64,000 bases of DNA from Utricularia gibba (GCA_002189035.1 CM007992.1:2604001-2668000); one strand, 5' to 3'. Shown: positions 1 through 64,000, numbered from the stretch's first letter. Made by a program: numbers and translations. Notes: generated by a model from the sequence alone, not told the origin.

Positions 1-557
1 TGGAGAGGCTTGCTCGGATTGTTCATAACGTTGCTGCTACTAGAAGTGTGATCATAACCGACTTTTGGCTTTCGAAACGAATGGCTTGAAGAAGTGATCT
101 CTGAGCATTGCTCCTGAGCAGAAAGACTTAAACCCAACTCACTGTTATAATTTCCAGAGTTGATGCTTTGCTCCCCGAGTATCCATTCATACTTTTCAGT
201 ATGGTGTTGTGCAGCAGCCATGAAATTATTGAAGCCAGAGTCAAGAGGTAAGGCTCCACAACAGTAATCTGTAGTGTCAACTGGACAATTCCCTAAACAA
301 GAGTTACTCTCAACATTGTTGGTTGGGCAATCAAATGGATAAGCAGGAGCACCAGCAGCAAAACTTTGCTCATTGGTGAAATTGATGAGTTCTTCCTGGA
401 GAGAGGAAGTGGAAGCAAAAACTGGTGGGATTAACTGGTTCTGAACCAGATAATCTGAATAGTCCATTGAAGAATACATGGTCGTGCGAAATGGAGTGTC
501 ATCTGTTTCAACAAAATTTGAAGTAGCTGCTTCTTCTTCTGCAACCCTATAACTCAT
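1..557 (-). CDS. BEL1-like homeodomain transcription factor, N-terminal exon (partial, probable)
   Basis: On the minus strand an open frame of 185 codons runs from an ATG at 555-557 to the window edge with no stop. The protein is Ser/Asn/Thr-rich and disordered in character, as in the N-termini of plant BELL factors. Near its end it has ELGLSLS, then CSEI about five residues later, resembling the ELSLSL...CSEIS segment that precedes the SKY/BELL region in ATH1-type BEL1-like proteins. The SKY, BELL and homeodomain parts would lie outside the window. A 3' splice site (TGCTAG) ends just five bases before the ATG on the minus strand, so a 5'UTR intron is likely, common in this family. BELL factors pair with KNOX proteins to control meristem and flowering genes. 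Family assignment rests on one short motif and composition; another disordered nuclear protein is possible. Confidence 0.5.
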   Translation of the reverse strand, partial: MSYRVAEEEAATSNFVETDDTPFRTTMYSSMDYSDYLVQNQLIPPVFASTSSLQEELINFTNEQSFAAGAPAYPFDCPTNNVESNSCLGNCPVDTTDYCCGALPLDSGFNNFMAAAQHHTEKYEWILGEQSINSGNYNSELGLSLSAQEQCSEITSSSHSFRKPKVGYDHTSSSSNVMNNPSKPL

Positions 558-1300
558 TCCCCTAGCACATTTTACATTGGATGTAAGGTATATTACACAA
601 TCAATGCATATGCTGAGTATGATTCTAATGAAAACAAACTCTTGAGATCGAGAATAAAAAGCAAACCTTTTCGTTTTTGGAGAAGAAAGTAAGATATCTA
701 TCTGCAGGTAACAGAAAAAACTGAATACAGTTTCCACTTGGGGTAGCTCAGCGCTTGCGTTGTGTAGCTGGCTTGAAGAAGAAGAAGAAGAATAATGGAG
801 AGGTTGATACTTTTGATGATAACTATATGTAGGAAATCCCTGGTTACCCTTTCTTCCCAAACAGTCTACTGTATCATCAAAACCCAAAAAGGCTGTAAAA
901 AGTGAGATTTCGAAATTCTCCTCTCATGCACAAAACTAGCAGCAGCAGGTGCAAGTCCGCTCATTCAACTCAACCCCACCATTCGTGAGAAGGCTATAGA
1001 ACAAAGGATGAAGGGACAGAGGGGGGAGAAATGTGATTTTGTATATTCACCTGCACAAGAAAAAATGCAACGCCCAAGGAACAGAAAAAACAGAACCTGA
1101 TCTGATTGCCACCAGACTCACTCTGTTTCTTTCTTATAAGGCTATGTGTCCATGGCTCATAATGACCAGTGGGTTCCATTCACAACCGTGGGATTTTGAA
1201 ACTATGGCATCCATGGAACAAAGTTACTGTTGAGAAGCAGGGCCAAAATGGTCCCCTCCCCCCGTGCAGATCTGTGGAAGGAGGGAGGTGGGTGTGAATC
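558..1300 (-). promoter_or_regulatory. Presumed 5' leader, 5'UTR intron and promoter of the BEL1-like gene
   Basis: This stretch lies directly upstream of the minus-strand start codon. On the minus strand it contains a TTC-rich run (about 778-793) and an acceptor-like pyrimidine tract before the ATG. Short open frames here show no protein family resemblance. I see no clear TATA box that fixes a transcription start. Confidence 0.3.
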
Positions 1301-4300
1301 ATGGACCCGTCCTTTTTATTGCACGGGATTCAGTGAGAGGCAGAGCCACGATTGGAAAAATTGGTGGGTGGGTATGAAAAATACGTGATCCTGCAGATTC
1401 TTTCATTTCTGTTGCAGCTTTTTCAGCCTCCACGTCTCTCTCTATCTCTATCTCTTGTAGAGATCCACTTTTCAAGGTCATGTGCATGGCTACTACCCCA
1501 TGGTGAACGCAAGCAGAAAACAAATAAAAAAGATATGGTAAACAGGTATGACAGCAAAAGGAAAATGCTATAGTTATGGCTGCCTGAATGAAACAAGCAA
1601 GTTATGGCAAGTTGATGGAAATGAAAACTGTTTCACCAGCAGTGTACTTCAGTCTCTGCATCGCAATTCATTGAGTGAAGCGAGAAGGCATATTGTGAAA
1701 CAGGATAAAGACGCATAGATGGAGTTAATGCAAGGAACATGAGGAAGGTGGATGAATAGTAGCCATTCCAATGATGATGCAAGCAAAATTGGATCCGTGT
1801 CTGAGAGATCTTTGACGAACGTACATGCGCTCATCTCCATGCACAAGCAATTCCCATTTCTCCCCTCCCCTTCTGTCTTTGGTGAAAATGCTGCTATATG
1901 TAGATGTTGAGCTATCACCATCCCTCTGCACAGTGTTCAACACAATCATTTATAATTGTGCACAGTACCCACAATGGTATCTTTGCAATGCAACGCCATC
2001 ACTTCGTTAATGTTTCTTCTTTTTCTTCTTCCTCAGAGTCGTTTTTTCTCTTGTTAAAAAGTAGTGTAGTTAGCTTGAGTACGGACACCCCGGAGTTCTT
2101 GTGCTTGTGAACTGGGAGTTGGCTGCCGCTGAACAGCGAATTCGATAGACAGGAGGAAGCTCGGGAAGGAGAGCGGGAGGCATAGGGTGGTAGTAGAGTG
2201 CAAGTTCAAATAGTGTTTTGAGCTACTTTTACAGTAGAGTTCCGTTTTGAAATTATTATCTTCGACACATAGATAACGTGACTAGACCAATTATGTTAAT
2301 ATGAACATTTTCTATTACTTTTATGAAAAATTATTTTATATTAAATAACAATTTTTAATCATATGTTTAATAAATATTGATATTTAGTATGATAAGTTAG
2401 ATTTCTAAACGATTTTGTTATTAAAGTTCCTGTTCATGATAAAAATACAAATCCATCTACTAGATGGGCTATATTAATTCTATGATTGTAAATCACATAT
2501 TACTCTTTTAATTCAAAAAAAAGTTGCTTCAATTATTTTTTTATTAGTATTTTGGTTGTTTCTTTAGAATGATACCAGATGATTCTTTGAGTATCATTTG
2601 ATGCTTCAGTGATTTTATTTTTCTTTTCCTCTACCCAATATATGATAAGCATATGCATTCAAAGATAAAAGATAGAGTTGAAGGTCTTGGAATATGAATA
2701 CAAAAAGGAATTCCTATGGACTTTTTTGGAGAGGTTTAATAAGGTACTACTGAATATCTCTCTTATTTTGAAGGAAAAGATAAGAAAAGCTAGAGATTAT
2801 GAGAAAATGATTAAACCCATGTGATCTAGGCAAAAATCACATGTATACCAAATATGTCATCTTGTATGATACCTTAGTAGCAACATCAAGGAGAGAGAGT
2901 GAAAAATTGCAATCAAGATTAGACTAGTGGACACCTCCAAGGAACTTAATGTATCTAAGCGATAAAAGACTTCTTGGGTTCTCAAGAAAAATCTATGCCC
3001 AAAGATCATGAATCTTTTAGACGAAGAAAGGGGCATGGAAATTATGTAAGTTTCATCAGACCGCAACTTGTAACTCTCATGAATATGCCGTGTCTTCTAT
3101 GAATTTAAAATAGCTTTTAAAATGAGGACTACTAATGGTTTTTGCAATAAGAAGGGTGCCTAAGGAAGGTAGCAGAAAAAATGATGTGGGATAACCTCCA
3201 AGGACCCCCACAAATAAGTCGCCTCACATGGAGCACCCCAAGGAGAGGAAGAGATTAAAGTGAGAAGGTCCAATAGGTGAACCAAAAGATAATCGAAAAG
3301 GAAGAGTGTATGAACCACAACCAACTAACCTCCTAGAACCTATGCACAAGCTATCCTATCATTGAGAGATCAATATAGTAGTGTGGTTGAAAGAGGTATA
3401 AACCATGTTTGCTTCTTTCTTTCAAGTATACCTACATTCTTAATGTGTTCTCATTGGACACTTACTATTATGCGGTTATAACCCTTTTATTTCAAGAATA
3501 ATATTATTTTCTTTATAGGGGTTATGATACCTAATAACATATATCTTCTTAATAGTGTTAGGATATAAAATTAACATGTTTAGTAGTGAAATTAAATGTT
3601 TTCAATTAGATTTTTGAATATTTTTGAATTTTTTGTATTATTATATTTTTATGTATAAATATTCACTAAATTGATGATTTTAGTCTATCTTATATTTTCT
3701 CTAAGTTTAACAGTACTATCTTAGACAAATCAAGTATAATTTAAATACACTAAATTGATAGCATATGAGATGAAACTAGAATGAGAAAGATGGATATGAC
3801 AAAGAAACAATTTACTATTAGTCAGAACTAGAAAAAATTGAAAATGGATGAAAGATGATTGAATTTTAGAGAATTGATATCTACAGGAAAACAAGAAAAT
3901 GAAAGAAATACAAGAAGTTCAAGAAGGAGAAAGAGGATATAAAATTAAAAGAAGATATAATTATCAAGAAATTTAGAAAGGAATATGAAGAAGAATTTTT
4001 CACATATACCCAAGACTTAGAAGAGATAGAGTTTGAAGAACAAAGAAGAGCAACCTCAACTCAAGAAAGATTCAAGAAACTGATTTCAATAAATATTCTT
4101 CTTACTTAGCAGCAATATTACTGAACCAAAACTTGTTTTACTCTTATTTGTAGTATTTGAATATTTCTTTTAGCTTGTAGTTTTATTTTTATGACTACAA
4201 CTATAAATTGATAAGAAATTGAAATTCAAAGGCCAAAACTCATTATCTTTCATTGATGTCTATTTATACACATAGATAGAAATTTTTCTATTATTTAATA

Positions 4301-4425
4301 CAAGATTGTTGCTATTTTTTCCAACCATTTTTGTTGTAAACTTTTCTTCTTTTTCTTTCTTCTGCAATTTTCCAGTTTTGTTACATAAGCTTCCTTTTGG
4401 AGTATTCTACCTTGAACCACAAATA
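1301..4425. other. Intergenic DNA, no gene recognised
   Basis: The part up to about 2,200 is of mixed composition with CT-rich runs near 1,430-1,460. From 2,220 it becomes strongly AT-rich. A purine-rich run at about 3,870-4,080 (many AAGAA units) and a moderately GC stretch at 3,185-3,400 look like decayed repeat DNA, but I recognise no coding domain. Small open frames here have no family-like features. Confidence 0.4.
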
Positions 4426-4428
4426 TTA

Positions 4429-4570
4429 GTGATAAACGAAAAATTTACACGCCATAAATGTAAATCTTGCTATCAAATAAATTTATAACCTAATACACAT
4501 TAAAACATAATACAGTTATGAGCATAGTGATTAGGGTCGAACACGAAGAGCAAGTGCTTGCTATGTGAAA
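4429..4570 (+). repeat. LTR-end-like segment, inverted partner of 7755-7895
   Basis: The segment begins with GTGATAAACG, contains ATCAAATAAATTTATAA, and ends near CACGAAGAGC. The same ordered blocks occur on the opposite strand at 7755-7895. The style (AT-rich block, then a GTCGAAC/CACGAAGAG-like block) resembles the 3' part of plant Ty3/gypsy LTRs. It faces away from the retroelement remnant at 6.1-7.7 kb, so it is either from another copy or from a rearranged element. Confidence 0.5.
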
Positions 4571-6060
4571 GTTGATGCATGAAACTAGTTTCACGTTGGT
4601 AAAATTGGTCTTAGCTAGAACTAAGGCAGAACTAAAACGAAATACAGTAAAGAAAAGTAATAAGTTTTGGAGCTCGGTTGTTTCTGAAATGGAATGGGTG
4701 ATGCCTTGAGACTCCTAGGGGATGTATGCTCATCATTAAACAAGCTCATACAAACCGCAAATCATACAACTATCTCACAAGGTCTAGGTCTACTCGCACT
4801 CTTGTTTTTCCCCCTAATCTTTGGTCTACCTCTAATTAGGGTTCTTAAGTTGGGTTTCACTACTTCCCCCTCCTGGATCTATCCTAGTTTGTTAAGGAAG
4901 TGGTGTGACTTATGGATATTTAGATTTAAAGATTGATTAACATGTTTCTCCCCTTTTCACCCCAAGGCACCCCTAAGTACTTAGCCACTCATACTTGAGA
5001 CAAATGAAAATAGAAAAGAAAACATCATTCACAATGCATTCCTGTCTCAGTTGACTACTAGAAGATAAACAAGCATAAAACTGAAATGTTCGATAGAAAG
5101 CTAGAAAACGTCGCTAGCTAATCTTAGCTAGGAGTAATAATTCTTGGAAAATAGAAAATAATCTTCAAACATGAGCTTAGTTCCTGTTCGTCTTCCTCCT
5201 TCCTCCTTAGAAAACCTTCTCCAGAAAGTTGTTCGTGAGTCTCCAAATGCAGAGACTAGACATTTAGGTTCAAAATGCAGGAATTGAAAGAGTGCCAGTG
5301 TGCAAGACGGGTAATCACTCAAGCATACATGTGAATTTCATCAAAATAAGTGACTTCAAAGATTAAATAAGCTAACATAACATAGTTAGATTTTCAAAGA
5401 GATACTAGTGGTCTCTTTTCATTTCTTCCTCTCTTCACCTTTTTTTTTTTCATTTTGTACAGAGATCAAGAGTAGGGAAAGTTCAAGCTTAACTCAGGCA
5501 ATTTTCGCTCCCCTCCTTTGTATATGAAGTGTGGGCCAATCACTCCTCTCCTTATTTCTCCTGAGGGTTTCCTACTCCTCTGAGTAATTCTCGTAACCTC
5601 CCTTCTCTCTTTACTCTGTTGTCTACGCATGCTTTTTAATTGTGTGTTGCTTTTCAAGACATGGGATTTCGTCACTTTTTTTTATGATGATGCTTTTGTG
5701 ACCCCCTCTTTTTTTTTCCATCTCTCTATAAGCCTTTCGACCACCAATATCCATGAAAGAACCAAATATGCCAGCTTGCACAAAAAAATCTCGATTGCAC
5801 AAATCTGAATTCGTCACACATGTTGCTACCTCACAAAGATAAGTAGGTTAAAAGTCATGCTCACAGGTGTACAAATGGTTAAAACAAAATTCATGCATCC
5901 TGTGCTTCATGAAAAGCATCATGCATGCATATGAAAACTCCTCAAATAGCTTGCAAAATTCTCCTGATCTTAGTACCGAACTACTAAATTACTCCTAACT
6001 TAGACTAACACCCTAAAATAAAAATAAAAATAAAAATAAAACTAAGACAATGCAGCGATG
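4571..6060. repeat. Retroelement-derived non-coding DNA
   Basis: This stretch lies between the inverted LTR-like segment and the coding remnant of the Athila-like element. It contains a T-run (5442-5451) and a short AAAAT tandem array at about 6014-6041 (roughly five units). No protein domain is visible; the open frames are not conserved-looking. It is probably LTR and 3' non-coding sequence of the decayed element. Confidence 0.35.
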
Positions 6061-6099
6061 TTACTTGGTCAAGGAGGAATCCTTCACTCCCTGTTTTAG

Positions 6100-7018
6100 T
6101 TACTTCACTTCTCTTACCAAATTTCCAAGCCTATCATATATCATGTCAATCCTTTTAGTGCAGTAGAAAACTTTCTCGTTCCTTTGGGTCATGGCTGTCT
6201 GATTAAGGGTTTTTCCCTTTTCTTTCAATGGAGGTGCCTCCCCAAAAAGTCCTGCAATAGACTTAAAAACAGATCCACTTCCTCGTGCACGAATTAGTCC
6301 AGCAGTTTTAAGAAAATGAGCATTAAGAGGGGCTAACTTTGTTTCTGCATGCAAAAATTCCAACTCAGAAATTTTATCAGAGCATAACCTTTGACAAACA
6401 AATCACATTTGTACAGAGAATTAAATCCTAAGGCCCTACCAAATAGCACAACATAAACAAGCAAGTTAACATTTCGCATAGCAGGGTTTGTAAATAAATC
6501 AGCTTTCATCCCTTTGGATTTAAATTCTATTGCATGTTGATCAGTTAAAATTTCATAAAACTCTTCAGCATCAAAATCATCAGGATAATCAAACAATGAG
6601 GTAGCAAATTCATGGGACTCAACATGCTGTTCTGTACAAAAACCTAAAGCTACATTCCATTCAACAATTGATAATGGGAAATTCTTTCCTAGAATTTAAA
6701 CGTGATGGCTGATGGTGCAAGCATAGTTTCTGGTTTCTCATAACAAAAGGTACAAGCAAATTCATACATTAATTCAACATAAGAACGACGGTTCAAATCA
6801 CATAAAGCAAGCAACACATAATCCTTTAAAATTGAATGAACTTCAATAACTATGCCCAATTCTACCAATATTTCGAAATCTATGACCCTATAAGGCAGCA
6901 CCCTTGCCCCTTTTACCTCATTGTACTTGGCTGTAAATTCTTCTTTATCAAAGTATAGGTACTTGAGATTGAGCATTTCTGCATGTTGCTTGAAGTAGGG
7001 GATGCCCTTGCTGGTCAT
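6100..7018 (-). pseudogene. Ty3/gypsy-associated additional ORF (plant retrotransposon protein), broken
   Basis: Three minus-strand frames, 7018-6689, 6596-6333 and 6363-6100, join by stops and shifts into one degenerate protein. The middle part has DYPDDFDAEEFYE followed later by NPAMRNVNLLVYVVLFGR, which matches the pattern of the plant retrotransposon extra ORF found after pol in Athila-type elements (a DY...EFW/Y segment, then a short IRNP..R..H..L...IFGR segment). The order on the minus strand is pol remnant first (7670-7191), then this ORF, as in Athila-type elements. The reading frame is interrupted at several points, so it cannot be functional. Confidence 0.6.
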
Positions 7019-7190
7019 TTTTCGCTATGATTTCTCCTTCTTATCAGGTACACATCAAAACAAAATAACTCCTAGCTTAGTCTAAAAGTGCAAAATAAAA
7101 TGTCAGGAAAATAAAACTAACTGAAATTAAACTTGGGTTGCCTCCCAAGAGCGTCCCTATTTCCAGTCCTGGACTAGACTTTCTTTGAGG

Positions 7191-7670
7191 CTACGTTTTT
7201 GTTGTATCATTCAATACCATATCATCAGCAACGTCATGGGCCTCATTCTCAAGAGTTTTGCAAGAATTGTTCAACATTTTGAATACTCCATCTTTGCATC
7301 TCCTCCACCAATATGGATCATCCCACACGTTAGATTTTTCATCATTGAAATACATGTTCTTTTCATTGCATTCATCTCCAATTGGTACAATTCCTGCAGC
7401 AATGAAATTAACAATATCAGTAGAACCTTGTTCCCAAGTTATAGTCTTACTTAGGAGTAATTTTTCATCGGGATATGTTTCTCCAACCATGTAAATATCT
7501 TCAAATCCATCAATTTTCCTAAAATAATTAACACAAACATTCTCCCCTTCAACATTATCCAAAATTTCTTTTAAATCTTGGATGAATCCTTCAATCAATG
7601 TTGATTCTTGGTCCAAGATAAGACTAACCTTGGAATTTTTCTTCTCAACATCGACCAAAACCTGTTTCAT
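7191..7670 (-). pseudogene. Ty3/gypsy pol fragment (RNase H-integrase linker region)
   Basis: The 159-residue minus-strand frame contains the series YPDEKLL, DIVNFIAAG and VWDDPYWWRRCKDGV. These align in order and spacing with the FPDE.LF, DIVNYLV.G and YFWDDPYLFK...DQIIRR landmarks that link RNase H to the zinc-binding start of integrase in Athila-type pol. The conserved CVP/H2C2 finger that should follow is gone. The frame itself is open, but the rest of pol is missing upstream and downstream, so this is a fragment. Confidence 0.65.
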
Positions 7671-7754
7671 GTGAGCTAGAGAAGGCTTGAAATTCCCATA
7701 TTTATCTAAGACTTACTGTTATCCCGAATTATGCATTTACTAAAACACTTAGTA

Positions 7755-7895
7755 AGTACAAGCTCTTCGTGATTGACCCCGACATCCACTATATAAGTTT
7801 TTTAAATTTGTATTTTATGTAGATTATGGCTTATAAATTTATTTGATAACAGAATTTCTATTTTTTCAACGACATTAGGAATTTCCGTTTATCAC
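7755..7895 (-). repeat. LTR-end-like segment, inverted partner of 4429-4570
   Basis: Read on the minus strand it starts GTGATAAACGG, continues through TTATCAAATAAATTTATAA and ends in CACGAAGAGC, the same block order as the plus strand at 4429-4570. It sits immediately upstream of the pol fragment in that fragment's own orientation, so it may be the remains of that element's 5' LTR. Confidence 0.5.
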
Positions 7896-8049
7896 ATATC
7901 TAAAGAATATAGTATATCATGTCAAGTATCTTGGGGTTAATGAATATATTGCCCAATCAGGATCATAGAACACACCTAATGTCTTTGTTTCTTCTAGTAA
8001 ATAGAATAATTCTTTGTCAAATGTCTTTCTCATGTATTTTGTTATCTAA

Positions 8050-11000
8050 TTTGCTACATGACAATGTTTTTTGAGAGGTTTTTTTATATATTGAATAAGT
8101 GCATGTACATATTAAGATAGGTTATGCTAAGAGAATCCTAAGTACAAGAGACATCGTCCTCACCAATCTTTGATATTATAGTGGCAATTCAATATCTTTT
8201 CCCAATTCAATATCTTTTCCTAGATTCTCTAGAATTCCTTTGGTAATGGAACTAGTTGGCCATCACTCTCAGATAAGTTTAAATCCTTAATGATAGATGT
8301 TGCACATTCTATTTGAGAGATAAATATATCTATTTTATTTCTGAAAATCTTTAACTCGAGATAGTACTTGGATTCTTCCAAGACATTGATTTGAATCAAT
8401 CATCGAGTGTAGTCTTTATCGTTTGAATTTCTTCAAGTAAATTTCTTGCATGTAGTAATTAAACATAAATCAATAGAACAATAATTTTCTTACCACATCT
8501 CTTGTAGAATATACAAGGGTCAAGTTGACTTTGTATATAATCGATAGTTTTCAGCTTTGAGGCAAGCTCCTTGTTTCATTTTCTTGAGGCTTACTTTAGT
8601 TCATAAATTGGTTTGAATAGCTTACAAACTTTAGTAGCCACAGGATAGTTTGGTGGACATTTCATGTAAACCTCTTCTTTTGGTTTATGAAACTAGTTAT
8701 GTGCTCCAACTAGTGCCGATACTATCCTTACACTTGTGCCCTTGGCAATAGGCAAGAAACTGTATTTAAAATCTTATCCTTTCATTTACCAATAACCTTG
8801 AATTACCAATATTGACTTTCTCCTTTCGAATGTGCCATTTGAATTTAGTTTACTTGTAAACCCACTTGCTCCCTACTAGGTTTTGATTTGGAGGAGGATC
8901 CACTAGAATCAATGTCTTATTATCCTCCAAAGCTTTATCTTCGATTTTCATGATCAATCTTCATTGTGGATCTTCTGGTACCTCTTCAAATATATTGGGT
9001 TTCTATTATGTAGAATTTCAATCATCTAATGTGCATACGTAACATGCATCCAATGAGCCTTTATAATTTGCCTCTAACTTCTTCTTACAATGGACTCCTC
9101 TAGAGGTGACCCGATCATGTCATTTTGATCATTTGAATTATTGTTTAATGCCTCTATGTTTTACAATATGAGGTTTGATTGAGATGGTTCACATAAATAT
9201 TTTGATTCTACATCATGTTGTAGTCTAGGGTCTTCTTCAAACACTTGAGAGTCCAATAATGGTATCATCCTAAAATCCTCATTTATAGCATTGCAGGATT
9301 TTTAGAGAAAAAATTGCTCATAAAAGATTACATCTTTAGACATCAAATATTTTGTATTCCTTTTTTGGGAGTATATTCTACAAACACTTCTTTTCTCCCT
9401 TTTTTTTTATCAAATTTGTCTTGATTTTTTAAAGGATTTGTGTAGAAATATAGACAACTGAAAGTTTAGCCTCCCAAGGTTGTTTTTGGCAACTTGTTAA
9501 TGATGTGCATTGCAGTCAATTGCACTTCTCCTCATATATATGTAGATGTGATGCACATGGTAGCCCAAGCCCAGCACTAGATAGGCCTAGCTCGATAGAA
9601 GAGGATGCGTTTTAAACCTATGGCTACTAGACAGAGGTGCAGTTTTTGGTTTTGGTTGAAAGGGTTCTTACTTTCCCCCTCGCTGCATTCTTTGATGGGT
9701 GCTTGAATATTGTTGAGATGCGCCGATACCGAATTACTGTGTGTGTTCAGGGTTGGCATGCGACGAGGTGGCGTGGCGTTTCTGGGTGCTACTCATCACT
9801 CACCCTGCTTTTGTGCTGTCGCTTGCTGCCTTTATTGATCCTTTTGATAATTAAGATGGAATCAGTGTAGTGACTTGAGCTGTGTCTCTGTTGGCTTACC
9901 TATCATTTTGGATACTTTGAGCTTGGCAGGCATATGTGCTCAAGCTCATCTATGACTCAAGCTAGTTTTTAACATTTCTTTTAGTATTACGTTGATTGGG
10001 CGAATCCCCATTTTGTTAATTCCTCCCAACGCTACATCAAGATGTATTTGATTGGTACATTAAAGGCCCATGCAACTTCTAAAAGATACTTATGCTTTCT
10101 TTCAACTTGTTCATTCTATTCCGGTATGTATAAGTAGTTGGTGTAATGCAAGATTTCATTTCCTACCAAAAGTTCTTTGAGCTCATTGTTGATATATTCA
10201 CCACCATTTTGCTTTGCACCATTTGATTTGCTTGCCAAATTGTCTTTCTATGATATTGACCAAGTTTTAGATCACAGGTATAATTTTAGACTTGTATTGG
10301 AGCAAGCAAGTCTAAGTTGCTTAGTTAATATCATCCACGACAGTAAGGAATGACCATGTGTTGATGATAGTGGGTACCTTATAGGATCCCCATATATCCA
10401 TATGAATTTTCTCAAAAAATTTTGTAGCGGTGGTTGTACTTACATTAAACCTCAAACATGTTTGTCTATTGCTGTGATAATATTCACAAGAGAGTAAGAG
10501 TTTTTTTATTCTTGGAGGACAGAAAATGCAGCTGCTTTAAAATATTGTCTAGAGCATGTCCCAATCGCATATGCTATAATACAAGTTTGGCAATAGAGGC
10601 ATTAATAAAAAGACTTTAGTGGAAACAAATAAAGAACGGATCCTTGGGATCAACTTGCATCTTATAGACCAAATAGTTTTCTAACTATACTTCATTAGTT
10701 TACCTTTTCTTTTGATTTTCCTAAGCTTTTGGTTCTGAAAAACAAAATTATTTGCAGTAAATAGGTACATCATATTGTTTTCTCTTAGTAACCTGGGAAA
10801 TGATATAGGATTTTTGTTGAATCCTAGAAGGTAAGGCACTTATGTCATTTTGATCTCCTCATTGATAGTGATTAAAGATTAATGATACAGTTTCTTTACT
10901 TGATATGTGCACATGACTGATAGAATGCTCATCTTACTCTTCAACCTTCGTATGCATTGAGTTATAGGTATAATCATTGGCTTTTAGATTGATGATTTTC

Positions 11001-11300
11001 TTTAATTGGCCCTTCCATACCTTGCTCCAATTTTCATTGTGTGTTTCTAGAAGCGATTTGAGACCTTGTGAATCAAAAAACATGCATCTTGGATATGTCC
11101 CTCAAGCTGAAAAAAGATGCATTTCCAATGCACTTTTTGGTTGAGTTGATGATCTCCCTTTTCCCAGTTTTTCTTTTCACTAGGCTCAAGCCTTCTTTTA
11201 CTTTGTATGATAATAATACTATGCTGCATTTGTTTGTTCATGGACTTAGTTATATGCTTTTATTTCTTTGTAATTAGTACAATAAATAGAACATCATTAA
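8050..11300 (-). mobile_element. Ty1/copia retrotransposon remnant
   Basis: On the minus strand, from high to low coordinates, copia landmarks appear in correct order. A gag-like zinc-knuckle region lies at about 11,150-11,080 (C..., GH, C spacing partly kept). An integrase core at about 10,230-10,050 has NGGEYINNELKE and later NEQVERKH. The segment LTAMHIINKLPKTTLGG lies at about 9,530-9,450, then DVIFYE near 9,330. A reverse-transcriptase start (VDPPPNQNLVGSKWVYK) lies at about 8,920-8,850. Stops and shifts interrupt every domain. A stretch of roughly 500 bp (about 9,545-10,050) splits the integrase. LTRs were not delimited. Confidence 0.7.
9545..10050. mobile_element. Possible nested insertion splitting the copia integrase
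   Basis: In intact copia integrase the ERKH...A segment and the LTA.HIIN.LP segment are only tens of residues apart; here they are separated by about 500 bp of unrelated, somewhat more GC-rich sequence. No terminal repeats, target duplication or coding domain could be fixed by eye. The exact ends are uncertain, and gradual decay rather than insertion remains possible. Confidence 0.35.
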
Positions 11301-11840
11301 TGGAAGGGATTGTTTTCATGAGAATAATTTGACTATGTAACCTTAAACTTAAGACTTAATCCTAGAAGTCAAATTTCTAGAGTATTATATCTTATAGAGA
11401 AACATTGTGGCCAACCCATCTAAGATCAAAGTCATCCTCAATGAGGGATTCGAGTTTTCAAAGGGAGACTAGTTTACTAGAATAGGTTTATATCCATATT
11501 AGTAGATAAAGAGTTATAGGAAATGTAATGTTAGAATGTGATGATGAATCTTAGAAAACCTTTTCAACCCTCAAAGAATTTGGCAAAGCTCATCCCAAGT
11601 CAGCCCTTAGAGGTGTACATGGTCATTTCTAAGATTGCAATGTAATGGATGATATTTCTACATACATCCCAAGTCGATTTATTATGTGAACATAAGCTTA
11701 AAGCCCATTAAGACTCACTACTCTAGTAGAGAAAAATGATCTTGGTAGGAAAGATGGCTACAACCAAATTAACACCATACTTTTGAGGGCTATGACTGAA
11801 AGTGCTAACCAATCTCCCCCTCACATTGATCCTATCCAAC
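11301..11840. other. Intergenic DNA, nothing recognised
   Basis: This stretch lies between the minus-strand copia remnant and the plus-strand gypsy scrap. I see no open frame or repeat that I can assign. Confidence 0.3.
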
Positions 11841-11989
11841 ACTGAAGTTTATAAGAGCAAGCAAAAGATTCGTAGAAGGTAGTACTCTTGACATTGAGTT
11901 GGTGGTAAGGAAGGGCATAAAGGCTTAGGTAATACTAGACTTGTTGAAATGGCATATGAGGCTTCAATTAACTTATAATTGAATCTATA

Positions 11990-12230
11990 GCATTTGCAAA
12001 ATGATAGTTCCATCTTTATAAGAATTTGGAGGTGCAATTATTTGGGAATCCTCTAATGAGTTCCTTATTTAGGTGTTTGTGACATTCCATTACTACCTAA
12101 CTAACAATACTATGAAGTACAAAACTCTCTTATCGAGCCTTGACATAGCCAAAGAGGTTTAAATCTCTAGAATCCAAGTGCAAATGGACTTGGACCTAGC
12201 ATACACTATCTCCTTGGGCTATGTTTTTAT
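11990..12230 (+). pseudogene. Ty3/gypsy RNase H fragment
   Basis: On the plus strand, about 12,095-12,160, a frame reads LTNNTMKYKTLLSSLDIAKEV. This matches the plant gypsy RNase H segment in which (A/S)TNNEAEYEALI.GL..AKE carries an active-site Glu. Here that Glu appears to be replaced (T-M-K for E-A-E) and a stop follows soon after. It is a short, dead scrap of a different element and orientation from the copia remnant on its left. Confidence 0.5.
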
Positions 12231-12249
12231 GTTCGATCATTCACTAGCA

Positions 12250-13492
12250 CATAACATTGGGAGTCTACCTTGTCCTCTAAATGTGGGAATATATCTACAT
12301 GACAAAGATATGGACATAAAGATTTGGTAAAACGAGGTATGTCATGTCTTTTTATCCAACTTTATTTACATATAAATATTTAACGAAAAAGCAAATAAGG
12401 AAAGTATTTCAAAGAATACAAAATATCTTGAATGTTCTTGTAGTTTTCTAGGGTCATCTTATTCTTATGATCTTCAAGTTCTTAGTAGAGATTCTTATAA
12501 TATCCCAATTTTCTTATTTTTTGGATCACCATATCGTCACCTCTTTAATTTCTTTCACAAATCTGACTTGAAAAATGGCTAAATATTAAGGAAATCCATA
12601 GAAAAACAAAAACTCTTTAAACCCCATAACAAAAAGTATCAATTATCATGTATTTGATAAAAAAATGTGTTAGATTTATATAGAATATTACTAAAATGTC
12701 CATAATCATATAAGGTTTTAATATGATTGAGATGATGCAATTGGAATTTTCTTTCGAGTTATCATCATTTTGGATCCCGACAAGTGCTATGCTTTCAAGG
12801 GGCGGGTCCATTCCATTGATATCAAATCATGGGCCAAAGCCCATCCATTTGCGGGGCATGAGGGATTGTGTGGGTTCCACCTGCAGTTTGAATTGTCAAC
12901 ATCAATGCTTTTGGGTGCCCCCCCATGCCCTTTCATGTCAATTTCTACGAGGCTACTCCTGGCCCCCATTGTCGATATCCCTCAATATTATATTATTGTT
13001 ATTTTACGTACTAATTGCAGGCTTAATACGATTAATTAAATGTTAAATCTGATTTGACCTTCCATAGACCGGTACCCCTTTCCTTTAAAAAAAAACATAA
13101 AGAGAAATACACACAACAGATATAAAAGAACACCTTAGAAAAAGTGTATAAATATTTCAAGAACGTGGAAGAGAAAGTAATTGTTAACTTTATAATTTCA
13201 CTCCATGGTCCATTGATTTAACTCAATATTTCTTTAAAAAAATGATGTATTTTTAAAACATTATAACAACATATTGTCATCCAAATTAAGATTTTCAGAG
13301 GTGGCAGAATTAATTATTAACCGAAGCATAAGAAAATTTAATTTTCTGATCCAAGACATGATATGCCTCTTTAGATAAGGGGAATATGCGATGCTTGCCT
13401 TGGCCTGCTGCTCTCTTTTTCCTTTGTCCAGTCCCCTTCTGCAGAATCACAACACTATCGGAGGGGAACAACCAGAACCAGAAGAGGGAAGA
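12250..13492. other. Intergenic DNA including the presumed upstream region of the DUF4408/DUF761 gene
   Basis: An open plus-strand frame at 12,770-13,039 (89 codons) has slightly higher GC than its surroundings, but its translation resembles no family I know. The rest is AT-rich. No promoter element can be assigned with confidence. Confidence 0.3.
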
Positions 13493-14179
13493 ATGCTTCA
13501 AGACTCGGTTTCTTCTACATGGGAATCCATGGCTAACTGGTTCACTCCAACCATCCTCTTCCTCCTCCTGAATCTCATGATTGGAATCATTGCTTTCACT
13601 TCCTCGATTACCAAACCAGACAATGTTTCCAGATCCACAAAATTAGCTTTCCTCCGCCGCCTCAAATCCACCAATCTCCAGACCAAGCGCCAGTCTTTTG
13701 ATTCCGATTCCTTTTACGATGGTATCGAGTCGCACGCACATTACATCTTCCAACATGCTATGCCGACTACGGCCATCCAATCCGATCCTCAGGTTGAGAC
13801 TCGTCTCAGTTTGGAAACGCAACCCCCAATCGAAGCTGAAAGCGACTCCGGTGCCGCCGATTGTTTAGATTTGGCGTTGACGGCGCATGAGGATAGCGGT
13901 AGCTTGAGCGAAGTTCACAATCAGGTGACGGGGAATCAAATCGATGGCTTCAGATCGGCGAGTTTGGGATTGGATTTTAGGCATGGTGAGGAGGAGGCAA
14001 ACGACGAGGACGACTTGGAGACACGGCAGCCGGTGACTGCGTTGGAGAGAGGTAGCTCCAAAGGCGACGGCGACAAGGAAGTGGACGCGCGAGCCGATGA
14101 CTTCATCAGCAAGTTCAAGCATCAGCTAAAGCTGCAACGAGCGGAATCCCTCCTCAGGGCAGCAGGTGCGAAGATGTGA
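13493..14179 (+). CDS. DUF4408/DUF761 domain protein (single exon, 228 aa)
   Basis: The chosen start is the ATG at 13,493, not the in-frame one at 13,391, because plant DUF4408 proteins begin with a short polar stretch directly before the signature W.S..NWFTPT.LF.LLNL.IG segment; here it is SMANWFTPTILFLLLNLMIG at about residues 11-30. That segment is a membrane helix (about 16-36). The middle is acidic and low in structure. The C-terminus, about residues 195-225, has the DUF761 signature DDFISKFKHQLKLQRAESL with basic and Leu residues at regular spacing. These plant-only proteins are small, often stress or pathogen responsive, and biochemically uncharacterised. The gene is intronless, typical of the family, and has no frame defect. 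Function is not predicted beyond membrane association. Confidence 0.85.
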   Translation: MLQDSVSSTWESMANWFTPTILFLLLNLMIGIIAFTSSITKPDNVSRSTKLAFLRRLKSTNLQTKRQSFDSDSFYDGIESHAHYIFQHAMPTTAIQSDPQVETRLSLETQPPIEAESDSGAADCLDLALTAHEDSGSLSEVHNQVTGNQIDGFRSASLGLDFRHGEEEANDEDDLETRQPVTALERGSSKGDGDKEVDARADDFISKFKHQLKLQRAESLLRAAGAKM

Positions 14180-15272
14180 TTCCACATTTCTTTGGGGCGT
14201 ATTTCGTAATTTTTCTTTTCTGTTGACTTTACGGGGGATGGAGTGGGGTGGTAACGATGTTAAGGATGGCGTTTCGGTAATTTCCTTACATGGTGATTGA
14301 CATGTCGGAATATATGGACGGTAATTTCATGTCTACTAACCCCTTTTATTTATTTATTTATTATTTCTTGAAAAAAATGAGATTTTGCGACACAATTCAG
14401 TCATCGGCCTAAATCCTTTTAAGAAGTGGTCATTTCTCACGCAGCTAATTTGAGAAGTGTTTATCTTCTCAAATCCTTTTAAAAAATGATCAATCTCTAT
14501 TATATTGATTTTGAAATAAATCTTTAATTTGAATTTCTGTATTTCTATTGATCATATTACAAAAAAAAAAACGAAAAAATGGAAAGCTATTCTAAATTAT
14601 TTATATAGTAAATATATTTCATTTTACAGTATTCATTAAAATTACATGTATGTATCATTAGATTTCCTAATATATTTGTAATGATAACTTAATAGAGGTT
14701 GATCATTCATCCACAACCTAACCATGCATTAATACAATTTCTGTAAGACAATAGAACTATGTATATTGATGTTTTTCTTATAAAGCTCACAATGCTTATG
14801 ACCTTCTTGTTATAGGGTTATTAATATTTTGATTGTTTTGATTGTGATTTCCATAACATTAAATGTCTTTTAGGCATTATGAGAAAGATAAAAAAAAAGT
14901 TAAAGATTGATGATCTAGAAAATAGAAAAATTGGGAGTACTTATACATTACGATCTAAAACTCCAATATCAATTCGAAAATTCTAAGAATAAGATAAATT
15001 TCGAAACTCAAGAATAACTGAAAGAATAGTGTCTCTTTTTTGTCCAAAAGTCTTATACTTGCCCTTTTTTGTATTTATACTTGTATAGAGACAATTATCA
15101 AGATGAAACTTTCTCTCTTTTGCCATATATTCTTGTTTATATCTCTGATACGGGGATCTATCCCCCAATTTTCGATTAGAAGACAAAGGTATCGACCAAC
15201 CCAATAGGGCAGTGTTTTTCAGATAGTTTAGACATCCAAATTGAACTCCTTAAAAGAATCTCATAAAAAAAA
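14180..15272. other. Intergenic DNA
   Basis: This covers the 3' flank of the DUF4408/DUF761 gene and AT-rich DNA. Two nearby segments at about 14,413-14,425 and 14,470-14,483 share AAATCCTTTTAA(A/G), a short direct repeat. No gene is recognised. Confidence 0.3.
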
Positions 15273-15349
15273 ATGATTCTTTATGCTATGGTTTCAACTT
15301 TTCTTAGCAGTATCATGAAAATCAATGAGATTGTTTTATACAATGCAAT

Positions 15350-15690
15350 GCATCAACTACATTATAAAAGAGACAACTTTGACATTTTGGCTTGGTGTAA
15401 GTGTCAATCCTCAAGTTATCCAGTTTTGGAAGTGGTGACTAGAGCGATTTTCACATCCCCCATGTCTACATTTGCATCAAAAAGTGCATACAAGTTAGAC
15501 GGGAAAGTATTGTCACCAAGACAGTTCAAATTAACAGACGCAACATTGGAGATTTGCATTTGTTTGAAATATTGAAATAGATTAGATCATATAATACAAA
15601 ATCTTGTCTTAGATGAAGATGAGGATGACGACAACAAAGATGATGGTTCTACATCTGGAAAAAGAGTGAATTTTTTTTTTTCATTTTTAT
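15350..15690 (+). pseudogene. hAT transposase C-terminal dimerisation region (relic)
   Basis: A plus-strand frame starting within 15,273-15,575 contains NFDILAWCK, SSSYPVLEVV, PMSTFASKSAY and LDGKVLSP in that order. This is the hAT family C-terminal dimerisation block, canonically (F)DIL.WW...(S/Y)P.L...AR..L..P.STVASE.AFS.GGRVL. Several signature residues have changed (W to C, E to K). After a stop at 15,573-15,575, an acidic Asp/Glu tail continues in the same frame at 15,609-15,650, as in many plant hAT transposases. Only the end of the gene is recognisable. Confidence 0.65.
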
Positions 15691-15699
15691 GTTTAGTTT

Positions 15700-17630
15700 T
15701 TTTTATCTAAAAATAATTAAAAAAGTTTTTAATTCTACTTGTGTTGTTCGAAATTACACAACCAATCTCAAGCCTAGAAAAAGGAGAGAAAACTTGTATG
15801 TTGTTGCCTGTAACTTCTGTATATCTTCATTCATGTTAGTTTTACAAATATTAGAAGATGTAATTCATATTTTGATTCATTCTTGTAGTTCTGGTTCAAA
15901 AAATAGAGCCTCCTACTAGTATTTTGAATCAAAAGGTGGCTATGCAACACAATTTCGAGAACATTATGCAAATTCCTATTGCTGATGGGGTTCCTTGCAA
16001 GTGAAGAACGATATTCATCTTATGCTGAGCTTCTAGTGATGAATCAAGTACTTCCTTTTTGTTATAGTTTTATTTAGTGTTGCGTATCGTTTACTCAACA
16101 AATTTAAAATGTATAAAGCTTAAAACATAAAAGAGCGTAATACGAGTATCGATCTCAGGGAGTTGTTTTTCGCGATAAATGTTTTGTAGAAAAATTTCAC
16201 AAAACGTCATGGTTTTGTAAAAGGGGGTTTTTCAGATCTAGAAATAAAAGTCACAACCTAAGTGATAGGTTTTGACTACGGGACGTAGTTTTTGGGAATG
16301 AGATTCCGTCTCCTTCCTTTGTCTATCCTTGTCTCAGTTTTCACTAATTTCTTCCGAATAGCTGCTTTTAGGAACAAAGAATAGTCTACTCTCCCTTACA
16401 CTCTAATTGATAAGGAGGCATGGAAATAACCTCATGTGATTCCCCCTTATACGATTAAGAAGACAAGAGGATTGTCGTTAATTGACTTCAAAACCGAATT
16501 GTGCACGTGTGCCCAGCTATTGCCAATGGCCAGTGACAGGCTCGAGGTTACAACCTATCCGCTGTCGTGGTAGTTAGGCCACAAACAATCCGCTACTTCT
16601 CTCGATCCGGTGGGGTTGTAGTTGATGCTCTTCACCTTGATTTTCACCAAAATCTGTGAGGAGTGCCATGCTACTCATGGACCTTGACTAGGAGTCGTTA
16701 CAGAAAGATTGCAACAATATGCTTGGAAGTATGCGAAATCCCTCGAACCGGGTGTATTGCTCAAGACTTGGAAGGAAACTTCATCTACTCCAAAAAACTA
16801 AAAAGGTTTTTAGCCCAAAGAGGCCATGAAAACATAAAAACGAAAATGAAGCCTAAGTGTTCTTCCTTCTTGAAGGGGAGGAAGAACCCAAAAGTTCTAA
16901 GTGCAAAGAGTAAATATAAAAAAGGTACGAAAATAAGTGTTCCAAATTGCTTTTATATCACTATCCACGTGCATTAACTTTTTCTGGTCCTCTTCCTATC
17001 ATTCCTTCTTTCTTGCATGTGCCACCAGCTTTCCCTTGCGTGCAAGTTAACGCCTAATCATTTCTACAGACTCTGACATGTCGTAAGTCAGGGGTCTTGA
17101 CCAGTGTCAGTTTTCCGCCCACAATCATCCAAGTCGCATACAAGGCACGAAAAGTTAGAGTTTGGCCTCCTGCAACACTCCACGACTGCCTCATGATATG
17201 TCTCGGTCAAAGTGCACGAAAAAGATAAAGAAAATATATACAAAATAGAAAATTAGGATTTTTTTAGGAAAATCAATTACTTATCAATATAATTCCTAAT
17301 TGAACGACTTAACATTAGATTAAGACTTAATAATACCTAATAATAAACTAGAAAAAGATACTTAACATTTAGTATTTGATTGTGTTTCTTGGGTATTATA
17401 TTTCAACTTACTTCCTTCTGCTATGTTTCTCTCTTTTTATTTGTTTAGTAATTGTTTTTTTAACTCAAATATCATGATTTTGGTAAAGAAAAAGATTGAC
17501 TTCTACACTTGGGATAGTGGAATATCCATGCCTCTTTTCAGCTTATGCAAACGAATCTAGAAAAAGAATTTAATAGGCAATACATCCAAAGACATAGGTA
17601 AAATTGAATTAAAGATCTCGCAGAGTGATA
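15700..17630. repeat. Retroelement-like non-coding DNA with an LTR-end-type segment
   Basis: At about 16,130-16,170 the sequence reads ACGAGTATCGATCTCAGGGA, a form of the ATCGATCCC.CAGGGA block often seen near the 3' end of plant LTRs. It is followed by more GC-rich DNA to about 17,210. No paired LTR was found, so this may be a solo LTR or a fragment. An open frame at 16,663-16,977 has no recognisable domain. Confidence 0.35.
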
Positions 17631-17639
17631 TGAAATAAA

Positions 17640-18690
17640 GATTGTCACCAAAGCCAAATGAATCTTCAACAACTAGAGGAAGCTAAACCAATCATACTCA
17701 TTTCATTTCAATCTAAGGAGAAGTTTAAATGGGGTGTGGAAAGCCCATTGAAACCTAACAAGTCAAGACTCGGCAACCCGTAGTCGGGTGACCCGCGGGT
17801 GTGGGTTGAGTCAAGGGTTGAAACCCATCGACCCATGACCCAGGGCATGACTTGCCTTGGTTGACCAGTGACCCGATGAGTCATAACTCATGCCCACATC
17901 TATTTCCAGTCATAGGATTGGGTCTCAACAAATTTCACATCTTGGCTCATAGCAAGTTTTTTAGTGTAAGGTAAGAGGATTCTATAAACTTTACTAACAT
18001 CACTATAGCCTACAAAGATCCCAAGTTTTGTTCTTTTATCTAATTTATTTCTCTTTACTTCAAGTACATGAACATAATATATGCACCCGAAAATTCTCTA
18101 GTGTCCTATAGATATTTTCTTTCCATGCCACATTTCATAGGATGATATCTTATTCAGAACTCAAGATGGGAGTATATTGAGCAGATAATTTGCCAAAGTT
18201 CAGTAGGTAATTGTTTCTCAATCAGTAAGCATCTAACCATGTTTAGTATTTTTTTATTTTTTCGCTCACTAACTCCATTTTTTTTAGGGGAATAAGGAGT
18301 GGTAAAGTGCTAAATTATTTCCTCAAAGTCACAGAAATTTTTAAGGATATTTGACACATACTCCCCTCCATTATTAGACCTTAGAACTTTAATTTTTTGT
18401 CTTGTTTGATTTTCTTCCATGCTTTTGATTTTTTTGAACACTTCATAGGTCTGTGCTTTGGATTTTAGGAAGTAGATCCAACAATAGTGTGAATAATCAT
18501 CAATCAAAGTGGGGAAGTATCTGCAACAACTAATTGAAGGTTCTTTACACGGGCCACATAAATCAATGTGCACCAAGTTAAGTTTACTTGAGGTTCTACT
18601 ACCTTTAGAAGTGTAGTGGAGTTTGATAAGCTTGCCCTTTTGACATGTTTGATAGTTGATTTTGTAGAATTTAATAATTATTATTTTTTA
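17640..18690 (-). mobile_element. Ty1/copia integrase-region remnant
   Basis: The frame 18,576-18,310 on the minus strand begins VHIDLCGP and contains RYFPTLIDDYSHYCW(I)YF and later KVLRSNNGGEYVSN. These are the first and second Asp regions of copia integrase, canonically HTDLCGP, FIDD.SR..W.Y and LRSDNGGEY. The second catalytic Asp is changed to Asn (RSNNGGEY). Farther along the minus strand, broken frames to about 17,900 keep MWHGKK, IFGCI.YVHV and LGIFVGYSD-like landmarks. It is a second, independent copia relic, also on the minus strand. Confidence 0.7.
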
Positions 18691-18699
18691 CATATATAT

Positions 18700-20824
18700 A
18701 CGTAACTTAAAAATATTGAATTTATTAAAAAAAATATTAGATAAACATGTCTTTCCTTTTTATTAATTCACAGCCTCCTCTTTCATCTTCATGACACAAC
18801 AGTCCTTCAAAATAGGCTCTCCATCAGTCTCGCACATACAATTGGTGATACCTCCATCAATATCTCACGTTCCTTCAAAAATCATGGAGGATGATTTTTA
18901 AGGAAGATCTCGTTTGTTCTCTTATGCTGCCTCGTTTTTCACCTTCTAACATGTGTAACCGTTTAACCATTCACTTAAGCACAACTAAATTCAAGTAAAG
19001 ATTAGATAAAACATGATAATAAAGACGCTTACTATAATATAAGTAAAATCTAAAATGTATGTTATAAACGTTTCATTTTAATTACATTTAAACATAGAAA
19101 AAGACAAAAAAAATGACGATAAAATGATATTTAACAGATATTACTTGCTTTTTAGTTTTGATTTCTAACATTCTGATATTAGCTTTCATTATTCAAGGCT
19201 AACTTATGGTTGATGACTTAGGATGTGCTAAGGTGGTGTGGGATTCAACGCTCTATTTCTTATCTGCATTTCTACATGTTTGATGTTTGTTTTACCATAT
19301 CTCAGGTAGACTTAAAGGAGTAGAACAATTGACACCACATCTTAGAAATCCAATGTGAAGTACACCAAAGAATTCGAATGGGTGGAATAGGTAAAATTCT
19401 TGGATAGAAACCGATATAACTAGGTAGAGCTAATTCTATTTATTTCATGAATTGATAGATCTAAATATGAAATGGTTAGAGACACATGAAAATGTTGTAA
19501 ATGAAAAATTTTGGAAATTTCAAATTGCATAAATATAAAAATGCAGATTGGATTTGGAAATTTGTTTACCACACTACTTAAAGTCACTTTAAGTCATCAT
19601 TGTTTTATTTGGTATCAAATATGAGCTTGTTATTTCCTGTATTTACGTTTCATTTGGTTTACTAATTCTATAGGCAATCGTTAGTTTATACTATGATTTA
19701 AAATAAAAGTATTTTGTGACATTGCACTTAGAAAACACATTGCAAGTGTCCACCTTTTGCCATTGAATTCATATGCGCCAGCATCACAAATCCAAATCTC
19801 AATTGTTGGATGTTAGATTAGCTTTTAAAGAGAATCCTTTATCGAAAAGCCTTGGGGAATCCCTTATTAAGGTGTGTCCCATCTTTCTACTTTACATAGA
19901 TCTTGATAGAGGCACACAACGGGGAATGTGCACGAATCCCAAAAGATACTAGCATTATTGACCTACTATGATGAGAGATAGAGAAGAGTATGCCTCAAAA
20001 CACAAAACCTATCAACTATACATTTGACCATTTGGAAATCAATATCCTAGGACCATTTGTACTTGCTCACTTGAGACAGCATTTATGTGTGGGTAATTCC
20101 ATATTTTCAAATCACACAAATAAGAATTCTCCAATATTCATTAATATTAGAGTTTTCATAGAAATCTTTAAGTGTTAGAACTAAATTAGGAACACATTAC
20201 CTTCATAAAAGAGACCATCCCTCGACTTTGAAAAATCTATCAAGCATTAGAAAAAAGAATTGACTTACTAGTAGGCTCTCTTTCCTTCTATTTAAAGCTC
20301 GAGAGTCCAGAAATATGGAAATTAACATCATTCATTTAAGGAAACATAGTTATTAACATCATTCAAAAAACCATCAAATGAAATAATAAATTTTGAAATA
20401 GAAATCAAGGTAAAATACAAATAAAATAAGAAAATGAAGGGATATCGCTAATTATGTTGAAATCATTAGGATAAAATCTCATTGTATATTTTAAATTGAG
20501 GTAATATAAAAACAATTATAAAAGACACAGGAAATTACTAATTGGAGTTATATGAAAATATTTTTTAAAAATTAAGATATTTCACCTATTATAGATGTGA
20601 AGCCGAAAGAAATGGAGACTTGAAATATCTCAATGGAAAATTGGGTATTTCACCTATTTAGGTATTAAACTTTTTGGGAGAGAATTAAAATGCCAATTTA
20701 CCCAACGGTGTTGATATTCCGCCACATCGGAACCGGGTCGACCCGAGCGACCCCGAGGTGATGACCCGGATTTAGAACTTGAAATGGTGGCTTCAGTTTT
20801 CACTGGGATTTAAGTTGGTTGAGA
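18700..20824. other. Intergenic DNA and presumed promoter side of the cofactor D gene
   Basis: The region is AT-rich with no recognisable coding domain. The last 120 bases before the gene are more GC-rich and contain CCGGGTCGACCCGA near 20,733, a short imperfect palindrome. I see no TATA box at a convincing distance from the ATG. Confidence 0.3.
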
Positions 20825-27238
<6,414 letters not shown>

Positions 27239-28173
27239 TTTCGCAGCTTCCAAGTTTTTTTTTATTTTTGTAATTGAGTTTTGTATGTTTTAAAAATGTT
27301 GTTAAAATTGAACTGTTTAATATTATATTTTTTTTTTGAGAAAACAGTAATAATATCTCAAGTTTCTATAATATAAAAAAATTTAATCTTTAAGTTTAAA
27401 ACTTATAAAAAACACTTCAAATTGTTAAAATGAATGTTACGAGGATTTATACAATTTTTAAAATTTTTAAAAAGTAAATCATTTTTTGCAATTTTTAAAA
27501 AGTGATACATTAAAGCTATGAATAGATTTTATTTCAAATCCAATAAAATTTTATGTGAAATTTTTGCATTTGTTCGAAGTTCAATAAATCTAATAATACT
27601 TCTATTAATATTATATCATATTTATGTCTCGTATGATTTAAAATAATGATGATTATATCATATTTACATTTCATATGATTCAAAGTAATAATTTTTACAA
27701 CGTATTTTGTATAGTATATCACTATAACAATATTAGGATAAAAAACTATTAATTTTGATAATATGAGGAATTAGATATGTAATTTTATAAATTTGAAAGC
27801 AAAATGTTTACAAAAAAAAAATAATTTGAAAAATGTATTACATAATTTTGAAAGTTGAAATTAAATTTTTTATATGGGTATAATAGCGCCTCCAAACTCC
27901 ACCTTTTTTGTTATGAAAAGCCATATGCTATTATACATTTTTTATTATTATTACTGCACGTTTGATTGACAGGTTTGTGATTTTTCTCAATTTATTAAAA
28001 CAAGACATTTATTTAAGGGAAAATCATACATGTAATAAAAGTAAGTGCCATTGAACGTAGACAGTAGCCAGTAGCCCATAGGGGAGGAGAGGGGAGCCTG
28101 ATGAGGACTGAATAATTGAGTAGTACACATAACACAACAAAATTAATAGTATAAGAAAAAGCAAGAGTTGACT
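27239..28173. other. Intergenic DNA between two convergent genes
   Basis: This holds the 3' sides of cofactor D (+) and the desaturase (-). It is very AT-rich. Copies of ATATCATATTTA-like sequence recur near 27,612 and 27,656 with matching flanks (TCGTATGATT / TCATATGATT), a small diverged direct repeat. No gene seen. Confidence 0.4.
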
Positions 28174-29517
28174 TCAGCCATGGTGGTTGAAGGCTTCCCA
28201 AACCAGATTCTTAGGCACAGGACTAGACAAACTACGAGCCTGCAATGCTGCGTTTCTCAGAGTCCTCAAAGTCATCCGATTTGCTTCAAGAAACGTGACA
28301 GAATTGTAAGGCAAGCCATGCTTCTTGCACAGATCCTTCACAAATGGCGAAACCTTCCTAAGCTGGGAATGGGGCAGTCTGGGGAACAGATGGTGCTCTA
28401 TCTGAAACTGAAGCCCCCCATGGAACCAGTCCATCCAGGGGTGGCATTGTATGTTGAGACTGCCCCTCGTTTGCTTCTCGAACCAGTCGTGTCCGGTTGG
28501 CGGCCCCAGGTATACTTCTGAGGAGAAGTGGTTCAAGCAGAACTGAACGTGTTGAATGCCTGTGATCATGAAGCTGGCAGCAAAGAATGCAAGTCTTTCT
28601 CCCCAATTCGGCAGGCATGAGAGTAGTAATGGGTACCAAGTAAGGAACAGTAGAACTCCAAGAAGCTCTAGAGTTCTGTGAGGCACATTGCGTTTGCACA
28701 GCAGCAAGATAAGGGATTGAGCAAGGAGGTTGATTCTGGCGAATCCCATTACGGGGTAGAATGTCCAGTGCTGGTGACTAATCAGAAATCGAGATACGCT
28801 ATTGAAAACCATTTTTCTGTCATAAAAGTAGGAAGTCAGGGAGTGAAAGAGCTTGGATGAGACTGCGAAAAGAGGCATGTGTTGAAGATCCGGATCATAA
28901 TCAAGACTATTGCAAGCAATATGATGAGCATTATGATTCCTTTTCCACCAAGCCATGCTGAGTCCAGTGAGACAATTCCCAGTAAGAATCTGTACAAATC
29001 TGTTCAAATTGGGAGTGGGCATAATCTGATAATGACCAGAATCATGTCCAATCCATCCACTCTGGATCCACAGGAGCCCTATAAACCCGCCACACAGCGT
29101 ATGAATCCAAAACCCCCGGCAGAAAACAACACCATAAACACTGAAAACAAGCAGCATTGCCATGACAAATAGAGAAACGAAAACCCCATATCCTGTATCC
29201 CTGAAAACATTCATTTTTGACAACTCATAAGTCAGCTTCCTGTAGTCCTTGGAAGCCTCGGACACGCTGAAGTCTTTCACGTAATACCCATTAGAGAATT
29301 TATCAATCAACTGCCAAGCGTAGCTGGGATGATAAGCTATGAATGCATCAGTAGCATCCTGACCAGCGAGACTCATTAAGGGCAATTCTCCACCAGGATG
29401 ATCCTTGGCCCAATCTGAGACGTCACAAACTCTCCCCTGAATCGAGATCCAGAGATCCCCTTTTTTGTTGTGGGTTTTGAGCTCCTCCATGGAAATGTAC
29501 TTCCTGTCTTCCGCCAT
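28174..29517 (-). CDS. SLD: Delta-8 sphingolipid (long-chain base) desaturase with N-terminal cytochrome b5, 447 aa
   Basis: Single open frame without introns. Residues about 8-85 form a cytochrome b5 domain with the heme-binding HPGG (40-43) and second heme His63. A front-end desaturase domain follows, with three histidine boxes: HDSGH (158-162), HNAHH (195-199) and QIEHH (372-376), the third having Gln instead of His as its first residue, as expected for front-end desaturases. Hydrophobic spans lie at about 111-133, 137-155, 261-275, 283-300 and 307-323. The enzyme adds a delta-8 double bond to the long-chain base of ceramides and glucosylceramides in the ER, taking electrons through its own b5 domain. 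Arabidopsis SLD1 and SLD2 are also intronless and about 449 aa. Delta-6 acyl desaturases share this design, but the overall sequence fits plant SLD best. Confidence 0.92.
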   Translation of the reverse strand: MAEDRKYISMEELKTHNKKGDLWISIQGRVCDVSDWAKDHPGGELPLMSLAGQDATDAFIAYHPSYAWQLIDKFSNGYYVKDFSVSEASKDYRKLTYELSKMNVFRDTGYGVFVSLFVMAMLLVFSVYGVVFCRGFWIHTLCGGFIGLLWIQSGWIGHDSGHYQIMPTPNLNRFVQILTGNCLTGLSMAWWKRNHNAHHIACNSLDYDPDLQHMPLFAVSSKLFHSLTSYFYDRKMVFNSVSRFLISHQHWTFYPVMGFARINLLAQSLILLLCKRNVPHRTLELLGVLLFLTWYPLLLSCLPNWGERLAFFAASFMITGIQHVQFCLNHFSSEVYLGPPTGHDWFEKQTRGSLNIQCHPWMDWFHGGLQFQIEHHLFPRLPHSQLRKVSPFVKDLCKKHGLPYNSVTFLEANRMTLRTLRNAALQARSLSSPVPKNLVWEAFNHHG

Positions 29518-29635
29518 TGCAGGATTTTGAAGCGGAGAAGAGAAAAAAAATGGAACCAGAGAAAGAGAAATGTGAGCGCTCAGATCTCCAAGGAGTACCG
29601 TTGCTGATGCCTAGTGCTGCTCCTCCTCCCTCTCT

Positions 29636-29653
29636 TATATATATATATATAAG
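29636..29653 (-). promoter_or_regulatory. Candidate TATA box of the desaturase gene
   Basis: A run of alternating T and A lies about 120-135 bp upstream of the desaturase ATG on the minus strand, followed by a GA-rich leader. The spacing fits transcription starting near 29,600-29,610. The same run could be only a microsatellite. Confidence 0.4.
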
Positions 29654-30630
29654 AGACAGATATTTTAGGGTAGCAGTAAAAAAGTGAAAAACGGTAAAAC
29701 AACGCGAGGATTTTCCAGCCTGCGCGGCCGTACACCGATTTTGTTGACTTTTTTTTTTAAAAAAAGTAACCATCCTTTTTTGATTTCTTTAATTAAATTT
29801 TATATTGTGCATAAACATGTGTATTTTCACTGTATTTTTAATAAAGGGATAATATAATTTTATATACTACACAAATAAAATCATTATAAAGCAATTCTAT
29901 AAATTTTTAGTATCCCAAATGAATACCATCGGGATTACTTGATTTTTATTCTAATTCTATTTTCGTAATAAATTAAAATTATATTATAATTTTATCAACA
30001 CATATTTTTTAATTATGAATTAAATGTTATAAAAATTATCAATTTGAATATTTCATGCTCATTCTACATAAAAAATATTATTATTATTATTATTGAATAA
30101 TTATAGAGAAAAATATCTAATTTACCATGTCCTTGATAGTATAATATTGTCTAGAAAGAATTAGCTTATGTTTTCACGTTACTTTATTTTCAACGAATTC
30201 AAAATTACAAATCCGTCACAAAAATTACTGCATGAGTTGGGCCCCTAAAAGTAAATATTTTTAAACCGACGATTTTCAATTGGATGAGTGCAGTGAAAAT
30301 AGAAAATTTTGCATAAAAAATCCCCCAATTTTATCATTTTGAAAAATTTAGTTCTCATACATGACATAATTGATCACTGTTCACGCAATTGGTCCCCATA
30401 ATTTAATTTAAAGCACAACATTAATTCCCATAATTTAACATAATAACTCCCCAATGTCATGTTAATGCTTTTGGTTCTCAATGTTTAACCAATTGGCACA
30501 ATCAGCCCTAACCCTTTACAACTTAGCCTTAACTAATTGACTTCATGGGATTAGGGTTTAGGAATAGAAACAGGAATGAAGTGCGGTGGGTACAGATATT
30601 CGGCAAGCCCTACTACTAGTAGCATTATTC

Positions 30631-30662
30631 GTTGTATTGTATTGTATTGTATTGTATTGTAG
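30631..30662. repeat. Pentanucleotide microsatellite (TTGTA)n
   Basis: About six perfect tandem copies of TTGTA. Confidence 0.9.
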
Positions 30663-31412
30663 GGAGTTTGACCTTGCAGGTGGGAAGATCATGTGCTGTA
30701 TGCCGTACGCTGATGGAAATTACTTTTACAGAATTAAATAATAAAGTAAAATAATTAATTAATGAATTCTTTACGTAGAGAGAAATAACCCTGTGCAAAA
30801 ATATAATTTTGAATAGTGGTAATGTATTCTTCTATTGTGGAAGAAGGAAGGTGGTTGGTTGGTTGAATGCAACTGGGCATCTTGGGCCTTGTGTGAATTT
30901 GGTATAAATTATAAAGAGAGATAATTAAATAAAAAAAATGATGTTTGGTAAGTATGATAAATTATACTTTAGATAATTTATCCTATAAATATTGAATAAC
31001 ATAATGAAAAAGTAAGTATTAGTATAGAATTATCTTATCATAGACCTTCTTTTTATGTATTCATTTTATCGTAGATATAACTTATTCATAAACTAAACAC
31101 ATTCTTATAGGGATAACAACTAGATGCTATCTCGTTTTAACCACAACCACTCACTACAAAAATAATCAATTTCAAAACTGTACACCTCACTTTTGGTGTG
31201 TTTCAAAAACATCCATCCTACTATTTTGCATCAACTACCCACTCTTGAGTTAATAACTCTTGAGCATCCCCCATGGGCTGGCTTGAATGCCCCTCTTTCA
31301 AAATTGGGTTTGCAAAATAAAAGGGGATTTGCTAAATGCCTCACCTTTTAAAACTCCCATTTCATTTATTATTTTGATAAATAATTCTTCTTGATTATAG
31401 AAATAAATAAAT

Positions 31413-31414
<2 letters not shown>

Positions 31415-31454
<40 letters not shown>
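31415..31454. repeat. Dinucleotide microsatellite (AT)n
   Basis: About 19-20 perfect AT units, likely length-variable between individuals. Confidence 0.95.
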
Positions 31455-31458
<4 letters not shown>

Positions 31459-31735
31459 TAAAAATAATGAGACGTATTTTATCAAGATACATTTGTATAC
31501 AAATAATATTTTGATTTAATTTATTTATATTTTCAATTAAATTTGTTTAACACAATCAAAAAAATATTGTTTAATAACTTGATGTTCAATAAGATTATTG
31601 ATGTTCATCAATCAAAAAAGCACATTGTGAGCATACAATTGATATTTATAAAAATTTGAACAAAATCTAATAAATATTTATAATGAAAATTTGTTATTTT
31701 AATTTTATAAAAATATACAAAATTTTATTATTAAA

Positions 31736-32911
31736 TGATGGTAATTCTGCAAGTGCACAAAAACCGTCGAAGTAATAAAATAAGATCGTATCCACAGAGA
31801 ATTGTTATTGGAATATTCTTTTCAAAAAGACCGAAAACAAAAGAAAGATTTGGTTTTGAAGACAATAAGAAAACTGGCTTTGGATCTAAGATCCACCTTA
31901 CTTGAAACTCACTCTTGCATGGGTGCAAACCTTGAGAAATGACCTGCTTGCGTAAGCTTTGGGGGTGTTATGCTAAAGTAGTGTTACTTGGTGACCGTTA
32001 TAGCACCGTCCCTTGTTTTGTGGGATTATGGAATCAACCATGCCACCAGAGCCATTTCACCTCTTGTGATAACCTATGTTTTCCCCATACCCAAATCTAA
32101 CCCCTACACCTCTCACCTTGCACACAGATTAGACAGAATGTGCCTTACCAACGATGTCCGATTGAACCCTTCTCCTTAGCTGCTTGAGGCCAACCTTTGA
32201 TTCTCCCACACTCCCTTAGGTCTGGTACTAAAGATTACGTTGGTAAAGAAAATGTTGCGAAAAATAGAATCAGACCTCAAATTAAATGTTGAAAAACATG
32301 GTAAGACAGTCACATGCGCAGAACTTGCGCAAGCAAGGCTTCACAGAAGATCCTCAGCCACAAGCGCTCACACGCGCATGCTTGACTCTAAACAACAAAA
32401 GTTGATGAAAAACGAAGAGAAAGGAATCCAAAACATACTAGACTCGATTCTAAACCCTAATTTGACTCTCTGGTCGTCCACCACTTGAATCCCCCTTTAG
32501 GTCTTCACATTTGGATCTTTTTATAATGATGGGGATTTGTCAGGTTTTCTTGATGGGCTCACATCAAATCTTCCATCTGAATCTTCTAAGATTTGATACA
32601 AATCTTCTAGGATGAGATCCAAGTTTTCCAAGATAAGATGTGAATCTTCTCTTATTCGAGAATCTTTGACCGAGACTTCATTTGGATAGACCAAATCTTA
32701 GCTTCCATTAAAGTAGCTCGAAAATCCTCCAAATTATTCTAAATTTGTCCTGAAAAATCACAAAACACACTTTCCCTCCAAAAAGATTAAAGTGGTATGA
32801 AAAATATAAAATTCTTCTAGAAACATAAGGAAAGTGAGATTAAACGAATGCAAAACCCATCTAAATGAGTCCTAAAAAGCACAAATATAAATGACACAAA
32901 ATCACTTATCA
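31736..32911 (-). repeat. 3' LTR of the Athila-like element
   Basis: 1,176 bp; plus-strand ends are TGATGG... and ...TTATCA. It pairs with 38,601-39,824 along its whole length, with many substitutions and with two extra segments present only in the other copy. The polypurine tract abuts its inner edge. Confidence 0.92.
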
Positions 32912-32925
32912 ACTTCCCCACACTT
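32912..32925 (-). other. Polypurine tract
   Basis: On the minus strand the 14 bases next to the 3' LTR read AAGTGTGGGGAAGT, a purine-rich plus-strand primer site of the usual form and position. Confidence 0.8.
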
Positions 32926-34117
32926 GAATGTTTGCTTGTCTTCAAGCAATTGTTCAAGGTATTTTCCTTCAAAATAGTAACTTGCAAATATAGTTAAGTC
33001 AAGAATATGCATAAGTTGTTCAATGACATACCATACACTAGCTCCCCTTGCACATAGCTACTCCTCACAGGTGTCACTCAATATGCTCAAGAAAAGAAAT
33101 CCATAAGAGGAAGGTAGAATGAAAAAGGTTCGCTCAATACCTGAATGCAGGCGAGTCAGTAAACTTGCGCAAGTGATCTACTGGTTTCAACAAGCTTGCG
33201 CAATCATGAGGTCTTTTTCTTGGGTTTTAGCGCGGCAGGAGCTTGGGACAGGTGGAAAATTCGGTTGGAGGCTCCATTTCATAGGTAATAAAGAGTGAGC
33301 ATCCATCAAACAGTTCTGCTATGCTTGTCCTTTGATTTTCGTGTTCCAAGAAACCCCTCTTTTAGCTTTGTGGCTGTTCCAACCTTTCAGCCTCTTTTCT
33401 CTCTTCTTTTTTTTTTTTTTTTAAAAAACAACTCTCTCTCGGACAGGATGTTATTGAAAATCCTTTCATAAATTCTTGAGATAGAGCTTGATCAGTGAAT
33501 TGAAAATTGCTCTCAACTTTTCTTCTTTGCAATAGAGCTCTTGGTTCTGTAACTTGCGCAAGCAAACGAACAGAACTATTTTCCAGATGCTCATTCCTTG
33601 GGTCAAGAGAAATTATTGTAGGCTATAATTGTCAAAATAGATTTGGCTTCTAATGTGGTGATCCAAATAAAAGGTTTCAGGCCAAGCGGGGCTCACTAAG
33701 TGGATTCAAGGTGAGATATTGGGATAAAATAAGGCAAATCCAAGTGCCTCAATCCTTTTGCACAAGACATGCAGAATAACTCAGCAGTATGCACAAGAAC
33801 TAGTCTATGATCATTCTGCATTCAAGTCACTCATAATGAAAAGAAAATGGTCTCCTCATCGAGAAACTAGGGCTATGTAGCTTGAGCAAGGGACATAAAA
33901 TAACAATATGCCAAGAAACAACATAGCAAGAGGCATACCAAAATTCTAATTTACAGCAACTATCTCAAAAAAATAATACAAAAAACAGATGCCTAGGTTC
34001 CAGCAAAACATAAAATGCAAGGAGTTGATTAATGAAATATATGCCAAATTTGGAATTTTTTTTTTAGGTATGAAAAACAATCTAAAAAGTAAAATATTCC
34101 TTCCCACACTTAAATGG
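32926..34117 (-). other. Internal non-coding 3' region of the retrotransposon
   Basis: This lies between the end of RNase H and the polypurine tract, where integrase would normally be encoded. I see no integrase landmark (no H2C2 finger, no D-D-E segments) on either strand. A T-run occurs near 33,407-33,423. Several copies of the CTTGCGCAAG palindrome lie here. Confidence 0.6.
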
Positions 34118-35237
34118 GTAGATCCCCCACACTTGTTTCAAGCTGTAGACGTGACAAATGATCAGCCACTCCATTTTCCTTGCCCTTCTTGTCACGAATT
34201 TCCAGATCAAATTCTTCGAGGAGTAGTATCCATCTTATCAATCTGGGTTTCGATTCCTGCTTGCTCAAAAGATATTTCAAGGCAGCGTGATCCGTATGAA
34301 CAATTACCTAGGCACCCAAAAAATAGGATCTGAATTTTTCAATGGCAAAAACAATTTCCAACAACTCATTTTCTGTGGTTGTGTAGTTCCTTTGGACTGC
34401 ATTGAGAGTTTTGCTGGCATAATAAATCACATAATTTACCTTGTCTTTTTTCTATCCAAGAATAGCCCCAACAGCACAATCACTTGCATCACACATCAGT
34501 TCAAATGGTAAGGTCCAATCTGGTGGTTGAAGAATGGGGGCAGTGATAAGAGCTTGCTTCAACGTGTTGAAGGCATGCACACATTTTGCATCAAAACAAA
34601 AATCTGCATCTTGCGCAAGCAACGCTGTTAGTGGGCGAGAGATGTGAGAAAAATTAGCAATAAACCTCCTATAAAATCCTGCATGCCCCAAGAAGCTTCT
34701 GATCCCTTTTACCGTAGTTGGTGCTGGTAATTTTTCAATCACCTCGATTTTTGCTGGATCCACTTGAATGCCTTTGGAAGAAATATGATGTCCAAGCATA
34801 ATGTCTTCTTCAACCATAAAATGGCATTTCTCCCAATTGAGTACCAAGTTGCACTCAATACACCTCTCCAACATGATGTCTAAGTTTTGCAAACATGAAT
34901 CAAAATCAATCCTATAAACAGATATATCATTCATAAATACCTCCATGATCTTCTCCACATGTTCTGAAAAAATGGCTGTCATGCAACGTTGAAAAGTTCT
35001 AGGAGCATTGCATAAACCGAATGGCATTCTCTTGTATGCAAAGGTGCCAAAAGGACAAGTAAATGTGATCTTGTGTTGATCTTCCGAATGAATTGGAATC
35101 TGAAAATATTCAGAATAACCATCAAGGTAACAATAGAAAGTTTGGTTACTTAACCTTTCCAGAATTTGATCAATAAATGGCAATGGGTAATGATCCTTTC
35201 TAGTGGCATCATTGAGTTTCCGAAAATCAATGCACAT
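34118..35237 (-). pseudogene. Reverse transcriptase-RNase H of the Athila-like element (inactive)
   Basis: The reverse transcriptase begins CIDFRKLN(D)ATRKD, has PLPFIDQ and YLDGYSEYFQI (the first catalytic Asp region), then PFGLCNAPRTFQ and FMNDISVY. The last is the family's F(M/V)DDFSV box, in which the first of the two adjacent catalytic Asp is Asn, so polymerisation should be lost. RNase H follows at about 34,490-34,130 with MCDASD, ASKTLN and TENELLEIVFA. It contains stop codons at the LGQ(R)KDK-type and LGAKVIVHTDH-type positions, both TAG, consistent with one-base changes from CAG and AAG. The end keeps ADHLSRL. No integrase follows. Confidence 0.88.
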
Positions 35238-35244
35238 CCTCTAG

Positions 35245-36363
35245 CTAGTGACCTTGCGCAAGGGGATGAGGTCTCCCTTCTCGTTTTGTGTCACTGTCAT
35301 GCCTCCTTTCTTTGATATGCAGTGCACGGGGACTCACCCATTGGTTGTCTGAAATAGAGTAGATGATGTCAGCATCTAACAATTTCAAAATTTCGTTTTT
35401 AATCACCTCCTTTAGCATAGGATTCGCTTGTCTTTGTGGTTGCACAATTGGTCTTGCTTTAGCTTTCAAATAAATTTGATGGGTGCAGAATTGAGGGTCA
35501 AGTCTTTTTAAGTCGTCCAAGGTGTACCCAATGGCTTGTTTGTGTTTGCGCAAGACATCCAGCAGCATTTGGGTGTGGTATTCATTCAATCCTGCGTTAA
35601 CAATCATGGGGTAAGTGTGATCATCCTCAAGAAACTCGTACCTCAATGATGGTGGCAGCTTCTTCAACTCAATTTTTCCTCCAACATCAAGTTCCTTCTT
35701 TGTTAGCCGAGCCATCATTGGTGTGTCATCTAGAGTGTCTTCTTTTTCATCCTGCAGAAGATTTACTTTCTGAATTTCGCGCAGAAAAACTACTTGCGCA
35801 TGCTCCTGCGTAACAACATCTTCCGCTTCCCCTTGCACAAGCTCGTTGCAGTCAAATCGCTTCATTGCTTGATCAACATTGAACTCCAGTTCCTCTTCTC
35901 CGAATCTGAGTGTCAATTTCTCTGCTCTAACATCAATTAAGGCTCCTGTGATTGCCATAAATGGTGTCTCTAAAATGATTGCCACCTTTACATCAAGTTC
36001 CATATCCAAAACAACAAAATCACACGGAACTAAATATTTTCCAATTTTTACCGGTACGTTTTCTAGCACTCCTTCAGGATTCTTCATGGATTTGTCAGCA
36101 AATACTAGCTGAATTTTTGTGGTTCTCAACTCCTCAAGATTCAGTGCTTTGAATAAAGAATAAGGCATCAAGCTGATACTTGACCCAAAATCATATAAGC
36201 ACTTCTCAAAATTGCTTCTTCCAATGATACAAGGGACTAAAAAAATTCCAGGATCTGCATGATTTTGAATCAGCCCCTTTGTAAGAATTGTGCTGCATTG
36301 CTTGGATAATTCAATAATAGCATTATTCTCAATCCTCCTTCGATTGGTCAAAATATCCTTCAA
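35245..36363 (-). pseudogene. Aspartic protease region of the Athila-like element
   Basis: The 372-residue frame carries a retroviral-type aspartic protease with the catalytic triplet region YDFGSSISLMPYSLF, corresponding to the lineage's CDLGASINLMP. It continues with CDFVVLDME and IILETPFM, where the usual flap-end I-I-L-G-R-P-F has Glu-Thr for Gly-Arg. The end of the frame has the start of reverse transcriptase (ARPIVQPQR, NPMLKEVIKNEI, LLDADIIY), so a shift or stop near 35,240 separates it from the main reverse transcriptase frame. The catalytic Asp is kept, the GR-to-ET change makes activity doubtful. Confidence 0.82.
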
Positions 36364-38469
36364 GAATTTCGCATAAGTGGCATTTGCAACATCACATCAG
36401 TGAATGAGATGTTCCCATGAAGAGTTTTCAGCATCTCCAGAAACTTGGAATATTGTTGATCTACTGATGATTTGGCATGTCTCTGTGGATAAGGGATTGG
36501 AGGATTATAAGAAGTTAGAGATACGTACACTGGAACATCCAGCAATTCGTCTGCTTGCGCAGGGGCTGCTGTTGTTGCACTCTGCATCTCACTTCTCGTT
36601 GCTGCAGCCTTACATTCAGCAGGATTCTTCTCTAGTTGACTTGGGAGCCTCGAAGCCTTGTGGGTTTGAGCGACATTACTCATCCTACTATCCCGAGTTG
36701 CTCCATACACTCATTAATTTCATTTCCCCAATTGTTCCCTTGCGCAGGCATAGAAGCTCCTTGTGCAAGTTTTCCTTGAAAATTCACAAAATTAACATTC
36801 GTACCTTCCTCTTCTGCCTCACTCTCTGTCTTTTTTGCTTCGACTTGAGCAATGACAGGCTGGAGTTTGCTGATTTTATCATCTAATTTTTGCAATGTTT
36901 CGGAAATCTTTGAAACAGTATTGTCACGAGGGTTGTCCTGAACTCCAGTTTTCGAATTCCTTGCTGGTTGAGACCATCGTGCCTGTCGTTTTGCAAACTC
37001 ATCAATTAGTTCCCAAGCCCTTCTAGGACTTATCTGGTCCAGGGTTCCAACACCCGCATTCAGCAGTCCCTTTGCTTGCATAGCCAGTCCATCATGAAAG
37101 CACATGATTATAGCAGCGGGGCTAAGTCCATGCTTATCCGTGACTTGTGTAATTTCCTTAAATCTCTCCCAAGCTGCTGCTATTCCTTCTCCTTCATCGT
37201 GTGAAAAATTAGTGATCTCAAACCTGGTGTTAGAGTACTTTATGGGTTCAAAATATTTGTCTAAAAATGCATCCTCCAATTTTTCCCAAGTATAAATAGA
37301 GTTGGGTGTCAAAGAGTCTAAACATCGCCTTGCTGACCCTCATAAAGAAAATGGAAATAAACGTAACCTGATCGCGTCGTTAGAGACTCCTCGTTCCACC
37401 ACCATGTAACAATACCTGGGAAAAATTGCAATGTGTTCTTCGGGATCCTCACCGGGTTCTCCACGAAATGGGCTTTGTTGCACCATGGTGATCAATGAAG
37501 GCTGGAGTTGGAATCTCCGCACGTTAATGGCCGGTGCAGCAATGAGTCCAGGCTTCCTCGTGTGTCGAAAGTTATCACCTAAAGGGACTTCATTCCAAGG
37601 ATCAACAGTAAATCTGTTAGCAGCCTGCTCCCTGCGCACATACCTGTCTCTTCCTGTGTGATGGTTCCTCACTTGCGCAGGTGGTTCCCTGCATGCTGGT
37701 TTTGATCCGTCCTCATCGCTAGATGCTTCTTCAGCATGCACATTCCTCCTGGGCATATGCCGTTGTGTTCCATGATTTTCCCTTTCAAGATTTCCTGCAA
37801 ATTTATACCTCTGCTCGTGACGAGGATTTTGGTTGTCTTGTCGATTTGCTCCATTGTGACCCCAACGGTCATCTCCTTCCCACCTTGGAGGAGAGTTCAC
37901 TCCTCGCCTTGGAGTTCGTGGGTTGTTGTTCTGATTGGCATGATGTTGAGGTTCAAAAGCTCTGTTTTCCTGCCATATGCAAACGTTGATTGTAAATAGT
38001 TTTCATTTGCACCTGCATGCCTAGGCCTTCCTAGACCATGTTCCAGTGCCCTGTTGGCTCTTCCTGGGTCTGGCAATGCGCCTATGGGCCCTTCTCGGAG
38101 AGGTTCCACACCTCGATTTGGTCCCAATCTTGCTGTTGTTCGTTCCCTTGCAAGTTCTTGATCAGATCCATCGCTACGCCTCCGATATGACCCTGCACGA
38201 TCAGCAGCAGATCTGTCTATACTTGTTCTTTCATTTATCAGCAAGGCTGATCAAGTTGCCCTGTTTGGCTGGTGTCTTGGCATCCGCGCTCGTTCGCTAT
38301 CTAGTTCGGACATCACCAGATAGTCCTCCTCATGTCCATAATGCCTTCTAGACATGGTTTCCCTGCGTTGCACTTGCGCTTGACGACTTTCCAACCTAAT
38401 TCTCCGATAGGTCCGGTCAATTTCCAGGTCTAGCGGGTACAGCTTGGTTGAAGCCCTATGCCTTCGCAT
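36360..38469 (-). pseudogene. gag of the Athila-like element (interrupted)
   Basis: Frames 38,469-38,251, 38,244-37,897, 37,900-37,340, 37,312-36,680 and 36,710-36,360 make up one decayed gag. The capsid region has LRLFPFSL, an in-frame TGA, then TPNSIYTWEKLEDAFLDKYF, matching the LRLFPFSL..KA..WL.SL.P.SI.TW..L...FL.KYF pattern of the retrotransposon gag domain. The next parts include SDKHGL-type and PRRAWELIDE segments and a coiled-coil-like stretch (KISETLQKLDDKISKLQ). The N-terminal third is Arg-rich. At least three frame breaks are present besides the TGA. Confidence 0.8.
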
Positions 38470-38578
38470 GCAACACTAATTAAAAGCAACTGCTTGTGCA
38501 AGTGCGCTAAACAAAATGTCTCGAAAATAACAGAAAAATAAGAAATGATCAGAAAAGAAATTCCAAAGGAATACAATT

Positions 38579-38594
38579 CCCGGCAACGGCGCCA
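38579..38594 (-). other. Primer binding site, tRNA-Asp type
   Basis: On the minus strand, six bases inside the 5' LTR, the sequence is TGGCGCCGTTGCCGGG, the complement of the 3' end of plant tRNA-Asp. This is the primer typical of Athila-type elements. Confidence 0.88.
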
Positions 38595-38600
38595 AAAACT

Positions 38601-39824
38601 TGATGGTAATTCTGCAAGTGCACAGAAACCGTCGAAGTAATAAAATAAGATCGTATTCATGGGAATTGTTATTGGAATATTCTTTTCAAACAAAGATTCA
38701 AAAAGACCGAACACAAAAGAAAGATTTGGTTTTGAAAACAATAAGAAAAGTGGTCTTAGATCTAAAATAGTGCTACTCGGTGTAATAAAATAAGATCGTA
38801 TCCACCTTACTTGAAACTTGCCCTTGCGTGTATGCAAACCTTAAGAACTGACCTGCTTGCGCAAGCTTTGGAGGTGTTATGCTAAAATAGTGCTACTCGG
38901 TGACCGTTATAGCACCGTCCCTTGTTTTGTGGGATTATGGAATCAACCACGCCACTAGAGCCATTTCACCTCTTGTGATAACCCATGTTTTCCCTATACC
39001 CAAATCTAACCCCTACATCTCTCACCTCGCAGACAGATTAGAAAGAATGCGCCTTACCAACGATGTCCAATTAAGCCCTTCTCCTTAGTTGTTTGAGTCC
39101 AACCTTTGATTCTCCCACACTCCCTTAGGGCTATATGGTACTAAAGATCACGTCGGTAAAGAAAACATTGCGAAAAACAGAATCAGACCTCAAATTAAAT
39201 GTTGAAAAACATGGTAAGACAGTCACACGCGCCGAACTTGCGCAAGCAAGGCTTCACAGCAGATCCTCAACCGCAAGCGCTCACACGTGCATTCTTGACT
39301 ATAAACAACAAAAGTTGATGAAAAACGAAGAGAAAGGAATCCAAAACATACTAGACTCGACTCTAAACCCTAATTTGACTCTCTGGTCATCCACCACTTG
39401 ACTCCCCCTTTAGGTCTTCGCATTTGAATTTTTTTATATTGGTGGGGATTTGTCAGGCTTTCTTGATGGGCTCACATCAAATCTTCTATTTGAATCTTGT
39501 AAGATTTGATACAAATCTTCTAGGATGAGATCCAAGTTTTCCAAGATAAGATGCGAATCTTCTTTTATTTGAGAATGTTTGACTGAGTTTTCATTTGGAT
39601 AGACCAAATTTTAACTTTCATCAAAGTATCTCGAAAATCCTCCAAATTATTCTAAATTTGTCCTGAAAAATCACAAAACACATTTTCCCTCCAAAAAGAT
39701 CGAAGTGGTATGAAAGATATAAAATTCTTCTAGAAACATAAGGAAATTGAAATAAAAAAAATGCAAAACGCATCTAATTGAGTCCTAAAAAGCACAAATA
39801 TAAGTGACATAAAATCAATTGTCA
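38601..39824 (-). repeat. 5' LTR of the Athila-like element
   Basis: 1,224 bp, 48 bp longer than the other LTR. The extra length is accounted for mainly by about 12 bp near 38,688-38,699 and a mosaic patch at about 38,763-38,800 made of sequence copied from elsewhere in this LTR. Ends are TGATGG and TGTCA, followed by the TTAAA target duplication. Confidence 0.92.
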
Positions 39825-39829
39825 TTAAA

Positions 39830-41072
39830 TCTTTTATATTTTAAAAATAATTTAATTATCATATTTTTATTTTTGAATATTTTGTTATACTTATAGTATA
39901 TATATATATATATATATATGTGAATAAAAACATTTATGCATAATAATATACATATTTAAATATATTTATGATAAAAAAAAATAATTAAAAAAATATATTT
40001 ATGAATAATTAAGGTGATATTGTAGCCAATACTATAGATGGTGATGGCAGAAGAATTGACAATTTACTAAGTATGTTAATCTATAGTTTATATCAAAAAA
40101 GAAGGAAGATTGAAATTCATGATTTCAAAATGCATAACAAAACCAAAAATATGTAATTCCAATGGAAATAAAAAAAAACTCACAAGCTAAACGAAATAAA
40201 AAAAAACTATTATAATTGAGCATATAATAAAATTCTTCAATTAAATCCAAACACACAAAAACTCAATGAAACATGTAATGAAAATTCTCAAACCAAAGTT
40301 CCCTAAATTGTAAAAAAAAAAAAAAAAAACCTAGAAATCAATAAGAAACATCATTTGGGTAGCCTCATGGACAAAAACTATTTAATATCAATTGGAAAAT
40401 CATTCTAAGCTGCTTTTTTATTATATATTTTCTCAAATGAGTTAATAAAAAGAAAAAAGTAAAATATTATCTTTAGTAATAGAAGAATTGAGAAGTAATG
40501 TATTTGAATAAAAAATGATGAGAAAGTCCAATTCTAATATTGAATTAATTATAAAGCGAAAATCATATTTTGTTTACATGATTTTAGATTTATTTTTATA
40601 ATTTTAATTTTTTTAAAATATATATTCATAATATTGGCCATATACCAATGTGAAAAAAATGAAATAAATTGTCTACATTTTTACTAATACCAATACATCG
40701 AATAAGGTATAGTTTTATTCGATACTAAAAGAGTAGTGATTGATTTTACAGAAATTAAAAATATTAATTTTTGAAATAACAAAAATTAGTTACGAGTGGT
40801 TTTCAAATGTTTTTTTGGATTTCAGTTGTATTATTAGATAAATATTTGAGATTTGGTGGACGCTCATGACACGTCACGTCGCTCGGTTGGCAACCGCGTA
40901 TCGGTTTCGGGACGCGCCGGTGGGCATGCAGGATTCGCGGCAGACGCGCAGACGTGCACGCGATCTTGAGGGGAGGGGAGGGGACTTCGCCGATGAGACT
41001 GTCGGAATGTTGCGGAGGTACGTTTTGGTGATATTTACAGGTTCTATGTAATTTACTATTCATTCTTACAAA
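39830..41072. other. AT-rich intergenic DNA
   Basis: It runs from the retrotransposon's right end to the SWIM/RING gene. There is an A-run at 40,313-40,329. The last 200 bases before the gene's stop codon rise sharply in GC content; no separate gene is recognised there. Confidence 0.45.
39897..39919. repeat. Dinucleotide microsatellite (TA)n
   Basis: About eleven TA units in AT-rich DNA next to the retrotransposon. Confidence 0.85.
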
Positions 41073-41774
41073 TCAATCGCCGCATTGCTGATTCGGATCC
41101 CCTGTATCTTCCCCCGCAACGAAAGCCGCCAAATTCAAGTACTTGTCTGGATCATCGCCGCCGCTGCGCCACCGCGCGCGGCAGAGTACACAGGTCGTGG
41201 ATCCTCGCCGGCAACTCTTCCTCCATGTCATGAAACACTTCTCGTGTAACGTGTTCTTGCAAATCCCGCACTCGACTATCTTCTCGTCTCCACGCATCAC
41301 TTCCAAGCAAACAGGGCACCCGCTTATACCATCTCCCGTTTTCTGGGGTTGACCGACGTATCGGCTCCTCCACTGAGGTTGCATCTGATGAAACCTTGCC
41401 CTAACGGCGGCGCCAGCGAGGGCTTCGCTAGAGGTGGGAAGCTCGAGAAAACGGTTAACTTGACACTGCCGGAGGCTCCGTCGCCAGAGCGCCGAATCGT
41501 CCAACGGAAGCCCGAGAACCCGAATGAAGACAAATAGAATGTGTTTGCACGGCGTTGCGCGGTCGGGGCACGTGCACGACGGCGTGGCGGAGAGGGTGAC
41601 AGTGTACACGTTGCCCGTAGAACCGAGGACGAAGAAAACAGAATCGGCTCGGTGCAGGAGGCGGAGACGGTGATTTACGGCACGGACGACCCGATCTGAG
41701 AATTGGGGATGTGAAGGGTCGAAGCGACGTTGCAGATGATCGGAATCAGCGCTTGAGGAGGCGAGCGGTTCCAT
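41073..41774 (-). CDS. SWIM and RING zinc-finger protein, putative E3 ubiquitin ligase (233 aa, intronless)
   Basis: Residues about 55-85 form a SWIM zinc finger: C67-T-C69, then C76-K-H78, fitting C-x-C-xn-C-x-H. Residues 153-198 form a RING-type finger with C153, C156, C169, C172, H177, C180, C195 and C198, a C3HC4-like spacing with Trp184 between the last ligand pairs. SWIM plus RING in one short protein is the layout of ZSWIM2/MEX-type proteins and of plant proteins often labelled 'MEKK1-like', though there is no kinase domain here. A role as an E3 ligase is inferred from the RING. The coding sequence is far more GC-rich than its surroundings. The start at 41,774 is the first ATG and is followed by a Ser-rich stretch. 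No frame defect. Confidence 0.85.
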   Translation of the reverse strand: MEPLASSSADSDHLQRRFDPSHPQFSDRVVRAVNHRLRLLHRADSVFFVLGSTGNVYTVTLSATPSCTCPDRATPCKHILFVFIRVLGLPLDDSALWRRSLRQCQVNRFLELPTSSEALAGAAVRARFHQMQPQWRSRYVGQPQKTGDGISGCPVCLEVMRGDEKIVECGICKNTLHEKCFMTWRKSCRRGSTTCVLCRARWRSGGDDPDKYLNLAAFVAGEDTGDPNQQCGD

Positions 41775-43440
41775 GAAGCGGCGGTGGTAATGAGTTGGGT
41801 TTTTACTGTTGGAATAAATAGTTCAAGAAGCCTGTTTAACTTCTGGGGCGAGGATTCTTTGGAGAGTTTTTAGGGGACACGCGAGGATTGCGTAGGGGAA
41901 GGGTTGTGTTACGCTTCACATAATCTTAAACAGATAAATGAAAAATTAAAATACACATTTTAACTGCTTTTATATTCGATTCATATTCTTAATAAATGTT
42001 TGAAAATTTTAATTCACCAAAATACTGCTTCGTTGCTTTTGTATCATTTTTTTAATAATTTATTATGTTTGTATCAATAAGCAATTCTGAAATGTTAATA
42101 CTCCAAATCCATGTTTTAAAATATGATTTCCACATCGAATCATTAGGAGATTTCGATTTTCAACTCAATTGAACTTCTCAAAATATAATTATTACACAAT
42201 GCACAAATATTTTTATATTTTTTTATTATATTTCTGTAACATCAACTACCTAATAGTGGATTTTTATGAAAATCAATAAGAAAGCCAACAAAGGATATTC
42301 CGAAAAAATAAAAAAAATAAAAAATATTCTGCATGCCAAAAAGATTCCACTATAAATTACCATGGAATTGGTGGGTCATACAAAGAGTTCTTGATATGGG
42401 AGAACTTGGCTCCTTTTAGGGGAATGCGTTTGCTCTAGCTTCAAGAGTGGATTGGAAAATCTATCAAAAAGTCCCTTTTCTTGATCCTTATTGTGGTATT
42501 CATATATGAATAGAGTTGAGTGACTAGATGGATCGCACCATCACATTGGTTTAACGTTTATCTTGGGATGGGGTAGATTTCTACTTTCCTTGGGGTAAAA
42601 ACCATCACTTTTAATTCAATAGCACATCTAATATAAATGTGACCATTGGTCACAACAACAATGGCTATTGAAGACCCATTTATGATGTGGCATGAGTAAT
42701 GAATGTGTAATAGAAATGTGACCATTGAGCACATCTACCCAGGAGTCATTGTATATAAATATGTTGTATAAGTAGAGATAATTAAAAAAACCATTCTAGA
42801 AAATAATTTTTTTATGAGGTACAATTTGTTTCAATACAAACGTTTAACAAAAGATATATAATTATGTACTAACGTCTATATAATGTGAGTTTTAATACAT
42901 ACGTTATCTAATTTTACAAATTTTATATACGAATATTTTAAAAATTTTTATTTTGAAACTAACATTTTAAAAAATAATATGTCTCCAATACCAATGTTTT
43001 TTGGAAATTTTTTTGGTACGTACGTTCATAAATTATTTTTTGAATAAAAACACTTATTTCGACACCTATATTATGAAAATAAATGTTTACTAATGGGTGT
43101 TTTTTTCACTACACATATTTAGTTGTACTATTCCTAAATTGAGGAATCCAATGTAATTAGGGTTACATCTATTCCAAAACCCTAGCCACCACGATGAAAT
43201 CTTACGATTTTTATTAGCTACCACGATCCACCACAAACCACCGTGATTGTTGACCCATCGCCCTCTTGACCCACCGCGATCGTCCTCGTTTTGTAGCCCG
43301 TCTAATCATGACTCTGGAATTATGTTCTCAAATTCTGGGTTTTATTGTGGTTATTTTAGGTTCATCTTCTTACATCATTCTGCTTTGAATCGTAAGTTTA
43401 TTGGATAAATCTAGAATTATATCGGTTTAATTTATTGTAG
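41775..43440. other. Intergenic DNA with small repeats
   Basis: The segment AAATGTGACCATTG occurs at about 42,634 and again at about 42,714, a short direct repeat 80 bp apart. The stretch 42,780-43,130 alternates AT-rich blocks with ACGT-containing ones and may be terminal DNA of the transposon relic that follows. No gene seen. Confidence 0.35.
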
Positions 43441-43453
43441 CTTTTCAATTGAT

Positions 43454-44246
43454 TTGGTGTCACAGGTTCTAACTATGAGTGATTCGGATACTACGGAATC
43501 ATACGTTTATTTGGAGGAGGAATTTCAATATAAATCCAGTGGATTGCAACCTCCGTGCTTGTTCGATATTGAGCTAGAGTCTAAAATTGAGTGGAAGGAA
43601 GAATGTATACTTCAAGCACATGAGGTTGCCACTCAAGACATTGAACTATATAATCATAAGGATGAAGATATTGTATATTATAATTCGAAATAAGGATAGA
43701 AAAGATTAAATCTTAGATAAGACCTAAACTATTTTGTTATATTAATAATAATTCGGGTTAATATCTAATTATTTCTTTGAGTATCAATAATTCTTTGTGT
43801 CTAATTTATAGATGTAATTTTTATGTGCTATGTTTATAATCATTATGAGCTTACTTATAATGCGTGTGAGTTGGTTCTTATGTGTATTTCTTTAAAGTTT
43901 CTATATATTATTCATAAAAGTCTATTTCTTACTATGTAGTAAATGAATATTATCTAGTAACAAAATAGCAGCATGGGATGCCATCATTACTTATTGTATT
44001 CAGGAATAGATTCAATAGAAATTTAAGAGTAATGACAATAGATACATTTGTGTTGTGTGTGAAGGTGGTCGGGATGAAAAATGTAATTGGGTTATAACTA
44101 TCTCGGGTCCCCGTCCAGATCGAGATTGGCAAGTGTCTAAGTATCATAGTGAGCATTGTAGTTCATGTGACAGAGAGTTGACTAAAAATAAATCTTTAAA
44201 ACTCAAGTATTTAGTGAGACTCTTTGAAGATAAGTTAACAACATGA
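43454..44246 (+). pseudogene. Probable Mutator-like transposase N-terminal relic
   Basis: A plus-strand frame at 44,055-44,246 reads CEGGRDEKCNWVITISG, then WQVSKYHSEHCS and KLKYLVRLFEDKL. This has the spacing of the MuDR-type zinc region (C...GC.W.I.......W.V.....H.C) and the following K(Y/W)L...F segment. An upstream frame, 43,472-43,693, starts MSDSDTTESY and is acidic, as N-terminal parts of these proteins can be, but cannot be assigned. The two frames are separated by stops and no catalytic domain follows. FAR1-type proteins derive from the same family and cannot be excluded. Confidence 0.4.
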
Positions 44247-45380
44247 GATTTATGTACCACATCAACTTAAGAAGAATAAACTACTAGAGTTCTTCATTAA
44301 TATTTCACTTCTATATAAGATTTATCTCTGTTTTCATTTTATGATTTTGTATTTCTATCTTATTGACTCAAACTACTAGGAGCAAACCCATAAGACTCAA
44401 GAAGAAATTGACAAATAGGAATAAGATGCAAGGAAAGCGGTAAAATAGGAATAAGAAGATATTGTTAGTGTAAACTTTACTACTCCTTACGTTAAACTTA
44501 ACATTCTAAAATTAATTTCATACGTGTTAAGATAAACAACATTGTTTATTTTAACAATTACTACCAAACATAATTTTAATTTAACACTCTTGTTAAAATG
44601 TCTTAACAACCTTACCAAACAAGTACTAAAACTAGATGACAAGATGTGTCACACCTTTTCACTACATATCTGATACATTATCTTGTAGTGGCTAGATTCC
44701 TTCTTTAGGAAAAAATACCATCACTTATGGGTTACAGAGCGCTGCGAGGTGTCAGACAACGCACTCCCACACTCTATCAGGTTCCCATGGAAAGTTAATC
44801 ATGTGCCATCAAGTGATAAAGAGAGTACTATCCCTAGCATCTCTATAATTTCCCCTATTTTATCGTCACACAGATCTTCTCTTTCTTGAAAGTTTCTTGG
44901 ATAAGACGGTTCCCAAGCCTATGCCTCAAGTAATAGAGAAAGATTTATTTTCCCCCACAACAAAAATATATCAGGTAAACCTATGTATTATGTTTTTTAA
45001 GTTTTTTGGTTATGAATTATAATAAAAAAACTATCGACTTATGTGAATCTACAAAATAAATACAAAAACAATTTGCCTGATCAATTAACTAATCAAATTT
45101 GAAATGTTAATTGATTCATCTTAAAACACTACTCCAAATATATTCATTTCTTAAAAATTTTCCACGGCGAGAAGGTTTTTCAAGGCGGCAGTCACCTAAC
45201 CTTCAGCAAGAGCCGTGCAGCATCTTAGCCAGCTCTCATCCACGTTGCTCGCATCCACGAAATGCCACAACGCTCACCTTTGTGTTCTCAGTCCCTCATA
45301 AACTCATAGATCATGTAAGCGTAAAGAAAGCACCATCTGTGATTTACATCAAGTATAGATACTGTGAGCACGGCACCATG
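44247..45380. other. Intergenic DNA downstream of the cereblon gene
   Basis: This lies beyond the cereblon stop codon and should include its 3'UTR on the high side. The part at 44,640-44,960 is of mixed composition; no coding domain recognised. Confidence 0.4.
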
Positions 45381-48300
45381 CTACTGAGTGTCGTCCACAA
45401 CCTGAGAACTCCTCAATCCCCAAAAGTATGGGGGCTTCATATTCTTGCGAGTCGCTGTGAAGTACCAGCCCATGTGTGCGCCGCACATGGTGCAGTCAGT
45501 CAATGACCATGCGTACCTATCATTATAACAAGTCATCATCTGGTTACTCTAAGCCTGAATCATAAGAGGCACGGATGGAAACGAAAAAGCCTGAGAATCA
45601 AGAAGAGGATGCTACTAAAGACAGTGAGTGTGAGATACCACCAGAAAACTTTGCCTTGGTTTGCACAGGCATTATCACAGGCCACGGCTAGATTATAATA
45701 TTTGCCAAGGAAGAAGGAAATGGCCTACCCAGGAAACCAACTGTGTTCTTTCACTGGACGCCCTGTGACTCCAATAGCAGTTGTTTTGATGAGTGTCATC
45801 ACCTCGTGGACAAAACCATGCGGGTTTGCGTAAGCACCAAGGGGTCCATCGCTGGACATGACCAGCATATCACTTCGTTTGGCAACAAGAGTCTACAGAT
45901 TAAAAATAACATGTCAGTGTCAATAAAAGCTACTGTAAATGAGTTCGTGCACACACAAGACAAGTTTACCAGACAAGTTTTGCATTTAAGTTTATCAAAA
46001 CTGTCAAGCAACTCAATTTCCTTCCGCAGCCTATATGATGTTCCATCAATCTCCAAAAGCTCCTGCCTTGAGGATTCAGATAGAGGCAATTTACTTGCAA
46101 TATGAAAGGAAAGCAGGTCAGGTTTCATCACAATATTGTCCAAGTTAGGAGTCTTCACAACCTTCTTCCATCTATCTGAAATATTTCAGTCAATGAAGTA
46201 AAATCATTCAAATATAGTGACCACTTCAAGCCGAATCAAGAAAAATGGAATACACCACCGATCATTTTATACAATGAATTATAGAGCAAATGCAGAACAT
46301 GGAACGCATTTGATACAAAGAAACGAGTAGCTTGAAGCATAAGCTTAGAGACCATAACAAGGCATCAAAGTGAGTAATTTATTTTACTTACCTGCTGCTC
46401 TTATGGCAAGTGAATAAGAATCATATATTTGGTAGACCCAACTAGGCCAGAAAGCTCTAGGAGCATCACGAAGCTTGTTTATGGAGTGCCTTCCCCACAG
46501 TATCTGGGACCTTTTTGTGACTCCAGAACACGAATCGGCTAACTTTTTGCTATCTTGGATGGGCGAAGTGGAGTTTTCTAACTGAGATCTCTCTGTCGGT
46601 GATGATACACCAAGATTCTCATCATCACTACTTGACACGTCGGATGCATTAGAATCACCGCATGCGAAGAGTGCAGATTCATGCAGCTGTCTTTCTGCTG
46701 ATGAAAGTCCCCTTTCAAAACTCCCCCAGAGATTTCATCTGAGTCATTTGCTTCCTCGTGTTGCAAATCAAGATGGATTCTGGAAGATGATGATATTAAA
46801 CCAGCAGGCGCTGACTTTCTTAATGGTATCAGTTTACCAACAACATCTCGAGGCATTCGCAGTGGCACATCTTCCTGAATGATCTGAATCTCTCCACACA
46901 ACTGCAGTTGGGGGACGTTTGAGTTGTTGCCTGGGGAAAATATTAGGAAAACAAAACAAAAATTTAATGGTGCTCACCGCTCCATCTACATCAAGCCAGT
47001 GACGCTGCAAACGAAAGCGTTGTTGTCCACGAGCAACAATATTCAATGAGCCATCTTCTAGAGTCCGGAACTGCTTAATCTGTCATCACAGTGGTGAAAA
47101 AACACGAGCAGTAACCAACTGATTGACATTTACACTACAAAGAATCATGATGGAATGGAGGAGAAACATGTCAAATTAATATGGCAGACAACTAAATGAA
47201 TCATGACAAACAGGAGCCTTCACCTAAAGGAAACCATGCAGCCAGGAGCAGAATATAGGACGTAGTTGCCTCCATGTTAGTTAAAAAACCCACTTGAAAG
47301 TGACCAGACAGAAATAAAACCTTCATTTAAAAAAGGCATTCCGACTTTCATGGCATATATTTTCATATCAGAGTCGACAGAATGATGCCATCTTCATCAT
47401 ATTAAAAGGTTTCGTAAAGACATTAAAAATGGATAATTATCCACCTCAGCAGTAGTTCCAATTGTTGAAAACCTTATGCGCCCACTGTCAGCATCTCTGT
47501 ACAATCGACCCTAGAAAACAGGAGAATATGAGACAAATAGAATAGAATTACAACAATAAAAGCACAATAAAACATAAAAAAAAAAACGAAAACATACAAC
47601 ACCAATTGTATAAGGAGCATCTACTTGTCCCATTGCTCGTTGCACACCAGCTATAAGATTAGGGAAAATCACCCTTAGAGGAAGCGTAGCTTCTGGAAAT
47701 AGAACGACTCCTGGTGGAACTCAAAAACAAAGAAGAGTAAAATTGAGCATGCCGTTCCTTGAAATTGATACCTTACAAGTCCCTCTTCTCTTTTTTTGTA
47801 AGCAAATGAGGCTTTTCAATAAAAAAAAAATATTGTGAAAGTGCAACAGTTCTTTCATTTTAACAGTTACAAGGCTGAAAAGTTACTTGTGAAGACCATG
47901 GCATCGCAGAACCCGTTATCAACAAAAAAATCTCCATGAACAAAAAAATTAGAAATAAGAAACCTTGGACTTGGAACTAGGCTGTCCCAAAATGAACCAT
48001 GCATACAGAAGATACAATCCATGGGTACGATTCTTTTACTACCTAAAAGGAATTTAAAAGAGGATACAAAATCGCCACTTTCACTTGGAGATATACACAA
48101 GTACCTTCTAGGTAAAAAAGAGGAAGTGTCAAAACAGCACCACCATCCAAAAACGCAAGTCTATGATGAGTATCTTCAACTTCTGATGCATAAAGTAACA
48201 AAGAGGCCATTCATCCTTTTCTGATTGTAGGTTAATTTTTTTTATGTATATAAACAACCAACAAAATGCTGTACCTCCAAGATACGAATGCAAGGCAACT

Positions 48301-48944
48301 ATGGATATGTCATATAAAGAAGCTCCAGCAGATCCACCATAGCTGCAGAAACAACGGAAAACCATTGAATCATAAAATAAAAAGTAAATTCCAGGGTTAT
48401 GATAGGAAACCCTTCCATTCTCAATGAAACCTATAGTAGGAATTGAGTTTCAATAAATTCTAGGCTCAGTTACAATTTAATTTACACATCGCACCATGCA
48501 CTAACAGGAACTGACACCATCGTCATACACCAACACAAGTATCGACACGCAGCACGCCAAATTTTAAAGAGGAAGCCTTTACAGATTTGAACTCGTATAG
48601 GAAACATTGTGAATTTATGAATGAATATTGCATCACCACCAATATAAGAAAAGCATCTCCCCTCCAGAACTAAGAAAATCCTACTCCACCTTGATTCCGC
48701 CAAAACTCATAAGTACACCATTCTAATTTCATACAGTAGCATGCTCCGACTCAAACTAAAACAGAGAAGACCTGACGAATTTAGGACACAGTTTATCCCA
48801 AAGTTGGAGAAAACTTGAATATTACCCATCATCATCAGACAGCTCTTCTTCCTCAACCTCTTCTATTTCCAACTCCTCATCTTCCAGACCTCGAATATGC
48901 TCCATCTGCAACCTTTCGTGCTCCGAAATTTCTCCCCATTCCAT
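45381..48944 (-). CDS. CRBN: Cereblon homologue, CUL4-DDB1 substrate receptor (10 exons, one apparent frameshift)
   Basis: Exons (minus): 48944-48826, 48342-48275, 48182-48105, 47710-47598, 47510-47445, 47079-46978, 46901-46392, 46175-45970, 45892-45729, 45516-45381. The joined length is 1,562 nt; adding one base in exon 7 gives 521 codons with all phases consistent. The Lon N-terminal-like domain (about residues 64-215) has LDGGAVLTLPLFYLEGVVLF, DAPYTIG and VARGQQRFRL. An acidic, poorly conserved linker follows. The C-terminal CULT domain (about 416-515) has zinc ligands Cys417, Cys420, Cys484 and Cys487 and the three pocket tryptophans Trp473, Trp479 and Trp493 in HSWFPGYAW and GW. Animal cereblon binds DDB1 and selects proteins for ubiquitination; the plant protein is presumed to act likewise. 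The first exon lies 187 bp from the YBEY start, facing away. Confidence 0.9.
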
Positions 48945-49131
48945 CGATTGATTCTTCTGCAACTTTACTGCGAAACAAAAATTGCGGGAGTATAGGGGTT
49001 AAATTTTACAATTTATTGCACATATTTTATATTAAAAAACAAATAAAAATAGGGTTTGGCTTATTATTTTATTTATTATTGTTGCGCTATCGCTTTTTTC
49101 AATCTCCTTTACTCCGTGAACTTCCTCCGGC
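48945..49131. promoter_or_regulatory. Shared divergent promoter of cereblon and YBEY
   Basis: Only 187 bp separate the two start codons, so 5'UTRs and core promoters must share this DNA. It is AT-rich in the middle and contains an exact telo-box (TAGGGTTT, 49,050-49,057; AAACCCTA on the other strand), an element frequent in promoters of plant translation and ribosome-related genes. No TATA box is placed well for YBEY; a TATTTTATATTA run lies at about 49,023-49,034. Confidence 0.6.
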
Positions 49132-52100
49132 ATGGGATTGACGGCGCGTGCTCTTTCCCGAGCTCTGCCTCCCATACTGTCTTCTTCGGTGCAGCTTCGG
49201 ATTCTGCCTACGTTTTCGCGTTGTTCATTTCAATCAACTCGCTTTCGTGCAGAGACCGACGATTGCACTGTAAATCGCGTATCCAATTGCAAAACCTCCA
49301 TCTTTAATTTGGGTGGAAGACGCAATGTTGCGGTATCGATGGCGCGACGTGATTATACGAATCCTAGGGGAAAAAGAGTGGCAGCAGCGAGGAAGAGTAA
49401 GCGGAAGGAGTTGGAGCTTAGTGTGACGATCGGCATTGAGGAACACCTTCCCGAAGATCCTGAGATTATGGTAGTTGTTTTGATTCTGGATCTTGATGCA
49501 TGGCTACGGAATTTGCTTCCTCAAGGTGTTCGTGCTATTTGTTTTGATGATGATTATTTTGCGCAATGTTTTTATGGTAGGATCTTGCTGAACTGATGCG
49601 AGTAAATGTACCGATGGCCATGAGACAAGTGTTTGATCGTCTTAGTACTTCAGAGTACATAACCAGAGAGAGTATCATAAAGGATGCTGGCGGTTTTGAA
49701 AGCATTGAGTTGTCAGTACTTCTTTGCGATGATGAATTTATTCGAAAACTAAATAAAGATTGGAGAGATGAAGATCGCCCCACTGATGTGCTTTCATTGT
49801 CTCAACACATGCCTGAACTGAATCTTCCAATTGTAAACACCTGCTGATATTCACTCGTGAAGATTATTATTTACCGCATCGCTTATAGATACATTCTTGC
49901 GCAGCTAATGTTGGGTGATGTAGTAATTTCTGTGGAGACAGCAGCACGCCAGGCAGAGCAAAGGGGGCATTCTCTTCTTGATGAAATGCGCATCCTCGTG
50001 GTTGGTTCCGTGATCCTGTTTATGCAAATGGATACAAATTCAAACACGTAGGATTCAATTAGCATGCTTCGCATTTCAGCAGCTAGGCTATGTTCTTTGC
50101 CTCACCGTTTAGAGCTTGTTGTGTCTTATCATGTTCCCCTGATCTCTAGTTACTTTAGCTTTTCTCATACTATTTCATTTTTTTATTGGATATTTTTCCT
50201 CTAGGTTCATGGCCTCCTGCATCTTGTAGGATTTGACCATGAGTTAAGTGATGAGGCTGAAAAAGAAATGGAGAATGAAGAGGAAAGTTTGTTGAAAGGT
50301 CTTGGTTGGAAGGGAAAGGGTCTGATACAGAGTGCAAATGACACCTGCGTTGATGGTACAGGAGATCTTGATACTTCAGTTGGTGAGAACTAAAGCATTC
50401 AGATAGCGACTTTCTCCTTGTTTTATCATTAAACCGCAAGCTTTTTTTAGACCAATTGTTTTGTAGTATGTGAGAGGTAATTACGTTTCTCAATTTTCAA
50501 AAGACAGGAAGAGGGGAGTTCGTCACTTTGACAGACCGAAATTTAGATATATCTTCTGTGACATGGATGGTAAACTTTTCGCGGACTTATTTTATTACAT
50601 TTTCCCGGATTCACTCATTTGAACTAAGAAAAACTGCTTTTCCCACTAATCTTACTGGTGGCTTTGGTTAGGTACATTGCTCAACAGCAAAAGCTTAATT
50701 TCATTATCAAATGCAAAAGCACTAAGGGAGGCTGCCTCAAGAGGTGTAAATGTGGTGATAGCTACAGGAAAAGTGAGCTGTAAACAATTACATTATGTCT
50801 CACTGTTTCCTTCAATTCTGTTCGGGTTTATCTGTACAAAAACTCCTGCTGATATTTTTTTGTCAATGATTAATAACTATTCAGGCACGTCCAGCCGTTA
50901 TGCATGCTTTGAAGGGAGCAGATTTGGCTGGAAAAGATGGCATATTTTCAGAATTCTCACCTGGGGTTTTTGTTCAGGTTTCCCTATATTGCGAGCCTTG
51001 CCTTTTGCATTTCTCAGCTTAAAACGTTACAATTTTTTGTTGTTCATACTTCATTTTTCTTTGTTTAAGCAGCCGCTAGATCCTCGTATGTCTTAGAGCA
51101 TAGCAATAATTTAGCATGGATGCTTCAGTATGCTCTAAAAAACTGTGATAATTTCCCCACAGAATCGCTATTTAAAGCACTTTTTTGTTAGGGATTGATG
51201 GTTTATGGAAGGCAAGGCCGGGAGATATTCAAGAGGAATTTGGAACATAATGTATGCAGAGAGGTGAGATGGTTTCCTGTGAACCATTCTTGGTTTATTA
51301 GTCAGTTGGGATTTTCTGTTATTATATTTTCCTTATTGTTAAAAGCTCTGTTCTCCGTTACATTGTGAGCGTTTCAATGCTTCCCACTTCTAAGATCCTA
51401 TTACAGTTGAAGATTTTCTCTTCTTGTTTATTTCATCTACTTGCTTCTTTTTTTTTTTTTTCTGTAACACAGGCACTCAATTACTCCCTCAAGCATGAAA
51501 TTCCTATTATTGCTTTTTGCAAGGACAGGTGCTTAACATTGTTTGAGCACCCTCTGGTTGAGCTACTTCACACGATATATCATGAACCAAAGGTGCTTTA
51601 GTTATGTTGCATATACATGCATAGCGAAGCTGTGCAGCTGTCTGAAAACATTTGTATACTTTGAACAGGCAGAGATTATACCTTCAGTGGAACAGTTCCT
51701 TTCCGCTGCTGAAATACAGGTGTTACTCACAAGGCCTATATCAATGTTCCTGCCTGTCATGTTTTACTAAATTATTTACAACCCCCTCCATCAAATCATT
51801 TTTATTTACTAAATGTCAACTTCGACATACATTCAAGTCCTGCACTTACAGTTTTGCCATTCAATTTACGTTTCTTTTGTGTCCAATGACGGTTGGGAAT
51901 GAATCAAATTGCAGAAGCTGATATTCATGGACAATGCTGAAAGAGTTGGAAGTACGCTGCGCCCCTACTGGGAAGTAGCAACCAAAGGTCGTGCCTCTGT
52001 TGTCCAGGCCGTACCAGATATGCTTGAGATTGTTCCCCGGGAACATCAAAGGGAAAGGGAGTGAAACTGCTTCTTGATCATTTAGGCATCACACCGGAAG

Positions 52101-52354
52101 AGGTATCTCCCAACCTCATTTCCAAACGAACCACCTGTTTTGAAACCTGGATCCGTGGAAAAAATTTGGCTTGATGGCTTTGACAGGTGATGGCCATTGG
52201 GGATGGGGAGAACGACATAGAGATGCTGCAGTTGGCTTCTCTAGGGATTGCTCTCAGTAATGGGTCCGAAAAGGCGAAGGCCGTTGCGGATGTCATTGGA
52301 ATCAGCAACGATGAAGATGGAGTCGCTGATGCCATATACAAATACGCTCTCTGA
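49132..52354 (+). CDS. YBEY: Chloroplast endoribonuclease YBEY fused to a HAD-type phosphatase (12 exons, one apparent frameshift)
   Basis: Exons: 49132-49470, 49581-49832, 49905-50000, 50205-50382, 50504-50569, 50672-50772, 50885-50977, 51192-51263, 51473-51592, 51669-51719, 51915-52102, 52187-52354. With one base added in exon 11 the total is 1,725 nt, 574 aa. The N-terminus is Ser/Arg-rich and fits a chloroplast transit peptide. The YbeY domain (about 100-260) ends in the metal-binding HGLLHLVGFDHE (His231, His235, His241). A Cof-type HAD domain follows (about 304-574) with DMDGTLLNS (Asp308, Asp310) and GDGENDIEM near 524. Arabidopsis At2g25870 has the same fusion. YBEY matures chloroplast ribosomal RNAs; the substrate of the HAD part is unknown. 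Frame loss at 52,035-52,038 would truncate the HAD domain before its last motif. Confidence 0.9.
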
Positions 52355-52559
52355 AACCTTATTATTTATTCTTCGTCCGTAACAGATCAGTGGAAAATAT
52401 CCAAGAATACAATAATGAACATACTAAATGTCATTCTAGAAGTTATTTTACTCAAATGATTAGTCAGGATACTCATTATACAAAGTTGGTGCGAAAACAT
52501 CACCCCAATCAGAGCATTCCAGAGTGCTCTCAACAATGGCCACATATTCATCACCATTA

Positions 52560-53170
52560 TTATTGCTTTCATTATAATATCCATCTACTTTAGTTTCAAC
52601 TCGATCATATTGTGAATGAAATTATGCAATAATCCACATAAAAGTATAATATCAATTTGAGTTTTGAATAAAGTTGTATTATATACTTTGTAAAATAGCC
52701 CAATATGTTTTTTGAATTCCAAATGTCCTCTCAATAATATTTCAAATTCTAGAATGATTGATACTGAAATAATCACAAAAAATTTGTGAATCTTGAGCGC
52801 TTTGACACCATTCTTTTAGGTGGAATCATACACATCGATATCTAGTAAGAAAACCTTTATTATTTGTATAGTCATTGTCACAAAATAGTAAATTATAACC
52901 AAATATACGAGAAGTTATACAATTTAATATAATGAAAAAGAACAAAATAAAGGGACTTTAGTTTCACAAACACAATCCATTTTCTCTAGATAAAAACATC
53001 ATGTAATTACTATCCATGGCTGATTCTTCCATACTGAAGTATACAAATATGAAATTCATATTTTGATTACAAACACTCAAAACATTAGTGCTGATCTTAC
53101 CCTTTGATTCCTAAATCTTGATTTAAGACCATATGTTGCTCTAACTTCAATGTACATACCATCTAGAGGT
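52560..53170 (-). pseudogene. PIF/Harbinger (HARBI1-type) transposase relic
   Basis: Minus-strand broken frames hold PLDGMYIEV near 53,170 (the first catalytic Asp region, canonically (A/C)IDGTHI), a FRNQ segment, then GFLTRYRCV.FHLKEW, NIIERTFGI and finally KTQIDIILLCGLLHNFIHNM near 52,600. The order and spacing match the plant HARBI1-type DDE nuclease (GYPN..GFL.PYRGVRYHL.EW, N.IER.FG..K, Q..I..A.C.LHNFI). Stops interrupt the frame in several places. It lies directly downstream of YBEY, tail to tail. Confidence 0.65.
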
Positions 53171-53299
53171 TTACACAATGTTATTTACAAATAAAAAAAT
53201 AATTTAAGATAATGCAAAAGTATCACGGCTTGAATTTACTAGTTGCATTTTCATTATTTATGGATTGCAATTTCTCAAGAAACTTATCATGAACACACT

Positions 53300-56200
53300 C
53301 AATAATGATTTAAAGTACCTGCTTACTGTCCATGTTATGCAACAACATGATAATGTCATCTTCTATGAGTGATACCCAAATGAATATGGGGGATATTGTC
53401 TTAGTTGATGAGGGTTAGATACATTGGAGAGACTTATAATGATGTTGAATGTGCCAAATTTTGTGAATGAGTATTGTTAAGGACAAATCACTTGTTTGTC
53501 AGCATTCATTGTGAGACTATTATAAGTCACTTGCTTATTATGTTTTTAATCATTTGTTGTGGGGAGGGACTTCTTTAAGACCTTATTTTGTTGTTAACAA
53601 CTTGTCATACGCAGATTCAAATATTGAATTTAAAACACCACCAATTCACTGCACATACCAGGTATTGCAAATGTTGAATTCTGGTGCATGGATAACAACC
53701 ATGCATCACATGTGTTTCATTTGATCGTAATGAATGTTGGAATGTGATCTAACATTTTTTTATACCTAAATCAATTTCTATGTCCTAATCTAAGAATGGA
53801 TTAGATCATCAATGGATGTCTTCTACTTACGTAGATTATACAAGTTCAAATCTTATTTACACACATAATTTAAAATGGATGTGGAATCTAGGCACCAGAA
53901 ATCCTAGATTATAGTGCTTGAACATCAAAGTGCTTGTATGTCTATTTGAGACATTGTAAACATAGAATTGTAGTGTCTGAAATATGTTCCTATTTAAAGT
54001 TTTTCTTACAAAGCATTTGCTTCAATTTTCTCAAGAGACAAAACAAATTCATTAATTTAAGAAATAGGGAGACGACATGGTCTTGAAACAAAGGAGCATC
54101 TAGACACATGAAAAAATATAACTAATCACAATAACACACTACAAGATCTTTGGTTACTAGTATGGAAGTGAAAGGGAAAAATATTAGTTTTTTGGCATAT
54201 GAGAGCACCCCAAAGAGTTCTTCTAATTTCCTTTGTGTACTTTCATTTCCACATCACGATTCTTAGTGAATTTCTTACCTTGTGTTTGAGTACTTCTGAT
54301 TTTTCATGTTTTCTAGGGTTATCAATCTTCGTCATCTACTTATTTTCCACAACTTTACTTTTGAGCTAATTAATAATATAGAATCTACACTAAAAACATG
54401 AAAAATATTCTACCATATGTAATAGATGAAATTAAGTTACACTAAAACAAATTGTTTATAAAATATGAATGTATTTTGTTGAAAGTATTATTTAATATAT
54501 AACTATTCATCATGTGTTTGATAGAAGGATTAATAATTTGATTTATATGTAATATTAATAAAATATCCATACTTAAATACTTATATTAATCATTTATTAT
54601 GTGTTCGAAAAATAAAAAAAAATAATATTTTATTTGTTATCATGAGATTAATAAACACGCATTTAATATATGAGTTTGTATTTCATTACAAATAGACACT
54701 TAGATAGAAAATTTGTTGTAATATTTAATATTATATATTATTATTTACAAAACATATATTTAAAATGTATTATTTGACATAAACCATTACAGTAACACTT
54801 GGGTTTTATGTTTTCAGCTTGACCGGATTGACCAGAGTTACTCACACTCTGAAGATTTTTGAATTGGGTAATCTTAAAATATATATTCTGACCGAGTAAT
54901 CTTAAAGTACACATTTTCCAAACTTAATCACTTATTTTCCGTTCAATTATTTCTATTCTCTCCTTGTTACATCAAACTCTCATGTTTTATTGGTTGTTGA
55001 AGTAGCTAGAGTTTTAGCAAATCAAAATTCCTAAAGCATTCCATCTCTATTCCAACCTGTTGTGCTCGCATTTTCTAGATAAATATGTTTTTGGTTTTTT
55101 TATATTTTCCTTAACTTTGTTTGATTTGTTTTTTGTTTGTATTTGAGATTTCACATTTTTTCCTTCTTTAGCTTTTCCATTGAGAGTCTTGGTCAACATT
55201 ATTCTTCAGTAATCATTGTGTTTTTTATTAACATAAAGAAGGTAGCTTTTGTGAGTTCATTTCATTTTATAAAAATTTTATAGAATTTTCGTCTATGATT
55301 TTGTGAGATTTTGCTTAATTTTGTGAGTTCATTTTTAATCAAGATATAATCTTTATAGTTTTAGAATATGATGAATTAATAGTTGCAGTTATGTTGTCGT
55401 TAGTTTTCGGAATATCAGATGAAACAAGTATAGGAAGCAATGCTTCAACTCAATAATTGCTTCCATCACGAAATATCAATAAGTTTCATGAAGGTTGAAA
55501 TTTTGTAATGATTTAACAAGTGAATGGACTTAAATGTATTTCATGAAGATGAAAATTTGTCAACATATTTTATAATTAAACTCTTAGAATGCTAGTAATT
55601 GAATTTCTTTATCATATGGGGTAGCTGAATTCAGAGAGTGTTAAAATGGGAAAAGAGTTGAATTTTAATACTATTGAATTGATATCCAAAGTTATACAAA
55701 GCATGACATTCGAGTAAGTTGATGAGCATGATTCTCAATGATAAATATCTTTATAATTGTGATTGATAATTTATTATTAGTGCGATTTATATGAAATATT
55801 TTGATTCTTTATTATTTTTATTTAAATTAAAAATCATATGGCATTTAAAAACTATTCTAATTAAACATATACTTATTGTCTCATGATTCCTTGGGCTATG
55901 TAGATTGCATTTGACCAGGTTTGATCGGATTGACCCGGACTTAGAAGATTTCTGGTCCACTAAAAAATTTCGGGTTGAAAACATATATTGGGTGCTTTCA
56001 AACAGTAGAACTTGGTGTTTTGGACATTCCGACAATAATCATTAATATTTTTATTATATCCATTATTTTTAATTTCTCATTTCTTCACTTCATGAAGTCG
56101 AAAGAGGTTACAAGTATTTGGGCCGAAAAAGAAAGGGCGATGCTGATAAATCCGACCCAATATAGGGCCCATAATATTTGTCCAAACCGAAACTCCGCGA

Positions 56201-57034
56201 CGAAATCACGTAGCTGACTCGTACGCTGCAATTGCATCCGGAAGGCTAAATACTGCTGAAAACTTTAAAGCAACATGATCTTGGCATCCGTGTCTACCGT
56301 AGGTTTGAAGTTTCCCTTGATCAAGATATGATGTCTCCAATTTGTTTTCATTTGCGTTTAATCAGTGCAAATTTGAATATGATCTTGCCGTCTGACGAGG
56401 ACACTTTTTATGAGCATGCGGTAATTCATGTTTTGAAAGAGATGGGTGTTGGTGACATGTGAGAATGATCCTTCTTAAAGAAGTGGAAAATGACCAAGTA
56501 GACATGATACCGTGATGGTTCTCAAGCATATAAAAAGTTTTCGTGTACCGAAATGAGTTTCAATCTTTTTATTCTGTGTCCCATTTTATTTGGTTAAGTA
56601 GGTATTTCCTTTTCTTTTTCACGTTTTAATACAGGAAAGCTTATGTGTTTTGTGTTTGTTCCACAAAGAATATGCAGGGAATTGTGCTGTTAGTTTGCTT
56701 TTGCCTTCATGTAATTTTGCTTGTTTTCCATTATGAAATAGGCTGGAATGATTTGGGATGTGATGTAAGTAACTTAGTTGAATTTCAAAGTTTGAGATGG
56801 GAAAGTGTAGGTGCATTTATCCCATTCGTAGAATATATGTTTTCTTTTTTTTTTAGCTTCCTTGCGAAACCAGCTTCACATTCACACTTTGCAGGCATGA
56901 TATTCCATTGTTTAAGAAATTCCAAGGTCCTGCAGGCCTCAAATATTCCTTTGGCGTTGTGAATATCCTCATTGCCAAAGTCATGCTGACCTCCATGTTA
57001 GCGTGCTAAAATTGGTGCATGCATTAGGTATAGA
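53300..57034. other. AT-rich intergenic DNA, with the ALA2 upstream region at its right end
   Basis: No coding domain is recognised in 53,300-56,200. Two segments, near 54,829 (GACCGGATTGACC) and 55,921 (GATCGGATTGACCC), share a short core and a following GAAGATTT, so they may be ends or copies of one unknown repeat about 1.1 kb apart. From about 56,220 the composition changes toward gene-like DNA and probably includes the flippase promoter and 5' leader, possibly with a leader intron. Confidence 0.35.
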
Positions 57035-60000
57035 ATGAAGCGTGCTGTCTACATAAATGACGAGAGTTTGTCACAAGTTATATACTGTGACAATCGTATA
57101 TCAAACAGAAAGTACACTTGGTGGAACTTTATTCCCAAAAATCTGTGGGAACAATTCAGGTAAGTGTGCGTACATTATCAGAATTAGTTTATGTCTCTTG
57201 AAAAAAACCTTTTTAATGCAAGGGGTTTCCATGGTTTCATATTCTGAAGTTAATTCTTATACACGACAATGCAAATTGTATTTTGCGTTTGTTTGGTTTG
57301 TGCATGTAACAGTCAGTGCTCCTGTATGTTTCTTTTCAACATTAGTATTGATTATTGACATCTTCTCATTCTTTCCAGCCGTTTTATGAATCAGTACTTC
57401 CTGTTGATTGCATGCCTTCAGCTATGGTCTCTGATTACTCCTGTAAATCCAGCAAGCACGTGGGGTCCTTTATTGTTCATATTTTCCATCTCTGCTATTA
57501 AAGAGGCTTGGGATGACTACAATAGATATCTCTCAGATAAGCAAGCAAATGAGAAAGAAGTCTGGATATTGAAGCAGGGGATCAGAAAGATTGTATGTGG
57601 AGTTATGCGCTCGTTAATTGATTGTGAATTTGCAAAATAAATGTCATCCACTTGTTTGTGAATTTGCCTTCATGTTCTCTTTTGTTTTTTTTTAATGGCT
57701 TAATTTTATTTTATCATCTTTCAGACTCGAGCACAAGATATTTCTGTTGGAAACATTGTCTGGCTGCGTGAAAATGATGAGGTACCATGTGATCTTGTGT
57801 TGCTTGGTACATCGGATCCTCAGGGTGTATGCTTTGTGGAGGTATATATTCCTCCATGTTCTTCTTGTGATTTGTTTTAGGTTTCCTGTATGTGTTTCAG
57901 AACTTTTATTACATAGATAACGCTAATACATGGTTCATGTTCCTCAATGTTTTAGCCTAGACATTGTTTTTTTGGCTGTACCGTGAACATCAAACGAAGG
58001 CATATCTTTAGAATTGATTAAATTGCAATACTTGGCACCCTTTGCATTGGAGCTTGTTGAGTTCCATTTTGAATGGTCTCTGACGTTGCATTCTGCTCAA
58101 AAAATAAAATGCATTTTATTTGTTAGACTGCAGCACTTGATGGTGAAACTGACCTGAAGACTCAAATGATACCTTCTTCTTGTATGGGAGTCGATATTGA
58201 GCTACTTCCTAAGATCAAGGTGAGCGTATAAACTTGTGAATTAAATCCTAGAGTTATATATCAAATATTAACCAACCTTGACATTATCAGGGTGTAATTG
58301 AGTGCCCCACTCCAGATAAGGATATTAGAAGGTTCGATGCAAACATGCGATTGTTTCCCCCGTTCCTTGATAATGATGTATGTTCCTTGACGATAAAAAA
58401 TACACTTCTTCAGTCATGCTACTTAAGGAACACTGAATGGGCATGTGGTGTTGCTGTGTACACAGGTAAGTGTGCCATTGTCATAATTTTGTAGCACGGC
58501 ATTCATGTTCATCTTACGTTATTTTAGTTGACTTCTTTGCAAAATCAAATTTGGCATCTTTTCATTTATCGGAGTTACTCTCTCTTCATTGACTTCCCAT
58601 TTGATGCAATAATGATTATTCATTTTTTCAACAACTCAGGCGTCATTCATTGTTAAATTGCAGGAAATGAAACAAAGCTGGGTTTGAGTAGGGGTATACC
58701 TGAACAAAAACTTACAGCTGTTGATGCAATGATTGACAAGTTAACTGGAGCAATTTTTGTCTTCCAAATAGTTGTTGTTATTGTATTGGGCGTGGCTGGG
58801 AATATATGGAAGGAAACTGAAGCAAGGAAGGTGATTCTAGAATATTTCTTGGTTGCATTTTGCACTATTCTGACTTTTCCAATTGATATATTGTAGTTGT
58901 GGTATGTAAGGTATCCCAAAGAGGGTCCGTGGTATGAACTCCTTGTCATCCCTCTTCGGTTTGAACTGCTTTGCTCCATCATGATTCCTATTTCCATTAA
59001 GGTATAATTGAAATTTTCATTTTGATCAGAGCTCCATTATATGAGTTCTAGTTTTTTTATAGTAATTTGGGTGTTCATGCCTTTATGTCACAGGTATCTT
59101 TAGATCTTGTGAAAGGGTTATATGCAAAATTTATTGATTGGGATGATAAGATGGTTGACTTTGAAACGGGGACTCGCTCCCATGTCGCCAAGTAAGCAGC
59201 TTCATAAACGTTTGATGTGTTTAAATGCCCTACTTGTGTTTTCATTAGGTTTTTGTGAATTCCAGCACAAGTATCAGTGAGGACTTGGGGCAAGTCGAGT
59301 ACATAATGACTGATAAGACAGGAACCCTTACTGAAAATAAAATGGTCTTCAAAAGATGTTGTATAAATGGAAGATTTTATGTTAATGAGAATGGGGATGC
59401 CTTGGCAGGTAAAATATGATCTGCTCACGGGATATTCTCCATCACGTTTGCATGCTGTGCAAGTTCATATTCTAACATACATTTCCTGAAGTTTAATGTG
59501 CGAAATATGGATCTGACCTCATGAGTGTTCTTTTTTACAGATTCAGAACTGAAACTTGACATATCCTGCAACTCAGAACATGTGATCCAGTTTCTTAAAA
59601 TCATGGCAATATGCAATACAGTGATACCTGTCAGAAGGTAATGATTGGTTGGTTTATTATTAATTCACAAACAAGACGATGAATCTATCAGGATGGGAAT
59701 AGTTTTTAAAGTGAATGATGGCCTTTAATTCTCTGTTATGCTGTTAATATTTTTACTAGAAAAAACGGGGCTATCTTGTACAAGTCACAATCCCAAGATG
59801 AAGAAGCTCTTGTGCGTGCTGCTGCTAACCTACGTATGGTCCTTGTGAACAAGAATGGGAATATTGTAGGTGAGGTTGACTATATTTTGCACCTCTATGC
59901 ATTCTTATCTGACATTTGATGGTTATATACTGGCTATTCAGACGTCACTTTCCATGGTTCCCCAACCCAATATGAGGTTCTAGACATCCTGGAGTTCACT

Positions 60001-63000
60001 TCTGACAGGAAAAGAATGTCTGTTGTGGTTAAAGACTGCCAAAGTGGTAATATTGCCCTATTTTCCAAGGGAGCAGATGAAGCTATTTTTCCTCATGCTC
60101 GTACTGGTAAATATTCTATCTACATCACCATGCTCGATTTCGAATGTCAGACTCCGAGCATATTCTAGCTTTTACAATACCCAAACATTCTGTTTCATTA
60201 AGATTGCTTATTTGTGTGATGCCTGATGCCCTCACAGGACAACAGATTCGTAGTTATGCTGAAGCTGTGGAGTGTTATTCCCAAATTGGTCTGCGTACAT
60301 TATGCCTTGCTTGGCGTGGAATATGTGAAAGTGAATATAAGGAGTGGGCTTTGATGTTCAGGGAAGCTAATAGTACATTAGTTGATAGAGAGGTAAAATG
60401 GGAAGTTGAATTTCTCTTTATAGGATGCCGTGCTTGTAACAGTATCCAGGACCCTTGTCACGTTATGCATCATAGTTTATTGTTTTGATGCCCTAATTTT
60501 TCCACACGATTTATTTCAGTGGAGAGTGGCTGAAGTCTGCCAAAGATTAGAGCAAGATCTCGAGATCATTGGTGTAGCTGCCATAGAGGACCGTTTACAG
60601 GTCAGTCTGTTTTCCAAGACTCGTCCTGGATTTTTGTATTATTATTTTTTTATTTTTTTCCTTGATAATTTAGGATGGAGTACCTGAAACCATTGAAACT
60701 CTGAGGAAATCAGGGATAAATTTTTGGATGGTGACTGGCGACAAACAAAATACTGCAGTACAGATTGCCCTCTCCTGCAATTTGGTGTCTCCTGGTGATT
60801 CTAACATCCTTAAATCATTTGCACATAATACACAGAACCTGTAATTCTGGTTATTAAACAAACTATACTGTTGTCAGCACCTAAGGGTCAGCTCCTGTAC
60901 ATAAATGGGAAGTCAAAGGATGATGTTCATAGGAGTCTTGAGACCGTTTTGCTTACATTGAAGAGGATGGATTCTGAACATAGGGTATCATAATCTGTTT
61001 AATGAAGAGACCATGATATTTGGTATCTGAAATACATGTGCATGATTGTCGAAGTTGCAATTAATGTTACATTACCCTTTATTTCAGGATGTCTCGTTCG
61101 TCGTTGATGGCTGGGCTCTTGAAATTGCATTAAATCATTATCGTAGAGCCTTCATGGAACTTTCTCTACTGTCAAGGACAGCTATATGTTGTCGGGTGAC
61201 CCCATCACAGAAGGCACAGGTGCCATAATTCGTCCATCTCAAACTTTCTCAGTGCTCTCATCTCCTTCTCGTTTGCCGCAATCTCTCTGATCTTTTAGGT
61301 GCTGAATCTATTCTATAATTTTCCTCAGATTGTGGAACTTTTGAAATCATGTGATTATAGAACTTTGGCAATTGGAGATGGTGGTAATGATGTGAAGATG
61401 ATTCAGCAAGCAGATATAGGAGTGGGTATAAGTGGCAGAGAAGGTCTTCAGGCAGCAAGAGCAGCTGACTATAGCATTGGGAGTGAGTTTTTTTCCTTTT
61501 TTCCTGTCCAATAACATGGATTTACTGTTCGTTCCATTGTATGATGTCTAAAAATTCTTTTACACACATTTGTATTTGTTTTGCAGAATTCAGATTTTTG
61601 AAAAGATTGATACTGGTTCATGGGCGATACTCATACAACAGAACTGCATTTCTTTCACAATATTCCTTCTACAAGTCCTTGCTTCTATGCTTTATCCAGA
61701 TATTGTATGTTGAGTGTGTTTTTACTTTTTTTTTTTCTCATACTCTTCCATTTTTTTTGTTCTGTAACAGTTTTGTGCTTTTAGTTTTTCTTTTATTTCA
61801 GGCATCTCAGGAACCAGCCTGTTCAACTCAATCAGTCTAATGGCCTACAATGTATTTTACACCAGTATTCCTGTTTTGGTCAGCGTCCTAGATAAAGATC
61901 TCAGTGAAAAAACTGTTATGCAGCATCCACAAATACTGTTCTACTGCCAGGCTGGAAGGTTAAGTTTTCTGAACCTTTTCATGTTACTCCAACTTCTTGC
62001 ACTTGTTCTAGGTTTCCCCCTCCTTTCAGTATGCATTCTGATGCTTTACTTGGTTCAATAAAAATGGAACAGGCATCTAAACCCGAGCACATTTGCTGGA
62101 TGGTTTGGCCGCTCACTCTTCCATGTGAGTGATCGCTGTATTGGCCTCGATTAGCGTTTATAGGTTTTCATGTTTGAACTTTCAGAATACAGTTTGATCT
62201 GTTCGCTTCTTCAATAGAGCATTTAAGAAGTATAGACGTCAGGGTATCAGAGTTGTAACCAAAATTTTCTCAGGAGCAATTTCATTTCTTTGCCACATGA
62301 TGTAGTTTGTATGGGGTTGGGTACCATAGGAATCGATATTTTAACATTTCTATGTCAGTCATTTCCAAGCATAGTAACTGGTTTTTTTTCTCAGGCAACC
62401 GTCGTATTTTTCATCACCGTACATTCATATGCTAATGAAAATAGTGAGATGGAAGAAGTATCGGTAGTTGCACTCTCAGGATGCATCTGGCTGCAGGCAT
62501 TTGTTGTTGTGCTAGAAACCAAGTAAGTAGCTAACGCTGTGCACCTAGTAAACAATTCATGAAGTTAGCCTTTTTCCCAGTAAATAGTTCATCTTTATTA
62601 TGATCTCATCGTAACTTGCTTGCATGTCAAACTCTTCGACTTTGCATGACATCTATTTCATTCTTTGGCATTTGCAGTTCCTTCACAGTAATACAGCATT
62701 TTGCAATATGGGGCAATCTAGTTGGCTTCTACGTCATTAACTTGATCTTCAGTGCTATTCCGCACTCAGGGATGTACACAGTAATGTTTCGCCTATGGAG
62801 TGAACCATCATACTGGCTTACCATGATTGTGAGTACCCTGGTTTTCTGTTCTTGTTCCTCCTACCTGCTACCCGCATCTCAGGATCAGTTATGCATAGGA
62901 TGTTATGTGGGTTTGCTTGCGCTCATTGATTATGTTCAAACGCAAGCATGCATCTTTTGAGGAAGGAAACGTAGTTTCGATGAACTTTCCGAATCGTTTG

Positions 63001-63372
63001 CTAACTATTACATATCTGTTGCAGCTCATTGTCGCGTGCGGGATGGCACCTATATTTGCTCTCAAGTGCTTCAGATACACTTACAGGCCTAGTAAAATCA
63101 ACATTCTCCAGCAGGCTGAGCGGTCAGGCGGTCCGATAGTGTCAATAGGGAACTTGGAGCCGCAGTCGAGGTCCATGGACAAAGATCTCCCTCCTGTGTC
63201 GCCGTCACGCTCCAGAAACCAAGGCTCTGTATATGAACCTCTCTTGTTCGAAATCCCAGGCCCCATGAGGCGCACCTCTGGATCAGGATCGCCAATTGAT
63301 ATATTCCAGGCGCAGGCACAGTCACAGTCCAGACAGTCGTCTGGTTATTCTAGAAACTGTAAGAATAACTGA
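57035..63372 (+). CDS. ALA2: Phospholipid-transporting P4-ATPase, ALA2 type (24 exons, 1,109 aa)
   Basis: Exons: 57035-57159, 57379-57592, 57725-57841, 58127-58219, 58291-58465, 58664-58830, 58897-59001, 59094-59191, 59266-59408, 59541-59637, 59760-59869, 59942-60106, 60238-60392, 60520-60600, 60674-60794, 60878-60984, 61088-61219, 61329-61482, 61587-61704, 61785-61958, 62073-62124, 62395-62522, 62678-62828, 63025-63372. Total 3,330 nt, in frame; Arabidopsis ALA2 is 1,107 aa. Landmarks: [11 protein letters not shown] (actuator), PISIK in membrane helix 4, DKTGTLT with phosphorylated Asp381, KGADEAI (nucleotide pocket), [17 protein letters not shown], and the ending [10 protein letters not shown]. 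It flips phospholipids, mainly phosphatidylserine for ALA2, to the cytosolic leaflet of endosomal membranes, usually with an ALIS (Cdc50) partner. All introns are GT-AG and no defect was found. Confidence 0.96.
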
Positions 63373-63630
63373 TTCTGGAAGATGAGAAGGGCCATACGCG
63401 TAACAGGTTCTAGTTGTAATAGTATACCTCAGTAATGTAGATCGACATAACACTTTTGGTCCATCCAAACTCATACAAGGAAAGAAATGCAAACATGGGA
63501 AAGCTCATAGTACGGAACAAAAAATTGAGTACTCACGGTTTTACATTAAACGCAACTTTTATATTAGATGCAACAGACTCTGCAGTGGGGGATGGATTGA
63601 AAAGGGTCTCATTCAACCACATCATAACGG

Positions 63631-64000
63631 TTAGTCTTTGTTCAGAACTCTAGGAACCTTGATGTAAGGTTCTTCATATGTTGGCACAGCAGACAGCATG
63701 GATTCCCTAGAAAACCAAGCAGGAGTGTAAGCATGATTGGTGTAGAATTCGTTGTCCAGGAGTCGAGCAAACATTGATGTACTATACCGGTTACTAAATA
63801 CTTCAGCTTCATCGATTCGTAGGTTGTCGCCTGCAGTACCTGCATAAGCCAAACACACTCAGTTAATTTGGTGGTAATCTCCAACAAAGACCTGCGTTCA
63901 CTACCACAGCCAACTTTAGGATTTCCCACTACATGATATGGGAACTCACACAATGAAACAAATTCTAAACTTCGAGAGTAGGGAAAGGAACTGCTTCAAT
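63631..64000 (-). CDS. 3' end of an unidentified gene (partial)
   Basis: A minus-strand frame ends with a stop at 63,631-63,633; its likely last exon runs from about 63,839 (after the acceptor GCTTATGCAG) and encodes about 69 residues, among them STSMFARLLDNEFYTNHAY and PTYEEPYIKVPRVLNKD. The composition looks like real protein, but I do not recognise the family. Upstream to the window edge a second open segment (around 63,960-63,892, containing EFPYHVVGNPKVGCG) may be another exon; its splice phase does not join simply with the last exon. It would be convergent with the flippase gene, about 260 bp between stop codons. Confidence 0.35.

Follow-up and report, generated by a model that had tools for sequence, protein, structure and literature searches.

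A 10-bp palindrome nearly private to one clade of Athila-like retrotransposons in Utricularia gibba

The 10-bp palindrome CTTGCGCAAG recurs throughout an Athila-like Ty3/gypsy retrotransposon of Utricularia gibba, located in the 64-kb window analysed here (the whole stretch of 64,000 nucleotides), and along its family at a rate of one copy per ~300-700 bp. Analysis of its copies within the element, across the genome and in related elements indicates that CTTGCGCAAG is very probably a real motif under selection at the DNA level. The reading that we favor, with a probability of about 0.7, is that of a selected double-stranded DNA site with a putative two-fold symmetric binder; we infer that such a binder would be dimeric.

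Structure of the element and its motif copies

The retrotransposon displays LTRs with TG..CA ends and a 5-bp target-site duplication, both characteristic of LTR retrotransposons. Gag and reverse transcriptase (RT) are found in the window copy, while the relative L013 provides the RNase H and integrase of the gag-PR-RT-RH-IN order (RNase H, H2C2 and rve integrase matches in Pfam). In the window, positions 34452-35237 match RVT_1 (E 7e-21) and RT_RNaseH_2 (E 4e-12), and the protease region was recognised via its similarity to the L013 ORF, its aspartyl-protease matches being weak and below Pfam's cut-off. The region of the primer-binding site (PBS) reads TGGCGCCGTTGCCGGG. We take the element to be Athila-like from this PBS and the pol sequence context, together with its similarity to other such elements in the genome. 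The features are listed below by window coordinates; L008 is the family copy used as reference, and motif-free Athila refers to six outgroup elements from the same genome.

31731..31735, no strand: left target-site duplication, TTAAA
31736..39824, minus strand: Athila-like Ty3/gypsy retrotransposon, flanked by the TTAAA duplication
31736..32911, minus strand: 3' LTR (element sense), 1176 bp, TG..CA ends; motif copies at 31947 (CTTGCGTAAG) and 32324 (exact)
32324..32333, no strand: exact CTTGCGCAAG, LTR
33164..33173, no strand: exact motif in 3' non-coding DNA; forms a doublet, spaced 31 bp, with 33195; homologous to L008 9194
33553..33562, no strand: exact motif, 3' non-coding; equivalent to L008 8772
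34113..34116, no strand: deletion junction; ~1.5-1.6 kb including the integrase region gone from the window copy
34452..36363, minus strand: pol remnant with protease region, RT and RNase H start; motif copies at 34610, 35253, 35545, 35793 and 35832
34610..34619, no strand: exact motif in pol, read LAQ (LHK/LQK in motif-free Athila)
35253..35262, no strand: exact motif in pol; equivalent to L008 5567; LRK in in-frame relatives, TRV/QRA in motif-free Athila
36680..38244, minus strand: gag remnants, three ORF pieces; Retrotrans_gag (Pfam) in 36680-37312; motif variants at 36739, 36760 and 37672
38541..38600, minus strand: PBS region TTTTTGGCGCCGTTGCCGGG, adjoining the 5' LTR
38601..39824, minus strand: 5' LTR (element sense), length 1224; motif copies at 38856 and 39237
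38856..38865, no strand: exact motif, LTR
39237..39246, no strand: exact motif, LTR
39825..39829, no strand: right target-site duplication, TTAAA

The reading frames of the window copy are broken, and its relatives L005, L007 and L008 retain an extra ~1.5-1.6 kb between the matches that flank the deletion junction. Since the two LTRs are only 88% identical over 1225 columns, the insertion is old. The sole TATA-like match found, a consensus match only, lies at ~388 of the 5' LTR; the motif sites of this LTR, at LTR positions ~580 and ~960, are both downstream of it, and all sites may therefore be transcribed.

The window contains seven exact and 12 one-mismatch copies of CTTGCGCAAG, with all seven of the former and 11 of the latter inside the element. 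Dinucleotide shuffles of the whole window (n=100) yielded 0.01 exact copies and 0.91 with at most one mismatch, against 7 and 19 observed, values that 0/100 shuffles reached. Each motif copy in one LTR has its duplicate in the other, which lowers the independent count per element but leaves it far above chance. CTTGCGCAAG and its sub-words are also the most frequent non-A-rich words in the element. The first-pass annotation had noticed no exact copy elsewhere in the window, and none lies outside the element; its seven exact starts (32324, 33164, 33553, 34610, 35253, 38856 and 39237) and its ten one-mismatch starts (31947, 33195, 35545, 35793, 35832, 36554, 36739, 36760, 37672 and 38493) were all recovered, and two more one-mismatch copies were added, one within the element at 33881 and one beyond its limits at 25400.

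Clade restriction, conservation and spacing

Genome-wide counts, covering 100.1 Mb in 516 contigs, revealed 493 exact copies of CTTGCGCAAG against 22 of the reversed pattern, while TCTGCGCAGA, a palindrome of the same composition used as control, occurs 50 times. The CpG-decayed form CTTGTGCAAG shows a comparable excess (253+264 versus 37+50 for its reverse). Among 20 regions with mostly isolated copies, taken from the first exact places listed, 16 copies fall in DNA of the window clade, and the four others fit the chance level; the motif is thus all but confined to a single clade. The six motif-free Athila elements carry 0 or 1 near-match inside the element and are set apart from the motif clade in the RT tree with a support of 1.0. 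No other comparably enriched 10-bp palindrome was found in these six elements. A candidate motif-bearing distant Athila, L011, was rejected, as its two copies sit in a neighbouring LTR of the window clade in opposite orientation.

Pairwise projection of ten family copies onto L008 identified at least 14 aligned sites common to the family (L008 coordinates 1421, 1801, 2148, 3838, 4989, 5276, 5567, 6202, 6846, 7391, 7735, 8443, 8772 and 9194), and additional aligned positions hold half-site variants such as CCTGCGCAAG. The first-pass annotation had considered that relatives might lack the motif at aligned positions, or that it might be equally dense outside the family; the relatives carry it at these positions, and outside the clade its density is near chance. 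Its attribution of variants to CpG deamination of a formerly denser set also held, this being the commonest single departure: among the 122 site cells scored in the family, the palindrome is intact in 79, altered by CpG decay only in 20 and altered otherwise in 23.

Conservation of the core exceeds that of its surroundings in the more distant copies. In L009, which is 80% identical, the eight non-CpG bases are kept at 90.6% versus 79.0% in displaced control windows (p=0.003), and in L010, 77% identical, at 90.0% versus 73.8% (p=0.03). Among family copies that are 90% identical this excess is weak (p between 0.04 and 0.66), which is what dead copies would be expected to show. The flanks of different sites are unrelated, apart from a weak and symmetric preference for R directly before and Y directly after the motif, with few G at -2 and few C at the mirror position.

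Spacing was compared with random placement, each doublet being counted once. The sites are evenly spaced in L018, the best-preserved copy of the short non-autonomous elements described below (mean 371 bp, CV 0.14, p<5e-5), as well as in L003 (p=0.00015) and L008 (p=0.007); evenness is of marginal significance for the window copy (p=0.04) and not significant in the non-autonomous copies L019 and L020. A spacing of ~370 bp approximates two nucleosome repeats, which is only suggestive. Doublets occur at conserved places, 21, 31 or 39 bp apart. Gaps of 21 and 31 bp approximate two and three turns of the helix, respectively, with few independent cases.

Origin of coding sites and retention in a non-autonomous partner

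Most coding copies are read in one of two frames, as LAQ (CTT GCG CAA) or as LRK (TTG CGC AAG). Comparison with the six motif-free Athila elements, used as outgroups, showed that the residues differ at these places: L008 6202 is LAQ in the clade versus LHK/LQK in the outgroups, L008 6846 is LAQ versus RSD/KSD/KSE, and L008 5567 is LRK versus TRV/QRA, while at L008 5276 the outgroups read QE/NR/KA after L. Motif residues are only 25% identical to the outgroups (50% elsewhere), yet within the clade their identity reaches 75%, versus 58% elsewhere, with a position permutation p=0.0017. Neither the RT sites nor most of the others contain indels in the alignment, and no origin by tandem repeat or insertion was seen in these mostly ungapped coding alignments. 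The simplest history is one in which the sites would have been written into pre-existing sequence by substitutions and then retained.

The motif is also present in short elements of 3.6 kb (L003, L018, L019, L020 and L004), which have related LTRs, have lost most of pol and have internal DNA that mostly cannot be aligned with the window element. These non-autonomous elements hold 9-12 exact or one-mismatch sites. Non-autonomous and autonomous core bases were compared in the L003-L008 pair, where 40/40 are identical at the alignable non-coding and LTR sites versus 82% in controls (p=0.0035). The L018 site at 2656 falls within the second portion of the non-autonomous ORF, where the frame evolves at a Ka/Ks of 0.8-1.06; L003, L019 and L020 all retain the eight core bases of this site. 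The first ORF of this group, an orphan of ~168 codons with a Ka/Ks of 0.22-0.52, has neither a Pfam match nor a relative among the fetched autonomous elements, and its fold prediction was unusable (pLDDT 37).

Nature of the site and comparison with known systems

The genome-wide excess, the aligned conservation, the two frames, the substitution origin and the evenly spaced sites kept by pol-deleted relatives together disfavor a protein motif, an RNA hairpin, chance and insertion of a 10-mer. Selection on LAQ/LRK peptides, for instance as protease cleavage sites, would account for the frames of the majority of coding copies, but it is barely credible: the two frames give unrelated peptides, the copies in LTRs and 3' non-coding DNA already largely refute it, as the first-pass annotation had pointed out in denying a single protein motif, and the L018 site persists in a stretch with a Ka/Ks of 0.8-1.06. 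It is also highly improbable that the sites are neutral leftovers of a duplication or 10-mer insertion, persisting by common descent alone. Descent does explain why sites are common to the family; however, alignments of the coding sites to motif-free Athila are mostly ungapped and show differences by substitution, the core bases outlast their flanks across 15-25% divergence, and the flanks of one site bear no relation to those of another.

Two further explanations were weighed. On genomic RNA, the self-complementary CUUGCGCAAG could pair between molecules and serve dimerisation or particle packaging, the partner included; all sites appear to lie within the transcribed part, given that the first LTR site comes after the TATA-like match, and a possibly trans-packaged partner retains them. 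Such an RNA-level signal is nevertheless quite improbable, as the predicted self-hairpin probability is 0.002 versus 0.06 with shuffled flanks, stems reach at most one pair past the 10-mer, predicted site accessibility is below that of GC-matched 10-mers, and half-site variants occur with no compensating change on the other side. The interpretation of the first-pass annotation, a dispersed protein-binding or dimer-type site or a chromatin or packaging signal, is supported by the aligned conservation and clade restriction, except for a packaging signal in the form of an RNA hairpin. A plant transcription factor of the host could instead bind the palindrome as an enhancer driving element expression, and a factor-like palindrome does occur in the LTRs, as in Sireviruses, whose palindromic LTR boxes have been proposed to be regulatory (PMC2829016). 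This remains unlikely: the TATA-like match is upstream of both LTR sites, the motif occurs at close to chance level beyond the clade, and the majority of its copies belong to gag, pol or the 3' region, spread evenly and unclustered through coding DNA in a way that an enhancer does not explain. Full-text literature searches returned nothing relevant by title for CTTGCGCAAG, and for TTGCGCAA with "plant transcription factor" the match by title was an immunity screen. Plant NAC-type CTTG-N5-CAAG sites differ from CTTGCGCAAG in their spacer.

The selected double-stranded DNA site that we favor resembles two described systems. VANC21, encoded by the Arabidopsis MULE VANDAL21, binds YAGTATTAY, a motif enriched in the VANDAL21 family alone; its motifs form arrays in non-coding tandem repeats, in one orientation and evolving via tandem duplication, and VANC21 binding brings about a methylation loss that extends across the element (PMC5735166, PMC10398659). 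Both cases feature a short motif in many copies per element, enriched in one transposable element (TE) family and rare in relatives. In contrast to the non-palindromic VANC21 arrays, the motif described here is palindromic, evenly dispersed in coding DNA as well, derived by point substitution and carried by an LTR retrotransposon, and no counterpart of the TE-encoded VANC gene was found in the Pfam-scanned ORFs. The repeated motifs (RMs) of Sirevirus LTRs are likewise palindromic, of high copy number and private to a lineage of plant LTR retrotransposons, with a proposed cis-regulatory role; these boxes, mostly with a CGG-CCG core, form clusters close to the envelope gene and, within the LTRs, ahead of the TATA box (PMC2829016). 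Sireviruses, however, are Ty1/copia elements, while the present Ty3/gypsy sites have a CTTG-CG-CAAG core and extend from one LTR across gag and pol to the other, none of them lying upstream of the TATA-like match. The motif shares with both systems its family-private, multi-copy character, and palindromy with the Sirevirus RMs alone, but we do not class it with either, given its even dispersal over LTRs, gag and pol, the origin of its coding sites by substitution in frame and its retention in a pol-less partner.

Two looser parallels can be drawn. The insulator of Drosophila gypsy is a compact cluster of sites for the host protein Su(Hw) in the 5' untranslated region, and thus also multiple copies of a motif inside an LTR retrotransposon, but these sites are clustered, non-palindromic and outside coding DNA. 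Bacterial DNA uptake sequences, found genome-wide and tied to transformation, are similarly short motifs spread over coding and non-coding DNA with favored frames, an analogy in distribution only.

Under the favored reading, a symmetric, dimeric protein would bind each copy of the palindrome, and copies some hundreds of bp apart would tag the full length of the element, LTRs included. This tag could recruit a TE- or host-encoded factor that keeps the body of the element open, countering DNA methylation and silencing, from which the non-autonomous partner would benefit in trans. A dedicated dimeric protein, encoded by the TE or the host, might act per site over a few hundred bp, in anti-silencing or element marking. 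A regular, body-wide tag of this kind, overwriting coding sequence in two frames, read by its own dimeric protein and common to the partner, is a possibility that we put clearly below even odds, and a VANC-like purpose of anti-silencing or self-marking, drawn by analogy, is more tentative. Pfam scans of the clade ORFs returned no convincing match for an extra ORF with a DNA-binding domain and, among described domains, no VANC-like one; no Gag zinc knuckle was recognised in the window clade, where the few regex matches lay off the gag position.

Plant retrotransposons are thought to rely mostly on cis signals borne by their LTRs. If the favored reading is true, something recognises the whole body of a retrotransposon, beyond its LTR signals; a selected 10-bp site that changes conserved pol residues and survives in a pol-less partner would give grounds for such whole-body recognition. 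This raises the testable question of whether LTR retrotransposons possess sequence-specific anti-silencing or self-recognition, as VANDAL DNA transposons do, and CTTGCGCAAG could be used as a probe to isolate the binding protein.

Motif doublets and 21-bp LTR repeats

Paired copies of the palindrome were found about 21, 31 and 39 bp apart, at positions conserved across relatives:
L008 (family copy, projection reference) 3838/3859, motif doublet
L008 9163/9194, motif doublet
L018 (short pol-deleted element) 3426/3447, motif doublet

Each LTR of the window element also contains three imperfect 21-bp repeats (AATCTTCTAAGATTTGATACA-like), which lie upstream of the LTR's motif copies in the sense direction of the element:
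window 32559-32649, repeat trio of one LTR
window 39472-39562, repeat trio of the other LTR

Neighbouring sequences

An ORF lies beside the window element and, judged by eye from its sequence, looks like a SWIM- and RING-type zinc-finger protein:
window 41073-41774, minus strand, 233 aa

At another locus (L011), positions 153-1347 correspond to an LTR of the window clade in opposite orientation, which might be taken for the own LTR of the nearby motif-free Athila element.

Non-autonomous family

The 3.6-kb non-autonomous LTR family (L003, L018, L019, L020 and L004; C1:4059500-4066500 and other loci) shares LTR sequence with the window clade. Its orphan ORF of about 168 codons, without relative in Pfam or the fetched autonomous elements, displayed Ka/Ks values of 0.22-0.52.
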